Shown here: one piece after another, positions 1 to 64,000 of the stretch
Layout: each line of letters starts with the position of its first letter
Numbering within the stretch: position 1 is the first letter of the stretch
DNA from: Oxynema aestuarii AP17
GTDB lineage: Bacteria; Cyanobacteriota; Cyanobacteriia; Cyanobacteriales; Laspinemataceae
NCBI RefSeq assembly: GCF_012295525.1
Contig: NZ_CP051167.1
Location: 4,385,501 to 4,449,500 of the forward strand
Direction of reading: 5' to 3'
Length of the DNA: 64,000 nucleotides
Position numbers and translations under genes: made by a program
Notes under the pieces: generated by a model
Told to the model about the DNA's origin: nothing
The model's database searches: none
The model's input: only the letters and a program-made list of their open reading frames with translations

Positions 1-1765
1 CCTGTTGCTTGGCTTGATACATTGCCGCTTCGGCATGTTTGAGCAAGATCGGCGCCGTTTCGCCGTCGTAAGGGGCTAAGGCGATGCCGAGACAGGCGCT
101 GAGATAGAGTTCACGCCCTTGGAAATAGAACGGCTGTTGCAAGCTGTCGAGCAGTTCGCGACCGATATCGATGATATCTTCGGCATAAGTGATGTTGGGT
201 AACATCAAGACGAACTCGTCCCCATGCCAGCGTCCCAAGAGAGATCCGCGATCTTGGAAGCGATCGCGGTAGGTTTCCAAACATCTTTGCAGGCGCCGGG
301 TGACGTCGGTCAAGACGTAATCGCCCCCCGCGTGGGAAAAAGTTTCGTTAATAGTTTGGAAGCGATCGAGGTCTAAGATCGCCACGGCGAGCATTTCGCC
401 CTGTTCGCGCAAGTGTAGCAAAGCTAAAGATAGCTGCCGCTCGAACAAGACGGAATTGGGCAATTGCGTGAGAGTATCGTAAGAAGCCTGACTGTGAGTT
501 AAGCGCGTCACCCGGTGTTGGGTGAGGGCGGCGTAGAGATGGAGTCCCAAGCGTTGGGCGAGTTGGAGGTCTTCCGGAGACCAGTTCGGGGTCAGGCGCT
601 CGATCGCGCACCACTCGGCAAAGGACTGTCTCGGCATTTGATTGCGCGGGTCCGAATTGTGGCGACCTGCCCAGCGCTTTTCGATGTCGCGGGCGTGCCG
701 AAATAGCACTAAAGAACCGACCCATTGATTGCAATAGCGCAGGGGAACGATCAGTAAGGATTGGATCGGCGTAGGGGCGAAGAGGGCGGCGAGATCTTGC
801 CAGTGGGGGTCTGCGTCGAGTTGGGCGACGGTGTAGGGAAACGCCCCTTGGGGAGGATCGGCGATCGCCGCCGCCGGGTCTTGGCGATCGCGCGATTTCG
901 ACCCGCCATATTTGGTCAGTTGTTGCCAGAGGGCGTAACTTTCGAGATCTTCGCGGGCGGGTTGTTCGCCGCAGATAAAGCACTGGGAGGGTTCTCCGGT
1001 TAAATCGGCGCCCACGTACAGCCGACCGCCATCGGCGTTGAGTGCCGTCACGCACTCATTCAGGGCCGTTTGCCAGAGGCGATCTCGATCGCCGCCGCCG
1101 TCGAGTTGTCGGCTTAAGCGGGCGACAATCTGTTCCTGACGCACTTGTTCTTGAGCTTTAGCAATCAAACTGGTTTGGGCGATCGCGATCGAGATTTGAT
1201 GGGCTAACAGATCGATCGTTTGTAATTCCGTTTCGCTGTAGCGGCGCGGTTCGCTGTGGTGTGCTACCAGTAGGCCCCACAATTGGGCGCGATATCCTTC
1301 CGGCGTCGCCCCGCGATCGAAAATCGGAACCGCCAGAGACGAGAGCACCCCCATCGCCAACAAATATTGAAGGTGACACGGATCGACCGGGGCGTAATTG
1401 GGACCTGCGGTTTCCCCGTCCGACTCCTGCGGTCCCAAGCGATTGAGAATTTTGCGCTTCGACGCCACATCGACGATCGTGCGCAGGTGTCCTTTCGCAA
1501 AGCGATCGCGGGCGTAAGCGGGAATGTCCGTGGCGGGAAAATGCAAGCCGAGTAAGGAAGGCAGGCGATCGCCCCCAATGGCTTCGGCGATCACTTCGCC
1601 ACTCCCGTCGGCAGCGAATTGGTAAATTTTGACGCGATCGACCGCCAGAAATTCGCGAATTTGGCTGACAATTCCCGCTAAAATTTCTTGCAGATCGAAA
1701 GAATCGTGAATGCAATTGACGATTTGATAGAGTAATTGCTCTTGAAGGCGGAGGGGTTTAAACAT
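1..1765 (-). CDS. bilin-type GAF / GAF / GGDEF sensor protein (C-terminus beyond window)
   Basis: The gene runs off the left edge; 588 codons are visible from the ATG at 1763-1765. Residues 20-180 form a phytochrome/cyanobacteriochrome-class GAF domain: FPATDIPAYAR near 76-86 and DPCHLQYLLAMGV near 128-140, where C130-H131 is the usual bilin-attachment Cys-His pair. A second, less typical GAF-like region follows (about 190-385). A GGDEF domain comes next (about 410 on), with ILDLDRFQTINETF and the signature reading WHGDEF near 513-518 instead of GGDEF. A phosphodiesterase EAL domain could follow outside the window. Known of the families: such proteins are light-responsive c-di-GMP enzymes. 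Inferred: light-controlled c-di-GMP turnover; the first Gly of the signature is lost, so cyclase activity is uncertain. Confidence 0.85.
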   Translation of the reverse strand, partial: MFKPLRLQEQLLYQIVNCIHDSFDLQEILAGIVSQIREFLAVDRVKIYQFAADGSGEVIAEAIGGDRLPSLLGLHFPATDIPAYARDRFAKGHLRTIVDVASKRKILNRLGPQESDGETAGPNYAPVDPCHLQYLLAMGVLSSLAVPIFDRGATPEGYRAQLWGLLVAHHSEPRRYSETELQTIDLLAHQISIAIAQTSLIAKAQEQVRQEQIVARLSRQLDGGGDRDRLWQTALNECVTALNADGGRLYVGADLTGEPSQCFICGEQPAREDLESYALWQQLTKYGGSKSRDRQDPAAAIADPPQGAFPYTVAQLDADPHWQDLAALFAPTPIQSLLIVPLRYCNQWVGSLVLFRHARDIEKRWAGRHNSDPRNQMPRQSFAEWCAIERLTPNWSPEDLQLAQRLGLHLYAALTQHRVTRLTHSQASYDTLTQLPNSVLFERQLSLALLHLREQGEMLAVAILDLDRFQTINETFSHAGGDYVLTDVTRRLQRCLETYRDRFQDRGSLLGRWHGDEFVLMLPNITYAEDIIDIGRELLDSLQQPFYFQGRELYLSACLGIALAPYDGETAPILLKHAEAAMYQAKQQ

Positions 1766-2082
1766 ACTGGCTGGCGTTCTCCAGACGAGCTGAGGAAAGC
1801 AAAAATGATTTTAACTTTAGGGTGACATAAACCCAGGATTGAATAACAAGAATTTAAAAAAAATTATTCAACTGTAATATCGCGAAAATTAAAACAATTT
1901 ATGTAAGAATTTATGTAAGAATGAAATGTTATCGCGATCGCCACCGATCGCCACCGATCGCCCCCGCCAACCAACAGGGATCGCCCGCGCTCGCGCCATT
2001 CACTCCGAGAAAAGATTAAAAAATGAGTGCGAGGGACTCATCGAGGGAGCGATCCCGCAAAAATCGTCAACGGCGATCGGGT
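1766..2082. other. intergenic gap with short tandem repeats
   Basis: No gene is seen in these 317 bases between the divergent starts/ends of the GAF-GGDEF gene and msrA. The AT-rich part holds a 12-base direct repeat (ATTTATGTAAGA twice, near 1898-1921). This is followed by a HIP1-derived run of three 10-base units at 1935-1964. Confidence 0.6.
1935..1964. repeat. three tandem copies of a HIP1-derived 10-mer
   Basis: The unit CGATCGCCAC occurs twice and is followed by CGATCGCCCC. It looks like local expansion of the HIP1 core found everywhere in this genome. Confidence 0.8.
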
Positions 2083-2556
2083 CTAATTTTGATTAGGTTT
2101 TAACTTTTTCTCGAAATATTGCTGGTGTTCCTCCGCCGCCAACCAAAACTCACCGATCGGTTCGATTTGGGTGGCGATCGGCTTTTCAAACTTTCCCGAT
2201 CGTTCCCAAGTTAATTTAGACCGTCGCGCCGCCCGTTCTTGTTGGGAATCGTGATAAAAAATAACCGAACGATATTGTTCGCCGCGATCGGGACCTTGGC
2301 GATCGACTTGGGTGGGATCGTGGCAAGTCCAAAAGACTTCCAGCAAATCCTCATAACTGAGGCGATCGCGATCGTACTCGATTTGTACCGCTTCTGCATG
2401 TCCCGTAATCCGGGCGCAAACATCGAGATAACAGGGGTTGGGGAAATGCCCCCCAGTATAGCCGACCGAGGTAGACACCACCCCGGGAACTTGTCGAAAT
2501 CGTCGTTCGACCCCCCAAAAACAGCCTGCGGCAAAGGTCGCTTTTTCTAAAACCAT
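2083..2556 (-). CDS. msrA: peptide-methionine (S)-S-oxide reductase MsrA
   Basis: A 157-residue protein, normal for short MsrA. It reduces the S-epimer of methionine sulfoxide in proteins, in the cytoplasm, using thioredoxin. The catalytic GCFWGVE motif is near residues 11-17 (Cys12). The family motifs [16 protein letters not shown] and [17 protein letters not shown] follow. The ATG start is supported by the motif lying at the expected distance. It is a single gene; the next gene rightward (ccbP remnant) is divergent. No resolving Cys pair is evident at the C-terminus. Confidence 0.96.
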
Positions 2557-2730
2557 GAGTCACTTATCGGTAAATTGCGAGCAGAAGATTGGCAGAAATC
2601 AGCCGTAGAAAACCGCCTCTGCCGAGGGGCGATCGAAGGTTGGTAACGGCGGCGATCGCCCCGGGCTGAAATAGGAGGGCGATCGCTTCTTTACCGGGTT
2701 AATTTCTGTTATACAGTAAAATCATCGGCT

Positions 2731-2759
2731 GTAAAGACATGGCAATGCCGTGTCTTTAC
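2731..2759. repeat. 29-bp palindromic intergenic repeat (family member 1)
   Basis: The arms GTAAAGACATGGCA and TGCCGTGTCTTTAC pair with one mismatch around a central base. The same design recurs at 36266-36294 with a perfect palindrome. As RNA it would be a long hairpin. It lies between msrA and the ccbP remnant. Confidence 0.8.
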
Positions 2760-2816
2760 GGGGAATTGGCGACTCGATCCAGTCGATCTCAGATTTAACA
2801 GATTTAGGAGTGCTAT

Positions 2817-3204
2817 ATGATTAGCCCCGAGAAAGAAGCTGAAATTCAACAACGCATCGACGATGAAATTATCGTTGACGCATACAACGATGAAGAAGTC
2901 ATGATGTCGTGGTATTGCTACTTGCAAGATAACATCTCTTTTCCTTTTGAGGCCGAGTGGACGAGTAGCCGCAGCTCGTCTGCCAACAAGAGAACACAAC
3001 GGAAAGTCCAAGTTGTGGATATATCTTCAGAGGAACAATGCGAAAGAGGAACAATGCGAACGGGAGATCTTCGTCGAAATTGAAATCAAAGGAGGAAAGA
3101 TCGAGGATCGAATTAGCGTTCCGTTAATCAATATCAAACCGATCGATGCAGACGAACGTTCCCGACAAGCGATCGGCGATTGGCATTATTGGTGGGAGCA
3201 GTAA
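2817..3204 (+). pseudogene. ccbP: CcbP-type calcium-binding protein gene, frameshifted by a 16-bp tandem duplication
   Basis: The first frame starts MISPEKEAEIQQRIDDEI and reads DAYNDEEVMMSWYCYLQDN, then VVDISSEEQCE. The rest, EREIFVEIEIKGGKIEDR through DWHYWWEQ, lies in the +1 frame. At the switch, AGAGGAACAATGCGAA is present twice in tandem (3029-3044 and 3045-3060). Removing one copy restores a continuous 123-residue protein of the usual CcbP length. Known of the family: CcbP is a small acidic cyanobacterial Ca2+-binding protein linked to calcium control in Anabaena. Inferred: recently inactivated, or reversible by slippage between the repeats. A sequencing error is possible but unlikely for a 16-base insertion. 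Confidence 0.8.
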
Positions 3205-3342
3205 AAAGGCGATCGCCTCGGGTCAACTGGCGACCGAGGGGGGCGATCGCCGCCGAAAATGGTAGAAAAGAGAGGAACGGTTAGCTCCGAAATGGTGACC
3301 GTTCCCGAGAACGGCTCCCATTGCTGTTGAAATCAACCGATC

Positions 3343-4590
3343 ATGACCGATTGCCCCCCACAACCGAAAACTTACGACCTCGTTTTAGGCGGTCAAAACC
3401 TGCCGCTTTCCGGTGCCGTCCTCGGCGGACTCGACGGGGTGAAGCAACGCTTGGCGACGGCGCAAGTACAGCAGAAAATTAACGCCCTCCATCAAGCCTT
3501 GCACTACGGTCAACCGGGGTTAGAGTTAATCGTCGAAACCCTCAAAGATGCGGATCCGCAAATTCAGAAATCCGCCTATTTGCTGCTGCGGGAGCGATCG
3601 GAACCGGAAGTTAAGCGAGCCCTTGCAACGGTCAATCCTTACGAATATCTGACTCGGATCGATACCCTCAACGGTCATAAAGGGTTGGTGTTGTGTGTCG
3701 CCTTCAGTCCCGACGGACAGACCTTAGCCACCAGTGGGAGTGGGGACAAGGCGATCGCCATGTGGGATATCAGTAGCGGTAAAAAACTAAAAACCTTACA
3801 GGGTCACGGGGATTGGGTCAACGCGATCGCCTTCAACCCCCAAGGCCCGACCTGCGCCAGTTGCAGCAGCGACGGCACGATCAAGATTTGGGATACGAGC
3901 AGTGGCAATCCCCTGGGTACCTTACAAGGTCATACCGGGGCCGTTTACAGCCTCGCCTACACCCCGGACGGACGCACCTTAGTGACGGGAAGTGCGGACT
4001 GCACGATCGACATCTGGGATCTCAGTCAGGGGAGACGTTCCGGTTCGGCGTCCTTGCAGCGCACCTTACTCGGTCATCAAAGTCGCGTCGAAGGGGTGGC
4101 GGTCAGTCCCGACGGAAAGATCGTCGCCAGTAGCAGTTGGGACCGGACGATTCAGTTGTGGGATCTCGAAACCGGACAGTCATTTCAAACCTTGCGGGCT
4201 CATCAAGGGTTAGTGGTCGGGGTCGCGTTCAGCCCCACTGGAAAGCACTTAGTGAGCTATAGTACCGATACGACGATCGCCGTTTGGAAGTTATTCGGTC
4301 GCGGTTTGGGAACCGTAGCGACATTGCAACATACTTTGTGTGGCCACGAGGAACGGGTGAATAGTGTCAGCATCGCGCCGGACGGTCGAACCCTGATCGG
4401 TGGCAGTCGCGACGGCACGATCTCCATTTGGGACTTGCATCGGGGGGAATTACTCGGCAGCGTGCGCTCTCATAGCGGTTGGGTCAACAGCGTCGCTTAT
4501 ACCGTGCGAACCACCTATCCGCAATCCCGTCAAAAAATGTTATTGGCGAGTGGGGGATTTGGCGGGGCGATCGAGCTGTGGACGATTTAG
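3343..4590 (+). CDS. WD40-repeat protein with N-terminal helical repeat region
   Basis: A 415-residue protein. Residues 1-105 are helical, with a HEAT-like/GUN4-N-like stretch (LADAD-type segment PQIQKSAYLLLRERSEPEVKR). Residues 106-415 hold about seven WD40 units. Examples are GHKGLVLCVAFSPDGQTLAT, GHGDWVNAIAFNPQ, GHTGAVYSLAYTPDG, GHQSRVEGVAVSPDG, AHQGLVVGVAFSP and GHEERVNSVSIAPDG. Together they are enough for one closed beta-propeller. No catalytic, signal or membrane segment is seen, so a cytoplasmic scaffold is likely; the partner is unknown. It stands alone, convergent with the kinase gene to its right. Confidence 0.9.
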   Translation: MTDCPPQPKTYDLVLGGQNLPLSGAVLGGLDGVKQRLATAQVQQKINALHQALHYGQPGLELIVETLKDADPQIQKSAYLLLRERSEPEVKRALATVNPYEYLTRIDTLNGHKGLVLCVAFSPDGQTLATSGSGDKAIAMWDISSGKKLKTLQGHGDWVNAIAFNPQGPTCASCSSDGTIKIWDTSSGNPLGTLQGHTGAVYSLAYTPDGRTLVTGSADCTIDIWDLSQGRRSGSASLQRTLLGHQSRVEGVAVSPDGKIVASSSWDRTIQLWDLETGQSFQTLRAHQGLVVGVAFSPTGKHLVSYSTDTTIAVWKLFGRGLGTVATLQHTLCGHEERVNSVSIAPDGRTLIGGSRDGTISIWDLHRGELLGSVRSHSGWVNSVAYTVRTTYPQSRQKMLLASGGFGGAIELWTI

Positions 4591-4643
4591 GGATTTTAGA
4601 GTTTAGATTTTAGAGTTATAGAGTTTATAGTTTATAGTTATTA

Positions 4644-4680
4644 CAATTAAGGTCGATTCAATTGCCATCGATGACGAGAT
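4644..4680. repeat. 37-bp dispersed repeat, copy 1
   Basis: The 37 bases starting CAATTAAGGTCGAT recur at 53451-53487 with only three differences. The 15-mer TAGTCATTTCAATTT beside the second copy also occurs here in inverted orientation near 4897-4911. It is probably the relic of a small dispersed element. Confidence 0.7.
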
Positions 4681-4807
4681 CTTGTAGGGGCAAACAATTT
4701 TTTGCCCCGACTTGTTTCATATTTTCTTTCAAATATCTAATACCATTTTTCTAAACCCTCGCTCTCTCATCATTGTGGTTTCAAATAAGAATGCGACACA
4801 ATATCTG

Positions 4808-4837
4808 TGTAGAGGTGATTCGCGAATCACCTCTACA
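4808..4837. repeat. perfect 30-bp palindrome (hairpin repeat family)
   Basis: Both 15-base arms are TGTAGAGGTGATTCG read on opposite strands. The same architecture, an outer GTAG...CTAC clamp with a CG-rich centre, is seen at 31769-31796. That points to a dispersed family rather than a simple terminator. Confidence 0.85.
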
Positions 4838-4971
4838 GGGTGTGGGTAAACTCACTCTTAAAGGCGCTGTAAATGCCAGAATCTGTCTCAATCTAAATTG
4901 AAATGACTATATTTTTAAAAACCAGTATTATAACCCCTTATTCGATCTCCTCTCCCTCAATTGTCTCTGGC

Positions 4972-7281
4972 TTATGGATGGGTATGAAAACGATCGCCCG
5001 AGGAGTTACCGACGGGGGCTTCCCGATGAATAGCCGCCGCAGAAGTGAGGGATAAAGATTCGCGAGGGTTGCCATCGACCGGAAAAGCCACCGTAAACGT
5101 CGTTCCTCCCGACGGGCGATCGCCTTTCAATTGACTGGTGACTTTCACGTGACCGCCGTGGAGTTCGACACAACGTTTGACAATTGCCAATCCCATACCC
5201 GTCCCGCCAATTTTACCGACATTGCGACAGCGTTGGAACGCATCAAAAACATAGGGTAAATCCTCTTCGGGAATGCCGATCCCGGAATCTTTGACCTGAA
5301 AAATGGCGCGATCGCCTTCGGAAAAGACCCGAAACTCGACCGCCGTATTTTCCGGAGAATATTTAATCGCATTCGAGAGTAAATTGCTCAAAATATGATA
5401 CAAGAGTTTTCGATCGAGACAGACCTCTGGCAAGGTTCCGACACATTGGAAATCGAGGAAGAGATCGTCGCCGTGATTCCCTTGGAACTCTTCGACTAAA
5501 TCCTGACAAAATGTATTCAAATTCAGGGGAGCGGGCTTGCATTCTAAGCGTCCCGACTCCGTGCGCGCCAGAGTCAAAACATCTTCTAACAATTCGTTCA
5601 TGTGGATGGCGGCTTTTTGAATGCGTTGCAAACAGTTATCGAGCTTTTCGGGGGTACCGTGGTTGACCGATTCGAGATAAAATTCCAACAAATCCGCCGA
5701 AGAAACAATCGTCGTCAACGGCGTTTTGAACTCGTGAGAAACCATTGAAATGAAGTGAGTTTTCAACTCGTTGAGTTCTTTTTCCTTCCCTAGGGCTTTG
5801 AGTGTTTCTTCTTCGGCGCGCTTGCGTTCGGTAATATCGCGACCGACCGCTTGAAATTCGAGGAGGCGATCGCGATCGTCGAAAATCGCCCGTTCGCTCC
5901 ACTGTTGCCAACGAGTTTCGCCATTAGACATCACCAAAGACGACTCGCGCTCGATCGCGGCACTCTCACTGAGATCTCGTTCGAGATCCGGAGAGAGAGG
6001 CAGGTGAGAACCGCCGTTGAGTTCGCAGCGATCCAGTTCAAAATAGCGGCGATAGGCTTCGTTCGCAAACGTCAGGTTGCCATTGGCATCGAAACGACAA
6101 ATCAACTCCGTTTGATCCTCGACGATCGCGCGATAGCGAGCCTCACTGGCTTGGAGAGCGCTTAACGCCGCCGAACGGTCCAGATGGAGGGCGATCGCCG
6201 CCGCCGCACCCCGTAACATGTCGATAGGAGACGTCGGCTCGAAACGGCTGTTTTCCGTCACCGGACAACAAACATCGCCGGAACTACCGTCAGCTCCTTC
6301 GGATTGGTAAGCCGCAACAGTTTCGGGACAGTTTTCAAAGACGATCGCCCCGAAACAATTCCCCTCGATCGATAAAGGGACGATCGCGATCGAATCGACT
6401 TCGGCGTGTTGCAAGTTTTGCCGTTGTTCCGCCGGAAAATCTGCAGTGTATCCGGCGACGATCGCCCCGTCCCGGAGCCGTTCGAGCCACGCCTCGTGAA
6501 ACTGAAACCCTGCCGCTCGTTCCCAAGATTCCTCGCAGGGAGGACTTCCCGCCAACCAACAACAGCCCAAAGAAATCTGAAACGAGCCATTAGCGGGCTG
6601 AAACTTCCATAAAAACGCCCGTTCGGCGCCAATCGCCTCGCCGATGGGTTGGAGTAAATCGAGGGCGTGACAATCTTGAGGACAAAGTAAATTTGCATCC
6701 CGAGGCAGATGGTGGGACTGAGGTCTAGAGAGATCGAACCCATCGGCGACCACCGATCCGGTTGACCTCCTAGAGCGATCTTCTGCTTGTGTTCCGTCAC
6801 CGGAGAGCGATCGCCCCGGGACGCAAACCGATTCGTTCGCCAACAAGCGACGCTGAACGCGAACCAGCGCCGACAGATTGCGATTGGCTTCACTCAAGCG
6901 TGCGGTGACTTGCTGCAAGCGCAATCCCGCACGAACCCGCGCCGATAACTCTTCCGCGTCGATCGGTTTGGAGAGAAACTCATCGGCCCCGGCGTCCAAA
7001 CCTTCCACGCGATGGTTAATTTCGCCGCGAGAAGAGGTCAGTAAAATAAAGAACGTATTGCCTAAACGAGGATCGGCCTTGAGCTGACGACAAACTTCTA
7101 CGCCGTCGTAAAATGGCATCACCCAATCGCAGATAATCAAGTCCGGACGATGTTCGCGGGCTTGTTCTAACCCTTCCCGTCCGTCCTTCGCCGCAAAGAC
7201 TTGATAGCCTTCTAATTGCAAATTGCGTTTGAGCAGTAAGCGAGTCGCGCCGTCGTCATCGATGACCAGTATTTTAGCCAT
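4972..7281 (-). CDS. receiver-GAF-PAS sensor histidine kinase
   Basis: A 769-residue protein. Residues 1-125 are a receiver domain (VIDDD, D52 in ICDWVMP, K in LSKPID). Residues 180-370 form a GAF-like region interrupted by low-complexity loops. Residues about 375-500 are a PAS/PAC domain (ASEARYRAIVEDQTELICRF). HisKA has H526 in SMVSHEFKTPL. HATPase_c shows NAIKYS, DSGIGIPEED and GGTGMGLAIVKR. It should autophosphorylate at H526 and hand phosphate to its own or another receiver; no DNA-binding output is present. It is cytoplasmic, with no membrane helices. The next gene upstream, a giant kinase, is on the same strand but is separated by a terminator, so the two are probably transcribed apart. 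Confidence 0.92.
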   Translation of the reverse strand: MAKILVIDDDGATRLLLKRNLQLEGYQVFAAKDGREGLEQAREHRPDLIICDWVMPFYDGVEVCRQLKADPRLGNTFFILLTSSRGEINHRVEGLDAGADEFLSKPIDAEELSARVRAGLRLQQVTARLSEANRNLSALVRVQRRLLANESVCVPGRSLSGDGTQAEDRSRRSTGSVVADGFDLSRPQSHHLPRDANLLCPQDCHALDLLQPIGEAIGAERAFLWKFQPANGSFQISLGCCWLAGSPPCEESWERAAGFQFHEAWLERLRDGAIVAGYTADFPAEQRQNLQHAEVDSIAIVPLSIEGNCFGAIVFENCPETVAAYQSEGADGSSGDVCCPVTENSRFEPTSPIDMLRGAAAAIALHLDRSAALSALQASEARYRAIVEDQTELICRFDANGNLTFANEAYRRYFELDRCELNGGSHLPLSPDLERDLSESAAIERESSLVMSNGETRWQQWSERAIFDDRDRLLEFQAVGRDITERKRAEEETLKALGKEKELNELKTHFISMVSHEFKTPLTTIVSSADLLEFYLESVNHGTPEKLDNCLQRIQKAAIHMNELLEDVLTLARTESGRLECKPAPLNLNTFCQDLVEEFQGNHGDDLFLDFQCVGTLPEVCLDRKLLYHILSNLLSNAIKYSPENTAVEFRVFSEGDRAIFQVKDSGIGIPEEDLPYVFDAFQRCRNVGKIGGTGMGLAIVKRCVELHGGHVKVTSQLKGDRPSGGTTFTVAFPVDGNPRESLSLTSAAAIHREAPVGNSSGDRFHTHP

Positions 7282-7508
7282 GTTTGTTCGAGTCTCCCCT
7301 GTAAATGACTGTCCTGAGTTTGTAAGTCGCCACCCTTTAAACCTAAAATTTTTGATAATGATTGGGTAAAGGCGCCAAAGTGCGAGCGTTGCCAGGGATA
7401 GGAGAATATCTCTATCCTGTCCGAGCGAGTTTTCGAGAATATACCAACTTGGTTCCAGCTAAACATATCCATCGAACGACAGTAATCCGCAATATGACCG
7501 ATCGCCGC

Positions 7509-7557
7509 CAAAAAACTTCCGCAATTATGCTGAAATTTCCTCAGTAAAATTGCGGAA
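7509..7557 (-). terminator. Rho-independent terminator of the giant kinase gene
   Basis: Reading the minus strand directly after the stop codon, TTCCGCAATT pairs with AATTGCGGAA across a 21-base loop. It is followed by GTTTTTTGG. The 10-bp stem plus T-run fits an intrinsic terminator. Confidence 0.75.
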
Positions 7558-10500
7558 TTATTCCGGGTTAGTGTCAAACTTCCCGGTCTGTAAACTCCGT
7601 AAAAATACTCGAACGCGCTCGAAAATTGTCTCTAGTTCCTCCATGTAGTCGGGAACGGCATCGAGCTGATTTTGTTTCGCCATTTGTTCGATCGCGTGGG
7701 CAATCTCCGGCATCGAGTGGATGGCGACCGTGGCGCTGCTCCCTTTGAGCTGGTGGGCGTGACGGGCGAGGGCGATCGCGTCCGAGGCGGCTAAGGCTGC
7801 GTCGATCTTGGCAAGATAACCCGAGGCATCGTCTACAAACGCCTGCAACAGTTCGATTTGAAACGCGCGATCGCCGCGACTGAGGGCGTGCAGGCGATCG
7901 CGGTCCACCGGGCATTCCTCGGGGTCGGAGGGAGGCGGGGATGCGATCTGCGGTGGTGTCGGTTCCACCGGAGGGGTTTCTACGGCGATCGCCTCGGCGT
8001 CGCGAGAGATCGACTCGAATTGTGCGACCCAGAGGCGAACCCGTTCCAGGGCCGCTTCGATCGCCGTCGCGATCGCCCCGGTGTGGGTAATATTTCCCTG
8101 GCGTGCATCTTCTTCGAGGGTCGCCACCAAATCGGGAATCGTGCGAATGCCGACACTGAGACTGGCGCCTTTAATTTGATGGGCGGCGCGGGCGACTTGG
8201 GGGGCGTCTCCCTGAGTTAACCCCTGTTTGAGAGCTGCGAGATAATCGTTGCAGTCGTTGAGAAAGACCGTTACTAACTCCCGTTGGAAGTCGCGATCGC
8301 CCCGGGAGACCTTCTGTAAATGAGCCAAATCCACCGGGATGCCGTTATTGGGGGCATGAGCGGCGGGCGACACCGCCACGGGAGCGAGATTCTCCTGGGG
8401 AGACGGTTCGCGAACGCCGTGCGAGGGTTGCCACGGCGTCCAGCGTCTCAAGATCCCCTCTAAATCTTCCACAGTGACGGGTTTGCTCAAATAATCGTCC
8501 ATCCCCGCCGCCAGACATTTTTCACGATCGCCCTTCATCGCGTAGGCGGTCAATCCCACCACCGTCGTACGACCTTCGCCGCCTTCGCGATGCTCCGTTG
8601 CAGACCCTTCGCGAGCGCGTAACTGGCGCGTGGCGTCGTAACCGTCGAGGACGGGCATCTGGCAGTCCATCAACACCAAATCGTAACGCTCCCGGGCGAG
8701 ACGATCGAGGGCTTCGCGACCGTTACAGGCAACCTCCACCGCAATTCCCAAGACTTCCAGTTGACCCCTGACCACCTTCTGATTGATCGGCGTATCTTCC
8801 ACCAGCAGCACTTTCAGTCCCGACGAGGGCGCTAACGGCGTTCCCGTAGCCTCTCCAACGGAAAATCGCGGCTGACCGGGGGTGGGTAACGGCGAGACCA
8901 ATTCGCCGCGCAAACATTGCAGCAAGCGGGACGGGACGAGCGGTTCGATCGCGTATCCGGCAAAACCGCGATTGAGCAGAGCTTGGAGTGGTTCGATTTC
9001 GGCAAACAGACCGATCGCGATCGCCGCCGTGCCCGCGAGAGCTGCATTACCGCGCAACAGCCGTTCGAGCAGCTTCGGCGTACTTTTGACGATCGCCCAA
9101 TCGATCGCCAGAAAATCGAAGGGGCGCTCTTCCGTCAACGCCGTGTAAACCAGTGCCAACGCCTGCCGCAAGTCCGCCGCTTCCGTGACTTCGACCCCCC
9201 AATAGGCCGCCCACGCCGCGATCGCCTCGCGATCCGCCGCCCGTTCGCGAACCGCCAACAAGCGCCGACCCGTCAAACAGCCCGCCTCCGGGTTCGGTTC
9301 GGCGTCGCGATTGCATTCTAAAGGAACCTCGAACCAAAAAGTCGAACCGCGCCCGGGTTCGCTCTCCAGGCCGATTTCGCCGCCCATCAGATCCACGAGT
9401 TGCTTGGCGATCGCCAAACCCAACCCGGTGCCGCCATATTCCCGAGTGGTCGAGGGATCGACTTGGGAAAAACAGGTAAATAATTTGTCGCGGTCTTGGC
9501 GATCGATACCGATTCCCGTATCGTCAACCTCAAAGCGCAGCACCGTCGCCCTCTCGTCCCCGGGCGGCGTCGCCGCGTTGCGAACCCGTAACAGGATCTG
9601 ACCGCGTTGGGTAAATTTGACCGCATTGCCGAGTAAATTCGAGAGAATTTGCTTGAGGTGGTACAGATCCCCGCGTCGATCGCGCTCCACCTGCGGATCG
9701 AGAACGATCGCGAAACCGATCCCTTTGGCTTGAGCTTGCGGGCCGAATAAATTGAGCAATTCTTCGAGACCTTCGGCGAGGTCGAACGGATGGATTTCGA
9801 GCCGCATTTCTCCCACTTCGAGCTTGGAGAAATCGAGAATATCGTTAATTAAGGCCAGTAGATTTTGACCGCTCAAGCGCAACGTCTCCACGATATCCCG
9901 TTGTTGGGGCGTCAGCGACGAGTGCAGCAACAACTCGGTCATCCCCAAAACCCCATTCATCGGCGTGCGAATTTCGTGGCTCATATTGGCGAGAAATTGG
10001 GCTTTGAGTCGGGCGGTTTGTAAGGCGGCTTCCCGGGCTTCGACTAATTCGTCGATGATGTGAGTGGCGATCGCGATCCCGCCGACTTCCCCGGCGCTGG
10101 CGTACCACGGCTGAATTGCCCAGCGCAGGTAAATCCGCCGATCGTCCTCGATTTCGAGGCAGTCTTCCGGATGGGAAATCGCCTCGCCGTTGAAGGCGCG
10201 ATCGCACGGGTCGGCCCAGTGGCGCGCCAATTCGGGCAGCGTTTCCCCTAAGGTGCGTCCGACGAGAGATTCGTCACCGAGATCGTATTCTTCCACCCAG
10301 CGATCGCTGTACGCCAGATAACGCCATTGGCGTTCTCCCAGAGGCTCTTTTGGTGCATCGAACATCGCCATCGCGACCGGGGCGCGGGTGACAATTTCGC
10401 GCAGTTGCCGCCGTTCGCGATCGAGGGCCGCTTCGTAGGTTTTGCGTTCGGTGATGTCCGTGGCGATCCCGTCGATGCGGATCGCGCTGCCTTCCTCGTC

Positions 10501-13500
10501 GCGAATCACCCGGGCGCGATCGCGGATCCAGCGTCGTTCCCCGTCCGGTCGCACGATTTGATATTCTCGGTCGTGACTGCCTTTTTCCCACAGTTTGCCC
10601 CCTTGGGGTTCCAAACCCTCCCGGTCTTCCGGGGCGATCGCCTCGAACCAGATCGAGGGATTTTCGTGAATTTCCGCCAGCGATCGCCCGTAAACTCGCT
10701 CGAATGCCTCGTTGAGATAAAAAATGCGCGAATTATCCGCACTGGTAGACCAGACGATATCGTCCAAGGACCGCAGGATATTGTCGAGTTGTTCCCGGCT
10801 TTCTTGCAAGGCGCGATCGGCCAAACGGCGATCGGTAATGTCGATCGCGCTGCAAATCAGGCGATCGATGCGTCCCTCCCCGTCGCGCAACGGCGTCAAC
10901 GTCGCTAAAAACCAGGTGCAGGTTTCCCCCCCGACTAACGCTTCCTCGAACGAAATCGGCTTGCCTGTTTGCCAACATTCCCGATAACGGGCATTCCACG
11001 GATCGGCAATTTCCGGCGGTAACACTTCGCGGGAGGTGCGTCCCAACAGTTGCGCCGCCGGGATCGGACTGTACCCTGCGGCGATCGGATTGACCCCCGC
11101 ATAGCGAAATTCGCCGTCTTCGCCCACTTCCAACACGAAAATCGGGATTCCGGCCCCTTCCCAAATACTGCGTAAAAATTGTTCGCGATCGCGCAATTTA
11201 CGTTCCGCCTCCTGGCGATCGCCGATATCGCGCAGAAAGGCGCACAGATATTCCTGTCCCTGATATTCGAGATAATTGGCGACCACTTCAAAGGGTCGTT
11301 GCGTCCCCGCTTTGGTCTGGCCGATCGTTTCCATCGTCAGGGTTTTCGCCGCTTTCAGATTTTGCCACTGTTCGTCCCAGCGATCGCCGCCATATTTAAC
11401 GTCGAGGTCGGCAATGCTCAGATTGAGTAATTCTTCGCGGGTATAGCCGAAATAGCGACATAAAGACTCGTTCACGAATAAAAAGCGTCCTTCGGGGGTC
11501 GCCCAACAAATGGCATCTCCGGCATGGTCTACGGAAAATTGGGTGAATTTGAGCGCTTCTTCGACCCGTTTGCGTTCGGTAATATCTGTTGCCGTTCCCG
11601 TAGTCCCGACGATCGCCCCGTCGCGATCGCGCACGACGACGACGTTATAACATAGATCCACGGCTCGCCCGTCTTTGCGTCGGTGTCGGGTTTCGTAAAC
11701 GAGGGATTGATGTTCTCCGGCGAGCAACCCGGCGAAGATTTCTAAATCTTTTTGGGCCTGTTCGGGACTGGCAAACTCGCTGAAGGGCCGACCGAGCATT
11801 TCCTCAAGGTCGTAGCCGTAAATCGATCGCGCGACGGGATTGAGAAAGGTCCAACACCCCTGCGCATCTACGGACCAAATCAAATCCCGAGAGGTTTCGA
11901 CTAAATACCGATACTGCCGTTCGCTGGCGGCGAGGGCTTCTTCGATCCGCTTGCGTTGGGTGATGTCGTAGAAGGTCGCCAGCAAGGCGTCCTCGCCCTC
12001 GAAATCGATGCTTTGCATGGAAACCATCGCCCAACGAAGCATTCCGTCGGCTGGTTTGAATTGGAGTTCGTAACTGTGGACGTAACCGTCTCGTTCCACC
12101 TGTCGCAGTAACCTGGGGCGATCGTCGGGATCGGCGTAAAACTGGCGCACCGACTGACCGATCGCCTCGGACACCGACAAACCGACTAATTCGCCAAATA
12201 ATTGATTGGTATAAAAGATCGTCCCGTCGGAGTTACGGGTAATCACTAAGGGAACCGTCGTTCCTTCGACGATCGCCCGAAACCGTGTTTCACTCTGGCG
12301 CAAGGCGGTTTCCGACTGTTGCCGTCGTTCGATTTGTGCCTGTAATTCGGCGTTGGCGCACTCCAGTTCGGCGGTACGTTCTCGGACGAGTTCTTCTAAA
12401 TGGTTTTGATATTGTCGTAACTCCTGTTGGGCGTTTTGACGGTCGGTAATGTCGCGGGCGACCCAGATGACGGTATGCGCGGACATCGGCGAAATGGTGG
12501 CGTCAAAGCAGATGTCGCGATCGCCAATCGGCAACCAATATTCGCACTTGACCGGGGTTTGCGAGGCGATCGCCGTTTGAATGTAGTTGAGAAATTCGTC
12601 CGCTAGGGCGATCGGGAAAATCTCGTGCAGGGTTTTCCCGACTAATTCTTCCGGGGGTTTGTACAACAATTTTTCTTGGGTCGGGGCCACTTTCAGACAG
12701 TCACCGCGATCGTCTAAAACGATGACAATATCGTTCATCGCCGCGAACAAGGCCCGAAATTCAACTTCGTTGTCCCGGATTTCCCGTTCTTGGCGCACGC
12801 GATCGCTGATATCTAAAATCAAGGAAATGGCCCCGGCGATCGTTTCCCCCCCTTGATAAATCGGCGTGCTGTACCACTCGCAAATCACGGGCCGTCCGTC
12901 CCGGGTGACGTGTTCGCGAACCACGCCCATCCCATCGGCACCGATCGAGCCTAAAATGGCGATCGCCTCGTCGGTCTCGATCTCTGCGTCGGGAAATAAC
13001 AGCCGACGGTCGGCGCCGATCGCCTCTTCGCGGCTATAGCCGAAAATCCTTTCGGCGGAAGGGTTCCAGGCGACGATTTCTAAGTTTTCGTTCCATTCGA
13101 TCGCCGCGAGGGGGGTATGCTCGATTAATAAGGCTTGTTTTTCGGCAAAGTTTTTTAACTGTCGTTCCATTTCGACGCGATCGGTCATATCCCGACAAAT
13201 GCCGATCGAGCCGACAATTTCCCCTTTGGAGTTGCGATAGGGGCTTTTATTGCTCGAAAAGATCCGCCACTGTCCGCCAACTGGGATCGGTTCTTCAAAG
13301 GTTCGACTTTCTCCGGTCTCGACGACCTGGCGATCGTGTTCTTTCAAGGTCGCGGCGATGTCTGAGGGGAGCAATTCGCTATCGTTTTTGCCGAACAGAT
13401 CTTGAATGCTACATCCTAATGTTTTTCCCAGGCTGGCGTTGCCTAATAAGTAGCAGCCTTCGCGATTTTTGACGTAAATGACATCGTCGCTATTTTCGAC

Positions 13501-14091
13501 GACCCCGTTTAAGAGGTTATAACTGTTTTCTAAAGCGGCTTCGATTTGGTTGCGAATGCGGATTTCTGCTTCTAAGGAGGCGATCGCGTCTTCGAGTTCG
13601 GCGGTCCGTTCTTTTACGCGGTGTTCGAGTTGTTCGGAGAGGTGTTTTAACTGTCGTGATAGGGAACTGCGCTCGATCGCGTAGCGGATCGATTTGACGA
13701 GCAGTTGTCCGTCAAATCGCCCTTTGACGAGGTAATCTTGCGCTTCGCAATGGATGGCGGCGATCGCGACGTCTTCGTCGTCGAGTCCGGTCAGTACGAT
13801 CGTCGGTACGAGGGCGATCGAAGACCGGGGCGAATGGCCGTCCCATGAGGTGGGGTTCCACTGCTGTAATTGATGCAGGGTTTCGAGTCCGCAACTGTCG
13901 GGCAGGGATAAGTCGAGTAAAATAATGTCGAAGGACTGGTTTTCTACATGGGCGATCGCCTCGCTCAAACGGCTCGCCCGAGTCAAGTTAAAGCGAAATT
14001 TTTCGACATCGAGCAACCAAGTTTCTAAGAGTTCGGCATCGGCATTATTGTCTTCGACTAACAAGATTTGGACGGGTGAATGGTCGCTCAT
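7558..14091 (-). CDS. giant hybrid sensor kinase: REC, about nine PAS, HisKA-HATPase, REC-like, REC, two Hpt
   Basis: A 2177-residue soluble protein. In order: an N-terminal receiver (D near 60 in ILLDLSLPD) and a coiled coil. Then come about nine PAS/PAC modules (190-1345), each ending in a DITDR- or DITERK-like motif. HisKA has H1373 in [12 protein letters not shown]. HATPase_c shows NAVKFT, DTGIGID and [13 protein letters not shown] degenerate receiver-like segment (about 1609-1758) has no aspartate in place. A true receiver follows (1759-1885, D1809 in LMDCQMP), then Hpt1 (H1971 in AAHQIKGAS) and Hpt2 (H2113 in AHQLKGSS). It can carry out a complete phosphorelay within one chain. The two Hpt domains diverge in sequence, so they may serve different partners. 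The N-terminal receiver suggests control by an upstream kinase. Domain counts are by eye. Confidence 0.93.
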
Positions 14092-14819
14092 TTTTACCTG
14101 GCCTCACTCGTATCTTATTTGTTCTTGTTTTTATTGTTGTAACCTATGCTCTCGGCGATCGCAGCAAAATCGACCGTCGAGTAAGTTTGTTAAAAATATT
14201 GGCTCTTCAACTAAAATTACTGCGAATTCTCCCCGGCAATCGTGATGCAAATCATCGCGAAAACTTTCCTGTTGGGGCAATGGCGGCGATCGGGCGGTCG
14301 ATGGCCTTCGGTAACCGAAGTCAGGACCGAGTCTCAGGAGAAAACCCACGATCGAATCGGCTTTCCCCCCGGTTGCCAACGCTGAAATTGCAGTGAAATT
14401 ACAGTTAAATTCCGGTTGATTGCTTGTTTTGATGATTGTTCGCTAAGGGGCTTAGTTTCTCGGTGCCATGCAGCACCTCGTCAGCTATCCCGACGGCGAT
14501 CGCCCCAGTAAACTACTATTTTAGCCCGATAATTTCCGCGATGGCGATCGCGAAGCGACGAGTTTCGAGGAAAAAGAAATGAGGTATATTATACAGAGGA
14601 AGATCATTTAAACCCATTGTTATCGCAGAGTATTAAAGAAAAGTTTTATATTATCTGGAGAACAAGATAGCACGAAAGTTGGGTTCTCGGGGAAGGCGAA
14701 CCCGCGATCGCCATTTTACAATTATTGCGATTCAGTGACAGCCAATGGCCCCCCTCGACGCTAGGATCTTAATTTCCGGGGATATCTTTCGGGATGCGAT
14801 TTACAACAGAACAAACAAG
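14092..14819. other. divergent promoter region between the giant kinase and malic enzyme
   Basis: No gene is supported in about 730 bases. Just before the malic enzyme there is a -10-like TATATTAT near 14583-14590 and a hairpin GGGTTC...GAACCC near 14679-14702. An in-frame ATG at 14745 would add 25 residues to the malic enzyme but has no conserved look. Confidence 0.5.
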
Positions 14820-16211
14820 ATGGTCCAACTGACTCCAAATTCCAGTTTTAGTGTTACGATTCGTTTGCAACTTCCCAATCGTGCGGGCAGCCTTGCCAGA
14901 GTTACCCGGGCGATCGGCGAAGTCGGCGGCAATATCGGCCAAATCGACCTGATCGACCAAACGCGGCAATGCACCACGCGGGATATCACCGTCGATGCGG
15001 CGAGTACGGAACACGCCGAAGAAATCGTTCAAAGTGTCAAAAACCTCGAAGACATTAAGGTCGTCAACCTTTACGATCGCACCTTCAACTTGCATCGAGG
15101 GGGCAAAATTCACATCGAAAACAAAATCCCCCTCAAGACTCAGGCGGATTTGGCGATGGCGTACACTCCCGGGGTCGGGCGCGTCTGTAGCGCGATCGCC
15201 CAAGATCCGGACAAAGTATACAACTTTACGATCAAACAAAACACGGTGGCGATCGTTACCGACGGTTCCGCCGTCCTCGGCTTGGGCAATTTAGGTCCGG
15301 CGGGAGCCCTTCCGGTCATGGAGGGCAAAGCCATGTTATTTAAAGCATTTGCCGGAGTTGATGCGTTCCCCATCTGTCTCGACACCCAAAATGCCGAGGA
15401 AATCGTCGAAACGGTCAAAAACATCGCCCCGGTCTTCGGCGGGGTCAATTTGGAAGATATCAGCGCCCCCCGTTGTTTCGAGATCGAAGCGCGTTTGCGC
15501 CAGGAGTTAGATATCCCGGTGTTTCACGACGACCAACACGGTACGGCGATCGTCTCTCTAGCGGCCCTGATTAACGCCCTCAAGCTGGTGAAAAAGGCGA
15601 TGGGCGAGATCCGGATCGTCATGAACGGCGCCGGGGCGGCTGGGGTCGCCGTGGCCCGTCTCCTGCGCGACGGGGGCGCCCGGTCGATCGTCATGTGCGA
15701 CTCGAAAGGGATTATCACGGGCGATCGGCCTAATTTGACCCCGGAAAAACGGGAATTTGCCGTGGAAAAAGGCGGAACCCTCGCCGAGGCGATCGTCGGC
15801 GCCGATGTTTTTGTCGGCGTCAGCGTTCCCGGCGTGCTCACCCCGGAGATGGTGCGATCGATGGCCCCGGACCCGATCGTCTTCGCCATGGCCAATCCGA
15901 TCCCGGAAATTCAGCCGGAACTGGTCGCCGACGATGTCGCCGTCATTGCCACCGGACGCAGTGACTATCCCAACCAAATTAACAATGTGCTAGCGTTCCC
16001 CGGTATCTTTCGCGGCGCGTTAGACTGTCGCGCCAAGTCGATTACCCAAGCGATGTATCTCGAAGCGGCTAACGCGATCGCCGCCTTGGTCAACCCTTCC
16101 GAACTCACCCCGGAATACATCATCCCCTCGGTGTTCGATAAGCGCGTCGTGACTGCAGTCTCCGCCGCCGTCCAACAAGCCGCCCGCAAAGAAGGCATCG
16201 CCCGCAGTTAG
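14820..16211 (+). CDS. NAD(P)-dependent malic enzyme with N-terminal ACT domain
   Basis: 463 residues from the ATG at 14820; the reading frame is open from 14745, but the later start gives the usual cyanobacterial length and places the ACT domain at the N-terminus. Residues 10-85 are ACT (SVTIRLQLPNRAGSLARVTR), a small-ligand regulatory domain. Catalytic part: AYTPGVGRVC (Tyr), EGKAMLFK (Lys), FHDDQHGTAIV (metal) and the dinucleotide fold MNGAGAAGVAVARLL. It oxidatively decarboxylates malate to pyruvate in the cytoplasm, feeding pyruvate and reducing power to central metabolism. Cofactor choice cannot be read reliably. It is a single gene. Confidence 0.93.
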   Translation: MVQLTPNSSFSVTIRLQLPNRAGSLARVTRAIGEVGGNIGQIDLIDQTRQCTTRDITVDAASTEHAEEIVQSVKNLEDIKVVNLYDRTFNLHRGGKIHIENKIPLKTQADLAMAYTPGVGRVCSAIAQDPDKVYNFTIKQNTVAIVTDGSAVLGLGNLGPAGALPVMEGKAMLFKAFAGVDAFPICLDTQNAEEIVETVKNIAPVFGGVNLEDISAPRCFEIEARLRQELDIPVFHDDQHGTAIVSLAALINALKLVKKAMGEIRIVMNGAGAAGVAVARLLRDGGARSIVMCDSKGIITGDRPNLTPEKREFAVEKGGTLAEAIVGADVFVGVSVPGVLTPEMVRSMAPDPIVFAMANPIPEIQPELVADDVAVIATGRSDYPNQINNVLAFPGIFRGALDCRAKSITQAMYLEAANAIAALVNPSELTPEYIIPSVFDKRVVTAVSAAVQQAARKEGIARS

Positions 16212-16226
16212 AATATCTGTAGAGTT

Positions 16227-16252
16227 GTAGGGTGGGCAACTGCCCACCTTAC
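16227..16252. repeat. hairpin repeat downstream of malic enzyme
   Basis: The arms GGTGGGCA and TGCCCACC are separated by two bases, inside an outer GTAG...TTAC frame. It belongs to the family of GTAG-clamped hairpins in this window. It may terminate the malic enzyme transcript. Confidence 0.65.
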
Positions 16253-16277
16253 CCCGATTTTTATTCACAAGAAAACA

Positions 16278-16847
16278 ATGTTAAATACAGTTATTCTGAA
16301 TGTGGAGAATATCGGCTTCACCGACGCCCAATTTTATCAACTTTGTCTGGACAATCAAGATTTACAATTAGAACGAACTGCAAAAGGAGAATTAGTAATT
16401 ATGCCCCCAGTCGGCGGCATCAGTGGGGGGCGAGAAGCGGATTTAATTGGCTTACTCTGGGTGTGGAATCGTCAAAGCCAACTCGGAAAAGTGTTTAGTT
16501 CAAATACCCTGTTTCGCTTACCCGAGGGAGGCGATCGCTCTCCCGATGCGGCGTGGGTTTCTCTGGAGAAATGGGAAGGATTAACGGAGGAAGAAAAAGC
16601 AGGATTTCCCCCGATTTGTCCCGAGTTTGTCATCGAAGTGCGATCGCGCAGTGACTCCCTTAAACCTCTCCAAGAGAAAATGCTGGAATATCTCCAGAGT
16701 GGTTTGCAATTAGGGTGGTTAATCGATCCTCAAAACCAACAGGTGGAAATTTACCGTCCCCATACGACGGTTGAGGTGCGATCGTTCCCCGTTTCCCTCT
16801 CTGGAGAATCGGTATTACCGGGATTTACGGTGGAGTTACTGGAGTAG
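16278..16847 (+). CDS. Uma2-family (DUF820) putative PD-(D/E)XK endonuclease
   Basis: A 189-residue protein. It shows the Uma2 pattern: RSPDAAWVSLEKW (D near 97), then FPPICPEFVIEVRSRSDSLKPLQEKMLEYLQSG with the E-x-R core, then LGWLIDPQNQQVEIYRPH. The fold is that of a restriction-type nuclease, but the usual ExK lysine reads as EVR. Cyanobacterial genomes carry many copies and their biological role is unsettled. It is probably cytoplasmic. A decayed homologue sits just downstream on the opposite strand. Confidence 0.88.
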   Translation: MLNTVILNVENIGFTDAQFYQLCLDNQDLQLERTAKGELVIMPPVGGISGGREADLIGLLWVWNRQSQLGKVFSSNTLFRLPEGGDRSPDAAWVSLEKWEGLTEEEKAGFPPICPEFVIEVRSRSDSLKPLQEKMLEYLQSGLQLGWLIDPQNQQVEIYRPHTTVEVRSFPVSLSGESVLPGFTVELLE

Positions 16848-16856
16848 TTTCGCCTG

Positions 16857-17125
16857 TCAATTCTGCTCTATCGAGAGGCGATCGTATTGCAAGAGAAACC
16901 CGAGTAGAATATCTTCCCCCGATACATTCGTCGGACGTTGCAACACCTCCACCGATTGCTGCGGACGATCGATTTCCACAGTTTGCAAGATCGGAGCGAT
17001 CGGGTTGGGCGATCGCATTCCATTGTCAAGATATTCCCCGATCTTTCGTAAGGAATCCAAGCAGCATCGGGCGATCGATGGGTTCCATTCGGTCGTTTAA
17101 ATTCCGTTGACGCGATCGCTCTAAT
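16857..17125 (-). pseudogene. decayed Uma2-family gene fragment
   Basis: On the minus strand, KRPNGTHRSPDAAWIPYE (about 17115-17050) is the middle of a Uma2 protein. After a deletion and frame change the text resumes with KIGEYLDNGMR and runs on to VEIDRPQQSVEVLQRPTN and GEDILLGF (to 16857), the Uma2 C-terminus. The N-terminus and the E-x-K catalytic core are missing. It is convergent with the intact Uma2 gene and too diverged to be its recent duplicate. Confidence 0.75.
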
Positions 17126-17217
17126 TTAATAGTTGTTGGATAATTCGTGCATGACACCGCCCCGTTTCGCCACCTGTTAGAGGCATAATAATTAAGTTTT
17201 CCGTTTTTATGGTTAAT

Positions 17218-19428
17218 TTACTTTTTTGGTTTTTTTGGGGGTCTCTGAGTTGCTAAGTTATTATCATGGCCACCTTCTAGGTGTGCTTGTTTAGATTTCT
17301 TTTTATCTTGTTGCGATCGTAATATTGGTTTTGGCTTCTTTGTTGGTTGTTGACTGTTGGATGTAGATCTATTTGTTTTGGATGGAGGTGGTTTATCGAT
17401 CGTTCGATCGTCTGGCCATTGCATGACGTCAAGTGGCGTCGGTAACACCGGACGTTCTTGATATTCATTGACAGTTTTCTCTCCCTTTTTAGGCTTGCCA
17501 ATATAGGGCTTATTCACATCCCGTTCAATTTTCATATATCGCGTTGTATCTGCGGAAAGACCAGGAAAGCTCAGCATTGCTAGTAGCATTTTAATCCGGG
17601 GTACTTCTTCCAATTTTTGGGCAGTCTCCCCTTTTCCTCGTAAAGATTTCAGAATGTGGCTTTCAAAAGCATTCACACATTTTTCAGATTCTTCAACAGT
17701 AGCAAGATTATCACCCGTTGCCCAGTTGTTATTTTGGAATAATTTAGAATATCGGTTAACGCGATCGGACAACCAAAGTTCATGGGTAATTTTTACTGCA
17801 CCCATACCCAAGGGTTTACCCATGCCCAAAGACAGCCGATATTTTGGATTCGCCGCTAACTTGAGAATCCATAACAGCGCTCCTAATTCTACCGGACTTA
17901 GATTTTCAAAGTGGATAGTAAAGTTAAAGGAAACACCAGATTTTATCGGTTTAATGTCTGTTGTTTGACTTTTGGAATCATCTTTACTATCAGGATTATC
18001 AGATAGCTGAATTGAAGGCGCACTTCCTTTATGCCAATAAAGTTTATGACCACGAATCACAGTTTCTTTCTCTGGTTCGCTACCGTAGTGCTTGAGTTCC
18101 TTTTTATCAGCAGTCGTTTGGACTAAGTAATGCTGAAAAGTGGTGGGTTTTGGACTAGCAAGAATCAGAGGAGTCATCGATTTTTCTAAATTCCCAGTCC
18201 ACCAGATATCATCGTTGGTACTTTGCTGACAAATGGCATCACCGACAAATACACGACCAGCTTGAGCTTGGTTTTCTTCTTGTTTTTTATCCCGAACAAA
18301 GCCGAAAATTGCCTCGGCTAAGTCTCGTTGATTTGGGTCTCTTAAATTCTGGGGGATAAAATCAAGGACGGAAGCGGCACGATCGCGCTTTTTGGGGATA
18401 TAAGCAATTCGGAAATTTGGGCTGTGTCCAAATCGCGTCACTTTTCCATCTTTTCCCGAACGTTCACAGTAAAAAATCGCACGACCATCTTTCAATACAC
18501 CCTTTTCCTTATCAAAGGGTGGCTTTTTCTGAAAATCAGTCAGAGTGTTGCAATAATCCTCGATAGCATTTTCATCAATAGGAATTATATCGGCTTTTAG
18601 ATCGGGAGCAAAAACAATACAGTGGTTTTTTCTATTCAGCGAGCTTGGCTTATCCGTACTTTCCAGCATATTACCACTGGTGACAAGCATACCTTTATCA
18701 CGGTAAGCCTCGATATTCTGACTGACATTTTCAGCAAATCTACGATTATTTCTTGTAAAGCTACCTTCAAAACTTACAGGAATATACTGCGGTTCGTAAT
18801 CCTGGACTCGATCCATTTTAATTAAATCGGGAACATTAGTGCGCGTCAAGGATTTTTCTTTCACCCAAATAAAAGACAGATTATTGATAACGGTTTTAGC
18901 AGGACGAACATACCATTGATATCCCCGTTGTACCAAGTATCCGGCTTTGACATTTTTTAGCAAGTTCTTGTATGGACTTGCTAACGGATCGTCACTTTTA
19001 GCCGCAACAGCCCGAAAGAAAAAACGCTGCTGTTCTGAAACTTTCGTCAATTTACCATATCCCACAATCTCCACCAATGTCCGCAACATCCCTCGTAAGC
19101 TACTGCCTGCAAGTGCAGGATGTTGGCTGGTAGGATATTGGAAAAAATCAGCCATTATCTGACGTTTCTGCTTTTTCTGGTCCTCGCTTAAGTCATCATC
19201 TTTTCCACTAAATTCAGCAAAATTATCTGGAGTCATGCCACAGCGAATATATAAGGGTGAATCTGTGGTTAGCACGCATTCAATTCTGCCTGTATGTCGG
19301 TTAGAGTGGTATTGATTCAAAGGTGGAATCTCTTCTGCTTCTACAACCACATCGGGCAATTCGACAAAGTTGTAAGGTGCGATCGCTTTTCGAGATTCTG
19401 GGACTTGTTTAATATGCTTGGGTGTCAT
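17218..19428 (-). CDS. TIGR03986-type CRISPR RAMP protein (Cas7-insertion-like)
   Basis: 736 residues; last gene of the type III-D-like operon, overlapping csx19 by 4 nt (ATGA). Residues 45-150 look like a RAMP/Cas7 start: RIECVLTTDSPLYIRCGM, then the HPALAGSSLRGMLRTLVEIVGYG helix typical of Cas7. About 500-560 hold the second half, FTIHFENLSPVELGALLW with LSLGMGKPLGMGAVKI as a glycine-rich loop. The roughly 300 residues between are an insertion. The C-terminal 70 residues are basic and disordered (KPKPILRSQQDKKK). Expected role: backbone subunit of the RNA-guided complex. Assignment to the Cas7-insertion subunit of III-Dv complexes is by order and architecture, not by alignment. Confidence 0.8.
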   Translation of the reverse strand: MTPKHIKQVPESRKAIAPYNFVELPDVVVEAEEIPPLNQYHSNRHTGRIECVLTTDSPLYIRCGMTPDNFAEFSGKDDDLSEDQKKQKRQIMADFFQYPTSQHPALAGSSLRGMLRTLVEIVGYGKLTKVSEQQRFFFRAVAAKSDDPLASPYKNLLKNVKAGYLVQRGYQWYVRPAKTVINNLSFIWVKEKSLTRTNVPDLIKMDRVQDYEPQYIPVSFEGSFTRNNRRFAENVSQNIEAYRDKGMLVTSGNMLESTDKPSSLNRKNHCIVFAPDLKADIIPIDENAIEDYCNTLTDFQKKPPFDKEKGVLKDGRAIFYCERSGKDGKVTRFGHSPNFRIAYIPKKRDRAASVLDFIPQNLRDPNQRDLAEAIFGFVRDKKQEENQAQAGRVFVGDAICQQSTNDDIWWTGNLEKSMTPLILASPKPTTFQHYLVQTTADKKELKHYGSEPEKETVIRGHKLYWHKGSAPSIQLSDNPDSKDDSKSQTTDIKPIKSGVSFNFTIHFENLSPVELGALLWILKLAANPKYRLSLGMGKPLGMGAVKITHELWLSDRVNRYSKLFQNNNWATGDNLATVEESEKCVNAFESHILKSLRGKGETAQKLEEVPRIKMLLAMLSFPGLSADTTRYMKIERDVNKPYIGKPKKGEKTVNEYQERPVLPTPLDVMQWPDDRTIDKPPPSKTNRSTSNSQQPTKKPKPILRSQQDKKKSKQAHLEGGHDNNLATQRPPKKPKK

Positions 19429-20021
19429 TTTGTCACCTCTGATTTTTCTGGTTGTGATGTAAGCGAAACTAGACGGCTGAGGAAAATTCGGGCAACTCCT
19501 GTATTGTTGTTGTAGTCAATGTAATGACGGACAAGTAAGCGAACTGGACGATGTTGTGTTTTCTCCTTATGGTCAAACTGAATCCCAGTTAAAGGAACCG
19601 CGTGTTTTAGTCCTTGTTGTCCGTCGGATAAAAGAGTAAAGCCATCTTTTTCTGTGCCTTGGGTTCCCAGTATAATTTGTACTTCATCTGGTAATTTTTC
19701 TGTATTATCATCATCTTGTATCAAACGAGCTTTTAATCCTTTATCCGTTTGCCAGAGTAAGATTTCTCCTGGTTCGCCAAAAACTCGGCATTGCTGAAGG
19801 GTCAATAAGCGCAGTTCCGGGAATTCTAGAACTTCAGGAAAGATACTGTGAGCAATATTTAATTTATCATCCTGAAAATATCCCCAAATCACGCCATCCT
19901 CTGCATGAGCTAGAAGATATTTTAGGTGAAATTCATTGGCCTTTTGCTTTAACCAAGAAATCAAGCTTTGAGAATCGATAATACTATCAACATCAAGATG
20001 CTGACATGATTGTTTACTCAT
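19425..20021 (-). CDS. csx19: Csx19 (TIGR03984 family) CRISPR-associated protein
   Basis: A 198-residue protein with no enzymatic motif. The pattern LIKYLLAHAEDGVIWGYF / LRLLTLQQCRVFGEPGEILLW / RPVRLLVRHYIDYNNNTGVARIFLSRL fits the TIGR03984/Csx19 family. That family is known from subtype III-D loci and as a small structural subunit of the Synechocystis III-Dv complex. It overlaps both neighbours by 4 nt, so it is translationally coupled. Confidence 0.8.
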   Translation of the reverse strand: MSKQSCQHLDVDSIIDSQSLISWLKQKANEFHLKYLLAHAEDGVIWGYFQDDKLNIAHSIFPEVLEFPELRLLTLQQCRVFGEPGEILLWQTDKGLKARLIQDDDNTEKLPDEVQIILGTQGTEKDGFTLLSDGQQGLKHAVPLTGIQFDHKEKTQHRPVRLLVRHYIDYNNNTGVARIFLSRLVSLTSQPEKSEVTK

Positions 20022-21481
20022 GCTGCTTTTCCTTGCACGAATTCGGTGACAAATTTTCCTAGCTGTTTCGCATCGCTGACTTCAAGTTTTCCATGTTTAT
20101 CTTGGCAAATTGTCCAGGTTGGCTGGTTTTTGCCTGAATGATGCCATGTCATTTCAGCGTGAATTCCCTGTAAACGTCCGCGTCCAATACTGCTACCCCC
20201 ACCGACGGGTAAATCGCTTGTCCATAAGTCTTTTAGTAATAGCAAAAGTAAGCCGATTTCTGGTTCACTAGGTTTGCGTAACTCCAATTCCAAAGTTAGG
20301 AGGGTTTCATCGCTGCCACATAATATTTGTTCGTCGAATAAAGCCCCGTGGTAAGCACCTCCGGTAAAGCGATCGATCGCAATTCTGTTTTGTACTAAAT
20401 CTCTGGTATTTTTGATGGTGCTTTCGCTGACAATTAGACGACTGGCTTTTGCTTCTTTTGTCTTCTCATCAACTACACCAAATAGTTCTTTGATAATATC
20501 CTGACTTTTTCCTAATGTGTTAATGATTCGCTCGGCACGATGCCAAAGAACTCCCGCTAAACTGGTGCCCGATAAAATAGGCACAGATTCGAGTTTGTTG
20601 TTAGTTTCGTTGGGTCGGTGCGATCGCAAATGTACCACATCAGGACTGATTTCATTAAATCCCGAGCTAGAACGAATAAGCAACGGACTGGCTAATTTAA
20701 AAGTTGCTTTGAGCAAAAAGCGATCGCGCCGATCTTCATCATCTAGTTTAACACCAAGAGCCTCAAAAATTGATTGATAAGTTGTCTCTGTTTCGGATAA
20801 CTTTGTGGACTCATGGTCAAACATTAACCACTGCAAGCGTTCATCATCTTTGCGAAGATCAAACCGCCATGTTTGCCATGCTTTAACATGACAGCGACCA
20901 AACCCGCGTCTTTTTTTGATGCCGAAACCTATCTCCCCTTTTTCCAATCCTTGCAGTGCTAAACCCAAGGCTTTGATTAGCTTTGCTCGATCATCTTTTT
21001 CACAAATAACCACCTCAAAATACAGGGGAAATTCTGTTCCTGCTGCCAACAGTTCTAGATCGTATTTTGCTCCTTTCTCTGCCGTCCCTGTTTTACTATC
21101 GATTTTCACGCCATCTCGCAGTTCAATCGTCGGTGATGGACTAATGCTTAAAGCATCTCCAATTATAATTGAACTTTGGTCGCCATCATCTTGACTGCGA
21201 ATTCCACCAAAGAGGACAGTTGCTAAACTGTCTTTGGTTTCTTCTTGTTCATAACCATGCTCATATTCATGTAGGTAGTTTCGTAAAGCACCAGCAATGG
21301 ACGCACCAGTTAAAAGAGCGCGATCGCTGATACTATCTCTCAGTAACATTAAGTCAGTAGGATTATCGGCATCACTATTGCCACTGCCCAAGCAAGTGGG
21401 TGTATCCAAGACTAAAATACCCCGGATAATCAGTCGTTTAATAATTTCTCGTTGATAACGTTTGATTCGTTCTAAAGTCAT
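20018..21481 (-). CDS. double Cas7 (Csm3-like) RAMP fusion protein
   Basis: 487 residues containing two RAMP modules. Module 1 (about 15-210) has CLGSGNSDADNPTDLMLLRD, which matches the Csm3 loop carrying the RNA-cleaving Asp, then GASIAGALRNYL and the glycine-rich loop KKRRGFGRCHV. Module 2 (about 255-470) has SPLLIRSSSGFNEISPDVV, LSGTSLAGVLWHRAE, NRIAIDRFTGGAYHGALF (a classic Csm3 motif) and VGGGSSIGRGRLQGI. It should form two adjacent backbone subunits and supply target-RNA cleavage sites. It overlaps csx10 by 1 nt and csx19 by 4 nt. Confidence 0.86.
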   Translation of the reverse strand: MTLERIKRYQREIIKRLIIRGILVLDTPTCLGSGNSDADNPTDLMLLRDSISDRALLTGASIAGALRNYLHEYEHGYEQEETKDSLATVLFGGIRSQDDGDQSSIIIGDALSISPSPTIELRDGVKIDSKTGTAEKGAKYDLELLAAGTEFPLYFEVVICEKDDRAKLIKALGLALQGLEKGEIGFGIKKRRGFGRCHVKAWQTWRFDLRKDDERLQWLMFDHESTKLSETETTYQSIFEALGVKLDDEDRRDRFLLKATFKLASPLLIRSSSGFNEISPDVVHLRSHRPNETNNKLESVPILSGTSLAGVLWHRAERIINTLGKSQDIIKELFGVVDEKTKEAKASRLIVSESTIKNTRDLVQNRIAIDRFTGGAYHGALFDEQILCGSDETLLTLELELRKPSEPEIGLLLLLLKDLWTSDLPVGGGSSIGRGRLQGIHAEMTWHHSGKNQPTWTICQDKHGKLEVSDAKQLGKFVTEFVQGKAA

Positions 21482-23064
21482 TAATCTTTCTCCTTCATGG
21501 CTTGTTTAGCAACCGCCATAATCAATCGCAAAGTATATTCCAATGCCAATTCTTGACGCAGTTCTACCGTGACATCGGCAATGCTGACAGATTTAATATC
21601 ATTTTTCCAAATTTTAACCGGGTTATCTAGCCATTGTTGTAATTTTTCGGGTAAAAATACACCATCTATCCAAGTCCGCTTAAACTGACTCATAGAATTT
21701 TTCGTAAGATTTGCCAGTAAAGCATCAATCGGTTGGCGACTATTCATAGATAGGGCTTCCCTTGCAGCTAACAGTAGTCGAGAAACCTGGCTATTTGTCA
21801 TGGCATTAGGAGATAACTTTGTGCGTCCAACTTTATCTAATAGCTTTGTGTCTAGATGTTGGCGTAATAATCTTTCTGCCATTTGTTTCGCCAATTGACG
21901 TGAATATTCATTGTCCAGTCGAGGAGAATCTTTACTGTTATCCTCATCGTCGGGTAATTTGACATAAAAGCTAGATTCATTTAGCCAATTAATCGCAATG
22001 CGGCCAAATCCTTCTGCTCTTCTTTCTCCAATTCCTTCCGCTTCTAAAGTGCGAATGAGATCGGCAGTTATTCCATCAATCTTGTCATAAATAAAAACAC
22101 TTCCTGCTGATACGGCTGGCACTTGCGGCAAAGGCAATCCCCATTTTCGGTTAAAACCGCCAATTAGGGTAGATTTCGTATAGCAACTTTCCAGTTTGAG
22201 GGGAAAGCCTAAAGCTTCAAAAAGCAATTCAGTGGGGGGCATGGCTACATATTGACCCCATTCATCGCGCAGAATTAAATCGCTGAGAAGAGTTACTGTA
22301 AAAGTTTCTCGATTTTTAAGTTTTTCTTCTGGTGAAATTCCTACTTCATCCCAATTTTCTGGGGTAGAAATTTCTTGAATTTTAGTATGTCCATAGCCTG
22401 CGCTTCGAGAACCCCCTAACCAGATATTTTCTGGGGTGAGCAAGCTTTTGATGATTTCTACATCATTGTTTTCGCACAGGATAACGGCTTGAAAATTCTG
22501 ACCAGCATCTAAAGCGTCATAGCAAAAAATTGCCCCATCTCGCGTTTCGGTAACTTCATCAGTTTTTGGATCGCGCTTATCATTTAGAGAACGCCCTTTA
22601 CGGCGATCGCGCATATTATGAATATTAATCCGTCGATTGACCGTATAGAGAATTCCATCTGAACCGTCTTTTGCCCAAAAATATTCGCCAACAGGTTTGG
22701 GAGATTTTAACTCTTTTTTATAAAGACTAAGATCGTAAACCTCTATATCTGATTTGTCTTTTGATAGTTCATCATTCTTTTCCTTTTTCCAAGAATGGGG
22801 CAACGGCAAAGTCCGTTGTTGTTCTTTGTAAAAATAGGCATTTAGATAGCGAGTCTTGCCATCAAAAAACAAACGTCTCACCGTTTCATCGGTCAAAATA
22901 TCAGTATCTTGCAGTCCATGACGCTGCAAATAACGTCCGATTAATGCCCCTCGGATCATGCTGCCAGGAATAAACGGATAAGAAACATCACTATTCGGAT
23001 CTCCCTGAAACGAAGTTGCTAAAACGGGCTGTTGAGTTTCTAACACGAAGGTAATCACTTTCAT
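21481..23064 (-). CDS. csx10: Csx10 (Cas5-group RAMP) with helical C-terminal, possibly Cas11-like, domain
   Basis: A 527-residue protein. The N-terminal RAMP half has FIPGSMIRGALIGRYLQ and the glycine loop GGSRSAGYGHTKIQ (about 220-235). The second RAMP half ends in GIGERRAEGFGRIAINW (about 345-361), the hallmark of Csx10. Residues 370-527 are helical and rich in Leu/Lys (AERLLRQHLDTKLL, SRLLLAAREAL, LEYTLRLIMAVAKQAM). The operon has no separate small-subunit gene, so this tail may be the Cas11 equivalent; that is inference. It caps the crRNA 5' handle side of the complex. It overlaps cas7 by 4 nt and the double cas7 by 1 nt. Confidence 0.88.
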   Translation of the reverse strand: MKVITFVLETQQPVLATSFQGDPNSDVSYPFIPGSMIRGALIGRYLQRHGLQDTDILTDETVRRLFFDGKTRYLNAYFYKEQQRTLPLPHSWKKEKNDELSKDKSDIEVYDLSLYKKELKSPKPVGEYFWAKDGSDGILYTVNRRINIHNMRDRRKGRSLNDKRDPKTDEVTETRDGAIFCYDALDAGQNFQAVILCENNDVEIIKSLLTPENIWLGGSRSAGYGHTKIQEISTPENWDEVGISPEEKLKNRETFTVTLLSDLILRDEWGQYVAMPPTELLFEALGFPLKLESCYTKSTLIGGFNRKWGLPLPQVPAVSAGSVFIYDKIDGITADLIRTLEAEGIGERRAEGFGRIAINWLNESSFYVKLPDDEDNSKDSPRLDNEYSRQLAKQMAERLLRQHLDTKLLDKVGRTKLSPNAMTNSQVSRLLLAAREALSMNSRQPIDALLANLTKNSMSQFKRTWIDGVFLPEKLQQWLDNPVKIWKNDIKSVSIADVTVELRQELALEYTLRLIMAVAKQAMKEKD

Positions 23065-23738
23065 CGCGCTTGTATCTCCATTTTTCCAAAGCGTTGTAAA
23101 TAATCTTGACCAATTTCTTGACCTTGGTTAAAAAGTCTGCAATGTACATGACCGCGCCCTCGGTTTCGCCCACTGCCGACGCGCCGTAATGCCCAAGTTC
23201 CTGCTACTAAAAGCGACAACATTTCATCCGTTGGTGAAGTATGAAAATACAGAGGGGCAGTAAACTCAAGGTCACGGATAATTACTCTGGCAGAACGTAA
23301 ACTATGTTCATCAGGCGTCCCTTCTTTTGAATTAATCGCAGTTTGACGGCGAATTGTCGTCAGAGACTCTAGGATATTAATCGGCTTTAGCTTTAAATCG
23401 TTCTTTGGTTTCAGAAGCTGTTGTGCCACCGCTTCTCGTAAATCTCCTGGCAAACAAGCATCTCCAACGTGGATTTTGCCCACGGTTTCCAGGGTACTAC
23501 CGGGATTACCGAATAAATCTGCTGCTATCTGTTGCCAATGTTTGCGAGTTGCATCGGGTAAAACTGCCACTAAATTATCGCACTCTTCACTTAATAACCC
23601 TTTCAGAGTCCGTCCTCGCAAGTAAGGAAATCCATTGGGGTCATATTCTACTTCTTGGTCGAGAAGACCTGCTACCCCATCGCCACGTCCAAAGGTAGTA
23701 TCACTTAATAGCTTGATTTTTAGATGATAGATGCTCAT
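23061..23738 (-). CDS. Cas7-group RAMP protein (Csm3-like)
   Basis: A 225-residue single RAMP subunit. LLSDTTFGRGDGVAGLLDQEV leads into YLRGRTLKGLLSEECDNL (the RAMP helix), and the late loop RRVGSGRNRGRGHVHC is the glycine-rich signature. Its start lies 38 nt inside the end of cas10, and its end overlaps csx10 by 4 nt. A catalytic Asp may lie in the loop around residue 19-28 (GDGVAGLLDQE). In the Synechocystis III-Dv complex the corresponding Cas7 is fused to Cas5 and Cas11; here it is separate. Confidence 0.85.
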   Translation of the reverse strand: MSIYHLKIKLLSDTTFGRGDGVAGLLDQEVEYDPNGFPYLRGRTLKGLLSEECDNLVAVLPDATRKHWQQIAADLFGNPGSTLETVGKIHVGDACLPGDLREAVAQQLLKPKNDLKLKPINILESLTTIRRQTAINSKEGTPDEHSLRSARVIIRDLEFTAPLYFHTSPTDEMLSLLVAGTWALRRVGSGRNRGRGHVHCRLFNQGQEIGQDYLQRFGKMEIQAR

Positions 23739-25350
23739 TAGATTTTTCCTCGTTCAATGAGATATAAAATTCCATTGCTTCGATCGCATCAAAATAACCA
23801 CAATGTCCCTCAGTCCAGCCACAATCTTGTACCTCATCAGCAGCTTCTTGAATTTGTGGCAAATTCTTGATACTGTAAGCTTTGAGAAACTGGATAGTTG
23901 CTTGGCTGCCTTCGCGTAACTTTTCTCGTAAGGCAATCACTTTATTTCGCCGACCTTTCCAATCCTCATTTTTATTAAAAGTTTGAATAAGGCTGCTAAA
24001 ATTAGGCCAGTTTCGCCATTGATAATCATGTTCTAATAAAACAGGACGCATCGTTAGGTCGCCTTCTGTCACCTGGTACTCGCGCTGGCGAATTTCCCCA
24101 ATAGAACCAAATAAACCACTGGCTGCCAAATGCCAATCAAGAGCAGATAAATCTTCGTCTCCCCATTCTTCTTTCTGTTCTCGAACAAATTTTTTGGCAC
24201 TCTTACATAATTGTTCGCTGAGTTCATAAGCCCTGGCAAAAGGATAGTGCGCTTTGACCACACAAATCCCGGCACAAGCGGATAATGGTTTACCATCTGC
24301 TGCTGGCTGATCTTTAAAAGAATTGAGATAAATTGCCGCTAATTCTAATCCCAAGCGTCCATCACAAACAAAGGTGACATCATCACCCCCATAAACTAAA
24401 GGACGAAAAGGCAAGTATTTTTTATCTTTGATGGTAAATTTTCCTTTTACCTTGTCGTCGCTGTCAATAGAATTCACTACTGCATTGGCGACTTCTTTTA
24501 AGGCAGTTAATCCTGCGCGACGGACAGAATCAGAAAGTTCGCGCATCGCAGTGATGTAATCCCGATTTGATTTAGCTTTTTTGCCATGCTCTTGAAAGCG
24601 ATCGCCCATATTATTTCCATCCGCATGAACGATCGCCAAATAGCTATTTTCCCCAAACGATCGCCCAAAATCATCGAAGTCTAAAGCAATTTTGTACTTT
24701 TTAGGAAGTTTGCGATCGAATAATGTGTCATCTAGCTTGTCGTTGGCGGCTTTTACTGCATCGAGTTTAGCCACAATTTCACCAGAAACTAAATAGGGCA
24801 TAGGACAGCCGTGATTATCGCTCATATCCACCGCCACTAACTGAGTTGATTGACAAGCTGCGGTGATACCCAAACCCAATAAAGGGGATGAGGAAATTCT
24901 TTCTCTTTTTTGTCGATCCAACTGATTTTTTATCAGGTCTTGAATCACTTTACAAAGTGATTCATTATCCCAATCAAATGGCTGATGTGCTGCCACCAGA
25001 TTAATACCCGGTGCATCAGCTAAAATTCGCTTACTCAAAATCCGGGTAAACTGTTTAGCAATATCCAGAGATTGAAATAGCAACACCGTATTGCCGCCAC
25101 CCGCATAGACTAATTCTGCGGCCAGTTCTCCATCTTCGATATAAGGTCGATCTGCTGGTCGATCTGGATCGTAAATATGAATGGTTTGATTAAGTTTCTG
25201 TCCCAATTCTCGTAACGCCCATTTTGCCCATTCATCAGTTGCTCGATCGACTAAATAAGATCCGCCAATATTTTCGCGTAATCGGTTACTGCCAAAAATA
25301 TAAGATTGAATTCCTGTGGTGTCCAGGACGGTGACAACACAATTCCTCAT
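23701..25350 (-). CDS. cas10: Cas10 large subunit, HD-less, with intact GGDD cyclase motif
   Basis: 549 residues, short for Cas10. It begins directly in the first palm domain (TVLDTTGIQSYIFGSNRLRE, then YAGGGNTVLLF near 82-92). No HD nuclease domain precedes it, as is typical of subtype III-D. The second palm has LAIVHADGNNMGDRF (238-252) and VYGGDDVTFV with GGDD at 321-324, so cyclic oligoadenylate synthesis is expected. The C-terminal helical part follows (about 400-549). A Csm1/Cmr2-like protein is the alternative name. It overlaps the CARF gene by 4 nt and cas7 by 38 nt. Without HD it should not cut DNA; its likely output is the second messenger sensed by the neighbouring CARF protein. 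Confidence 0.92.
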   Translation of the reverse strand: MRNCVVTVLDTTGIQSYIFGSNRLRENIGGSYLVDRATDEWAKWALRELGQKLNQTIHIYDPDRPADRPYIEDGELAAELVYAGGGNTVLLFQSLDIAKQFTRILSKRILADAPGINLVAAHQPFDWDNESLCKVIQDLIKNQLDRQKRERISSSPLLGLGITAACQSTQLVAVDMSDNHGCPMPYLVSGEIVAKLDAVKAANDKLDDTLFDRKLPKKYKIALDFDDFGRSFGENSYLAIVHADGNNMGDRFQEHGKKAKSNRDYITAMRELSDSVRRAGLTALKEVANAVVNSIDSDDKVKGKFTIKDKKYLPFRPLVYGGDDVTFVCDGRLGLELAAIYLNSFKDQPAADGKPLSACAGICVVKAHYPFARAYELSEQLCKSAKKFVREQKEEWGDEDLSALDWHLAASGLFGSIGEIRQREYQVTEGDLTMRPVLLEHDYQWRNWPNFSSLIQTFNKNEDWKGRRNKVIALREKLREGSQATIQFLKAYSIKNLPQIQEAADEVQDCGWTEGHCGYFDAIEAMEFYISLNEEKSNEHLSSKNQAIK

Positions 25351-26615
25351 TGATTCGCCTCTTGATTATTTTTATCGATCCACTGGCCAATTTTTCGTTC
25401 AAGGTTTAACAGGTCTTCTCGTCCGAACACCTCGATTTTGCGATCGGCGATCGTAGTTCTTAATTGAGATTTAATATAGCTGGGTTGGTCATAGCAGCAA
25501 ACCAAGGCTACTCGCGCTTCATCTCCTCCGAGTTGTCTTGCTCTTATAGACGCTTCAAATAATTTTTGCTTACAAAGTGATGGTTTGTCGCTGGTTGTAC
25601 AAGATATCGCAAAAAGTTGATATCCCAGCATAAACGCAACATCAAACTCAAATTTGGGATATTTCTTTGAATGATTTTCCCGATCGTCTATATGAAATGA
25701 CATTCCTGCTTTTTTAATCCCGTACTGCGAAGGAAGTTGTTTAACTTGTTGCAAAACATAGTCTTCTAGCCAGACACCATCTAGCCACGCGCAGACATGG
25801 GTTAAATCATTGAATCCTTTCTTTTGCGTAACACTAATGTTTAAAACATCTGTAGATGCATCTAAATGTTGGCGCAATAGGTTCTTAATTTCTGTCGGTA
25901 AGCTTTGAACCTCAATGGTGGGTTGTGCTTTTAGTTCATCTTCCGGTTTCCACACATGATTGTTACGTTGATCGTAATATTTCATTTGGCGACGTAACTT
26001 ATTATTACACCAATCTCTCCAAGCTTTGGCTAAGTCTTTATTTTGATAAAACTCAGCAAATTTCGCTGCGGCCTCCGGTAGAGTGGGATCGGCAGATGGT
26101 GGTCGATCGTCTTGCCATTTTAAATTGTGTAGCCCAAACAGTTTGGTAAAAGATATCTTCAGAGAGACTTTCTCTCGAATTGGAGAATTATTTGGGCGAT
26201 CGATGCACATTTCTAAAGTGCGTGAATCTAGATAGCTGAAAAAGGCATCAGGTTGTAGTTCTTGAACGGCACGATAAGCATGAACTGCCATCGCTTTCGT
26301 GCCACCCGTGTAGTGCAAACCAATGCTGCCAGCTACCGATTTAATTCTTTTTTGAATTTTTTCCCGGATTTGATAACTGTCAGATTCATATTTAGCTAAG
26401 TCAATCGGCTCAATTTTTTTGTCAATGTTAACTTCTTTCTGCTCTCGAAGCTGTTTAAGCAAACAAATTTTCTGGGTCTTGGTATGTTCGGTGAACACCA
26501 GATAAACTGTTCCACCATCTTTTAAAAGTGTTAAGGCTGCTACATAGTTAGGTAAAGGATTTTCTCCAACCAGTAATAACAGGTGTTGTACTTTATATTG
26601 ATCTAGGTTACTCAT
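25347..26615 (-). CDS. CARF-domain PD-(D/E)XK-like effector (Card1/Can2-like)
   Basis: A 422-residue protein, first gene of the operon. Residues 8-150 form a CARF domain: QHLLLLVGENPLPNYVAAL and the ligand-loop motif LHYTGGTKAMAVHAYRA, characteristic of the DUF1887/Card1 group. Residues 290-410 form a PD-(D/E)XK-type fold: DGVWLEDYVLQQVKQL, then FEFDVAFMLGYQLFAISCTT, then ARQLGGDEARVALVCC. The Asp of FEFD is kept, but the expected ExK reads SCT. Known of the family: cA4 binding activates nicking of DNA and/or RNA. Inferred: the abortive-response effector of this locus, possibly with an altered active site. Confidence 0.82.
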   Translation of the reverse strand: MSNLDQYKVQHLLLLVGENPLPNYVAALTLLKDGGTVYLVFTEHTKTQKICLLKQLREQKEVNIDKKIEPIDLAKYESDSYQIREKIQKRIKSVAGSIGLHYTGGTKAMAVHAYRAVQELQPDAFFSYLDSRTLEMCIDRPNNSPIREKVSLKISFTKLFGLHNLKWQDDRPPSADPTLPEAAAKFAEFYQNKDLAKAWRDWCNNKLRRQMKYYDQRNNHVWKPEDELKAQPTIEVQSLPTEIKNLLRQHLDASTDVLNISVTQKKGFNDLTHVCAWLDGVWLEDYVLQQVKQLPSQYGIKKAGMSFHIDDRENHSKKYPKFEFDVAFMLGYQLFAISCTTSDKPSLCKQKLFEASIRARQLGGDEARVALVCCYDQPSYIKSQLRTTIADRKIEVFGREDLLNLERKIGQWIDKNNQEANQ

Positions 26616-26650
26616 CTTTTTCTCCGTTAATTTGTGTTCAACTGAATGAG

Positions 26651-26661
26651 GGGTCTTCTGG
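26651..26661. promoter_or_regulatory. GGGTCTTCTGG motif, site A (leader of the cas operon)
   Basis: This 11-mer lies about 35 bases upstream of the CARF start and downstream of the predicted -10. It is repeated in inverted orientation at 26762-26772. Its core is also present at 27763-27773 before the TIGR03985 gene. With a preceding AG, sites A and C share AGGGGTCTTCT. Confidence 0.45.
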
Positions 26662-26694
26662 ATATATGGTACGCTTTGGTATCCGGATTACATG

Positions 26695-26725
26695 ATAATA
26701 GAGGTTTCAGAAATCGAGGACTCAA
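26695..26725 (-). promoter_or_regulatory. candidate promoter of the cas operon
   Basis: On the minus strand TTGAGT (26720-26725) and TATTAT (26695-26700) are 19 bases apart, slightly long for a sigma-70-type promoter. The predicted start is near 26688, giving a leader of roughly 70 bases. A perfect 16-bp palindrome abuts the -35 on its upstream side. Confidence 0.4.
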
Positions 26726-26730
26726 TATTG

Positions 26731-26746
26731 TGTAGCCTAGGCTACA
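26731..26746. promoter_or_regulatory. perfect 16-bp palindrome, candidate operator
   Basis: TGTAGCCTAGGCTACA is self-complementary over all 16 bases. It lies five bases upstream of the candidate -35 box. It has no T-run, so it is more like a dimeric regulator site than a terminator. The regulator is unknown; the WYL protein encoded nearby is one candidate. Confidence 0.45.
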
Positions 26747-26761
26747 TTTTCGATCGCCTAC

Positions 26762-26772
26762 CCAGAAGACCC
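26762..26772. promoter_or_regulatory. GGGTCTTCTGG motif, site B (inverted)
   Basis: CCAGAAGACCC is the exact reverse complement of site A, about 100 bases away. The two inverted copies bracket the palindrome and candidate promoter. Confidence 0.45.
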
Positions 26773-26797
26773 ATGAATGGTTGATGTTTGTTCGAGG

Positions 26798-27703
26798 TTA
26801 CTTGTTCAACAAACCTTTAATCCTCTCCATCAATCCCTCGGGAATCGGTCGAGATTGGCCGCGAATCCACGGGCCACAGGTCATTTCGATAAACGGTTGT
26901 TGCTGGTGGACGATTTCGACCTCCTCCAAAGAGCTATGAATCACTGCGACTGGGGTTAAATTTCCACGATCGCGGCAAAACTCGTGCCAGTCATCCACCG
27001 CATCCCGTTGGGAACTAATAATCAAATAGTGAGTACATGCCTCCAAAATCGGCTGTTTTTCCGGCTGAACCATGCCGCCGACATCCACGATCGTCAGTGC
27101 TTTTTGACGTCGGAGTTCGAGGATCGCACGGGCGTGATAGGGAAAAAAGCGATCGCTCAACCCCCCCTTATTCGTCGCTTTAAACCCTTCTGCATCGAGA
27201 TCCGGGGGCAATTCTAGAGTATAGTTGCCTTCCCCGTCCCAATTTGCTCTTTGCAAATATATATTTGAGTTTACCTCAATTAGGCTCTGAAATAACCGAT
27301 GAGAAAAAACACTTTTACCACTATCTGGCGGACCGACTACCATCAGTGCCGGATTTAAAGTATCGGTCACTTGACCCAACTGGAGAATTTGACCGACCCG
27401 AACCCCTTTAGTGTGAGTGGCGACGACGATCGCACCAATACGCGGATCGTTGCAAGCGACCCAAGCGGTGGGATGGAGTTCGTGAATTAAGTACCCGTAT
27501 AACCAGATCGGTCCGCGCCCGTCGATCGCCACGCCAACCCGGGTATCGATGCCGGGCGGCAATTCGATCGCCCCGAGATCCTCGGGACTGACGAGGCGAT
27601 CGGGTCGGGTCAGTTCGATCGCCAACACTTGATAGTCCAATCCCTCACGGGTGCGACCCCGACTGAGTTTGAACTGCACGCCCCGGTTTGTAGTCTGTGC
27701 CAT
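26798..27703 (-). CDS. csx3: Csx3 (Crn3) ring nuclease fused to a P-loop ATPase-like domain
   Basis: 301 residues from the ATG at 27703; an ATG 30 bases upstream is also in frame. Residues 1-110 are Csx3: GVQFKLSRGRTREGLDYQVL, GRGPIWLYGYLIHELHPTAW and the following CNDPRIGAIVVATHTKGV, keeping the conserved His and Asp. Residues about 115-300 are a P-loop domain with GPPDSGKSVFSHRL (Walker A) and TIVDVGGMVQPEK (Walker B-like). Known of Csx3: a tetrameric Mn-dependent nuclease that degrades cyclic tetra-adenylate. Inferred: the off-switch for Cas10 signalling. The Csx3-ATPase fusion is typical of cyanobacteria; the ATPase role is unknown. It is transcribed divergently from the TIGR03985 gene. 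Confidence 0.88.
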   Translation of the reverse strand: MAQTTNRGVQFKLSRGRTREGLDYQVLAIELTRPDRLVSPEDLGAIELPPGIDTRVGVAIDGRGPIWLYGYLIHELHPTAWVACNDPRIGAIVVATHTKGVRVGQILQLGQVTDTLNPALMVVGPPDSGKSVFSHRLFQSLIEVNSNIYLQRANWDGEGNYTLELPPDLDAEGFKATNKGGLSDRFFPYHARAILELRRQKALTIVDVGGMVQPEKQPILEACTHYLIISSQRDAVDDWHEFCRDRGNLTPVAVIHSSLEEVEIVHQQQPFIEMTCGPWIRGQSRPIPEGLMERIKGLLNK

Positions 27704-27762
27704 CGCGATTTGTACTCCTGCATTTAATTTCATTCCCTGTTATTATAACGATGACATGGAAA

Positions 27763-27773
27763 AGGGGTCTTCT
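27763..27773. promoter_or_regulatory. AGGGGTCTTCT motif, site C, before the TIGR03985 gene
   Basis: It shares an 11-base core with site A. Its GGGG also sits about 10 bases before the GTG at 27778, so it may double as a ribosome binding site. If the upstream ATG at 27751 is the true start, the motif would be coding. Confidence 0.4.
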
Positions 27774-27777
27774 AAAA

Positions 27778-29229
27778 GTGACTCAAACCCTTACACTGCA
27801 ACCGACTACAGAAGTTTTACAAGGACTCGCCACCGGACAGTTAGGCACTCGCTTGCTGCGGGCCGTGCGACTGTGGGTGTTGCTCGATCGCCTCTACGGA
27901 CAACAACCGAACTGGTCCGAATCGCTCCCGAACAAATTCCACTATCGGGACGTGCGCGATCGCCTGTTCGCCCTCACCCACGGCAAAAGCGACGCCAGCA
28001 CTGCCCAAGAACTGACGGCGCAATGCAGCGATCGCCGTTGTATCTGCCACCGCACCACCCGCGAATTAATCTTTGCTCCCCAATGGAACCTCTCCGAATC
28101 GGTCTGGGAAAGCGAAACCCAATATCAAAGCGGACTCAGCGCCCAAGAACTCGACGAACTGCTCGAAAATCGCCCTTTTGCCACCGTACATCGCTCGATT
28201 CGCGACGATTTAAAGCAACTGGCTCATTTAGGCTGGCTCAAACACGTCCATCGCGGCAAATTTGAATGTGTCTCCCCGGAACAGTGGCCCCAACTCGCCC
28301 CCGTCGTCAACAGCGAGGAAGAACAAACCCTGTTAAACCCGAGCCAAATTCGCCAATTGCTCCCGATTCTCGAATCGGTGTCCTTCGTGCAGCCCAACCT
28401 CGAAATTATTATCGAAAAATTGTGGGAAAACCTGGCATCCAACGCGCCTCCCACCTTAGCGATGCCCGACGAAGATCGCATTTTTATCCACCTCGACTAT
28501 ATCCTTTCCGCAGCAACCCAAGACCGGGTAGATACGTACCAAGAACAACTCGAACGACTGTGGCAAACGCCATCGTCCGGGGTAGTCCGTTTCGACTACA
28601 ATCTGGCCGACGGGGACACGGTGGCGATCGTCACCTATCCCGTCTGCCTGCACTACGTGCGTCGGGCAAAATATCTGAGCGCTTACGGACTCGATCCCGA
28701 CGGCGTTCTCAACTGGCATAACTACCGCCTCGATCGCATCGCCAGCGATCGCCTCACGATTCTCCCCTGGGGCGACCCGCAAATCCCGCGCAAGTTAAAA
28801 CTACTGCGCCGCACCGGAGAACTGCCCAACGCCGCCACCATTCGCCGGGAGTTAAGCGTCGCTTGGGGGTTCAATTTTTACTTACCGCGCCAGTTATTAC
28901 TGATGAGATTTCCCCGCGCTTTTGCCCGTCGTTATGTAGACGATACCTTGCGCCATCAGACTTTCGAGGCGATCGCCCATTCCCAACTACCCGAGTTAAT
29001 CCGTCGGGAACTCAAAGACCCCGGGGAACGAGAACGGACGTTACAACTGATCGATCGCCGCTCCCCCAAAGACGCCTACTATCGCGCCTGGATTCGCGAG
29101 GGCGATATCAACGTGTTGATGCGCTTGCGCGATTGGCGACCGAATGGCGAAGTGATTTTACCGCTTTCCCTGCGAGAACAAATGGCGCGCGAAGCCCGAC
29201 AAGAGTTAACCTATTATCAACAAGATTAA
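27778..29229 (+). CDS. TIGR03985-type CRISPR-associated protein with WYL-like domain (candidate regulator)
   Basis: 483 residues from GTG 27778. That start is chosen for the purine-rich AAAAGGGG upstream; ATG 27751 is in frame but lacks one. The N-terminal third has winged-helix character (PTTEVLQGLATGQLGTRLL; FATVHRSIRDDLKQLAHLGW). The C-terminal half has a WYL-type core: VAIVTYPVCLHYVRRAKYLSAYG, then WHNYRLDRIASDRLTILPWG, then IPRKL. Proteins of this family occur beside cyanobacterial type III and I-D CRISPR loci, and a WYL protein represses one such locus in Synechocystis. Inferred: ligand-sensing transcription regulator of this cas block. It is followed after 77 nt by cas6 on the same strand. 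Confidence 0.8.
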   Translation: MTQTLTLQPTTEVLQGLATGQLGTRLLRAVRLWVLLDRLYGQQPNWSESLPNKFHYRDVRDRLFALTHGKSDASTAQELTAQCSDRRCICHRTTRELIFAPQWNLSESVWESETQYQSGLSAQELDELLENRPFATVHRSIRDDLKQLAHLGWLKHVHRGKFECVSPEQWPQLAPVVNSEEEQTLLNPSQIRQLLPILESVSFVQPNLEIIIEKLWENLASNAPPTLAMPDEDRIFIHLDYILSAATQDRVDTYQEQLERLWQTPSSGVVRFDYNLADGDTVAIVTYPVCLHYVRRAKYLSAYGLDPDGVLNWHNYRLDRIASDRLTILPWGDPQIPRKLKLLRRTGELPNAATIRRELSVAWGFNFYLPRQLLLMRFPRAFARRYVDDTLRHQTFEAIAHSQLPELIRRELKDPGERERTLQLIDRRSPKDAYYRAWIREGDINVLMRLRDWRPNGEVILPLSLREQMAREARQELTYYQQD

Positions 29230-29306
29230 TCGATCGCCATCCTTACCATTGTATCCACCCTCTCTAACCCACCGCCCGACGCCGAACTCCAACCTCGATC
29301 GCGTTC

Positions 29307-30476
29307 ATGACTTCTAGTTCTTCTCCTCGCAAACGACGCCGACCGACTCGAAAATTAGCGCTCCACTGGCCCGACGAAACGGAATTAGTGGGAGTGCAGT
29401 TCAACCTCAAACCCGTCAGTTCCGACGCCCTGTTTCCGCAATACGCGATCGCCCTGCACGCTTGGTTTCTGGCGCAAGTGAGATCGTTTAACCCGACCCT
29501 CTCCGCCCGACTGCACGACGATCCCTCGGAAAAAGCCTTTACCGTTTCCGCCTTAGACGGTCCGTTTCAAGCGGGAGAACGACAGTTACACCTGATTCCC
29601 GAACAGACCTATCGCTGGTATGTTACCGGGCTGTCTCACTCCGTGACTCGCTTCCTGCACGTTTGGCTCGATCGCCTCCCCGGGCGCGTCGAAATTAACA
29701 AAGCCCCGCTTAAAATCGACAGTACCGAACTATTTCTCGCCCCCACCACCTATCGAGAACTGCTCGAATCGGTCAGTTTGCCCGGACGGGGCGTTAAATT
29801 GACCTTCCTTTCACCCACCAGTTTTCGCCGCAAGGGATATCACTTCCCCCTCCCCGTTCCTTATAACTTGTTTCATTCTTACCTGCGTCGTTGGAACGAT
29901 TTTTCCGGCATTCCGGTGGAATCCGACCCCTTTTTAAACTGGGTCGATTCCGAAGTGCTGATTCGCCGTCACCGGATCGAATCGGTGAAAGTGCCGGGGG
30001 GTAAGCGAGGCAGCGTTACCGGATTTACCGGGGCGATCGATTTGGGGTTGGCGAAACGCAACGAGCCCGAAGAGTTCGCCCGCTTATTTTATACTTTAAG
30101 TGCGCTGGCGCCTTACTGTGGCACGGGACATAAAACGACCTTCGGTTTGGGGCAGACGCGATCGGGATGGTTGTTAGAAGAAGAGGAACAACCGATAACG
30201 ACCCCGGTCGAAGAACGACTCGCCCAACGAATCGCCAATTTGACCGACGTGTTTATGGCCCAACGCCAGCGCTTGGGGAAGGTTCGCGTGGAGCAGATCG
30301 AGAAGACGGCGCGCACTCGGGCGACGATTTTAGCGCGCCGAGAAACGGGGGAATCGTTACAGGCGATCGCGCGAGATTTAGAGTTACCTTACGAAACGGT
30401 GAAAACTTACGCGAAGTTGGCGCGGCGAGCTTTGCGCGAAAGTGAGGGGGAGGAGGAAGAAGGCGGCGATGAGTGA
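29307..30476 (+). CDS. cas6: Cas6 crRNA-processing endoribonuclease with C-terminal HTH extension
   Basis: A 389-residue protein. Residues 20-285 are Cas6: two ferredoxin-like halves, LTFLSPTSFRRKGYHFPLP in the middle, and the C-terminal glycine-rich loop YCGTGHKTTFGLGQTR (near 271-286). Residues 305-389 are extra: a helical stretch (RIANLTDVFMAQRQRLGKVR) then a helix-turn-helix of the sigma-region-4/RNA-polymerase type (SLQAIARDLELPYETVKTYAKLARRAL) and an acidic tail. It cuts the CRISPR precursor transcript to give crRNAs for the type III complex; the array must be elsewhere. The HTH tail could bind DNA or RNA and might let Cas6 sense or regulate its own locus. Confidence 0.87.
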   Translation: MTSSSSPRKRRRPTRKLALHWPDETELVGVQFNLKPVSSDALFPQYAIALHAWFLAQVRSFNPTLSARLHDDPSEKAFTVSALDGPFQAGERQLHLIPEQTYRWYVTGLSHSVTRFLHVWLDRLPGRVEINKAPLKIDSTELFLAPTTYRELLESVSLPGRGVKLTFLSPTSFRRKGYHFPLPVPYNLFHSYLRRWNDFSGIPVESDPFLNWVDSEVLIRRHRIESVKVPGGKRGSVTGFTGAIDLGLAKRNEPEEFARLFYTLSALAPYCGTGHKTTFGLGQTRSGWLLEEEEQPITTPVEERLAQRIANLTDVFMAQRQRLGKVRVEQIEKTARTRATILARRETGESLQAIARDLELPYETVKTYAKLARRALRESEGEEEEGGDE

Positions 30477-30574
30477 TGGCGAGGGGCGATTCTCCTGGGG
30501 AGACGCCGAGGGATCTCCCAAATGATTTAGGATTGCTATAGAGTTGTCGTCGATTAAAATGTCGATTGAAATTT

Positions 30575-30694
30575 ATGCTGTTAGCCGAACTTCCTGTTTC
30601 TAACGGATTCATTTTCCAGGTTGCGTTTACGTTAGTCGTCGCTGGAGTTTTTATCTGGCAAGCGATCCGCGCTTGGCAAGAAGTCAAACGCTAG
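30575..30694 (+). CDS. 39-residue single-pass membrane peptide
   Basis: An open frame from ATG 30575 to TAG 30692-30694. It reads MLLAELPVSNGFIFQ, then a hydrophobic helix VAFTLVVAGVFIWQAI, then a charged end RAWQEVKR. Size and layout (short lumenal/periplasmic head, one helix, positive tail) are those of the small subunits of photosynthetic or respiratory membrane complexes. I cannot match it to a named subunit. It may be translated together with the upstream cas6 transcript, but 98 bases separate them. Confidence 0.5.
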   Translation: MLLAELPVSNGFIFQVAFTLVVAGVFIWQAIRAWQEVKR

Positions 30695-30869
30695 GAAGCA
30701 CCCGGATGTCGAGGCGATCGCGTCGCCAAAAAAGCATTCGGTTAAACTGAGGGGTGAGTCGCAAATCGGATTTAGGGTTTCGATGGAGGGAGAGGCGATC
30801 GCCACGAGGGACCTACAGCCTGGGGACTTGCCCCTTTTGCCTTGAGCCTCCCCACTTCCCACCCGCTCT

Positions 30870-31406
30870 CTAAGGTCGGTGACTGCGGCGAATTTCGGTA
30901 ATCTGATCCGCGAGGTCTAAAAGACTTTGAGGCATTTCCGGCCCGGTTAAAATCACATCCACATGACCCGGGCGTTTTTGCAAACAATCGCAAACCTCTT
31001 GTTCGGGGATCAAACCAAAATTGATCGCCAAACTTAACTCGTCCAAGACCACGAGGGAATATTCCCCGGCGAGTAAAATTTTCTGGGTGTAGTCCCACAA
31101 CTGGCGCAAGGATCGAGCTTCGATCTCGTCTAACTCCGGGGTATCGATGCAGCGAGGCAGATCGCAGCGAATCCATTCTAAATTTTGACCGAGTTTGACG
31201 GGATGCTCCTGACCTTGACCGATCCCGCCTTTGAGGAACTGAACCACTAAAACTTTCGTTCCCTGTCCGGCAATTTGCAGCGCTTGAGCCATCACGTTGG
31301 TGAAAAAGCTGCGGTGGCTGCCTGTAAAGACTTGGATCAGTCCTTCCACGGTGTAGGGAAAACGGCAAGGCTTATCGAGAACCGAGGTTTCAAGCTGTGC
31401 AACCAT
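30870..31406 (-). CDS. CobA/BtuR-like P-loop protein lacking the Walker A lysine
   Basis: A 178-residue protein. The fold pattern of corrinoid adenosyltransferases (CobO/BtuR) is clear: VFTGSHRSFFTNVMAQALQ, KVLVVQFLKGGIGQGQEHP and LVVLDELSLAINFGLIPEQEV. Where true BtuR has GxGKGKTT, this protein has TGSHRSFFT, with no lysine. Walker B Asp/Glu (VLDEL) is kept. So either ATP is bound differently or the enzyme activity is lost. It probably belongs to a cyanobacterial paralogue group. It is a lone gene, convergent with the 39-residue peptide gene. Confidence 0.8.
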   Translation of the reverse strand: MVAQLETSVLDKPCRFPYTVEGLIQVFTGSHRSFFTNVMAQALQIAGQGTKVLVVQFLKGGIGQGQEHPVKLGQNLEWIRCDLPRCIDTPELDEIEARSLRQLWDYTQKILLAGEYSLVVLDELSLAINFGLIPEQEVCDCLQKRPGHVDVILTGPEMPQSLLDLADQITEIRRSHRP

Positions 31407-31829
31407 AAGGCGACGTCGTAAATCAGTATTTGGATCTTGATGGTAGATCTACTTAAAGCAAAAGTGGCAGATCTGGCAACATAAGCAAACAATATGTAGT
31501 GTACTGTATTGGAAATGTTGTGGAAGATAACACTAGATGTACAAATTTATGCTATGGCGATCGCCCGGGCCTGCCGTCGCTTCTCAGATTGCAGATTCGA
31601 TTTGGCCGCATCCGGAACCTAGAGTAGAATGAGCTAGTCTGGGGCGATCGCCTGAAATCAAACCACTATCGAGACCACATATTGAAAGAATTGCGAACAT
31701 CGTCTTTGGGTGCGATCGCGTGTCAGCACCCCACACGCTCAGTGATGCGGCTTCACGCCTCACCTTCAGTAGGGGCGTTTCGCGAAACGCCCCTACCCAG
31801 CCTAAGTCTTAACTGACTCCATTTTTAAG
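31407..31829. other. intergenic region left of the iscB remnant
   Basis: No gene is seen. It contains two HIP1 sites and the palindromic repeat at 31769-31796. The left boundary of the IscB element must lie somewhere here, but no end motif or target duplication could be recognised. Confidence 0.5.
31769..31796. repeat. perfect 28-bp palindrome (GTAG-clamped hairpin family)
   Basis: Both 14-base arms are GTAGGGGCGTTTCG. Its form matches the 30-bp palindrome at 4808-4837. It lies about 60 bases left of the omega-RNA-like segment, so it is probably host sequence flanking the element. Confidence 0.85.
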
Positions 31830-31974
31830 GTCATGACACCTACGAATACTTTCCAGTTTGTAGCTCGGTCGCTAACGATTCAACAACTTTACGAGGGGTA
31901 AGGTCGTCTCGTTAGCCGAACAAGCCTCAAAAACATGGCCGAGGAAAACATTACCCGTTTTACGGAGACCTTCA
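31830..31974 (+). ncRNA. omega-RNA-like leader of iscB
   Basis: The segment directly abuts the iscB start. TCGG-TCG-CTAACGA (31865-31878) pairs with TCGTTAGCCGA (31909-31919). Inside this an inner hairpin forms between TTTAC and GTAAG around GAGGG. The 3' part (ATGGCCGAGGAAAACATTAC) runs to the ATG. A large structured leader with nested stems just before the nuclease gene is the known arrangement of IscB omega-RNAs, whose 5' end carries the guide. The 5' end is an estimate. Confidence 0.55.
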
Positions 31975-32676
31975 ATGTCCAACCTTGTATTGGTTATTGA
32001 TACGAACAAGCGACCCTTAGATCCAGTACACCCGGGAACCGCGCGTCACCTCCTCAATACAGGAAAAGCTGCGGTGTTTCGCCGCTATCCATTCACCATC
32101 ATCCTCAAACAAGCGCATCCTGATGCTCCCGTACAAGACCTAGAACTCAAACTAGATCCGGGTTCCAAAACTACAGGCATTGCAATTAACCAAGGCAACC
32201 CAATCATTTGTGGAGCCGAATTGCCACATCGCGGACAACCAATCAAGGAATCGCTGCTGTCCCGTCGTCAATCGCGACGAAGCAGGAGAAATGGCCAAAC
32301 TCGCGATCGCCAAGCACGATTTCTCAATCGGACTCGTCCTCAAAGCTGGCTGACCCCGTCATTACAGCATCGAGTAGACACCGTTCTGACCTGGGTCAAC
32401 CGACTGGGTAAGCTTGCCCCTATTAATAGCATTGCTCGGGAATTAGTCAGGTTTGACCTGCAACGGCTCCAAAATCCTCAAATCTCAGCAGTCGAGTCCC
32501 AGCAAGGGGAATTGCACGGCTACGAAGTTCGAGAATATTCGCCCTACCTGGGGCGGGTTTGGTGCCGTGCGTCAGGCAATTTTGATATTGTGACCCAATC
32601 GGGAAGAGTGGCAGGGATTAATCACAAACACTGTCAACCTATTCACAAAAAGGATGGCTATGCTTATGGGTTCTGA
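31975..32676 (+). pseudogene. iscB: IscB (RNA-guided nuclease) with internal deletion of the HNH and RuvC-III region
   Basis: 233 residues where about 400 or more are expected. Residues 1-60 are the N-terminal PLMP-like region (VLVIDTNKRPLDPVHPGTAR). RuvC-I is KLDPGSKTTGIAI. The arginine-rich bridge helix is LLSRRQSRRSRRNGQTRDRQ, and RuvC-II has ARELVRFDLQ. The frame then passes from HGYEVREY, where the HNH domain should begin, straight into RASGNFDIVTQSGRVAGINHKHC and KDGYAYGF, an IscB-type C-terminus. So HNH and RuvC-III are gone but the frame stays open. It cannot cut as a normal IscB; guide binding might remain. The end lies 31 bases before the probable adk start. Confidence 0.8.
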
Positions 32677-32707
32677 AGACTGTGGGCGGTCAAAGCCGCT
32701 TGAGTGG

Positions 32708-33271
32708 GTGAGATTGGTCATTCTCGGCGGGCCAGGAGCAGGTAAAGGAACCCAAGCTCAGTTGTTATGCCGTCACTTGGACATTCCGTGGATTGCGACG
32801 GGAGAAATTTTCCGTTCGGCGATCGCCGAGCAAAGCGAGTTGGGGCGCCAAGCTCAGCCCTATCTCGAAAAAGGCGAACTCGTCCCCGATCCGACGACGA
32901 TCGAGCTGATCCGGCAGCGCCTTTTAAAGCCGGACGCGCTCAAGGGTTGGTTACTCGACGGCTACCCGCGCACCGCCTTCCAAGCGGAAGAACTCGATTT
33001 TTTACTCGACCAATCCGGACAGCGTGTCGATTGGGCGATTTGGTTGAAATTGTCGGAATCGGTGTTGATGCAGCGCTGTCTCAATCGCGAAGCGAGTCGC
33101 AGCGACGACGCGCCGGAAATTGTCCGCCGTCGGATCGAACTGTTCGAGGAACGCACGATCCCGATTTTGGAATATTACGACTATCGCGATCGCCTCGTCA
33201 CCGTTGACGGCGATCGCTCTCCACAAGAGGTTCACCAAGAAATTTTAGGCCGGATTGCCCCTCAATCTTGA
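32708..33271 (+). CDS. adk: adenylate kinase, short form
   Basis: 187 residues from GTG 32708 (VRLVILGGPGAGKGTQ). The frame is open from an ATG at 32654 that lies inside the iscB end, and that extension is not Adk-like. The P-loop GGPGAGKGTQ is followed by ATGEIFRSAI, then GWLLDGYPRTAFQAEELD (AMP/ATP site). There is no zinc-type LID insertion, so this is a short-form enzyme. It interconverts 2 ADP with ATP and AMP in the cytoplasm. The iscB remnant inserted just upstream probably replaced the native promoter or leader. rph follows after 69 nt. Confidence 0.92.
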   Translation: MRLVILGGPGAGKGTQAQLLCRHLDIPWIATGEIFRSAIAEQSELGRQAQPYLEKGELVPDPTTIELIRQRLLKPDALKGWLLDGYPRTAFQAEELDFLLDQSGQRVDWAIWLKLSESVLMQRCLNREASRSDDAPEIVRRRIELFEERTIPILEYYDYRDRLVTVDGDRSPQEVHQEILGRIAPQS

Positions 33272-33340
33272 GGAGCGCGCGATCGCGCCATCGGTTCCCC
33301 ACTCCTCCCACTCGTCAACCTTCACAGCTCGATCTCAATT

Positions 33341-34060
33341 ATGAATTGGCAGCGTCCCGACGGTCGAAAATCCGATCGCCTGCGTCCGATTACCTTTGAA
33401 AAAGATTTCACCCGCTTCGCCACCAGTTCCGTGCTGACGCGCTGCGGCGATACCCAAGTGTTATGTACGGTCAGCATCCAAGACGGCGTCCCCAAATTTT
33501 TAGAAGGGAAGGGACAAGGGTGGTTGACCGCCGAATATCGAATGCTTCCCGGCGCCACCCCCCAACGCCAAACCCGCGAACTGATGAAACTGTCCGGACG
33601 CACTCAAGAAATTCAGCGTTTGATCGGGCGAAGTTTGCGCGCCGCTCTCGATTTGGAAGCCCTCGGCGAACGCACGGCGATCGTCGATGCCGACGTTTTG
33701 CAAGCGGACGCCGGAACCCGCACCACGGCGATTACAGGCGGTTTTGTCGCCCTGGCGATGGCGATGGATAAATTAGTCGCCGCCGGAGCGTTGGCGCGAT
33801 CGCCGATCCGCCATCAAATCGCCGCGATCTCCGTCGGTTTATTACACGGCGAACCTTATCTCGATTTGAACTACACCGAAGATGTCGCCGCCGAGATCGA
33901 CTGCAACATCGTCATGAACGATCGCCTGGAGATCGTCGAATTGCAAGGAACCGCCGAAGAAGGCAGTTTTAGCCGCGCCCAGCTCGATCGCATTTTGGAT
34001 GTCGCCGAAAAGGGAATGCAAGAATTATTTGTGGCCCAACGGGCGGCTTTAGAAGGTTAG
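33341..34060 (+). CDS. rph: ribonuclease PH
   Basis: 239 residues, the standard length. It trims tRNA 3' ends phosphorolytically. Motifs: [57 protein letters not shown] (Arg pair for phosphate), [20 protein letters not shown] and [18 protein letters not shown]. No truncation. It is hexameric in known cases. Likely co-transcribed with adk. Confidence 0.97.
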
Positions 34061-34102
34061 ATCGCCGACCCATCCCTTGTTTATTTTTTCCGATCGTTAC
34101 CA

Positions 34103-34126
34103 GGAGGGACGAATTTTCGCCCCTCC
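34103..34126 (+). terminator. hairpin after rph
   Basis: GGAGGGACGAA pairs with TTCGCCCCTCC with two internal mismatches. It starts 43 bases after the rph stop. Only a weak T-run (CTCTTT) follows. Confidence 0.45.
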
Positions 34127-34603
34127 CCTCTTTGGCCCGCGATTGCATAAAAATCATCGGTTTTCAACTTCAAAACATTAAAAAACATTAAAAATAAACA
34201 ATAATTTTAAATTAAGTTTTAATAAAAACAATTGAAAATTTACTTCACTTCAATTCACAATTACCCTGAACTCAAAGACCGCAAGGCAGGGCGCGATCGC
34301 CCGTTCTACACCTGGTTTAGGTATTTTTTCGTGAGTATTTTAACTGATTCCCTCGCCAAAAAGTGCCGCCAGAAACCGCGATCGCCCGCACAGTTTCCCT
34401 TCGCCATCGAAAGCCTAAACCGTAGAATTAGCCCACCCAAAAATTAAGATTATTTGCACAAAACAATTAAAAAGTTGTTTTAGTTTTACCCTAGAAATCG
34501 CGATTCGGATAACACCTCCGACGCCAAACCCAACTCACCCCCAGGCCGAGTTCGATCCACCTCAGAAATCCACCCAAAAAATCCACACAAGGGAGAATAC
34601 CGT
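34127..34603. other. long AT-rich leader/promoter region of chlB
   Basis: The 477 bases hold no gene. The left part is very AT-rich with repeated ACATTAAAAA. A purine-rich AAGGGAGAA near 34589-34597 precedes chlB as ribosome binding site. A regulated promoter for this light-independent enzyme is likely, but no known operator was recognised. Confidence 0.5.
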
Positions 34604-36130
34604 ATGAAATTGGCTTACTGGATGTATGCAGGTCCCGCGCATATTGGCACCCTTCGCATTGCCAGTTCCTTCAAAAACGTTCACGCGATCATGCACGCCC
34701 CCCTCGGCGACGACTACTTCAACGTCATGCGATCGATGTTAGAACGGGAACGGGACTTTACCCCAGTAACGGCTAGTATCGTCGATCGCAACGTCCTCGC
34801 GCGCGGTTCTCAAGAAAAAGTCGTCGATAACATCGTCCGTAAAGATAAAGAAGAACGACCGGATCTGATCGTTCTCACCCCGACTTGCACCTCCAGCATC
34901 CTGCAAGAAGACCTCGCCAACTTCGTCGAACGCGCCCAACTCGAAGCTACAGGCGACGTCATGCTTGCCGACGTCAACCATTATCGCGTCAACGAACTGC
35001 AAGCCGCCGATCGCACCCTCGGTCAAATCGTCCGCTACTACCTCGAAAAAGCCAAGAAAAAAGGCGAACTTCCCGAAGGTAAAAGCGAAAAACCCTCGGT
35101 CAACATCATCGGGATGACCACCCTCGGTTTCCACAACAACCACGACACCACCGAACTCAAGCGCCTGATGGCCGATCTCGGCATCGAAATTAACGAAATT
35201 ATTCCCGAAGGGGCCTGCGTTCACAACCTCAAAAACCTCACCCGCGCCTGGTTTAACCTCGTTCCCTATCGCGAAATTGGTCTCATCGCGGCGCGCTATC
35301 TCGAAGAAGAATTTTCGATGCCCTACATCGACATCACCCCGATGGGAATCGTCGAAACCGCGCGCTGCCTCCGCAAAATCCAGCAAGTCATCAATCAGCA
35401 AGGCGGTAACGTCGATTACGAAGAGTACATCGACAATCAAACCCGGTTTGTCTCTCAAGCCGCCTGGTTCTCTCGGTCGATTGACTGTCAGAACCTCACG
35501 GGTAAAAAAGCCGTCGTCTTCGGTGACAGTACCCACGCCGTCGCGATTACCAAAATTCTCGCCCGCGAAATGGGGATTAACGTCGTCTTAGCGGGAACCT
35601 ACTGCAAATACGATGCCGACTGGTTCCGCGAACAAGTAAGCGAATATTGCGACGAAATTCTGATTAGCGACGATAATGGAGCGATTGGAGATGCGATCGC
35701 CCGTCTCGAACCCTCGGCAATCTTCGGAACCCAAATGGAACGCCATGTCGGGAAGCGCTTGAATATTCCCTGCGGCGTGATTGCGGCCCCGATTCACATT
35801 CAAAACTTCCCCGTCGGTTACAAACCGTTTGTCGGTTATGAAGGTGCGAATCAAATTGTCGATTTGATTTACAACTCCTTCACCTTGGGAATGGAAGATC
35901 ACTTACTCGAAATTTTCGGCGGTCACGATACCAAAGAAGCGATTCACAAGGGGATTTCTGCCGATTCCGATCTGAACTGGACCAAAGATGCTCAAGCGGA
36001 ATTAAATAAAGTTCCCGGTTTTGTGCGCGGTAAAGTCAAGCGCAATACGGAGAAATTCGCCCGCGAACGAGGCATGGATGAGATTACCCTCGAAGTGATG
36101 TATGCCGCCAAAGAAGCGGTCGGCGCCTGA
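34604..36130 (+). CDS. chlB: light-independent protochlorophyllide reductase subunit B
   Basis: 508 residues, the normal length. It forms the catalytic heterotetramer with ChlN and reduces protochlorophyllide to chlorophyllide in the dark with electrons from Chl[21 protein letters not shown] starts the protein; D36 in HAPLGDDYF is the unusual Fe-S ligand; cysteines TPTCTSSIL and EGACVHNL are present. The C-terminal helix ([16 protein letters not shown]) near the substrate site is complete. Ribosome binding site AAGGGAG is well placed. chlL and chlN are not adjacent here. Confidence 0.98.
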
Positions 36131-36175
36131 TTGGTTCTGAAGATTTGGTTGATTTTTCTACAAGTTGATTTCTCG

Positions 36176-36203
36176 TGGCATCGGCGATCGATGCCATTTT
36201 TTT
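36176..36203 (+). terminator. Rho-independent terminator of chlB
   Basis: TGGCATCG and CGATGCCA pair around a 5-base loop and are followed directly by seven T. It lies 46 bases after the chlB stop. Confidence 0.85.
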
Positions 36204-36265
36204 GTCCTGTTTTTGAAGAAGGTATTATACTATTTTTCTAAACAGTAGATGCAGATGGATCGCCT

Positions 36266-36294
36266 GTAAGGACACGGCAGTGCCGTGTCCTTAC
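36266..36294. repeat. 29-bp palindromic intergenic repeat (family member 2)
   Basis: A perfect palindrome with arms GTAAGGACACGGCA and TGCCGTGTCCTTAC around one base. It is the same family as 2731-2759. Confidence 0.85.
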
Positions 36295-36369
36295 CCTCGA
36301 TCTCTCTCATTATTTTTGAAAATATTCGGTATTAGAGACTTGTTATCAAGAAAATATAAAAAAAATCTA

Positions 36370-36396
36370 GTAGGGATTTGGTTGCCAAACCCCTAC
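36370..36396. repeat. 27-bp GTAG-clamped hairpin repeat
   Basis: GTAGGGATTTGG pairs with CCAAACCCCTAC around TTG, with one mismatch. It lies about 75 bases from the previous palindrome, in the convergent gap between chlB and the GGCT-like gene. Confidence 0.75.
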
Positions 36397-36433
36397 TTCG
36401 GCACCATCGAAAGATTGAGAGGATATTTCCCAT

Positions 36434-36898
36434 TTAGTTTACCGATGACTCAGTTTTTCCCAAACGGGCGATCGCCCGAATATAGTCTTCCGGTAAACTG
36501 CAAGCTTGAGCGCCGCGAACAACGTAATTGAGATAGTCAGAACTGGGGGTTTTTCCTTCTAAAATAAACTCGGGATTGGCTCGATACACGTAAGCAGAAA
36601 TTTCCCGGCGATCGTCGAGAAATAACTGAGTGGAGAGGCGATCGTAATGAATGGGAAATCCTTCACAGCGATCGATCGCCGCTAAATCTTCCCGATTAAG
36701 TTCGATAACAATTCCCCAAACACTTCGATGTTGATGGGGAAAAATATTGGCGGCAACTCCATATTTGAAAGACCGCTTATTAAACCGTAGTTCTCGCTGG
36801 GGTAATCGCGCGCGTTTAAAGGTTCCATCCCAAGAAGGCGCGCGCAATTTCAACCGTTGCGGATCCAGATTTGAACCGTAAGCAAATACTCGATTCAT
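36434..36898 (-). CDS. gamma-glutamylcyclotransferase-like (AIG2/GGCT) protein
   Basis: 154 residues from the ATG at 36898, chosen because the family signature MNRVFAYGSNLDPQRL must be at the N-terminus. LRFNKRSFKYGVAANIFPH, VWGIVIELNREDLAAIDRCEG and a conserved Glu near the middle (EG in RCEGF) complete the fold. Family members release 5-oxoproline from gamma-glutamyl peptides such as glutathione breakdown products; the actual substrate here is unknown. Single gene. Confidence 0.85.
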   Translation of the reverse strand: MNRVFAYGSNLDPQRLKLRAPSWDGTFKRARLPQRELRFNKRSFKYGVAANIFPHQHRSVWGIVIELNREDLAAIDRCEGFPIHYDRLSTQLFLDDRREISAYVYRANPEFILEGKTPSSDYLNYVVRGAQACSLPEDYIRAIARLGKTESSVN

Positions 36899-36987
36899 GG
36901 CGATTTTTTTTGGATGAATCAACAAGCAAAAATGTCAGATTTGAATTCAGGAAAAATATTTGTATCTGAGTAACTCTTTTGAAGATA

Positions 36988-38124
36988 AGTAGTGCGAGAA
37001 AAAAGAGGTATGTATGTAAAGTATTATGAAGAAGATCGTAGATTGACATATTCTACTTGATGTCCATTACGCTCTCCTCGGGCTTCGAGTCCCATGGTTA
37101 CGCAATATGCTAATTCTGATTCCGATTCAAATATCTGACCCGATAGTTCCTCTCGTTTGAGATGCTCCCATTCTAACTCGATTGGATTCATTTCTGAGCA
37201 GTAAGGAGGTAAAAAGAATAAGTAAAGCCCTAGTTGCTCCTATTCAGGTTGTTTCTCTTTCACCACCTTACTGGTATGAATTGAGCCATTATCCAAGACG
37301 ATAACGCGGATCCGACCTGTTTGTTGATAAATCTCTGCTGCTTTTTGAGCTTGTTGATTCATCAACTCTATAAAGTCCTTACTTGAATAACTCCCTAGCA
37401 CCACACTACAAACAAAACTGACTAACGGTTACCATAAGCCCATGATATTTAAACGTTTCCCCCGCTTTTTCGTTTGTTCTTGTCGTTTTTGTTATCCTCT
37501 AAAGTAGTAGCTGTAGCTTGAGGGACTCTACATATAGCATCCTGATTCATCCCCATACAGTAGGTCGATTTCCCCGGCTGCTGCTAATTCCAGTATTTCT
37601 AGATCGTTCTGCTTCCTTTGCCTTTGTACAGGGTCTTATTTTTGTTGATGACTTATTCTTGTCCGTTTCCAGATCGCCCCGCTTTTTTGAGTAACTGACA
37701 ATTTTACTTGTCGTTTTCTGCTTAATTGTTCTGCTAGTTGAGCACTGTTATAGCTTCTCTCTTCTTCTCTGAGCTTCTCCTCTAGATACTCTATGTCCTC
37801 TTCTTGCCACTTTCTTCGCCTTCCTCTTCATGGTGCTTCCCATAACCCCCCTAATCCCTTCTTTTCCCAGTTTGATAGCGTCTTTCTTACGGTTTCGCTA
37901 TACAATATAAGTAACTTGCTATTTTTTCTACATACGAACCCTTGCTACTCAAACGCATTTGGCTCGGTGTTTTACTCGTTGACTGACTGTTGTTACACTT
38001 CGCAGTTCCTATAACGTTCTCTCTTCTTCTTTGTTCAAAAACACTCTCATTCTTGCTCCCATCTCTTGTCTCCTTTTGTATTGACTTTTCTTAAAAAATA
38101 TCCTTTTTTTGATCCTATCCTACT
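36988..38124 (-). mobile_element. decayed IS630-family insertion sequence
   Basis: About 1.14 kb. The left end AGTAG follows TA at 36986-36987. The right end reads CTACT. Both ends then run into A/T tracts, as short inverted repeats. IS630 elements insert at TA; the second, partial copy at 40361-40497 also ends CTACT followed by TA. The encoded transposase is broken by stops. Confidence 0.7.
37024..38062 (-). pseudogene. IS630-family transposase with several stop codons
   Basis: Reading leftward from ATG 38060-38062: MGARMRVFLNKEEERTL, a TAG stop, ELRSVT; later WKRTRI, EILELAAAGEIDLLYGDESGCYM then a stop; KRGKRLNIMGLW then a stop; VIVLDNGSIHTSKVVKEKQPE then a stop; LPPYCSEMNPIELEWEHLK and GLEARGERNGHQVEYVNLR. 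The DDE triad is recognisable (GDESG, LDNGSIH, NPIELEW). At least four stops and some frame changes make it dead. Confidence 0.85.
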
Positions 38125-38141
38125 TGCCAGAAAACAAAAAC

Positions 38142-38948
38142 CTACTTAAATTGCCACACCGCTAAACTGGCTGAATTTAATGGATTAATTCCAAAAATAT
38201 CTTCTGAGTAATGGATGATTTCAATATCATTCCTATTTTTTAGTAAAGAAAATAAATTTCTGTTATAATCATTAAGCTCTATATAACGATTTCTTAAACA
38301 TCCGACTAAAGTGTGTCTACTTGGCAAAAAACTAGGTTCTATATTTATTACTGTGACAATATTGTTTTTTACACTAGATAAGCCTTCAATAAAGCATTCT
38401 GCATTAGGAATCTGTTCTACACTATGAACTGTTAAAATTGTACTGCTTGGTTTAATTATTTGATAATCATTGGAGTCATAATAATTAAATGGAATAACGT
38501 TCAAGTTAAGTTTTTTGCCAAGTTCTACAGCATTCTTTGAATATTCTCCACCATATACCAAAGAAACTGTGTTTTTTAAGTATGATAAATTATAACCATA
38601 GCCGCAGCCCAGTTCGCATAAAGTATCCGAGCTATACTTTTTTACAGTATGAGTAATTAATGAATAAAAAATGGAACGAGCCATAAATAACTTAGTTTTA
38701 AAAAGATTTTCTTCAAAAGAAATGAAAAAATCATCGCCATCATCAAATCCGCCGCGTTTAAATTCTTCTTGTTTATATGCTTCTATACAATCGCCGTTAT
38801 AGTCTGCCAATTGACCATATTTTACTCGATTGTACTCGGCTTCAATCTGTCCTATGTTTCGGGTTCTAGAAAAGTCTTCTAATCCTATCAATCTTTTAGT
38901 CCAAGGATTATTTTCTGATAAATATTCATTCCAGTTGGTAGGTTTCAT
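38142..38948 (-). CDS. class I SAM-dependent methyltransferase, AT-rich, between IS elements
   Basis: A 268-residue protein. SAM-binding motif I is LCELGCGYGYNLSYL (about 111-125). Motif II-like YGGEYSKNAVELGKKL follows, then TILTVHSVEQIPNAECF. The N-terminal part (NIGQIEAEYNRVKYGQ) is not a known domain. Codons are strikingly AT-rich and HIP1 sites are absent, unlike nearly all neighbours. This suggests acquisition from a low-GC genome. It lies between a decayed IS630 and a complete ISAs1 element. The substrate is unknown; surface-sugar methyltransferases look similar. Confidence 0.8.
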   Translation of the reverse strand: MKPTNWNEYLSENNPWTKRLIGLEDFSRTRNIGQIEAEYNRVKYGQLADYNGDCIEAYKQEEFKRGGFDDGDDFFISFEENLFKTKLFMARSIFYSLITHTVKKYSSDTLCELGCGYGYNLSYLKNTVSLVYGGEYSKNAVELGKKLNLNVIPFNYYDSNDYQIIKPSSTILTVHSVEQIPNAECFIEGLSSVKNNIVTVINIEPSFLPSRHTLVGCLRNRYIELNDYNRNLFSLLKNRNDIEIIHYSEDIFGINPLNSASLAVWQFK

Positions 38949-38992
38949 TCAAGCGATCTCCTTTATATTTATTAAGTTCTTGCTACTTTAAG

Positions 38993-40360
38993 CAGGGTAA
39001 GAGCATCTCAATCAGGCTTGACAAAAGGCTTTGAGAACAGTGGTCATGTAGTCGTTATTCATCGCGGCTCGTTTCTGTTTTTGTCGCAAACTGCGCCGAA
39101 GAGTGGTTTCTTGACGAAGAACATTCAAAGTCCAGCGCCGGAGTAAAGATAAATTGTGAGGAGTATGACCGGAACGAATCCGACAGTAATCTTCATTAAA
39201 AGTTACATCTAAAGCCCAATGAACTTGGTTCTCAATTCCCCAGTTCTGTCGAATAATCTTGCCTAGAAGGGAAGCATTAGCTGGAGGAGAAGACAGATAA
39301 AACTGAACTTCCCGAGTTGTTTTATTCGAGAAATGACGAATTCGTTCGACCACGACAATTGTTTGAAGTCCGCACCATTGTTCTTGATGATGAAGATGGG
39401 TAAATTGGGAAATGGGAATCGCCCAAACTCGTCGTTTCTCAACCCGATGATGTCCTTTTTCAAGGCGTTGTTCGTAGCTCACTTCACTGGGGTTGCTCGG
39501 AGATTTTCTTAAGGATTCAAACTCTTCTTCAATTTGGGTGTAAAGGGTGGAATGATTCTTTTTTAAGGCGAGGACATAATCAGCTTTTTGGGCTTGAATT
39601 TGTTGAACAATTTTAACTTGAGTCCCTAGAGCATCAATCGTGACGACAGCTCCTTGAAGATCTAATAACTTTAACAAAGTGGGAATTGCCGGAATTTCGT
39701 TGGACTTATCCTGCACCTTGACTTTTCCTAAAATTAGTTGTTGTTTCCCCGGCCAAACGGTCAGTAAACTTAACGCTTTAATCCCCTTTTCTCGGTCATA
39801 AGAGCCTCGCAGACATTTCCCATCTATCGAGACTACTTCTCCCACTAAAGACCTCATAATACTTTGAAGCCATCGGGCTAATATTCGCTCTAACTCCAGG
39901 GGGTTTATCCGTTCAAAAACTCGCCGAAACGTATCATCAGAAGGAATGCCATTGGGTAAGGCTAAGAATTCTTTTAACCAAACATATTTGCTAAGCCCGT
40001 AATTTTCCATGTCTTCCCATCCTTCCGCACCCGCAATAACGGCTAAAATCCCGATCGCTAAAATATTTTTCAATAAATGTTTTTGAGGTTGGTGTGAGCG
40101 AGGGTCTTTAATTTCTTCCACATAACTCAATAAATTGTCTTGTACTTCAGAGATAGAGGGGATGGATTGAAATTGACTCCCGGTCTTTTTGTTTTTCGCT
40201 TCAACCATGGGGGAAAAACCTTTAGCATATAATCTTGAATTCAAAACACTCTCAATTTCGATGCATCTCGATCTTAACCAAATTTATTTAATCCAGTCTT
40301 ATGGACATTTTGTTGCTTTTGTCAAGTGAATTGGCTACAAAATTAGATGAGCTTACCCTG
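38993..40360 (-). mobile_element. ISAs1-family insertion sequence, apparently complete
   Basis: 1368 bp bounded by inverted repeats CAGGGTAAGAGCATCT (38993-39008) and the complement of CAGGGTAAGCTCATCT (40345-40360), 14 of 16 matching. The right end interrupts an IS630 transposase fragment. No target duplication is visible (ACTTTAAG left, GTTGTTGC right), so the element was rearranged after insertion. Confidence 0.85.
39012..40208 (-). CDS. ISAs1-family DDE transposase
   Basis: 398 residues from MVEAKNKKTGSQFQS; an in-frame ATG 12 codons earlier is possible. Order: DPRSHQPQKHLLKNILAIGILAVIAGAEGW (N-terminal domain), GEVVSIDGKCLRGSYD (first Asp), VVTIDALGTQ (second Asp), YVLALKKNH, then QNWGIENQVHWALDVTFNED (Glu) and IRSGHTPHNLSLLRRW. 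All catalytic residues are present and the frame is intact, so it may be active. Confidence 0.93.
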   Translation of the reverse strand: MVEAKNKKTGSQFQSIPSISEVQDNLLSYVEEIKDPRSHQPQKHLLKNILAIGILAVIAGAEGWEDMENYGLSKYVWLKEFLALPNGIPSDDTFRRVFERINPLELERILARWLQSIMRSLVGEVVSIDGKCLRGSYDREKGIKALSLLTVWPGKQQLILGKVKVQDKSNEIPAIPTLLKLLDLQGAVVTIDALGTQVKIVQQIQAQKADYVLALKKNHSTLYTQIEEEFESLRKSPSNPSEVSYEQRLEKGHHRVEKRRVWAIPISQFTHLHHQEQWCGLQTIVVVERIRHFSNKTTREVQFYLSSPPANASLLGKIIRQNWGIENQVHWALDVTFNEDYCRIRSGHTPHNLSLLRRWTLNVLRQETTLRRSLRQKQKRAAMNNDYMTTVLKAFCQA

Positions 40361-40497
40361 GTTGTTGCACTTCGCAGTTCCCATAACGTTCTCTCTTCTT
40401 CTTTGTTCAAAAACACTCTCATTCTTGCTCCCATCTCTTGTCTCCTTTTTTTCTTGACTTTTCTTAATATAAATTCTTGTTTTTATCCTGTCCTACT
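40361..40497 (-). pseudogene. 5' fragment of an IS630 transposase gene (second copy)
   Basis: It is a direct repeat of 37989-38124. From ATG 40432-40434 it reads MGARMRVFLNKEEERTLWELRSATT without the stop seen in the other copy. It is then cut by the ISAs1 end at 40360. The right IS end CTACT is followed by TA. Confidence 0.8.
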
Positions 40498-40620
40498 TAG
40501 CACTTTTAAAGATAATCGTTTTTTGCCAGACGAAAGTTTAACGATAAAATCTTGAGCAAGATCTCCAAAGGTCATCGAAATCCTCCCTCAAATCCGGCTA
40601 TCGATAGCCGGATTTGAGTC

Positions 40621-41190
40621 TTATTCGTGCGGCGTCCCGTCGGGAAGGGTGGCGCCTTGCAAGTTTGCCCCGGTGAGATCGGCGTCTCGGATGTCGGCTT
40701 CGTGCAAGTTGGCGCGCACTAGGGAGGTGCTGTACCACTGGCTTTCGCGTAAGTCGGCTTTGTGCAAGTTGGCACCATTGAGACAGGCATTGCGCAAGTC
40801 AGTTTCGCACAATGAGGCTTCGCTGAGATCCGCATCCCATAAGGTGGCTTCGCGCAGGTCGGCTTCGTGGAGGTCGGCGCCTTTGAGGATAGCACCGGAT
40901 AAGTCGGTGCGGAATAAGTCGGCTTCGCGCAAGGAGGCGCCGCTCAAGTCGGCGTTGCGTAAGTCGGATCCGGTTAAGGAAATGCCGTTCATTAAGGCGC
41001 CGCTTAAGTTGGCGCTTTGCAAGTTGACGCCGCGCAGGTCTGCCCCGGTGAGGGAGGCGCGGGTCAAGCAGGCATTTTTTAAGGAGGCTTTGTAAAGGCT
41101 GAGGTCGGCTAAGTTCGCTCCGGTGAGATCGATTCCGTTAAAATCCCGATCGCCTCGGGCGTAGCGATCGCGCAATTCGTTGACATCCAT
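40621..41190 (-). CDS. pentapeptide-repeat protein
   Basis: 189 residues from MDVNELRDRYARGDRDF; a start 7 codons upstream is less likely. From about residue 20 it is made almost wholly of A(D/N)LXX units (GANLADLSLYKASLKNACL, TGADLRGVNLQSANLSGAL, SEASLCETDLRNACLNGANL). About 30 units predict a right-handed quadrilateral beta-helix. No signal peptide or other domain is seen. The function of such cyanobacterial proteins is mostly unknown. Confidence 0.92.
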   Translation of the reverse strand: MDVNELRDRYARGDRDFNGIDLTGANLADLSLYKASLKNACLTRASLTGADLRGVNLQSANLSGALMNGISLTGSDLRNADLSGASLREADLFRTDLSGAILKGADLHEADLREATLWDADLSEASLCETDLRNACLNGANLHKADLRESQWYSTSLVRANLHEADIRDADLTGANLQGATLPDGTPHE

Positions 41191-41291
41191 AAGTACGATT
41201 CCAGGCTGCAAAGGATCGCCGCTATTCTAAGACCGATCTCGGCGACACCCAAGTTCATGCGATCGCATGTTGATTTAGCTGGAGGTGAAAA

Positions 41292-41308
41292 GCGGGCAAA
41301 CTGCCCGC
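41292..41308 (-). terminator. short hairpin after proS
   Basis: GCGGGCA and TGCCCGC pair around AAC, eight bases beyond the proS stop. There is no strong T-run on either side. Confidence 0.45.
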
Positions 41309-41315
41309 CTCGGGA

Positions 41316-43130
41316 TTACTTCGATGGCGCGATCGCCTCGTCAACCCACTGTTTGACCGTCCGGGCTACATCTTCGATCGCCAGTTCCTGAGAAGCTTTA
41401 GAGCAGCGATCGACCACTTCCACCTTCCCATTTTTCAGCGATCGCCCGGTGACGATCCGGTAGGGAATCCCGACGAGATCGGCATCTTTAAACTTGACTC
41501 CGGCCCGTTCCGGGCGATCGTCTAACAACGTTTCCACGCCCAATTCGTTCAATTCCCGGTAGAGGCGATCGGCCACTTGGACTTGTTGCTCGTCGGAAAC
41601 ATTGGGCATTACGATCAGCGCGTGATACGGCGCGATCGCCACGGGCCAAACGATCCCATCTTTATCGTAAGACTGCTCGACCGCAGACTGAGCCAACCGG
41701 GACACGCCGATCCCGTAACACCCCATCACTAACGGCAGATTTTCCCCGTCTTCATTCGTATAGGTCGCGCCCAAGGCTTGGGAATACTTCGTCCCCAACT
41801 GGAAGATGTGGCCGACCTCGATCCCCCTCGCACTTTGTAAGATCTGGCCGGGGTCGTGGACCGCGCGATCGCCCGCCGTCGCTTTCTGCACGTCTACTTG
41901 CAACTCCGGTAAGGCAAACTCCACCCCCCAATTGGCACCGACCACGTGACAGCCACTCTCATTCGCCCCGGTGACGAAGTTCTTCAGATCCACAGCCGTG
42001 CGATCGACCAGACGCAGGAATTTCGGATGCACCTCTTTGCTGGCGGCGATGTAGCTGTCGTCTAAATCCGGGGCGATATAGCCCAAAGGTAACGGTTTCG
42101 CCATCAACTTCTGTTGGGCCTCCGGGGAAGGCACTTCCAGGGCTAACACTGCTTTGGCGCCGAAGCGATCGCCCAACTTCGTCAGTTCGTTGGTCAGTTT
42201 AACCTCGTTGACATCGCGATCGCCGCGAATGTTCACCAACACCAACGCCACCGTAGCGTTATCGTAAACCACCTGATAGAGGACATTTTTGACCACCTGA
42301 GTCGGCGAACAGTTCAGAAACTCGCACAGAGTGGCGATCGTTTCCGTTCCCGGGGTTTCCCGCTTTTCGTAGCGGGCGAACGGCGAAGGTTCCGCATCGG
42401 CGCACCGGGAAACTGCCTTTTCCACATTGGCGGCATATTTCCCATCTTCGGTGAACAAGACCTCGTCTTCCCCCGCATCGGCGAGCACCATAAACTCCTG
42501 AGACCCGGAACCGCCGATCGCCCCGGAATCCGCCTCGACCGCTCTAAATTCCAAGCCGCAGCGCCGTAAAATATTACGGTAGGCGCGGTCCATATCGGCG
42601 TAAGTTTGCTTCAAACTCTCCTCGTCGGCGTGAAACGAGTAGCCATCTTTCATGATGAATTCGCGACCGCGCATCAACCCGAAGCGGGGGCGGATTTCGT
42701 CGCGAAACTTCGTTTGCAGTTGGTACAGGTGTAAGGGTAACTGACGGTAGGATCGGATCGAATCGCGGGCGATCGCCGTAATCACTTCCTCGTGGGTCGG
42801 TCCGAGGCCCATTTCCCGGTCTTGGCGATCGATCAGGGAAAACATGATCCCTTCCGCCTTCGTGTAAGTTTCCCAGCGTCCCGACTCTTTCCACAACTCC
42901 GACGGTTGCAACTGCGGTAACAAGCATTCTTGCGCCCCCGTGGCGTCCATTTCCTCGCGAACGATGCGCGAGACCTTTTGTAAAACCCGCCACATCAAGG
43001 GCAAATAAGCATATACCCCACTCGCGATCCGACGGATGTAACCCGCACGCAGCAAGAGTTTGTGACTGGGGATTTCCGCTTCGGCGGGGTCTTCCCGTTG
43101 GGTCACCCAGAACATTTGTGACAGTCGCAT
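41316..43130 (-). CDS. proS: prolyl-tRNA synthetase, bacterial type
   Basis: 604 residues from [19 protein letters not shown]; the frame is open 20 codons further but the usual cyanobacterial start is this Met. Class II catalytic core: motif 1 region [19 protein letters not shown], motif 2 region [13 protein letters not shown] and [21 protein letters not shown], motif 3 region [13 protein letters not shown]. Between them lies the editing (INS) domain, about 225-400, that removes mischarged alanine. A C-terminal anticodon domain ([19 protein letters not shown]) follows. It charges tRNA-Pro in the cytoplasm. Confidence 0.97.
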
Positions 43131-43339
43131 CGCGTTTTCCTCGAATCTAGAGATTAGGGTATTGATTATCTCAGATTTCGTTTGGCGCATTGACGGGGCG
43201 ATCGCCGTTGGCGCGCCTCAGTGCAATTGAGTGCAATCGCCAATGAATTCAAGAGGTAGATCGAACTGTTTATAAAAACCGCAACTCTCTCGACCTTTCC
43301 ATTGTGTTCTGTATGAGTTTTTACATCGACCGACAGTCT

Positions 43340-46300
43340 CTAAGCCTCCGTCGGTAAATGCAAGGGCAGACGGACGACGAACACCGAACCTTGGCCGAAT
43401 TCGCTATCACAAGTGATATGACCGCCCATCATCTGACAGTAGCGCTGGCTGATCGCCAATCCCAAACCCGTCCCGCCGAATTTGCGGGTGGTGGAGGCGT
43501 CGGCTTGGGCGAAGGCTTGAAAGATGCTGTCGAGTTGTTCCGGACTCATGCCGATCCCGTTATCTTTAACGCTAAAAATCACAAATCCCTCGCGGTCTTC
43601 GCCGTCGGGGGCGATCGCCTCTTTCTCGACCGAGAGGGTGATGGTCCCATTTTCGGTAAATTTGGCGGCGTTGCTGAGTAAATTGAGCAAAATTTGGCGG
43701 ACTTTGGTAATGTCGGCGGTCATCGTAGGGATGACGTCGGGGTCGTATTCGAGTTTGAGGGTATTGTTCTTTTTCTCGACGGCGGGATGAACAGTGCTGA
43801 ACACTTCGTCGATCAGAACTTCGAGGTCGAATTCTTCCACGTAAAGGGTCATGCGACCCGCTTCGATCTTGGAAATATCGAGAATATCGTTAATTAAGGC
43901 GAGCAGATGTTTTCCGGCGGTTTTAATCTTGTCGAGATCGCCGATGAGGTCGTCGTAACCGAGGTCTTCCATTTCTTCGCAGAGGAATTCGCTGTAGCCG
44001 ATAATCGCGTTGAGAGGGGTGCGCAGTTCGTGACTCATGTTCGCGAGAAACGCACTTTTAGCCCGGTTGGCGGTTTCGGCGGCGGCGAGAGCTTGTTTGA
44101 GTTTTTCCTCGGCGTGGACGCGGTGGGAGATGTCGGTACTGGTAAAGCTGAGTCCGACGATTTGACCGGAGGCGTCTTTGATGGCGTCGGCGCGCAGTAA
44201 GGTGGGGATGGTGCGATCGCCTCTCGATTTTCCGATCGCTTCCCCACTCCACGATCGCCCCTGGGTGACGGTCTCGAACACGTCTCGGGCGAGTTGGGGG
44301 TCTTCATAGAGCAAGTCGTGACCGCCTGCGTCGTTGAGTTGTTCCGGGGTCTCGTACTCGAACAGTTGGCAAAAGGCGGCATTTTGATACAAATAGCGAC
44401 CGTCACCGTCGGCGATCGCGATCGCGTCGCTGGAACTTTCCACGGCTTTGCGGGTGAGAATCAGTTCCGCTTCCGCTTGTTTGCGGGCGGTGATATCTTC
44501 CGCCATCCCGATCGCGAATTGGGGATTCCCGCGCCCGTCGCGTACCAGGGACACGCTCAAGCGCACCCAAATGCGCCGATCTTCGCGACATAGAAAGCGT
44601 TTCTCGATCTGATAGTAATCCCTGCGCCCACTGACGATCTCTTTTCTCAGGGCGCTTTCGATCGCGAGATCGTCGGGATCGGTCAGTGCTTCGTTGGTTT
44701 TCTCGCGCAACTGCTCGGCACTGTAGCCTAACATTTCTTGCAGGGCCGGGTTGCTGTCGAGAATGCGACCGTCGAGGGCGATCGCCGCAATCCCGATCGC
44801 CGCATCTTCAAAAATCGCCCGAAAGCGCTGCTCGCTGGCGCGTAGGGCTTCTTCCGCATGGGCGCGCTCGACAATTTCGACGCGCAACTGTTCGAGACTG
44901 CTGCGTAATTCTGCCGTGCGCGCGTTGACCCGCCGTTCCAGGTCGGCGTTGGCTTGGTTGAGCGCCTGTTCCGCGAGTTTGCGTTCGCTGATATCGCGCG
45001 AGTTGACCACCAACCCGCCGATCGCACTTTCGTCGAGCAAGTTACAGCCGACGGACTCCATATACAACCACGACCCGTTCGCGTGCTGTTGGCGGTATTC
45101 GATTTGCAAGGTCGTGCGGGAATCGGCGCAGAGTTTTTGATAGGCGTGGCGCACGCGATCGCGGTCTTCCGGATGGACGAAAGCGAGGAAATCTCGACCG
45201 ACCAATTGCGCGACTTTAAAGCCTAAAATACCTTCGACGGAAGGACTGGCGTAGCGGATCGTCCCGTCGGCTTCGAGAATGGCGATCGCGTCGGAACTGT
45301 TTTGAATCAGCGATCGCCATTTTGCCTCACTTTGGGTAACTGCCGCTTCCGCTTCTTTGCGATCGGTAATGTCCATCACCAAGCCATCCCACAGAATATC
45401 GCCGTTGTCGTGTTTCTCCGGGCGCGAGGCAAATTGCAACCACTTGCATTTTCCCGAAGGCGTGATAAACCGCCCTTCCCACATCCACGGCTGCAAGGTT
45501 CGCGCCGATTCCGCCACGGAGTCTTCGTAACTGGGACGGTCTTCGCGATCGATCAGCTCGACGATCGCCTCGGGATGGTTGCGGATCGTTTTCGGCGATA
45601 GTTCCAACAAGTCCTGACAACCGAAGGAAATAAACGGATAGCAAATCGAGCCGTCGGTTCGCTTGAGAAATTGATAGATCGCGCCGGGAACGTTCGCCGC
45701 CAACTTCTGAAACCGACTCTCACTTTGTTGCAGCGCCGTCACGGCGGCGACCCGTTGGGTGACATCCTGAACTAAGGAAGCCACGCCGATAATCGTGCCG
45801 TTCGCATCGACCAAGGGGGTATTGTACCACTCGCACACGATCGTCTTTCCGGACTTAGTGAGATTTTCGTTCGTCGATCGCGTACCGCCTTTTTGTTCGA
45901 TCAGCTCCTGCAATACGTTGGCGACGAGGGGTTTGGCCTGTTCGGGGACCAACAAATCGAGCGCCTGACGTCCCAACGCTTCCCGGCGGCTGTAGCCGAA
46001 CATGACTTCCGCCGCCGGATTCCAGTCGGTGACTTCAAAATTCAGATTCCACTCGATCGCCGCCAACGGCGTCCGTTCGACATGAATGGCGAGTTTTTGT
46101 TGGGAAGCGCGCAGTGCGGCTTCCGCCTGTTTGCGTTCGGTGATATCCGTCGCCGTCCCCGTCGTCCCGATGACCCGACCCGTTTCGTCGTACACGGCGA
46201 TCGCGTTGTAAATCAAATAAACCGGGGTTCCGTCGGCCCGTCGGTGTTTGGTTTCGTAGCGCAAACACGGTTCTCCGGCGGTGATTTTCTCAAAAACCTC

Positions 46301-46918
46301 TAAATCTTTCGGCTGTTGTTCCGGCGGGACTCGTTCTAGGAACGATCGCCCGATCATTTCACTCGGATCGCAACCGTAAATCTCCCGCGCCGCCTGATTG
46401 ACGAAAGTCCAACGGTATTCTAAATCCACCGACCAGATCAGATCTTTGGACGTTTCGACCAAGGAACGATATTGCCCTTCACTTTGACGCAAAGCCGCTT
46501 CAATTTGTTTTTTTTCGGTAATGTCGCGCGCGACAATATAGGTCAGTCCGTCGGGATATTGGGAGCCTTTCCAGGAAAGCCAGCGATAGCTTTCGTCTTG
46601 GTGTTGAAAGCGGATTTCAAAGGAGAATTTCGACGGTCCGCGCTCGCTTAACGTCGCTTCGATGGTGGCGCGATCTTCCGGATGGATCGACTCGATCCAG
46701 GGACGACCCATTAACTGTTCGTTCGTCCAGCCGAGGATTTTCGTCCACGCCGGATTCAACCGCTTAAAATAGCCGTCCGTTCCCGCAATGGCGAATAAAT
46801 CCGTGGATAAATTGAAAAAAATCGTCGAAACGAGACGCATCGGATCGGCATCCAATCGCGAGCGATTGAACCCTTCTGGATTTCTCGATGACTCCCCATG
46901 TCCGTACATAAACCCCAT
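43340..46918 (-). CDS. multi-PAS sensor histidine kinase (seven PAS)
   Basis: 1192 residues, soluble, with no membrane helix. Seven PAS/PAC modules occupy about 30-930. Their starts are: [91 protein letters not shown] and AVESSSDAIAIADGD. HisKA has H963 in NMSHELRTPLNAIIGY. HATPase_c shows NAAKFTENG, DNGIGMSPEQ and [12 protein letters not shown]. Unlike the giant kinase at 7558 it carries no receiver or Hpt, so its partner is a separate response regulator not found nearby. Some PAS modules closely resemble those in the 2177-residue kinase (ETSxDLIWSVD, [10 protein letters not shown]), suggesting module exchange. Confidence 0.92.
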   Translation of the reverse strand: MGFMYGHGESSRNPEGFNRSRLDADPMRLVSTIFFNLSTDLFAIAGTDGYFKRLNPAWTKILGWTNEQLMGRPWIESIHPEDRATIEATLSERGPSKFSFEIRFQHQDESYRWLSWKGSQYPDGLTYIVARDITEKKQIEAALRQSEGQYRSLVETSKDLIWSVDLEYRWTFVNQAAREIYGCDPSEMIGRSFLERVPPEQQPKDLEVFEKITAGEPCLRYETKHRRADGTPVYLIYNAIAVYDETGRVIGTTGTATDITERKQAEAALRASQQKLAIHVERTPLAAIEWNLNFEVTDWNPAAEVMFGYSRREALGRQALDLLVPEQAKPLVANVLQELIEQKGGTRSTNENLTKSGKTIVCEWYNTPLVDANGTIIGVASLVQDVTQRVAAVTALQQSESRFQKLAANVPGAIYQFLKRTDGSICYPFISFGCQDLLELSPKTIRNHPEAIVELIDREDRPSYEDSVAESARTLQPWMWEGRFITPSGKCKWLQFASRPEKHDNGDILWDGLVMDITDRKEAEAAVTQSEAKWRSLIQNSSDAIAILEADGTIRYASPSVEGILGFKVAQLVGRDFLAFVHPEDRDRVRHAYQKLCADSRTTLQIEYRQQHANGSWLYMESVGCNLLDESAIGGLVVNSRDISERKLAEQALNQANADLERRVNARTAELRSSLEQLRVEIVERAHAEEALRASEQRFRAIFEDAAIGIAAIALDGRILDSNPALQEMLGYSAEQLREKTNEALTDPDDLAIESALRKEIVSGRRDYYQIEKRFLCREDRRIWVRLSVSLVRDGRGNPQFAIGMAEDITARKQAEAELILTRKAVESSSDAIAIADGDGRYLYQNAAFCQLFEYETPEQLNDAGGHDLLYEDPQLARDVFETVTQGRSWSGEAIGKSRGDRTIPTLLRADAIKDASGQIVGLSFTSTDISHRVHAEEKLKQALAAAETANRAKSAFLANMSHELRTPLNAIIGYSEFLCEEMEDLGYDDLIGDLDKIKTAGKHLLALINDILDISKIEAGRMTLYVEEFDLEVLIDEVFSTVHPAVEKKNNTLKLEYDPDVIPTMTADITKVRQILLNLLSNAAKFTENGTITLSVEKEAIAPDGEDREGFVIFSVKDNGIGMSPEQLDSIFQAFAQADASTTRKFGGTGLGLAISQRYCQMMGGHITCDSEFGQGSVFVVRLPLHLPTEA

Positions 46919-47656
46919 CCTGGTAGATCTGACTCTTTCACCTATTGGACGCCATCTCGAACCGAGTGAAACTCCCTTGCTCCTGTTGTTGCGCCCTGGT
47001 TGTCAATCCTTAAAATTCTTGAGCTGGCAAGGGTGCGGGCTACACCAAAGCGAGCGATCGTTTCCTCGGACGAAAAGAAACTTTTCCGGTGTCTCAATTG
47101 TACTTTTGTTTTTATACGGCGCACCCCATCTGTTGCCATCCTAAATCATCCCCCCATTAACTTGTCCATTGGCTCGCGGACAATTTACTTTTTGAGAGGT
47201 TTTGTGAAGCGCCCCTTCCTCGTGGGCGCGCTCGCCGATCGCCGCCGGAATCGCGATCGCTCGTTCGCCCAAATCCTCTCATAGCCATACTTACAGCGCG
47301 CGCTTCCTCTCGATCGGTACCGCCTCGCCCCCGTCCGTATCTGCCAGTCGAGGGAGCCGAACGGGCAGCAAAGTTTTAAGATTTTACCCCCTTCGTCAAC
47401 GGCGATAGATGAGAATTTCCTTCCTCCCTTCCCCCCCGATCGTCCGGACACGATTTGCCGGATCTGGGTTCAAAATACTGATTAAAAATTCCGCGATCGA
47501 AATCATTTTAGCCGCCACGATCGCCCCGCCGCCAACTCGACAACAAAACGGGCGGTTGCCGTCGGTTTTGACTAAGTTTTTTTACATCCGTACTGTCCGC
47601 GAGTTTATTTTGTCAAAATTGTGAGTAGATCTTCGATCGAGACTCAACGTTTTAAC
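46919..47656. other. intergenic region upstream of the NfeD-flotillin operon
   Basis: No convincing gene in about 740 bases. Short open frames on both strands overlap one another and show no conserved features. The region includes divergent promoters for the kinase and the NfeD gene. Confidence 0.5.
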
Positions 47657-48256
47657 ATGAACGCGATCTATACCATTTGCTTTGTTGTCGGCGGAGTGTT
47701 CGTCGCTTTGGGGGCGATCGCGGGGTTAGATGGAGTCGAGTTCGGCATCGAATTCGATCCGGATTTAGAACTCAAAGAGGGAACCACTGCCGACGGATCG
47801 CAAGCCAGCGACGCCCGAAGCCATTGGCTTCAAACCCTCGTCAGTTTGCCCTTTTCTAGCCTCAAATTTTGGACGTTTGGCAGTTGTTTTTTCGGTTTGA
47901 GCGGACTGGTACTCTCCAGACTCAACCCCGGCTTACCGGGGACGGTCGTCTTCCTCGTGGCGATCGCCGTCGGTCTGCTGTGCGGTTCGGCGATCGCCTG
48001 GATCCTGCGCTACTTGCAGCGATCGCAAGCCGATAGCCTCGTGCGTCCCGAAGACCTCATGGGTCGGTCGGCGATCGTCGAAATACCGTTCGATCGCGAC
48101 AGCAAAGGAAAAGTCAATCTCAAGATCAAAGGAACTTCACTCTCGTTAAGCGCTTATACCGACAGCGATCGCGCCTTTTCCCGAGGCGATCGCACCTTCA
48201 TTATCGGCATGAAAAACAGCACGGTCTGGGTCGTGCCATCGGAAGAAGGAGAATAA
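47657..48256 (+). CDS. NfeD-like membrane protein (flotillin partner)
   Basis: 199 residues from MNAIYTICFVVGGVFV; the frame is open 12 codons further. Membrane helices are at about 3-20, 70-85 and 95-120 (VVFLVAIAVGLLCGSAIAWI). The C-terminal 70 residues form a small beta-rich domain (LMGRSAIVEIPFDRDSKGKVNLKI) that fits the OB-fold of NfeD/YuaF. No protease domain is present. In other bacteria NfeD short forms partner with flotillins to organise membrane microdomains. It is first in a three-gene operon, 47 nt before the first flotillin. Confidence 0.75.
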   Translation: MNAIYTICFVVGGVFVALGAIAGLDGVEFGIEFDPDLELKEGTTADGSQASDARSHWLQTLVSLPFSSLKFWTFGSCFFGLSGLVLSRLNPGLPGTVVFLVAIAVGLLCGSAIAWILRYLQRSQADSLVRPEDLMGRSAIVEIPFDRDSKGKVNLKIKGTSLSLSAYTDSDRAFSRGDRTFIIGMKNSTVWVVPSEEGE

Positions 48257-48303
48257 CCGATCGCCAGTCGAAAGTTTACGATTAACAATTCTCCCTAACA
48301 ACA

Positions 48304-49665
48304 ATGATTCAACAAATTGATAACGATCGATCCCAATGGATTGAAATCGCCCAAGTCGGACGAGAAAACGTCAGTTCTGGAGAAAAAAGCCAATTTCAAC
48401 AAGACCTCGAAACGGCTTTACCGATCGCCGGAAGCATTTTTTTTGCCTTATTATTCATCTGGTTTCTCAACACCTTTCTGTCTATTTGCAAACCCAATGA
48501 AATTCTAATTTTATCCGGCTTCAAACGACGCACCAAACACGGCACCGTCGGCTATCGGGTTATTTTTGGCGGGCGGGCGATCCGCATCCCGATCTTAGAA
48601 ACCGTCAAGCGCATGGACTTGACCACGATGCCGATTCCCGTCGAAGTCAAAAACGCCTATTCCAAAGGGGGAACCCCCCTGCAAATTCAGGCGATCGCCA
48701 ACGTCAAAATCGCCAGCGATCCCGAGATCGTCGGCAACGCGATCGAACGCTTTCTCGACCGTTCCCGCACCGAAGTCGCCCGAGTCGCCCGCGAAACCCT
48801 CGAAGGTAACTTGCGTGGCGTCGTCGCCACCCTCACCCCGGAACAACTCAACGAAGACCGTCTCGAATTTGCCGAACGCATCGCCGCCGACGTCCGCGAC
48901 GACCTCGCCAAATTAGGCTTGCAACTCGATACCCTCAAAATCCAAAGCGTCTCCGACGAAGTAGACTATCTCAACTCCATCGGTCGCCGCCAAATTGCCG
49001 CGATCGTCCGCGATGCCGAAATTGCCGAATCCGACGCCAAAGGAGAAGCCGATCGCGTCGAAGCCCAGTGCGAACGTCAGTCGGAAGTCGCCAAAACCCA
49101 AGCCCAAACCTCGATCCAGCAAAAACAAAACGAACTGAGAAAGATTCAAGCCGAACTCGAACAGCAGGCGCGATCGGAAGAAGAACGCACGATCGCCGCC
49201 GCCAAAGAAGCCCGCGCCAAAGCCGAACAACTCCTGCAACAAGTGCGCGCCGAACTCGAACGTCTCCGTCTCGAAGCCGACGAGGTACTCCCCGCCGACG
49301 CCCGCCGTTTGGCCCGCGAACTGCAAGCACGCGGCGAAGCCGCCAGTTTGGCCGAAAATGCCAAAGCTGCAGCCCAAGTTAACGATATGTTCTCCGAAAT
49401 TTGGCGCGAAGCCGGAGCCGATGCCTCCGAAGTCTTTCTCTTACAACAGATCGAAATGGTCTTGCGTCAGGCGTCGCAAATTCCTCAAAAAGTTCACTTA
49501 AAAGAAATTAACGTCATCGACAACGGCGATGGCAAAACGATCGCCAGTCTCGTCAACGCCTATCCCGAAATGGTCCGCCAATTCCTCGATCGCGTCGATC
49601 GCACTCTCGGGATCGACGTGATGGGAACCCTCAACCACGTCCAGTCCGACCGCAGCGAATCTTAA
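48304..49665 (+). CDS. flotillin-like SPFH protein 1
   Basis: A 453-residue protein. One N-terminal membrane segment (about 43-62, IFFALLFIWFLNTFLSI) is followed by the SPFH domain (65-230; NEILILSGFKRRTKHGTVGY, GGRAIRIPILETVKRMDL, EVKNAYSKGGTPLQIQAIAN). A long coiled coil rich in Glu/Ala/Arg (230-370) and the flotillin tail complete it. It should oligomerise at the plasma or thylakoid membrane. The next gene is a paralogue 14 nt downstream; the two may form mixed complexes with the NfeD-like protein. Confidence 0.9.
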   Translation: MIQQIDNDRSQWIEIAQVGRENVSSGEKSQFQQDLETALPIAGSIFFALLFIWFLNTFLSICKPNEILILSGFKRRTKHGTVGYRVIFGGRAIRIPILETVKRMDLTTMPIPVEVKNAYSKGGTPLQIQAIANVKIASDPEIVGNAIERFLDRSRTEVARVARETLEGNLRGVVATLTPEQLNEDRLEFAERIAADVRDDLAKLGLQLDTLKIQSVSDEVDYLNSIGRRQIAAIVRDAEIAESDAKGEADRVEAQCERQSEVAKTQAQTSIQQKQNELRKIQAELEQQARSEEERTIAAAKEARAKAEQLLQQVRAELERLRLEADEVLPADARRLARELQARGEAASLAENAKAAAQVNDMFSEIWREAGADASEVFLLQQIEMVLRQASQIPQKVHLKEINVIDNGDGKTIASLVNAYPEMVRQFLDRVDRTLGIDVMGTLNHVQSDRSES

Positions 49666-49679
49666 ACGAGAATTCAATC

Positions 49680-51239
49680 ATGGAAATTATCATCGCCGTT
49701 GTCGTTGGCACTCCCCTGCTCGCCCTCGGCTTGGGGACGTTCGTCATCCGCAACTTATATTACATCTGTCAGCCGAGCGAAGTGCTGATTTTCGCAGGTA
49801 GTTCCCGCCGTCTCCCCAACGGTCGCCGCGTCGGCTACCGACTGGTCAAAGGCGGCAGCAGTCTGCGCGTTCCGTTGATGGAAAAGACGTTCAAAATGGA
49901 TTTGAGCAATACGATCGTCGAGTTGCGCGTCACCAATGCTTACTCGAAAGGGGGGATTCCTTTAAATGTGGAAGGGGTCGCCAATATTAAAATTGCCGGG
50001 GAACAACCGACTATTGACAACGCGATCGAGCGCTTGTTGGGGAAAACCCGTCAGGAAATTGAAAGAATCGCCCAAGAAACCCTTGAAGGCAATTTGCGCG
50101 GCGTCCTGGCGTCGTTGACCCCGGAACAAGTCAACGAGGATAAGATTGCGTTTGCCAAAAGTTTGCTCGACGAAGCCGAGGAAGATTTGGAAAAACTCGG
50201 GTTAGTGCTCGATAATTTGCAAATTCAAAATATTTCCGACGAAGTGGGTTATCTCGACTCCATCGGGCGCCAACAAAGTGCGGAACTGGTTCGCGACGCC
50301 CGCATTGCCGAAGCCCAAGCTCGCGCCGCCTCGGCGATTCGCACGGCGGAAAACGACCGGGTGACGGCGATCGAGCGGATCGAGCGGGATTTGGAAATTT
50401 TCCGCGCCGAAGCCGAACGGCGGGTGCAAGATGCGATGACGAAACGCTTGGCCCTGGTCGCGGAAGCGGAAGCGGAAATCGGTTCGGAAGTGGCGCGCAC
50501 TCAGGCGGAGGTGGCGGTCCAGCGCGAACGGATCGAGCAGGTCAAGCAGCAGTTGCAGGCGGATGTGGTCGCTCCGGCGGAGGCCCAGTGCAAGCGCGCG
50601 ATCGCCGAAGCGAAGGGGAATGCGGCGCAGATCGTGGAAGACGGCAAGGCCCAAGCGTTGGGGACGAAGCGCCTGACCCAATCGTGGCAAGCTGCCGGAC
50701 CGAAAGCCCGGGAAATCTTTCTCTATCAGAAGTTGGAAGTGCTGTTGAAAACGATCGCCGACACGGTTCCCGAGGTGGAGGTGGACAAGGTGACGGCGAT
50801 CGATTCTCGTCATGGTAATAATGCGGCTAAAATTGCTTCGTTTCTAGAACAGGTGCGATCGGCGACGGGGGTGGATGTCGGGCGCGCAGTGGCTCAGATC
50901 GGCGATCGCGCCCCCTCTTCCCCAACGGCGATCGGGTCGGATGGGGTACTCTCCCTCGCCTCCGAACCGGGAAGCCGATCGCCCGCCTCGTCGGTCAGTT
51001 ACGAACAGGCCCTGCGATCGCAAGTCCGGCAGTTGCTCGGTAAAGTGGCGGCCCAAACGTCCAATCTCCAGGAAGTCGAAGGGGCGATCGAGGCTGAAAT
51101 TCGCAAGAATCCAACGTTAAAACGTAATTTACGCCAAGTTTTGAAGCGCGGCGGTACCCCGGCCCTCAAGGCGTTGTTCGACGATCCGAATTTACAAGTC
51201 TCGGTCACCCTCCTCGCCGCCTGGATCGAGTCGGATTGA
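49680..51239 (+). CDS. flotillin-like SPFH protein 2
   Basis: A 519-residue protein. Membrane helix at residues 2-25 (IIIAVVVGTPLLALGLGTF), SPFH domain with SEVLIFAGSSRRLPNGRRVGY and VTNAYSKGGIPLNVEGVANI, coiled coil (about 200-330). There is a C-terminal extension of about 110 residues not found in flotillin 1, partly low-complexity then helical (YEQALRSQVRQLLGKVAAQ; EAEIRKNPTLKRNLRQVLKR). It is closely related to the preceding gene and clearly from an old tandem duplication. The extension may bind partners; this is inference. Confidence 0.9.
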   Translation: MEIIIAVVVGTPLLALGLGTFVIRNLYYICQPSEVLIFAGSSRRLPNGRRVGYRLVKGGSSLRVPLMEKTFKMDLSNTIVELRVTNAYSKGGIPLNVEGVANIKIAGEQPTIDNAIERLLGKTRQEIERIAQETLEGNLRGVLASLTPEQVNEDKIAFAKSLLDEAEEDLEKLGLVLDNLQIQNISDEVGYLDSIGRQQSAELVRDARIAEAQARAASAIRTAENDRVTAIERIERDLEIFRAEAERRVQDAMTKRLALVAEAEAEIGSEVARTQAEVAVQRERIEQVKQQLQADVVAPAEAQCKRAIAEAKGNAAQIVEDGKAQALGTKRLTQSWQAAGPKAREIFLYQKLEVLLKTIADTVPEVEVDKVTAIDSRHGNNAAKIASFLEQVRSATGVDVGRAVAQIGDRAPSSPTAIGSDGVLSLASEPGSRSPASSVSYEQALRSQVRQLLGKVAAQTSNLQEVEGAIEAEIRKNPTLKRNLRQVLKRGGTPALKALFDDPNLQVSVTLLAAWIESD

Positions 51240-51269
51240 GTCGGTCGTTTTTTCAGTTGGTTTTCAAGC

Positions 51270-51300
51270 GGCGATCGCCCTTTCACCGAGGGCGATCGCC
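51270..51300. terminator. bidirectional terminator built from two HIP1 copies
   Basis: GGCGATCGCCCT and AGGGCGATCGCC form a perfect 12-bp stem around a 7-base loop. On the plus strand TCTGTTATTTTTC follows; on the minus strand a run of A precedes TTTTTT at 51248-51253. It sits between the converging flotillin 2 gene and the small hypothetical gene. Confidence 0.7.
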
Positions 51301-51319
51301 TCTGTTATTTTTCTGCGAT

Positions 51320-51829
51320 TTATCGCTGGATTAACGAGTGAGAAAGCTGTCGCGCGATCGCCTCGTACAATTGCCGCGCGATCGCCGCTTTTTTCACCTC
51401 TTCTTCCCTCACCATTCGATTCAATTCAGCATCCGACAATCCCCACACTTTACATTCAAAACTCGCATTCAAGCGCTTCCCACTCGGACGAATCATCGCC
51501 CAACGACAATGGGGCAGAATTTTAGTTAAAAAGGCTCGTGCTTCTCCCCGGGTGGCAAACCCGAAATAGTCCACCCAACGGCGCCCCGCAGCACTCAACG
51601 ACACCGCACGATCGCCCCATTCCACGCGTTGCCATCGGTCTGGATGCGGACACTGAGCCATCAGCTCTTGCCACGCCGTCAGCAACCGCGCGAGTTCGGC
51701 TTTTTTTAAGGTTTTCCAACGGGCAGGATAACCGATGATTTTCTCGACCATTGCCGGGGAAAAGACTTCCCCTTTTTGTTGCGCTTCAATCCCTTTGATT
51801 CCCTTGATATACTCTTGTCGAGATCGCAT
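51320..51829 (-). CDS. cyanobacterial hypothetical protein
   Basis: 169 residues from ATG 51829 (a TTG two codons earlier is in frame). MRSRQEYIKGIKGIEAQQKG leads to FSPAMVEKIIGYPARWKTLKKAELARLLTAW, then a compact domain with WVDYFGFATRGEARAFLTKILPHCRWAMIRPSGKR. No known motif, signal or membrane segment. Basic and globular; function unknown. HIP1 sites inside argue it is a long-time resident. Confidence 0.7.
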   Translation of the reverse strand: MRSRQEYIKGIKGIEAQQKGEVFSPAMVEKIIGYPARWKTLKKAELARLLTAWQELMAQCPHPDRWQRVEWGDRAVSLSAAGRRWVDYFGFATRGEARAFLTKILPHCRWAMIRPSGKRLNASFECKVWGLSDAELNRMVREEEVKKAAIARQLYEAIARQLSHSLIQR

Positions 51830-52661
51830 TTTCAAGGTGATTTCCTGAGAAGTTAACTGTTTATATTATAGCGTTTTAGTCGAGCTTCTGCCCAGTTTTC
51901 AGTCCTTTTATTTACACTACTTTTCACGATTTATTTGCATTTTAAAAACCGCGATCGCGATCGCCCGATCTCCCCTGTGGGGTGGGAGCCGTTAGGGGAG
52001 AGACTCCGTAGTAATACGGGGGCAATTTCGGGGAGGAGTGGCAACAGGGCAGATGCGGCGATCGCCCTCGTATTTTCCCGGAGAACATAGTTATTCCCCT
52101 GAAACTAGCAAACTAGAGAGGGCATCGGACTATCTGTAAACCGAGCGACCCTCGCAGTACAGCTCAAGTATAGACGATCGCCAGAGACGAGCGATTCAAA
52201 ATTCGATGTTTTCCTTTAAATACAGGCTTTTTAGCGTCTTTTATCGTGAGTTACATGGCGCCGGATGTCGCGACACAAGCGAGACGCCCACCTCACTCGC
52301 CTTTCCCGAAGCGGGCGACTTCCCCAAGACGATCCGAGCAACTGTTGAGATTTCTTGCAGGAAGCCTCTCCCTTGACAATCGGCGATCGCCCCAGTTTAA
52401 CGGGGTTTGCGCCCCTCCCCCTTCACCAAAACTTTAAAAACCAGCAAATCAGTGTGAAGATTCCAAGAAAACGGCATTTAGGCATAGACATCTCCGTGAG
52501 ATTACGTAAGATTGACATCAATCAGGGCGATCGCTCACCCGAGTTGAGTTCCGATTCACTCTCGTGAGTCCTCAAGGCTAACTCAAAGCCAACCACTCAA
52601 ATGCCAATTAGCCAAAACCTTTTTTATCGCCTCTTTAGTAATAACCTTCAATTTTGGAGTG
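51830..52661. other. 830-bp gap before the sugar transferase gene
   Basis: No gene is supported. Near 52004-52040 ACTCC and GGAGT could close a structured stretch, but I do not recognise a riboswitch class. The right half is probably a long leader/promoter for the transferase gene. HIP1 sites occur throughout. Confidence 0.45.
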
Positions 52662-53318
52662 ATGAGGACAATGACGGATTCTTGCTTACAACTCGTTGAT
52701 TATCGCAACGCTCATCCTTCTGCCTACTCTATCTTCAAGCGGGCGATCGATATTTTAGGGAGCCTCGTCGGTCTGTTCTTCTTAGCTCTCATTTTCATCC
52801 CGATCGCCCTCGCCATCACCCTCGAAAACCCCGGCCCCGTTTTTTACAGTCAAGAACGGTACGGACTCCAAGGAAAACGGTTCAAAATTTATAAATTTCG
52901 GTCGATGGTGACCAACGCCGACCAATTAAAAAACAAAGTTAAAAACGAAGCCAAAGGCTTGATTTTTAAAAACGAAAACGATCCGCGAGTCACTCGGGTG
53001 GGGCGCTTTTTACGCCAAACCAGCCTCGACGAAATCCCTCAATTTTGGAATGTCTTTCTCGGAGAAATGAGCTTGGTCGGAACCCGTCCGCCAACTGCCG
53101 ATGAAGTCAAGCATTACAACGACCATCACTGGCGTCGTTTAGATGTCAAACCCGGTATTACCGGAGAGTGGCAAGTCAGTGGTCGTTCTAATATCAAAGA
53201 TTTCGATCAAATTGTCGCCTTAGATTTGCAATATCAAACCCGTTGGCATCCTCTCTACGACTTGTCGATTATTCTCAAAACGTTTCAGGTCGTTTTTGCT
53301 CGGGTTGGAGCTTGTTAA
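52662..53318 (+). CDS. undecaprenyl-phosphate sugar phosphotransferase (bacterial sugar transferase)
   Basis: 218 residues from ATG 52662; GTG 52659 and ATG 52671 are also in frame. It transfers a sugar-1-phosphate to a lipid carrier at the cytoplasmic membrane, the first step of polysaccharide assembly. One membrane segment (about 32-55, ILGSLVGLFFLALIFIPIAL). Then NPGPVFYSQERYGLQGKRFK, YKFRSMVTNADQLK, TRVGRFLRQTSLDEIPQFWN, GEMSLVGTRPPTADEV and KPGITGEWQVSGRS. It lacks the four-helix N-terminus of WbaP, so it is the minimal monotopic form. It is a lone gene; no other polysaccharide genes are nearby. Confidence 0.93.
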   Translation: MRTMTDSCLQLVDYRNAHPSAYSIFKRAIDILGSLVGLFFLALIFIPIALAITLENPGPVFYSQERYGLQGKRFKIYKFRSMVTNADQLKNKVKNEAKGLIFKNENDPRVTRVGRFLRQTSLDEIPQFWNVFLGEMSLVGTRPPTADEVKHYNDHHWRRLDVKPGITGEWQVSGRSNIKDFDQIVALDLQYQTRWHPLYDLSIILKTFQVVFARVGAC

Positions 53319-53843
53319 TCACTCAGTTAAGCGATTGGGAAAGAGCGCAATGCGGATTTACTAGAGATTTGCGAAATACATGTTGACTACAGGGGAGCTC
53401 ATCTTAAACGATTGCCTCCCCTTTCTTTGTGGGTAGTCATTTCAATTTTTCAATTAAGGTCGATCCAATCGCCATCGATGACGAAATTTATACAATATCT
53501 GGGGATCGCTTTTATTCGAACTGGCTATACTTTCTTCAATCCTGCGATCGCGCGAAGCTGAAGAAACAGCAAGCGTACACCCGATCGTTTCAACCCCAAA
53601 CGCCGACGATGTAGAGACTTCGATGTTTGAGGTTCGTTTGAGAGTCGTTGAAGCGGAGTGCGAACCCTGGCAAGCCAATAACAAGCATCTCAAAATTTGC
53701 CGATCTAGGTTGAGACCTCAGAAGGTTTAATCTTTCTACAAATCCTAAGATAGTGATTGTATTTTATTCCCTATCCATCGGAAATTGAGCGATCGCCTGT
53801 CAACTCCAGTCTCCTCAATCGAATGGAGTTAAACCCGAGACCT
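53319..53843. other. intergenic region with dispersed-repeat copy
   Basis: No gene is supported. The region holds repeat copy 2 (53451-53487) and disordered open frames without codon bias. Confidence 0.45.
53451..53487. repeat. 37-bp dispersed repeat, copy 2
   Basis: It matches 4644-4680 at 34 of 37 positions. Just upstream TAGTCATTTCAATTT recurs inverted next to the first copy. About 12 bases after the repeat CAATATCTG follows, also found after copy 1 but about 115 bases away. Confidence 0.7.
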
Positions 53844-54053
53844 TCAACACACTTGATAAGATTGGCAAATACTGTAAACAATTTTGTCATCGATCGACTT
53901 GGCTGCCAAGGCAAATACAGTGCGAACCGTATCCGGCGAGAGATGCGGATATTGTTCGCGGACTTGCTTTTGAGTCCAGCCCACGGCATACAAATGCAGA
54001 ATTAAATCAACAGAAACGAGCCGATCTTTGACCTTGGCATCTTCCACAATCAT
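53844..54053 (-). CDS. small DUF433-like (antitoxin-like) protein, possibly decayed at the start
   Basis: 69 residues from ATG 54053. VSVDLILHLYAVGWTQKQVREQYPHLSPDTVRTVFALAA matches the DUF433 pattern of a small helix-turn-helix-like fold often found in toxin-antitoxin modules. In-frame codons continue upstream as AIAEKYLDPEVQ with no start before a stop near 54120, so the original N-terminus may be lost. The C-terminus (SICQSYQVC) is not conserved-looking. No toxin gene is seen beside it. Confidence 0.45.
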   Translation of the reverse strand: MIVEDAKVKDRLVSVDLILHLYAVGWTQKQVREQYPHLSPDTVRTVFALAAKSIDDKIVYSICQSYQVC

Positions 54054-54700
54054 TTGAACCTCCGGATCGAGATATTTTTCAGCGATCGCGCCATCATCAC
54101 CATGATGGCATATGATTCACTCCGATTATAAGTCGAACCTTTTCAATGACAAATCATCCTTAAGAATGAAGTTTGAATTGACGAGAGGGGCATAAATTTA
54201 TATCTCGTGGAAGAATTGAAAATCCAACCATTTGTTCTCATTTTATCGAGCTACTCGTGCAGGTAAAATGGGACGAACGCTCGCAGATAAGGGACTCGGG
54301 GAAATCGGAGCAAGTTGGGTACGGTGGCGAACCCCTCTCAACTCCCTCGACTCGCTCGCAGCGTAGACCCGGTTCAATTCGGAGACCCTTATCGGTAGCT
54401 ATCGTGCGAGTCATCCTTATTATCTACGGTCGATCTGGAATCGACGCCCCCTGTCGGCTAAAATTTGTCAAAAATTTGAACTAGACCCACTGGCTTCATG
54501 AAATTAATATAAAATAGGCAGCAAAATAGAAACCGCCTGGAATCAAAGAGGGCGATCGCCGTTGGTTGAAAGAGTCTTAACTCCCAATTTACGCAGTTAG
54601 ACCGTCAACCCCAACGAGAGGTTCCCGACGCGATCGCGTCCCGTGCAAAGATCCGGCGATCGAATCGTCAATCCCCGGCCCCCTCTTACGCTTTAGGAGT
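54054..54700. other. 650-bp region without recognisable gene
   Basis: No gene or RNA was recognised. A stretch near 54370-54400 (CCCGGTTCAATTCGG) looks superficially like a tRNA T-arm but no cloverleaf can be drawn. Confidence 0.45.
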
Positions 54701-55522
54701 TCATCGTTGCACCAAAGCACGGCGTCGCATCCATAGAGCGATCGCGCCCAGAAAGAGCATACCCATCACGCCAGCTAATGGATTATTCCCCAATCCGGTC
54801 ACCCACCCGGGTACTCTTCCGGAATAATTTAAAAGTTGACCTGTATTGACAATGTAATAGCCCCAGACCAAACCGCCGTGAAAGCCCATCGGCAGACCCA
54901 AAAGCCCGCCACTGCTGTGTTTCGCCCAAACCAACGTCGCCCCCAACAACACCAACCCGGGAAACGCCGGTAAATTCTCGACGATCGCCTCCCACGGCTT
55001 GATAAAATGCAGCATGGCGAAAATCGTCGCATTTGCCCATAACGCCGTATTCGCCCGGTAATCTCGTTCCAACTCGTCGAGTAACCACCCACGAAACAGC
55101 AATTCCTCAGCAAATCCGACCGCCGAAGCCACCAACAGACCCTCTACAACCGTCTGAATTAAATTCCCCGGCGGCGGGTTCCACGCCAACCAACCGACGA
55201 CTCCTTCCAACAGTAACAGCAGGCTCAAACTCACCAAACCCGCCAACAAACCGCTTCCCCAATCCCGTCCAAAACGCGGGGAAAACTGCAACCCGTAGCG
55301 GTGTAAAACCCTTGAAATCCCGTAAACCCGACGGCCCCAGAAACGGGCTAAAACGATAAACTCGGCATAAAGGGCACTCATGCTCAAAATGCTTTGCCAA
55401 TTGGGATCGCCGACAAAGCGATAAATCGGAACCGCAAAAGGGATCCACAGAAGTAGTAAGGTCAACACGAACAGCGCCAGCCTTGCGGCGATCGGATACT
55501 TCGCGAGGCTAGTCCATTGCAT
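54701..55522 (-). CDS. CPBP-family intramembrane metalloprotease (CAAX/Abi)
   Basis: 273 residues with about seven hydrophobic segments. Conserved motif 1 is GFAEELLFRGWLLDEL (Glu-Glu and Arg, near 138-150). Motif 2 is ATIFAMLHFIKPWEAI (His), motif 3 is MGFHGGLVWGYYIV (His). These are the metal-binding and catalytic positions of the CPBP family of membrane proteases. Substrate unknown. clpS lies 17 nt upstream on the same strand, so both are likely one transcript. Confidence 0.9.
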   Translation of the reverse strand: MQWTSLAKYPIAARLALFVLTLLLLWIPFAVPIYRFVGDPNWQSILSMSALYAEFIVLARFWGRRVYGISRVLHRYGLQFSPRFGRDWGSGLLAGLVSLSLLLLLEGVVGWLAWNPPPGNLIQTVVEGLLVASAVGFAEELLFRGWLLDELERDYRANTALWANATIFAMLHFIKPWEAIVENLPAFPGLVLLGATLVWAKHSSGGLLGLPMGFHGGLVWGYYIVNTGQLLNYSGRVPGWVTGLGNNPLAGVMGMLFLGAIALWMRRRALVQR

Positions 55523-55539
55523 TCGGGATCTCCGCCACC

Positions 55540-55827
55540 TTATTCATCCGGTTCGATCGTGCTAGTCAAGCCGTGATTTTTCAACGTCTCGCAGTAGAAT
55601 TCGGCGGGTTCCAACGCACAAGTAATCACTAAAGCCAGTCCGTTCGTGTGAGCTTCCATCATGATGCTCACCGCTTGAGGTTGAGTCAGACTCGGTACCG
55701 TTTGTAACAAAACCTGCACCACGTATTCCATCGGGTTGAAATCGTCATTATGGAGTAAAACCCGATAGCGGGGTGCATTTTTGCGGACCGTTGAAGTTGA
55801 ACGCTTTTCAATGGTCTCGACTGACAC
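55540..55827 (-). CDS. clpS: ATP-dependent Clp protease adaptor ClpS
   Basis: 95 residues from a GTG start. It delivers N-degron proteins to ClpAP/ClpCP. RYRVLLHNDDFNPMEYVVQVL (the Asn-Asp pair binding the N-end residue) and AHTNGLALVITCALEPAEFYCETL are intact. Two ClpS forms occur in cyanobacteria; which one this is was not decided. It is followed after 17 nt by the CPBP protease gene. Confidence 0.96.
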   Translation of the reverse strand: MSVETIEKRSTSTVRKNAPRYRVLLHNDDFNPMEYVVQVLLQTVPSLTQPQAVSIMMEAHTNGLALVITCALEPAEFYCETLKNHGLTSTIEPDE

Positions 55828-56005
55828 GATTTTATCCTCTTCTCAACTCAATCAAAATGGCTCGATCGAAATGACTCGATCGAAATGGCAATAAACGCGC
55901 TCTAGGAGTGGGCGATCGCCGATAACGCGGAGTCTTTTAATTCATAGTAGTTTACAAAGTTCTGGAAAGAACGGCAAGGCGATCGCCCTTCCCTCGTCCT
56001 TCCCC

Positions 56006-59000
56006 CTAGACCACGATCGTCGCCGGACGACCTTCATCGCGACCGAAACGCAAGAAATGTTCGTAAGCACTGCGAAACACCCCATCGCGAACCGCCCGAT
56101 TGACATCGGGATTATTTCTCAAATAAAACGGTTCGTCAAATAACGGTGTCGGCGATCGCCCCTCCGCCTCCCCAATTAAAATGAAATGGGCGAACGCACT
56201 CGGCAAAACCCCCGTCGAAACCGCCACCGCCGCATCGGGATTTTGACTTAAATAATAAGTTTGGTCGAACAGACCGTTCGGATTGCGCCGTTCCGACTGA
56301 CCCCGTTCGATGAAATGGTCGAAACCACTGTTAAATTGACCGATCGCGATACTATTGGCCACATCCGGATTTTCATCTAAATAAAACCGTTCGTTAAATA
56401 ACTGGCTGCGGCGATCGCGCCCTTCAAAAAACCCGAGTTGGGTAAAATGAGCGAACCCATTGACAAACGTCCCCGCCGCCACGGCTGCCGCAATATCCGG
56501 ATTCGCCTCCAAATATCCCGCCTCGCTGTATAACGCATTACTCGGATCGCGCCCTTCAAACTGTCCGAACTCCAGATAATGGGCCAATCCACTCGCAAAC
56601 AGCCCCGCATTCACCGCCTCCGCAATATCCGGATAGCGATTCAAATAAGTTCCTTCGTCAAAAAAGATCCCCACCGGAGAAATTGCATTCGTCGCCACCA
56701 ACTGCACCAAACTTTCAAACGTCGCTTGGGGTGGGGCCGGATCGATCGGCGGCGCTTCCGGCGGCGGCGTCGGTTGCGCCGGGGTTCCCGGTTGCGGCGC
56801 CCCAGGTTGCGGCGTCCCCGGCGGCGGTGGCGGCGCCTCTTCCGCCAACTTCGCCACAAACGCATCCCCTTCCGGTCCGCCGAAATCCCCTTGTAACGGA
56901 TTGACTAACGGGAAATTATTCGAGGCTGTTTGTCCCGCCACATAAGCATTAAACCCCTGCGGACCGATCGCGATTCCTTCCCCCGTATCGAACCCACTCC
57001 CGCCGATATAGGTTAAAAACTCCAGATCGTTACCCGCCGGAGACAACTTACCCGCAAACGCATCGCTATTGCCGCCAAAACTCGGCTGAACCACAAACCG
57101 CGTCGGCAAATCCCCGGAGGTCGTTTCCCCGACAAAATAGACTTGTCCGCCTTCCCCTAACGCCATATCGTTCGCCGTTTCAAAACCGCTACCGCCGACA
57201 AACGTGGAGTACACCAAACCGCTTCCGTCCGGGGCCACTTTCGTGACGAAGATATCGGACGATCCTTGCAATTGATTTTGAAAAGCGTTCGCAGTGGGGA
57301 AATCCCCCAATCCGGTAATCGCCCCCGGTTGAATTTCGCGCGGAACCCCCGTTCTGCCGACGATGTAGGCGTGTCCTTCTTCATCGACGGCGATCGCCTT
57401 CCCGATATCGCTATCCCGTCCGCCGAGGTAAGACGAATAGACCAAACTCGTTCCGGCGGCGGCAATTTTGGTAATAAACGCATCCCCGCCGCCGGCAAAG
57501 CGCCGTTGAAACTCGCCGACTAGGGGAAAATTATCGGCGGCGGTCTGTCCGGTGACGTAAATATTCTGTTCGTTATCCACCGCGATCCCTTCCCCGCGAT
57601 CGTTGTCGAAACCGCCGAGATAGGAAGAATAGAGGAAATTCCCCGTGGGGGAAAACTTGCTGACAAAGGCATCGGAACCGCCGCCGATCGCCCCTTGAAC
57701 GGCGTTGAATAAGGGGAAGTTGTCGGAGGTCGTGGTTCCGGTCACGTAAGCATTGCCGCCACCGTCGAGGGCCACGCTGGCGATCGCCTCATTTTGGCTT
57801 CCTCCCCAATAGGTGGAAAAGACCAGTAAGGCCCCTTGATTGGTCAGTTTGGTAATAAAACCGTCGGTCCCTTGGTTGAAGTTTTCTTGGATTGCCGTTT
57901 GTAAGGGAAAGTCCGGGGAACTGGTCTGACCGACGATGTAGGGATCGCCGTTGTTGTCCACGGCCAGATCGAAGGCGCGATCGTCTCCGGTTCCGCCGAG
58001 GTAGGTGGAATAGACAAAACCACTGCCGTCGGCGGCGATTTTGGTGACGAAGGCGTCAAATTGCAAGTTGGGGGCGTCTTGGAGTTGCGCCAGTTGGCTT
58101 TGGAAGCTGACGAAGGCGGGAAAATCGAGGGACAGGGTGGATCCGGCAATGTAGGCGTTCCCTTGGCTGTCGGTGGCGATCGCCTCGGCCCGATCTTGTC
58201 CCGTTCCGCCGAGATAGCTGGAATATTCTAAGGTCGGATCGACGATTAAGGCGTAGTCGCGATCGTATTCTCCCAACTCGAAACCGACGCCACCATTATC
58301 GAGGAGTTGGTAGGCGCTGGCAACGGGGACGCGATCGCCGTTAATGTCTTGATAGGCGATCGGCGCCCGTTCGATTAAAGACCCGAGGGGAGTTTCTAAG
58401 ATTAAGGCGCCGTCTTCGCGTAGTTTGAGATCGATCGCCCCGTCGTAGTTGAAGGCGATCGCCCCGGGATCGACCCCCGGATCGACGATAAATTCGCTCT
58501 TGAGTTCTTTATCGCCGCCTCGATACACCAGATCGATCCCGTCGTACAGGTCTCGATAGACGATGCCTTCGTAGGTCGGCGCTTGTACGGCGTCCGGCGA
58601 GGCAGGGTTGGCGCCGATAAAATTAGCGATTCCCGGTAACGGGTCGATTCCGGCGATCGCCGGATCGGGATTGGCACCTGCAAAGCGCAGTTGCACCACC
58701 GAGGTGAGGGGTTCACTCTCTCCGGTGACCGGGTCGTTTTGCCCTTGTGTGGCGGTGACGAAGGCGATCGCCTCGGGGGTGAAATAAATGTTTTGACCCG
58801 CGCCGTTGACCTGAAATTTAACGTCCGGGTGGGTTTGTCCGCGATTGGCGGTGAAGTTGAGGGGGAGTTGTCCGGTCAGTGGATCGAGGTCGGGTTCTTC
58901 GGGGTTTGTCGGGGGATCCTGGGGCGCCTGGGGAAGGCGACCTTCTGCCTGTCCGTAGAGTAACCAATGGTGTTCGGCGCTGGTGAATTCTCCGTTACGG

Positions 59001-59170
59001 ACGGCGCTAACGACGTCGGGGTAAGCGTTTGAGTAGAATTCGGCGTCGAATCCGGCACTGGGTCGAGCCAAATCCACCGAGGGCGAGGTTGTCGGGAACG
59101 AGGGGAGGGAGTCTGGGGAACTCGGCAGGATCGAAATCACCGACGGTTGAATGTCCGAGGGGTATTGCAT
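56006..59170 (-). CDS. SBBP-repeat beta-propeller protein with NPDV-type repeats
   Basis: A 1054-residue protein. Residues 40-90 hold one NPDV-type repeat (FYSNAYPDVVSAVRNGEF). Residues about 95-330 are the domain that precedes SBBP repeats (LPLNFTANRGQTHPDVKFQV; IDLVYRGGDKELKSEFIVD). Residues about 330-790 carry seven SBBP units (SSYLGGTGQDRAEAIATDSQ, STYLGGTGDDRAFDLAVDNN and so on), which would close a seven-bladed propeller. A Pro/Gly/Ala-rich linker (about 795-835) leads to five more NPDV-type units (YLEANPDIAAAV, YLRNNPDVNRAV) ending in GRPATIVV. No signal peptide is seen. The C-terminal repeats resemble those of type I-secreted cyanobacterial proteins, so export without N-terminal signal is possible. 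Confidence 0.87.
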   Translation of the reverse strand: MQYPSDIQPSVISILPSSPDSLPSFPTTSPSVDLARPSAGFDAEFYSNAYPDVVSAVRNGEFTSAEHHWLLYGQAEGRLPQAPQDPPTNPEEPDLDPLTGQLPLNFTANRGQTHPDVKFQVNGAGQNIYFTPEAIAFVTATQGQNDPVTGESEPLTSVVQLRFAGANPDPAIAGIDPLPGIANFIGANPASPDAVQAPTYEGIVYRDLYDGIDLVYRGGDKELKSEFIVDPGVDPGAIAFNYDGAIDLKLREDGALILETPLGSLIERAPIAYQDINGDRVPVASAYQLLDNGGVGFELGEYDRDYALIVDPTLEYSSYLGGTGQDRAEAIATDSQGNAYIAGSTLSLDFPAFVSFQSQLAQLQDAPNLQFDAFVTKIAADGSGFVYSTYLGGTGDDRAFDLAVDNNGDPYIVGQTSSPDFPLQTAIQENFNQGTDGFITKLTNQGALLVFSTYWGGSQNEAIASVALDGGGNAYVTGTTTSDNFPLFNAVQGAIGGGSDAFVSKFSPTGNFLYSSYLGGFDNDRGEGIAVDNEQNIYVTGQTAADNFPLVGEFQRRFAGGGDAFITKIAAAGTSLVYSSYLGGRDSDIGKAIAVDEEGHAYIVGRTGVPREIQPGAITGLGDFPTANAFQNQLQGSSDIFVTKVAPDGSGLVYSTFVGGSGFETANDMALGEGGQVYFVGETTSGDLPTRFVVQPSFGGNSDAFAGKLSPAGNDLEFLTYIGGSGFDTGEGIAIGPQGFNAYVAGQTASNNFPLVNPLQGDFGGPEGDAFVAKLAEEAPPPPPGTPQPGAPQPGTPAQPTPPPEAPPIDPAPPQATFESLVQLVATNAISPVGIFFDEGTYLNRYPDIAEAVNAGLFASGLAHYLEFGQFEGRDPSNALYSEAGYLEANPDIAAAVAAGTFVNGFAHFTQLGFFEGRDRRSQLFNERFYLDENPDVANSIAIGQFNSGFDHFIERGQSERRNPNGLFDQTYYLSQNPDAAVAVSTGVLPSAFAHFILIGEAEGRSPTPLFDEPFYLRNNPDVNRAVRDGVFRSAYEHFLRFGRDEGRPATIVV

Positions 59171-59679
59171 GGATGGCTTGACCTATCTACGAAACGCGAG
59201 AACGATGTCGTCAGCAGACGCAAGGGCCAGCAAGGGCGCGGTTGAGTCTATGGGCGATCGTACCCGATTCTCCAAAAGTACGACATCTTTTAGGCGAGGA
59301 AGTTCGATCTGGGGCAGGAGATCGCCATTTTTTGCGCTGAATTTGCAATTTTTTTCTCTAAAATACTTGCTGGGGCGATCGCGGTCAATTGTAGTATTAA
59401 TTTATTAAAAAGTATTTTTTTTAGAATAAAAATTTTTGTTTTGTAAGGCTTTTGCTCTATTTTTCTAGCTTATTTTTTTATTGAGATTTTCAAAACTAGA
59501 GAGAATTAGGGCGGCCTCGGCGCGATCGCGAAACGGGCGATCGCCCGCCACGGAAGTAAAACTTAACAAAAACCGGGATCGAAGGAATTATTAATCGGTA
59601 TCCTTGCTCTGATAGACTTTTAGACGGTCGCCAGGACGCAAAATGGGGCCACTATAGGAAGTCGGGAGGAGGAAAGAAA
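59171..59679. other. divergent promoter region between the SBBP gene and glpX
   Basis: No gene. The middle (59395-59480) is very AT-rich. GGGAGGAGGAAAG just before the glpX ATG is a strong ribosome binding site. Confidence 0.55.
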
Positions 59680-60717
59680 ATGGATAACGTAATTGCTTTA
59701 GAGATTATCGAAGTGGTCGAACAGGCCGCGATCGCCTCGGCCCGGTGGATGGGTAAAGGCGAAAAGAATACCGCCGACCGCGTTGCTGTCGAAGCGATGC
59801 GCGAGCGGATGAACAGGATCCACATGCGCGGCAAAATCGTGATTGGAGAAGGGGAACGCGACGACGCGCCGATGCTCTACATCGGTGAAGAAGTCGGAAT
59901 CTGCACCAATCCGAACGCCAGCAATTTTTGCGAACCGGATCAACTCACCGAAATCGACATCGCCGTCGATCCGTGTGAAGGAACCAACCTGGTCGCTTAC
60001 GGACAAAACGGTTCGATGGCGGTGTTAGCCATCTCCGAAAAAGGGGGCTTATTTGCGGCGCCGGACTTCTACATGAAAAAACTGGCGGCCCCTGCCGTCG
60101 CTAAAAACCATGTAGATATCCGTAAAACCCCGACGGAAAACCTCAAAATCTTGTCCGACTGCATGGGTCGGGCGATCGAAGATCTCGTCGTCGTGGTCAT
60201 GGACCGCCCCCGTCACAAAGGACTGATCCAAGAAATCCGGGAAGCCGGAGCGCGGGTACGCCTGATCAGCGACGGTGACGTTTCCGCCGCGATTTCGTGC
60301 GCCTTCTCCGGAACCAACATTCACGCGCTGATGGGCATTGGCGCCGCGCCGGAAGGAGTAATTTCCGCCGCCGCCATGCGCTGTCTCGGCGGACACTTCC
60401 AAGGTCAGTTGATCTACGATCCGGACGTGGTGAAAACCGGGTTGATCGGCGAAAGCAAAGAGAGCAACATCGCTCGCTTGGAAGAAATGGGCATTACCGA
60501 CCCCGATCGCGTTTACGAAGCCGAAGAACTGGCAAGCGGTCAAACCGTACTGTTTGCCGCCTGCGGGATCACCTCCGGAACCTTGATGGAAGGCGTCCGC
60601 TTCTTCGGTGGCGGGGCCCGTACCCAGTCTTTGGTCATGTCCACCCAATCGAAAACCGCGCGGTTCGTCGATACCATTCACATGTTCGACAAACCGAAGA
60701 GCATTCAATTGCGCTAA
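59680..60717 (+). CDS. glpX: class II fructose-1,6-/sedoheptulose-1,7-bisphosphatase
   Basis: 345 residues, the normal length of the cyanobacterial bifunctional F/SBPase. It removes the 1-phosphate from FBP and SBP in the Calvin cycle, in the cytoplasm. [60 protein letters not shown] (metal and phosphate site) and [18 protein letters not shown] are present. [21 protein letters not shown]-like text ([11 protein letters not shown]) is intact. Good ribosome binding site upstream. Confidence 0.97.
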
Positions 60718-61130
60718 TTCGCGCAGGGGAGGCGTTTGCGGTTAATCCTTGACGCCCGTCCCGTCCGGATGGAAACCCATCGAGGGAGTTCGCTCCCTCG
60801 AACCCCGTTCCCAAAAGCGACGAGACGGGTGTTGCGTTGGGTGTGGGCTGGGGTCGAGTGGAGCCGTAGATATCATCCGACCGACGCCATCGATCTCCAG
60901 TCAAAAAACCCGCGACAAACGCCAGTGATTCAATTGCCTAGATCTTTCAAACCCGCTATTTTATCTCAATAGACGATCGGGCGATCGCGCCCGCATCTTA
61001 ATTTCGAGAAAACGACATTAATTCAATCCACTTGTCGATCGTTCACAAGTCGTTGTCGATACAGCTCCAAAGATCGGAAAGATCGGTAAAGACATTTGAC
61101 TGAAACGGCGAAAAACTTCAGGGAGAACAC
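60718..61130. other. glpX-hemA intergenic region
   Basis: No gene in 413 bases. It contains a tetraloop hairpin (60781-60800) and the hemA promoter/leader; GGGAGAACAC directly precedes the hemA start. Confidence 0.55.
60781..60800 (+). terminator. UUCG-tetraloop hairpin downstream of glpX
   Basis: CGAGGGAG and CTCCCTCG pair perfectly around TTCG, an exceptionally stable loop. No T-run follows, so it may protect the 3' end or aid termination in a Rho-like way. Confidence 0.55.
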
Positions 61131-62435
61131 ATGAATATTGCAGTCGTTGGTCTGAGCCACAAGACCGCCCCCGTCGAAATCCGAGAAAAACTGAGCATTC
61201 CCGAAAACGAAGCCGAACAGGCGATCGCTCACCTGACCAGCTACCCGCATATCGAAGAAGTGGGTATCCTCAGCACCTGTAACCGCTTGGAAATTTATGT
61301 CGTGACCACGGACACCCAACCCGGGGTGAGAGAGGTCAGTCAATTTCTGTGCGAATACGGTGGCTTCCCCGTGCGTTCCTTGCGCGAACATTTATTTATC
61401 TTGCTGCACGAAGATGCGGTCATGCACTTGATGCGCGTCGCCGCCGGACTCGATAGTTTGGTTTTGGGCGAAGGTCAGATCCTCGCGCAAGTCAAAACCA
61501 TGCACAAGATCGGCCAGCAGTATAAAGGGGTCGGACGAATTTTAAACCGCCTGTTCAAACAAGCCCTGACGGCTGGAAAGCGCGTGCGTACCGAAACCAG
61601 TATCGGTACCGGGGCGGTGTCGATCAGTTCGGCGGCGGTCGAGTTGGCGGCGATCGAAGCGGAAAGCCTCGACGACAAGCAGATCGCGATTGTCGGCGCC
61701 GGGAAAATGTCGCGCTTGTTGGTGCAGCACTTACTCTCTAAAGGGGCCCGCGAGATCGCGATCGTCAACCGTTCGACGGGACGGGCCGAAGATCTGGCGC
61801 GCAAGTTCAAAGATGGGGGCGCTAATTTCCAAATTTACCCCCTCGCCGAACTCGACGAGGCGATCGCCCGAGCCGATATCGCCTTTACCAGTACCGCCGC
61901 CACCCAACCGATCCTCGATCGCGCCAAACTCGAAACCATGCTGCACGGCGATCGTCAGTTGATGCTGTTCGATATTTCCGTCCCGCGTAACGTCGCCGCC
62001 GACGCCAACGATGTCGCCAACGTGCGCGCCTTTAACGTAGACGACCTCAAAGCCGTCGTCGCCCAAAACCAAGAAAGTCGCCGTCAAATGGCGATGGAAG
62101 CCGAAGGCTTGTTAGAAGAAGAAGTCGAAGCCTTCCAAGTGTGGTGGAGCAGTCTCGAAACCGTACCGACGATCAGCAGTTTGCGGTCGAAAATCGAAAC
62201 CATTCGCGAACAAGAGTTAGAAAAAGCACTGTCGCGATTGGGTTCGGAATTTGCCGAAAAACACCAAGAAGTGATCGAAGCCCTCACCCGGGGGATCGTC
62301 AACAAGATCCTGCACGATCCGATGGTGCAACTGCGGGCCCAACAAGATATCGAAGCCCGTCGTCAGGCGATGGCGACCTTGCAACTCCTGTTTAACTTAG
62401 AATCGGAAAGCCGTTCGAGCGAACAGTACGGCTGA
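61131..62435 (+). CDS. hemA: glutamyl-tRNA reductase
   Basis: 434 residues, the standard length. It reduces glutamyl-tRNA to glutamate-1-semialdehyde, the first committed step of haem, chlorophyll and bilin synthesis. The catalytic Cys is in [63 protein letters not shown] (NADPH site) and the C-terminal dimerisation helix ([20 protein letters not shown]) are complete. Start supported by GGGAG upstream. Confidence 0.98.
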
Positions 62436-62470
62436 TTGTCCGGTTCCCGGCGCGATCGCTCGCCCTACCG

Positions 62471-62503
62471 ACCTCTCCAGATAATTATTTGGGGAGGTTT
62501 TTT
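62471..62503 (+). terminator. Rho-independent terminator of hemA
   Basis: ACCTCTCC pairs with GGGGAGGT around a 12-base AT-rich loop (one G-T pair), followed by TTTTTT. Confidence 0.8.
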
Positions 62504-62574
62504 GATGGGCGATCGCCCCGCTAGCCCCCCTAAAATGGTAAAGCAAGATCGAACTCTAAAAATAAGGGCGGCTT

Positions 62575-64000
62575 ATGCGCTGGGGCTTGTTTGAAGAAGG
62601 CTTAAAACCGATCGCCGCGTTGGTCGGCTTGTGGATCGGCTTAAATATTACCGTCACCGTGATGGCGGAAAGCTTGTGGTTTCAAGAAGTCGGCTATAGC
62701 GATGTCTTTTGGACGCGCTTGCTGACCCGCCTCGTGTTGACCACGATCGCCGTCACCTTGACCGGAGCTTTTTTAGTCGGCAACTTGATCGTCGCCAACC
62801 GCCTTAAATATCCCCATCCCACGGCGCCGTCCCGTACCCCTTCATCCGCCTCCCGTCATACCCTGTCCTTTCGCTACTTCTTGCCCCTCGTCGGCGCGAT
62901 CGCCCTTTTATTCGGCTTGGTCGTCATTTACTACGGTCGCGACCTGTTCGAGTTGTGGCACCCGCGCACCTTGGTACTGCCGGAAATGCCCCCGGTTCCC
63001 AAAGTCTTCGGGATCGAACCCGGCGCCGGACTGTTAGCCCAGATGTTGCAGAGCACTCCGATATTCTTCCTCTGGTTGGGGGTGAGTGCGGCGAGTGCAA
63101 TTTTCCCGGGCATTTTATGGGCGATCGCCCTGGCCCTTTCCTTGGGATTTGGCTTGATTTTCTCCAGCTATTGGGGCAAATTTCTGCAATTTTTCCACCC
63201 CACCCCCTTCGAGATCGCCGATCCGGTCTTCAACCACAATCTCAGCTTTTATATTTTTTCCCTCCCCATTTGGGAACTGCTCCAATTTTGGCTCACCGGA
63301 GTCTTACTCGCCGCCTTCCTCTCCGTCGCCTTAATTTATTTAGTCTCGGGTAACAGTCTCAGTGAAGGTCGCTTTCCCGGCTTTTGCCAAGGGCAACTGC
63401 GCCACCTCAACGGCTTGGGCGGGTTGCTGGCCCTGGCGATCGCCCTCAACTACTGGCTGGCCCGCTATCAACTGCTCTATTCCACCTCCAGCGTCACTTA
63501 CGGCGCCAGCTACACCGACCTCAACGTCGTCCTCTGGGTGGATACCGGGTTGAGCTTATTGGCCCTGGCGATCGGCGGATTCACCCTCTGGAAAGCCGTT
63601 TTTTGGTCGAAAGAACTCGAAATCGACCAATTTACCCTGCAAAATCCGATCTTGCGCTTCGGACTCGCCTATGCCGCCATCGTGGCGATCGCCGGATATG
63701 CCTTACCTGTCGCGGTCCAACGCCTCGTCGTTCAACCCAACGAACTCGCCCGCGAACTGCCCTACATCCAACGCAGCATCGCCTTCACCCGCCAAGCCTT
63801 CAACCTCGATCGCATCGACGTGCGAACCTTCGACCCCGAAGGGCGCCTCAGTTGGGACGACATTCAAACCAACCACCTCACCATCGACAACATCCGCCTC
63901 TGGGATAAGCGTCCCCTGCTGCTCACCAACCGCCAACTCCAGCAAATTCGCCTCTACTACCGCTTTCCCGACGCCGATATCGACCGCTACACCCTGCTCA
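62575..64000 (+). CDS. UPF0182 family membrane protein (partial, runs off the right end)
   Basis: 475 codons are visible from ATG 62575 (MRWGLFEEGLKPIAALVGLW). Many hydrophobic helices: about 10-30, 55-75, 105-125, 155-200, 230-255, 280-300, 325-340 and 370-390. The family motif ESLWFQEVGYSDVFWTRL is near residues 32-49. NHNLSFYIFSLPIWELLQFW and YIQRSIAFTRQAFNLD mark the start of the large soluble part. Full-length members have roughly 900-1000 residues. An integral membrane protein of unknown function; one frame is open to the window end. Confidence 0.9.
   Translation, partial: MRWGLFEEGLKPIAALVGLWIGLNITVTVMAESLWFQEVGYSDVFWTRLLTRLVLTTIAVTLTGAFLVGNLIVANRLKYPHPTAPSRTPSSASRHTLSFRYFLPLVGAIALLFGLVVIYYGRDLFELWHPRTLVLPEMPPVPKVFGIEPGAGLLAQMLQSTPIFFLWLGVSAASAIFPGILWAIALALSLGFGLIFSSYWGKFLQFFHPTPFEIADPVFNHNLSFYIFSLPIWELLQFWLTGVLLAAFLSVALIYLVSGNSLSEGRFPGFCQGQLRHLNGLGGLLALAIALNYWLARYQLLYSTSSVTYGASYTDLNVVLWVDTGLSLLALAIGGFTLWKAVFWSKELEIDQFTLQNPILRFGLAYAAIVAIAGYALPVAVQRLVVQPNELARELPYIQRSIAFTRQAFNLDRIDVRTFDPEGRLSWDDIQTNHLTIDNIRLWDKRPLLLTNRQLQQIRLYYRFPDADIDRYTLL

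Follow-up and report, generated by a model that had tools for sequence, protein, structure and literature searches.

In the 64-kb window (the whole stretch of DNA that was analysed, positions 4,385,501-4,449,500 of the one-contig 6,357,750-bp Oxynema genome), ccbP contained a perfect 2 x 16-bp tandem repeat, AGAGGAACAATGCGAA twice, at 3029-3060. The gene had no second copy elsewhere in the genome. From the ATG at 2817 the frame ran for 88 aa, the last ~12 of them out of frame, before reaching a TGA at 3081-3083, and the displaced 3' frame ended at a stop at 3202-3204 (Table 1). Upon removal of 16 bp, the two fragment matches to PF11535 gave way to a single match of 125.8 bits covering profile positions 1-104 of 105, and this whole-profile match places the one-copy frame in the CcbP family; the one-copy frame and both actual fragments scored above the gathering cut-off of 21.5 bits. 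There were no further stops in the 369 bp of the one-copy frame, and its GC content by codon position (0.51/0.34/0.51) was coding-like. The first-pass annotation had reported a 16-bp tandem duplication that shifts the frame of a ccbP gene. The repeat lay exactly where it had been placed, and both the gene identity and the frame effect were borne out by the profile matches.

Table 1. Features of the ccbP locus, in window coordinates
Feature	Position	Strand	Basis
REP-like palindrome GTAAAGACATGGCAATGCCGTGTCTTTAC upstream of ccbP (context, outside the lesion)	2731..2759	.	four genome sites, <=2 mismatches
AGGAG, Shine-Dalgarno-like, before the ccbP start	2806..2810	+	sequence
ccbP 5' open frame in its present form	2817..3083	+	PF11535, 80.3 bits, profile 1-66
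Tandem copy 1, AGAGGAACAATGCGAA	3029..3044	+	sequence
Tandem copy 2, AGAGGAACAATGCGAA	3045..3060	+	sequence
ccbP 3' part in displaced frame, without C-terminal G-Y-x-F-type tail	3061..3204	+	PF11535, 45.4 bits, profile 58-104

The surroundings of the gene had few counterparts elsewhere. The neighbouring msrA gene found no match at E <= 1e-40 in 13 other genomes of the family, the WD40 neighbour had relatives at 46-48% only, and the ccbP regions of six other genomes shared no neighbouring gene with the Oxynema locus. One scan each of genome contigs and viral contigs returned no near-identical copy of the locus. Neither sigma-70-like promoters at ccbP nor, within the window's first 10 kb, any RNA families were found. 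The 29-bp palindrome upstream of the gene, of the GTAARGACAYGGCANTGCCGTGTCYTTAC type and REP-like or MITE-like, recurred in the window at 36266-36294, and a perfect intergenic palindrome, TGTAGAGGTGATTCGCGAATCACCTCTACA, followed the WD40 gene at 4808-4837.

Small tandem duplications across the genome

No perfect tandem duplication in the window other than the ccbP repeat had a period of 16 or more, and resampling the same 64 kb 200 times with a third-order Markov model yielded none with a period of 16-60. In a base-rate sample of 2.06 Mb (one third of the genome), we counted 122 perfect tandem duplications with a period of at least 12, and in 101 of these the period was divisible by three. Only the ccbP duplication split an otherwise complete gene. 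The other duplications whose removal lengthens a frame either flanked a gene or lay in non-coding or already decayed sequence, with gene context judged by eye. Small tandem duplications are therefore a normal mutation in the Oxynema genome and frame-breaking ones within genes are rare, as selection would produce. A 13-bp perfect tandem duplication at L105:7818-7843 (genome 287818-287843) was located in a decayed-looking gene fragment that presumably resembles a YoeB-type toxin-antitoxin gene. A degenerate tandem repeat of the TTTAGAG type occupied 4595-4641 of the window, between genes, and similar TAGATTTTAGA-type repeats occurred elsewhere in the genome.

Divergence of the one-copy protein and age of the duplication

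We compared the one-copy protein with 67 relatives at the 41 positions that were at least 80% conserved. It kept 30 of these (73%), the fourth lowest value among 68 proteins, while intact copies from the same order kept at least 90%, save for L010, whose genome is 61% complete. The end branch of the one-copy protein in the tree measured 0.8 changes per column against a median of 0.084, and only that of L010 was longer; the two long branches met, so the placement of the one-copy protein is unsure. A C-terminal tail of the G-Y-x-F type (VxRGYxF and similar, after W-x-Y-W) was present in 62 of 65 relatives, being usual in the CcbP family though outside any formal definition of it. In Oxynema this tail was missing, and the stop followed WHYWWEQ, three residues past WHYW. 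Taken together, the missing tail, the 73% of conserved positions and the second-longest end branch indicate that ccbP was diverging at an unusually fast pace, whether ahead of the duplication or alongside it. This fast divergence may reflect an altered function instead of weak constraint. The earlier description of both halves as otherwise well conserved thus stands as far as the lack of any other stop is concerned, but not for the residues, since conserved positions and the C-terminal tail had been lost.

A branch of 0.8 changes per column would be expected to bring many stops under neutrality, and the one-copy frame had none. Because the gene diverged fast yet acquired no other stop, it appears to have diverged while it was kept open, with the duplication coming late. 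At 10% neutral substitution, the chance that ccbP would show neither a stop nor a frame-breaking indel is ~1%, a bound calculated with indels assumed to occur at 0.1 per substitution, and the chance that the two 16-bp copies would stay identical is ~3%. The proposal that the event was recent agrees with these estimates: relative to neutral decay, the duplication is probably young.

Absence and breakage of ccbP among relatives

The distribution of ccbP was patchy. A match was found in 88 of 389 genomes of the order and, within the same family, in three of the eight sampled genomes of one genus (g4). Several of the matches were broken. One was full-length, with a lone TAG inside its frame and, apart from this, 80% identity to an intact relative (G188, L225:602-973), two were interrupted by internal stops (G091 and G231) and one by a frameshift (G150); some of the genomes with a broken ccbP are incomplete or draft assemblies, in which single stops may be errors. 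A further six matches were short and truncated-looking (G063, G244, G018, G163, G026 and the second copy in G302). In G236, the gene carried a 268-bp MITE-like insertion (L219:1407-1676) with roughly inverted C- and G-rich ends and a flanking repeat of 3-4 bp only. This insertion lay within about one codon of the Oxynema duplication site, a closeness that we treat as coincidence, as it is one case. None of the aligned intact relatives had an insertion at the duplication site, so a switching repeat is not conserved there, and no tandem duplication was seen as the lesion among the other broken ccbP genes of the order.

Interpretation and comparison with known systems

The locus combines a recognisable ccbP, a frame-breaking lesion and the lack of an intact copy elsewhere in the genome. 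We believe that it is very probably a recently formed pseudogene of the genome's only CcbP-family gene, produced by a small tandem duplication, and not a switch. A 16-bp segment would have acquired an adjacent second copy while DNA was being replicated or a break was being repaired. The net shift of one base brings a stop ~7 codons past the second copy, so that translation from the normal start gives 88 aa and the protein loses its final third and a little more. We infer that this truncated product is nonfunctional. The gene was already diverging fast and has no C-terminal tail, and since fast divergence and a missing tail point to a loss that was probably tolerated, the selective cost is likely to have been small. 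CcbP is also missing from the majority of relatives and independently broken in several. The ends of the duplication showed no microhomology (C before, where the unit ends in A; C after, where the unit starts with A). It could have originated by template misalignment or by fill-in and joining of a staggered break, and the data favour neither.

The main alternative to a recent pseudogene is an assembly or polishing error, the true genome having one copy and an intact ccbP frame. An open one-copy frame from end to end with coding-like base composition is what such an error, or a mixed culture, would also present. Perfect non-triplet tandem duplications were few in the 2.06 Mb and mostly outside genes, which argues against a general tendency of the assembly to such errors, and the departures of ccbP from its family in conserved residues and tail are not attributable to one. 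We therefore regard an error as unlikely.

The first-pass annotation had also raised the idea of a phase switch, in which slippage gains or drops a 16-bp copy often enough to toggle CcbP in subpopulations. Perfect tandem copies can revert precisely, and loss of one copy by slippage, restoring the ccbP frame, is possible in principle. Two copies are out of frame and one is in frame; in the one genome at hand, no second allele was seen. Switching would be slowed by the several chromosome copies that many cyanobacteria have. Spontaneous tandem duplications in the pneumococcal capsule genes cap3A, cap8E and tts were reported to give phase variation (Waite et al. 2001, 2003, as cited in PMC4022640). 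However, the ccbP repeat has only two copies of a short unit and no array, and that same source estimates the reversion of insertions no longer than 9 bp at ~1e-5 or less (PMC4022640). The missing tail, the reduced set of conserved positions and the long end branch are further signs of weak constraint, and relatives lack ccbP or break it by unrelated lesions. Different inactivating changes in sister strains had been named as an outcome that would refute the idea; the unrelated lesions and absences in related genomes resemble that outcome on a broader scale. The switch idea consequently found no support. We consider frequent switching very unlikely, and slightly less probable still the specific proposal that reversible slippage of the 16 bp toggles a cytosolic calcium buffer in filaments of a non-heterocystous cyanobacterium, although such a switch, if true, would be of consequence for cyanobacterial calcium signalling. 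Chance reversion of a 16-bp duplication is no evidence of an evolved switch.

Rescue of the frame, by a ribosome or RNA polymerase slipping one base in the repeat so that part of the product is full-length and carries 5 additional residues, is highly improbable: the two frames do overlap across the repeat and the shift needed is +1, but the repeat contains no slippery run, its longest homopolymer being AAA, and folding as DNA gave no strong structure (z = -0.47). We give equally little credence to the idea that a mobile element was excised and its target-site duplication stayed behind as a footprint, since, for all that the duplication ends lack microhomology and G236 has an insertion at nearly the same codon, that insertion is flanked by a much shorter repeat, no element remnant lies between the 16-bp copies, and 16 bp is unusually long for a target duplication.

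Read as a recently formed pseudogene, the locus would clearly illustrate, on a small scale, how a single-copy gene is lost through tandem duplication; its family is one that cyanobacteria lose repeatedly. It also calls for caution, as annotation may present such a gene as a pair of short proteins or as a pseudogene. To our knowledge, Oxynema forms no heterocysts, and no NtcA-type sites were found near ccbP, so that loss of CcbP without large cost is plausible.

The pneumococcal capsule duplications and the one in ccbP are alike in being short tandem duplications that lie in an open frame, inactivate the gene and could in principle be reversed precisely. They differ in that phase variation was reported in culture for the capsule genes, whereas ccbP is represented by one genome snapshot with no phenotype and with other signs of weak constraint. 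The other broken ccbP genes (nonsense in G188 and G091, frameshift in G150, MITE-like insertion in G236) share with Oxynema the independent inactivation of the same family, by lesions that differ from its tandem duplication. The best relative of the one-copy protein with a solved structure was Alr1010, the CcbP of Anabaena (PDB 2k2v, 2p0p, 3urg), a calcium-binding protein that is described, where PMC7065334 deals with it, as being lowered by NtcA and HetR in heterocyst formation. The one-copy protein is homologous to this CcbP of Anabaena sp. PCC 7120 (PF11535) over residues 2-121, while in the Oxynema gene the frame is broken, the C-terminal tail is missing and several conserved residues are replaced.
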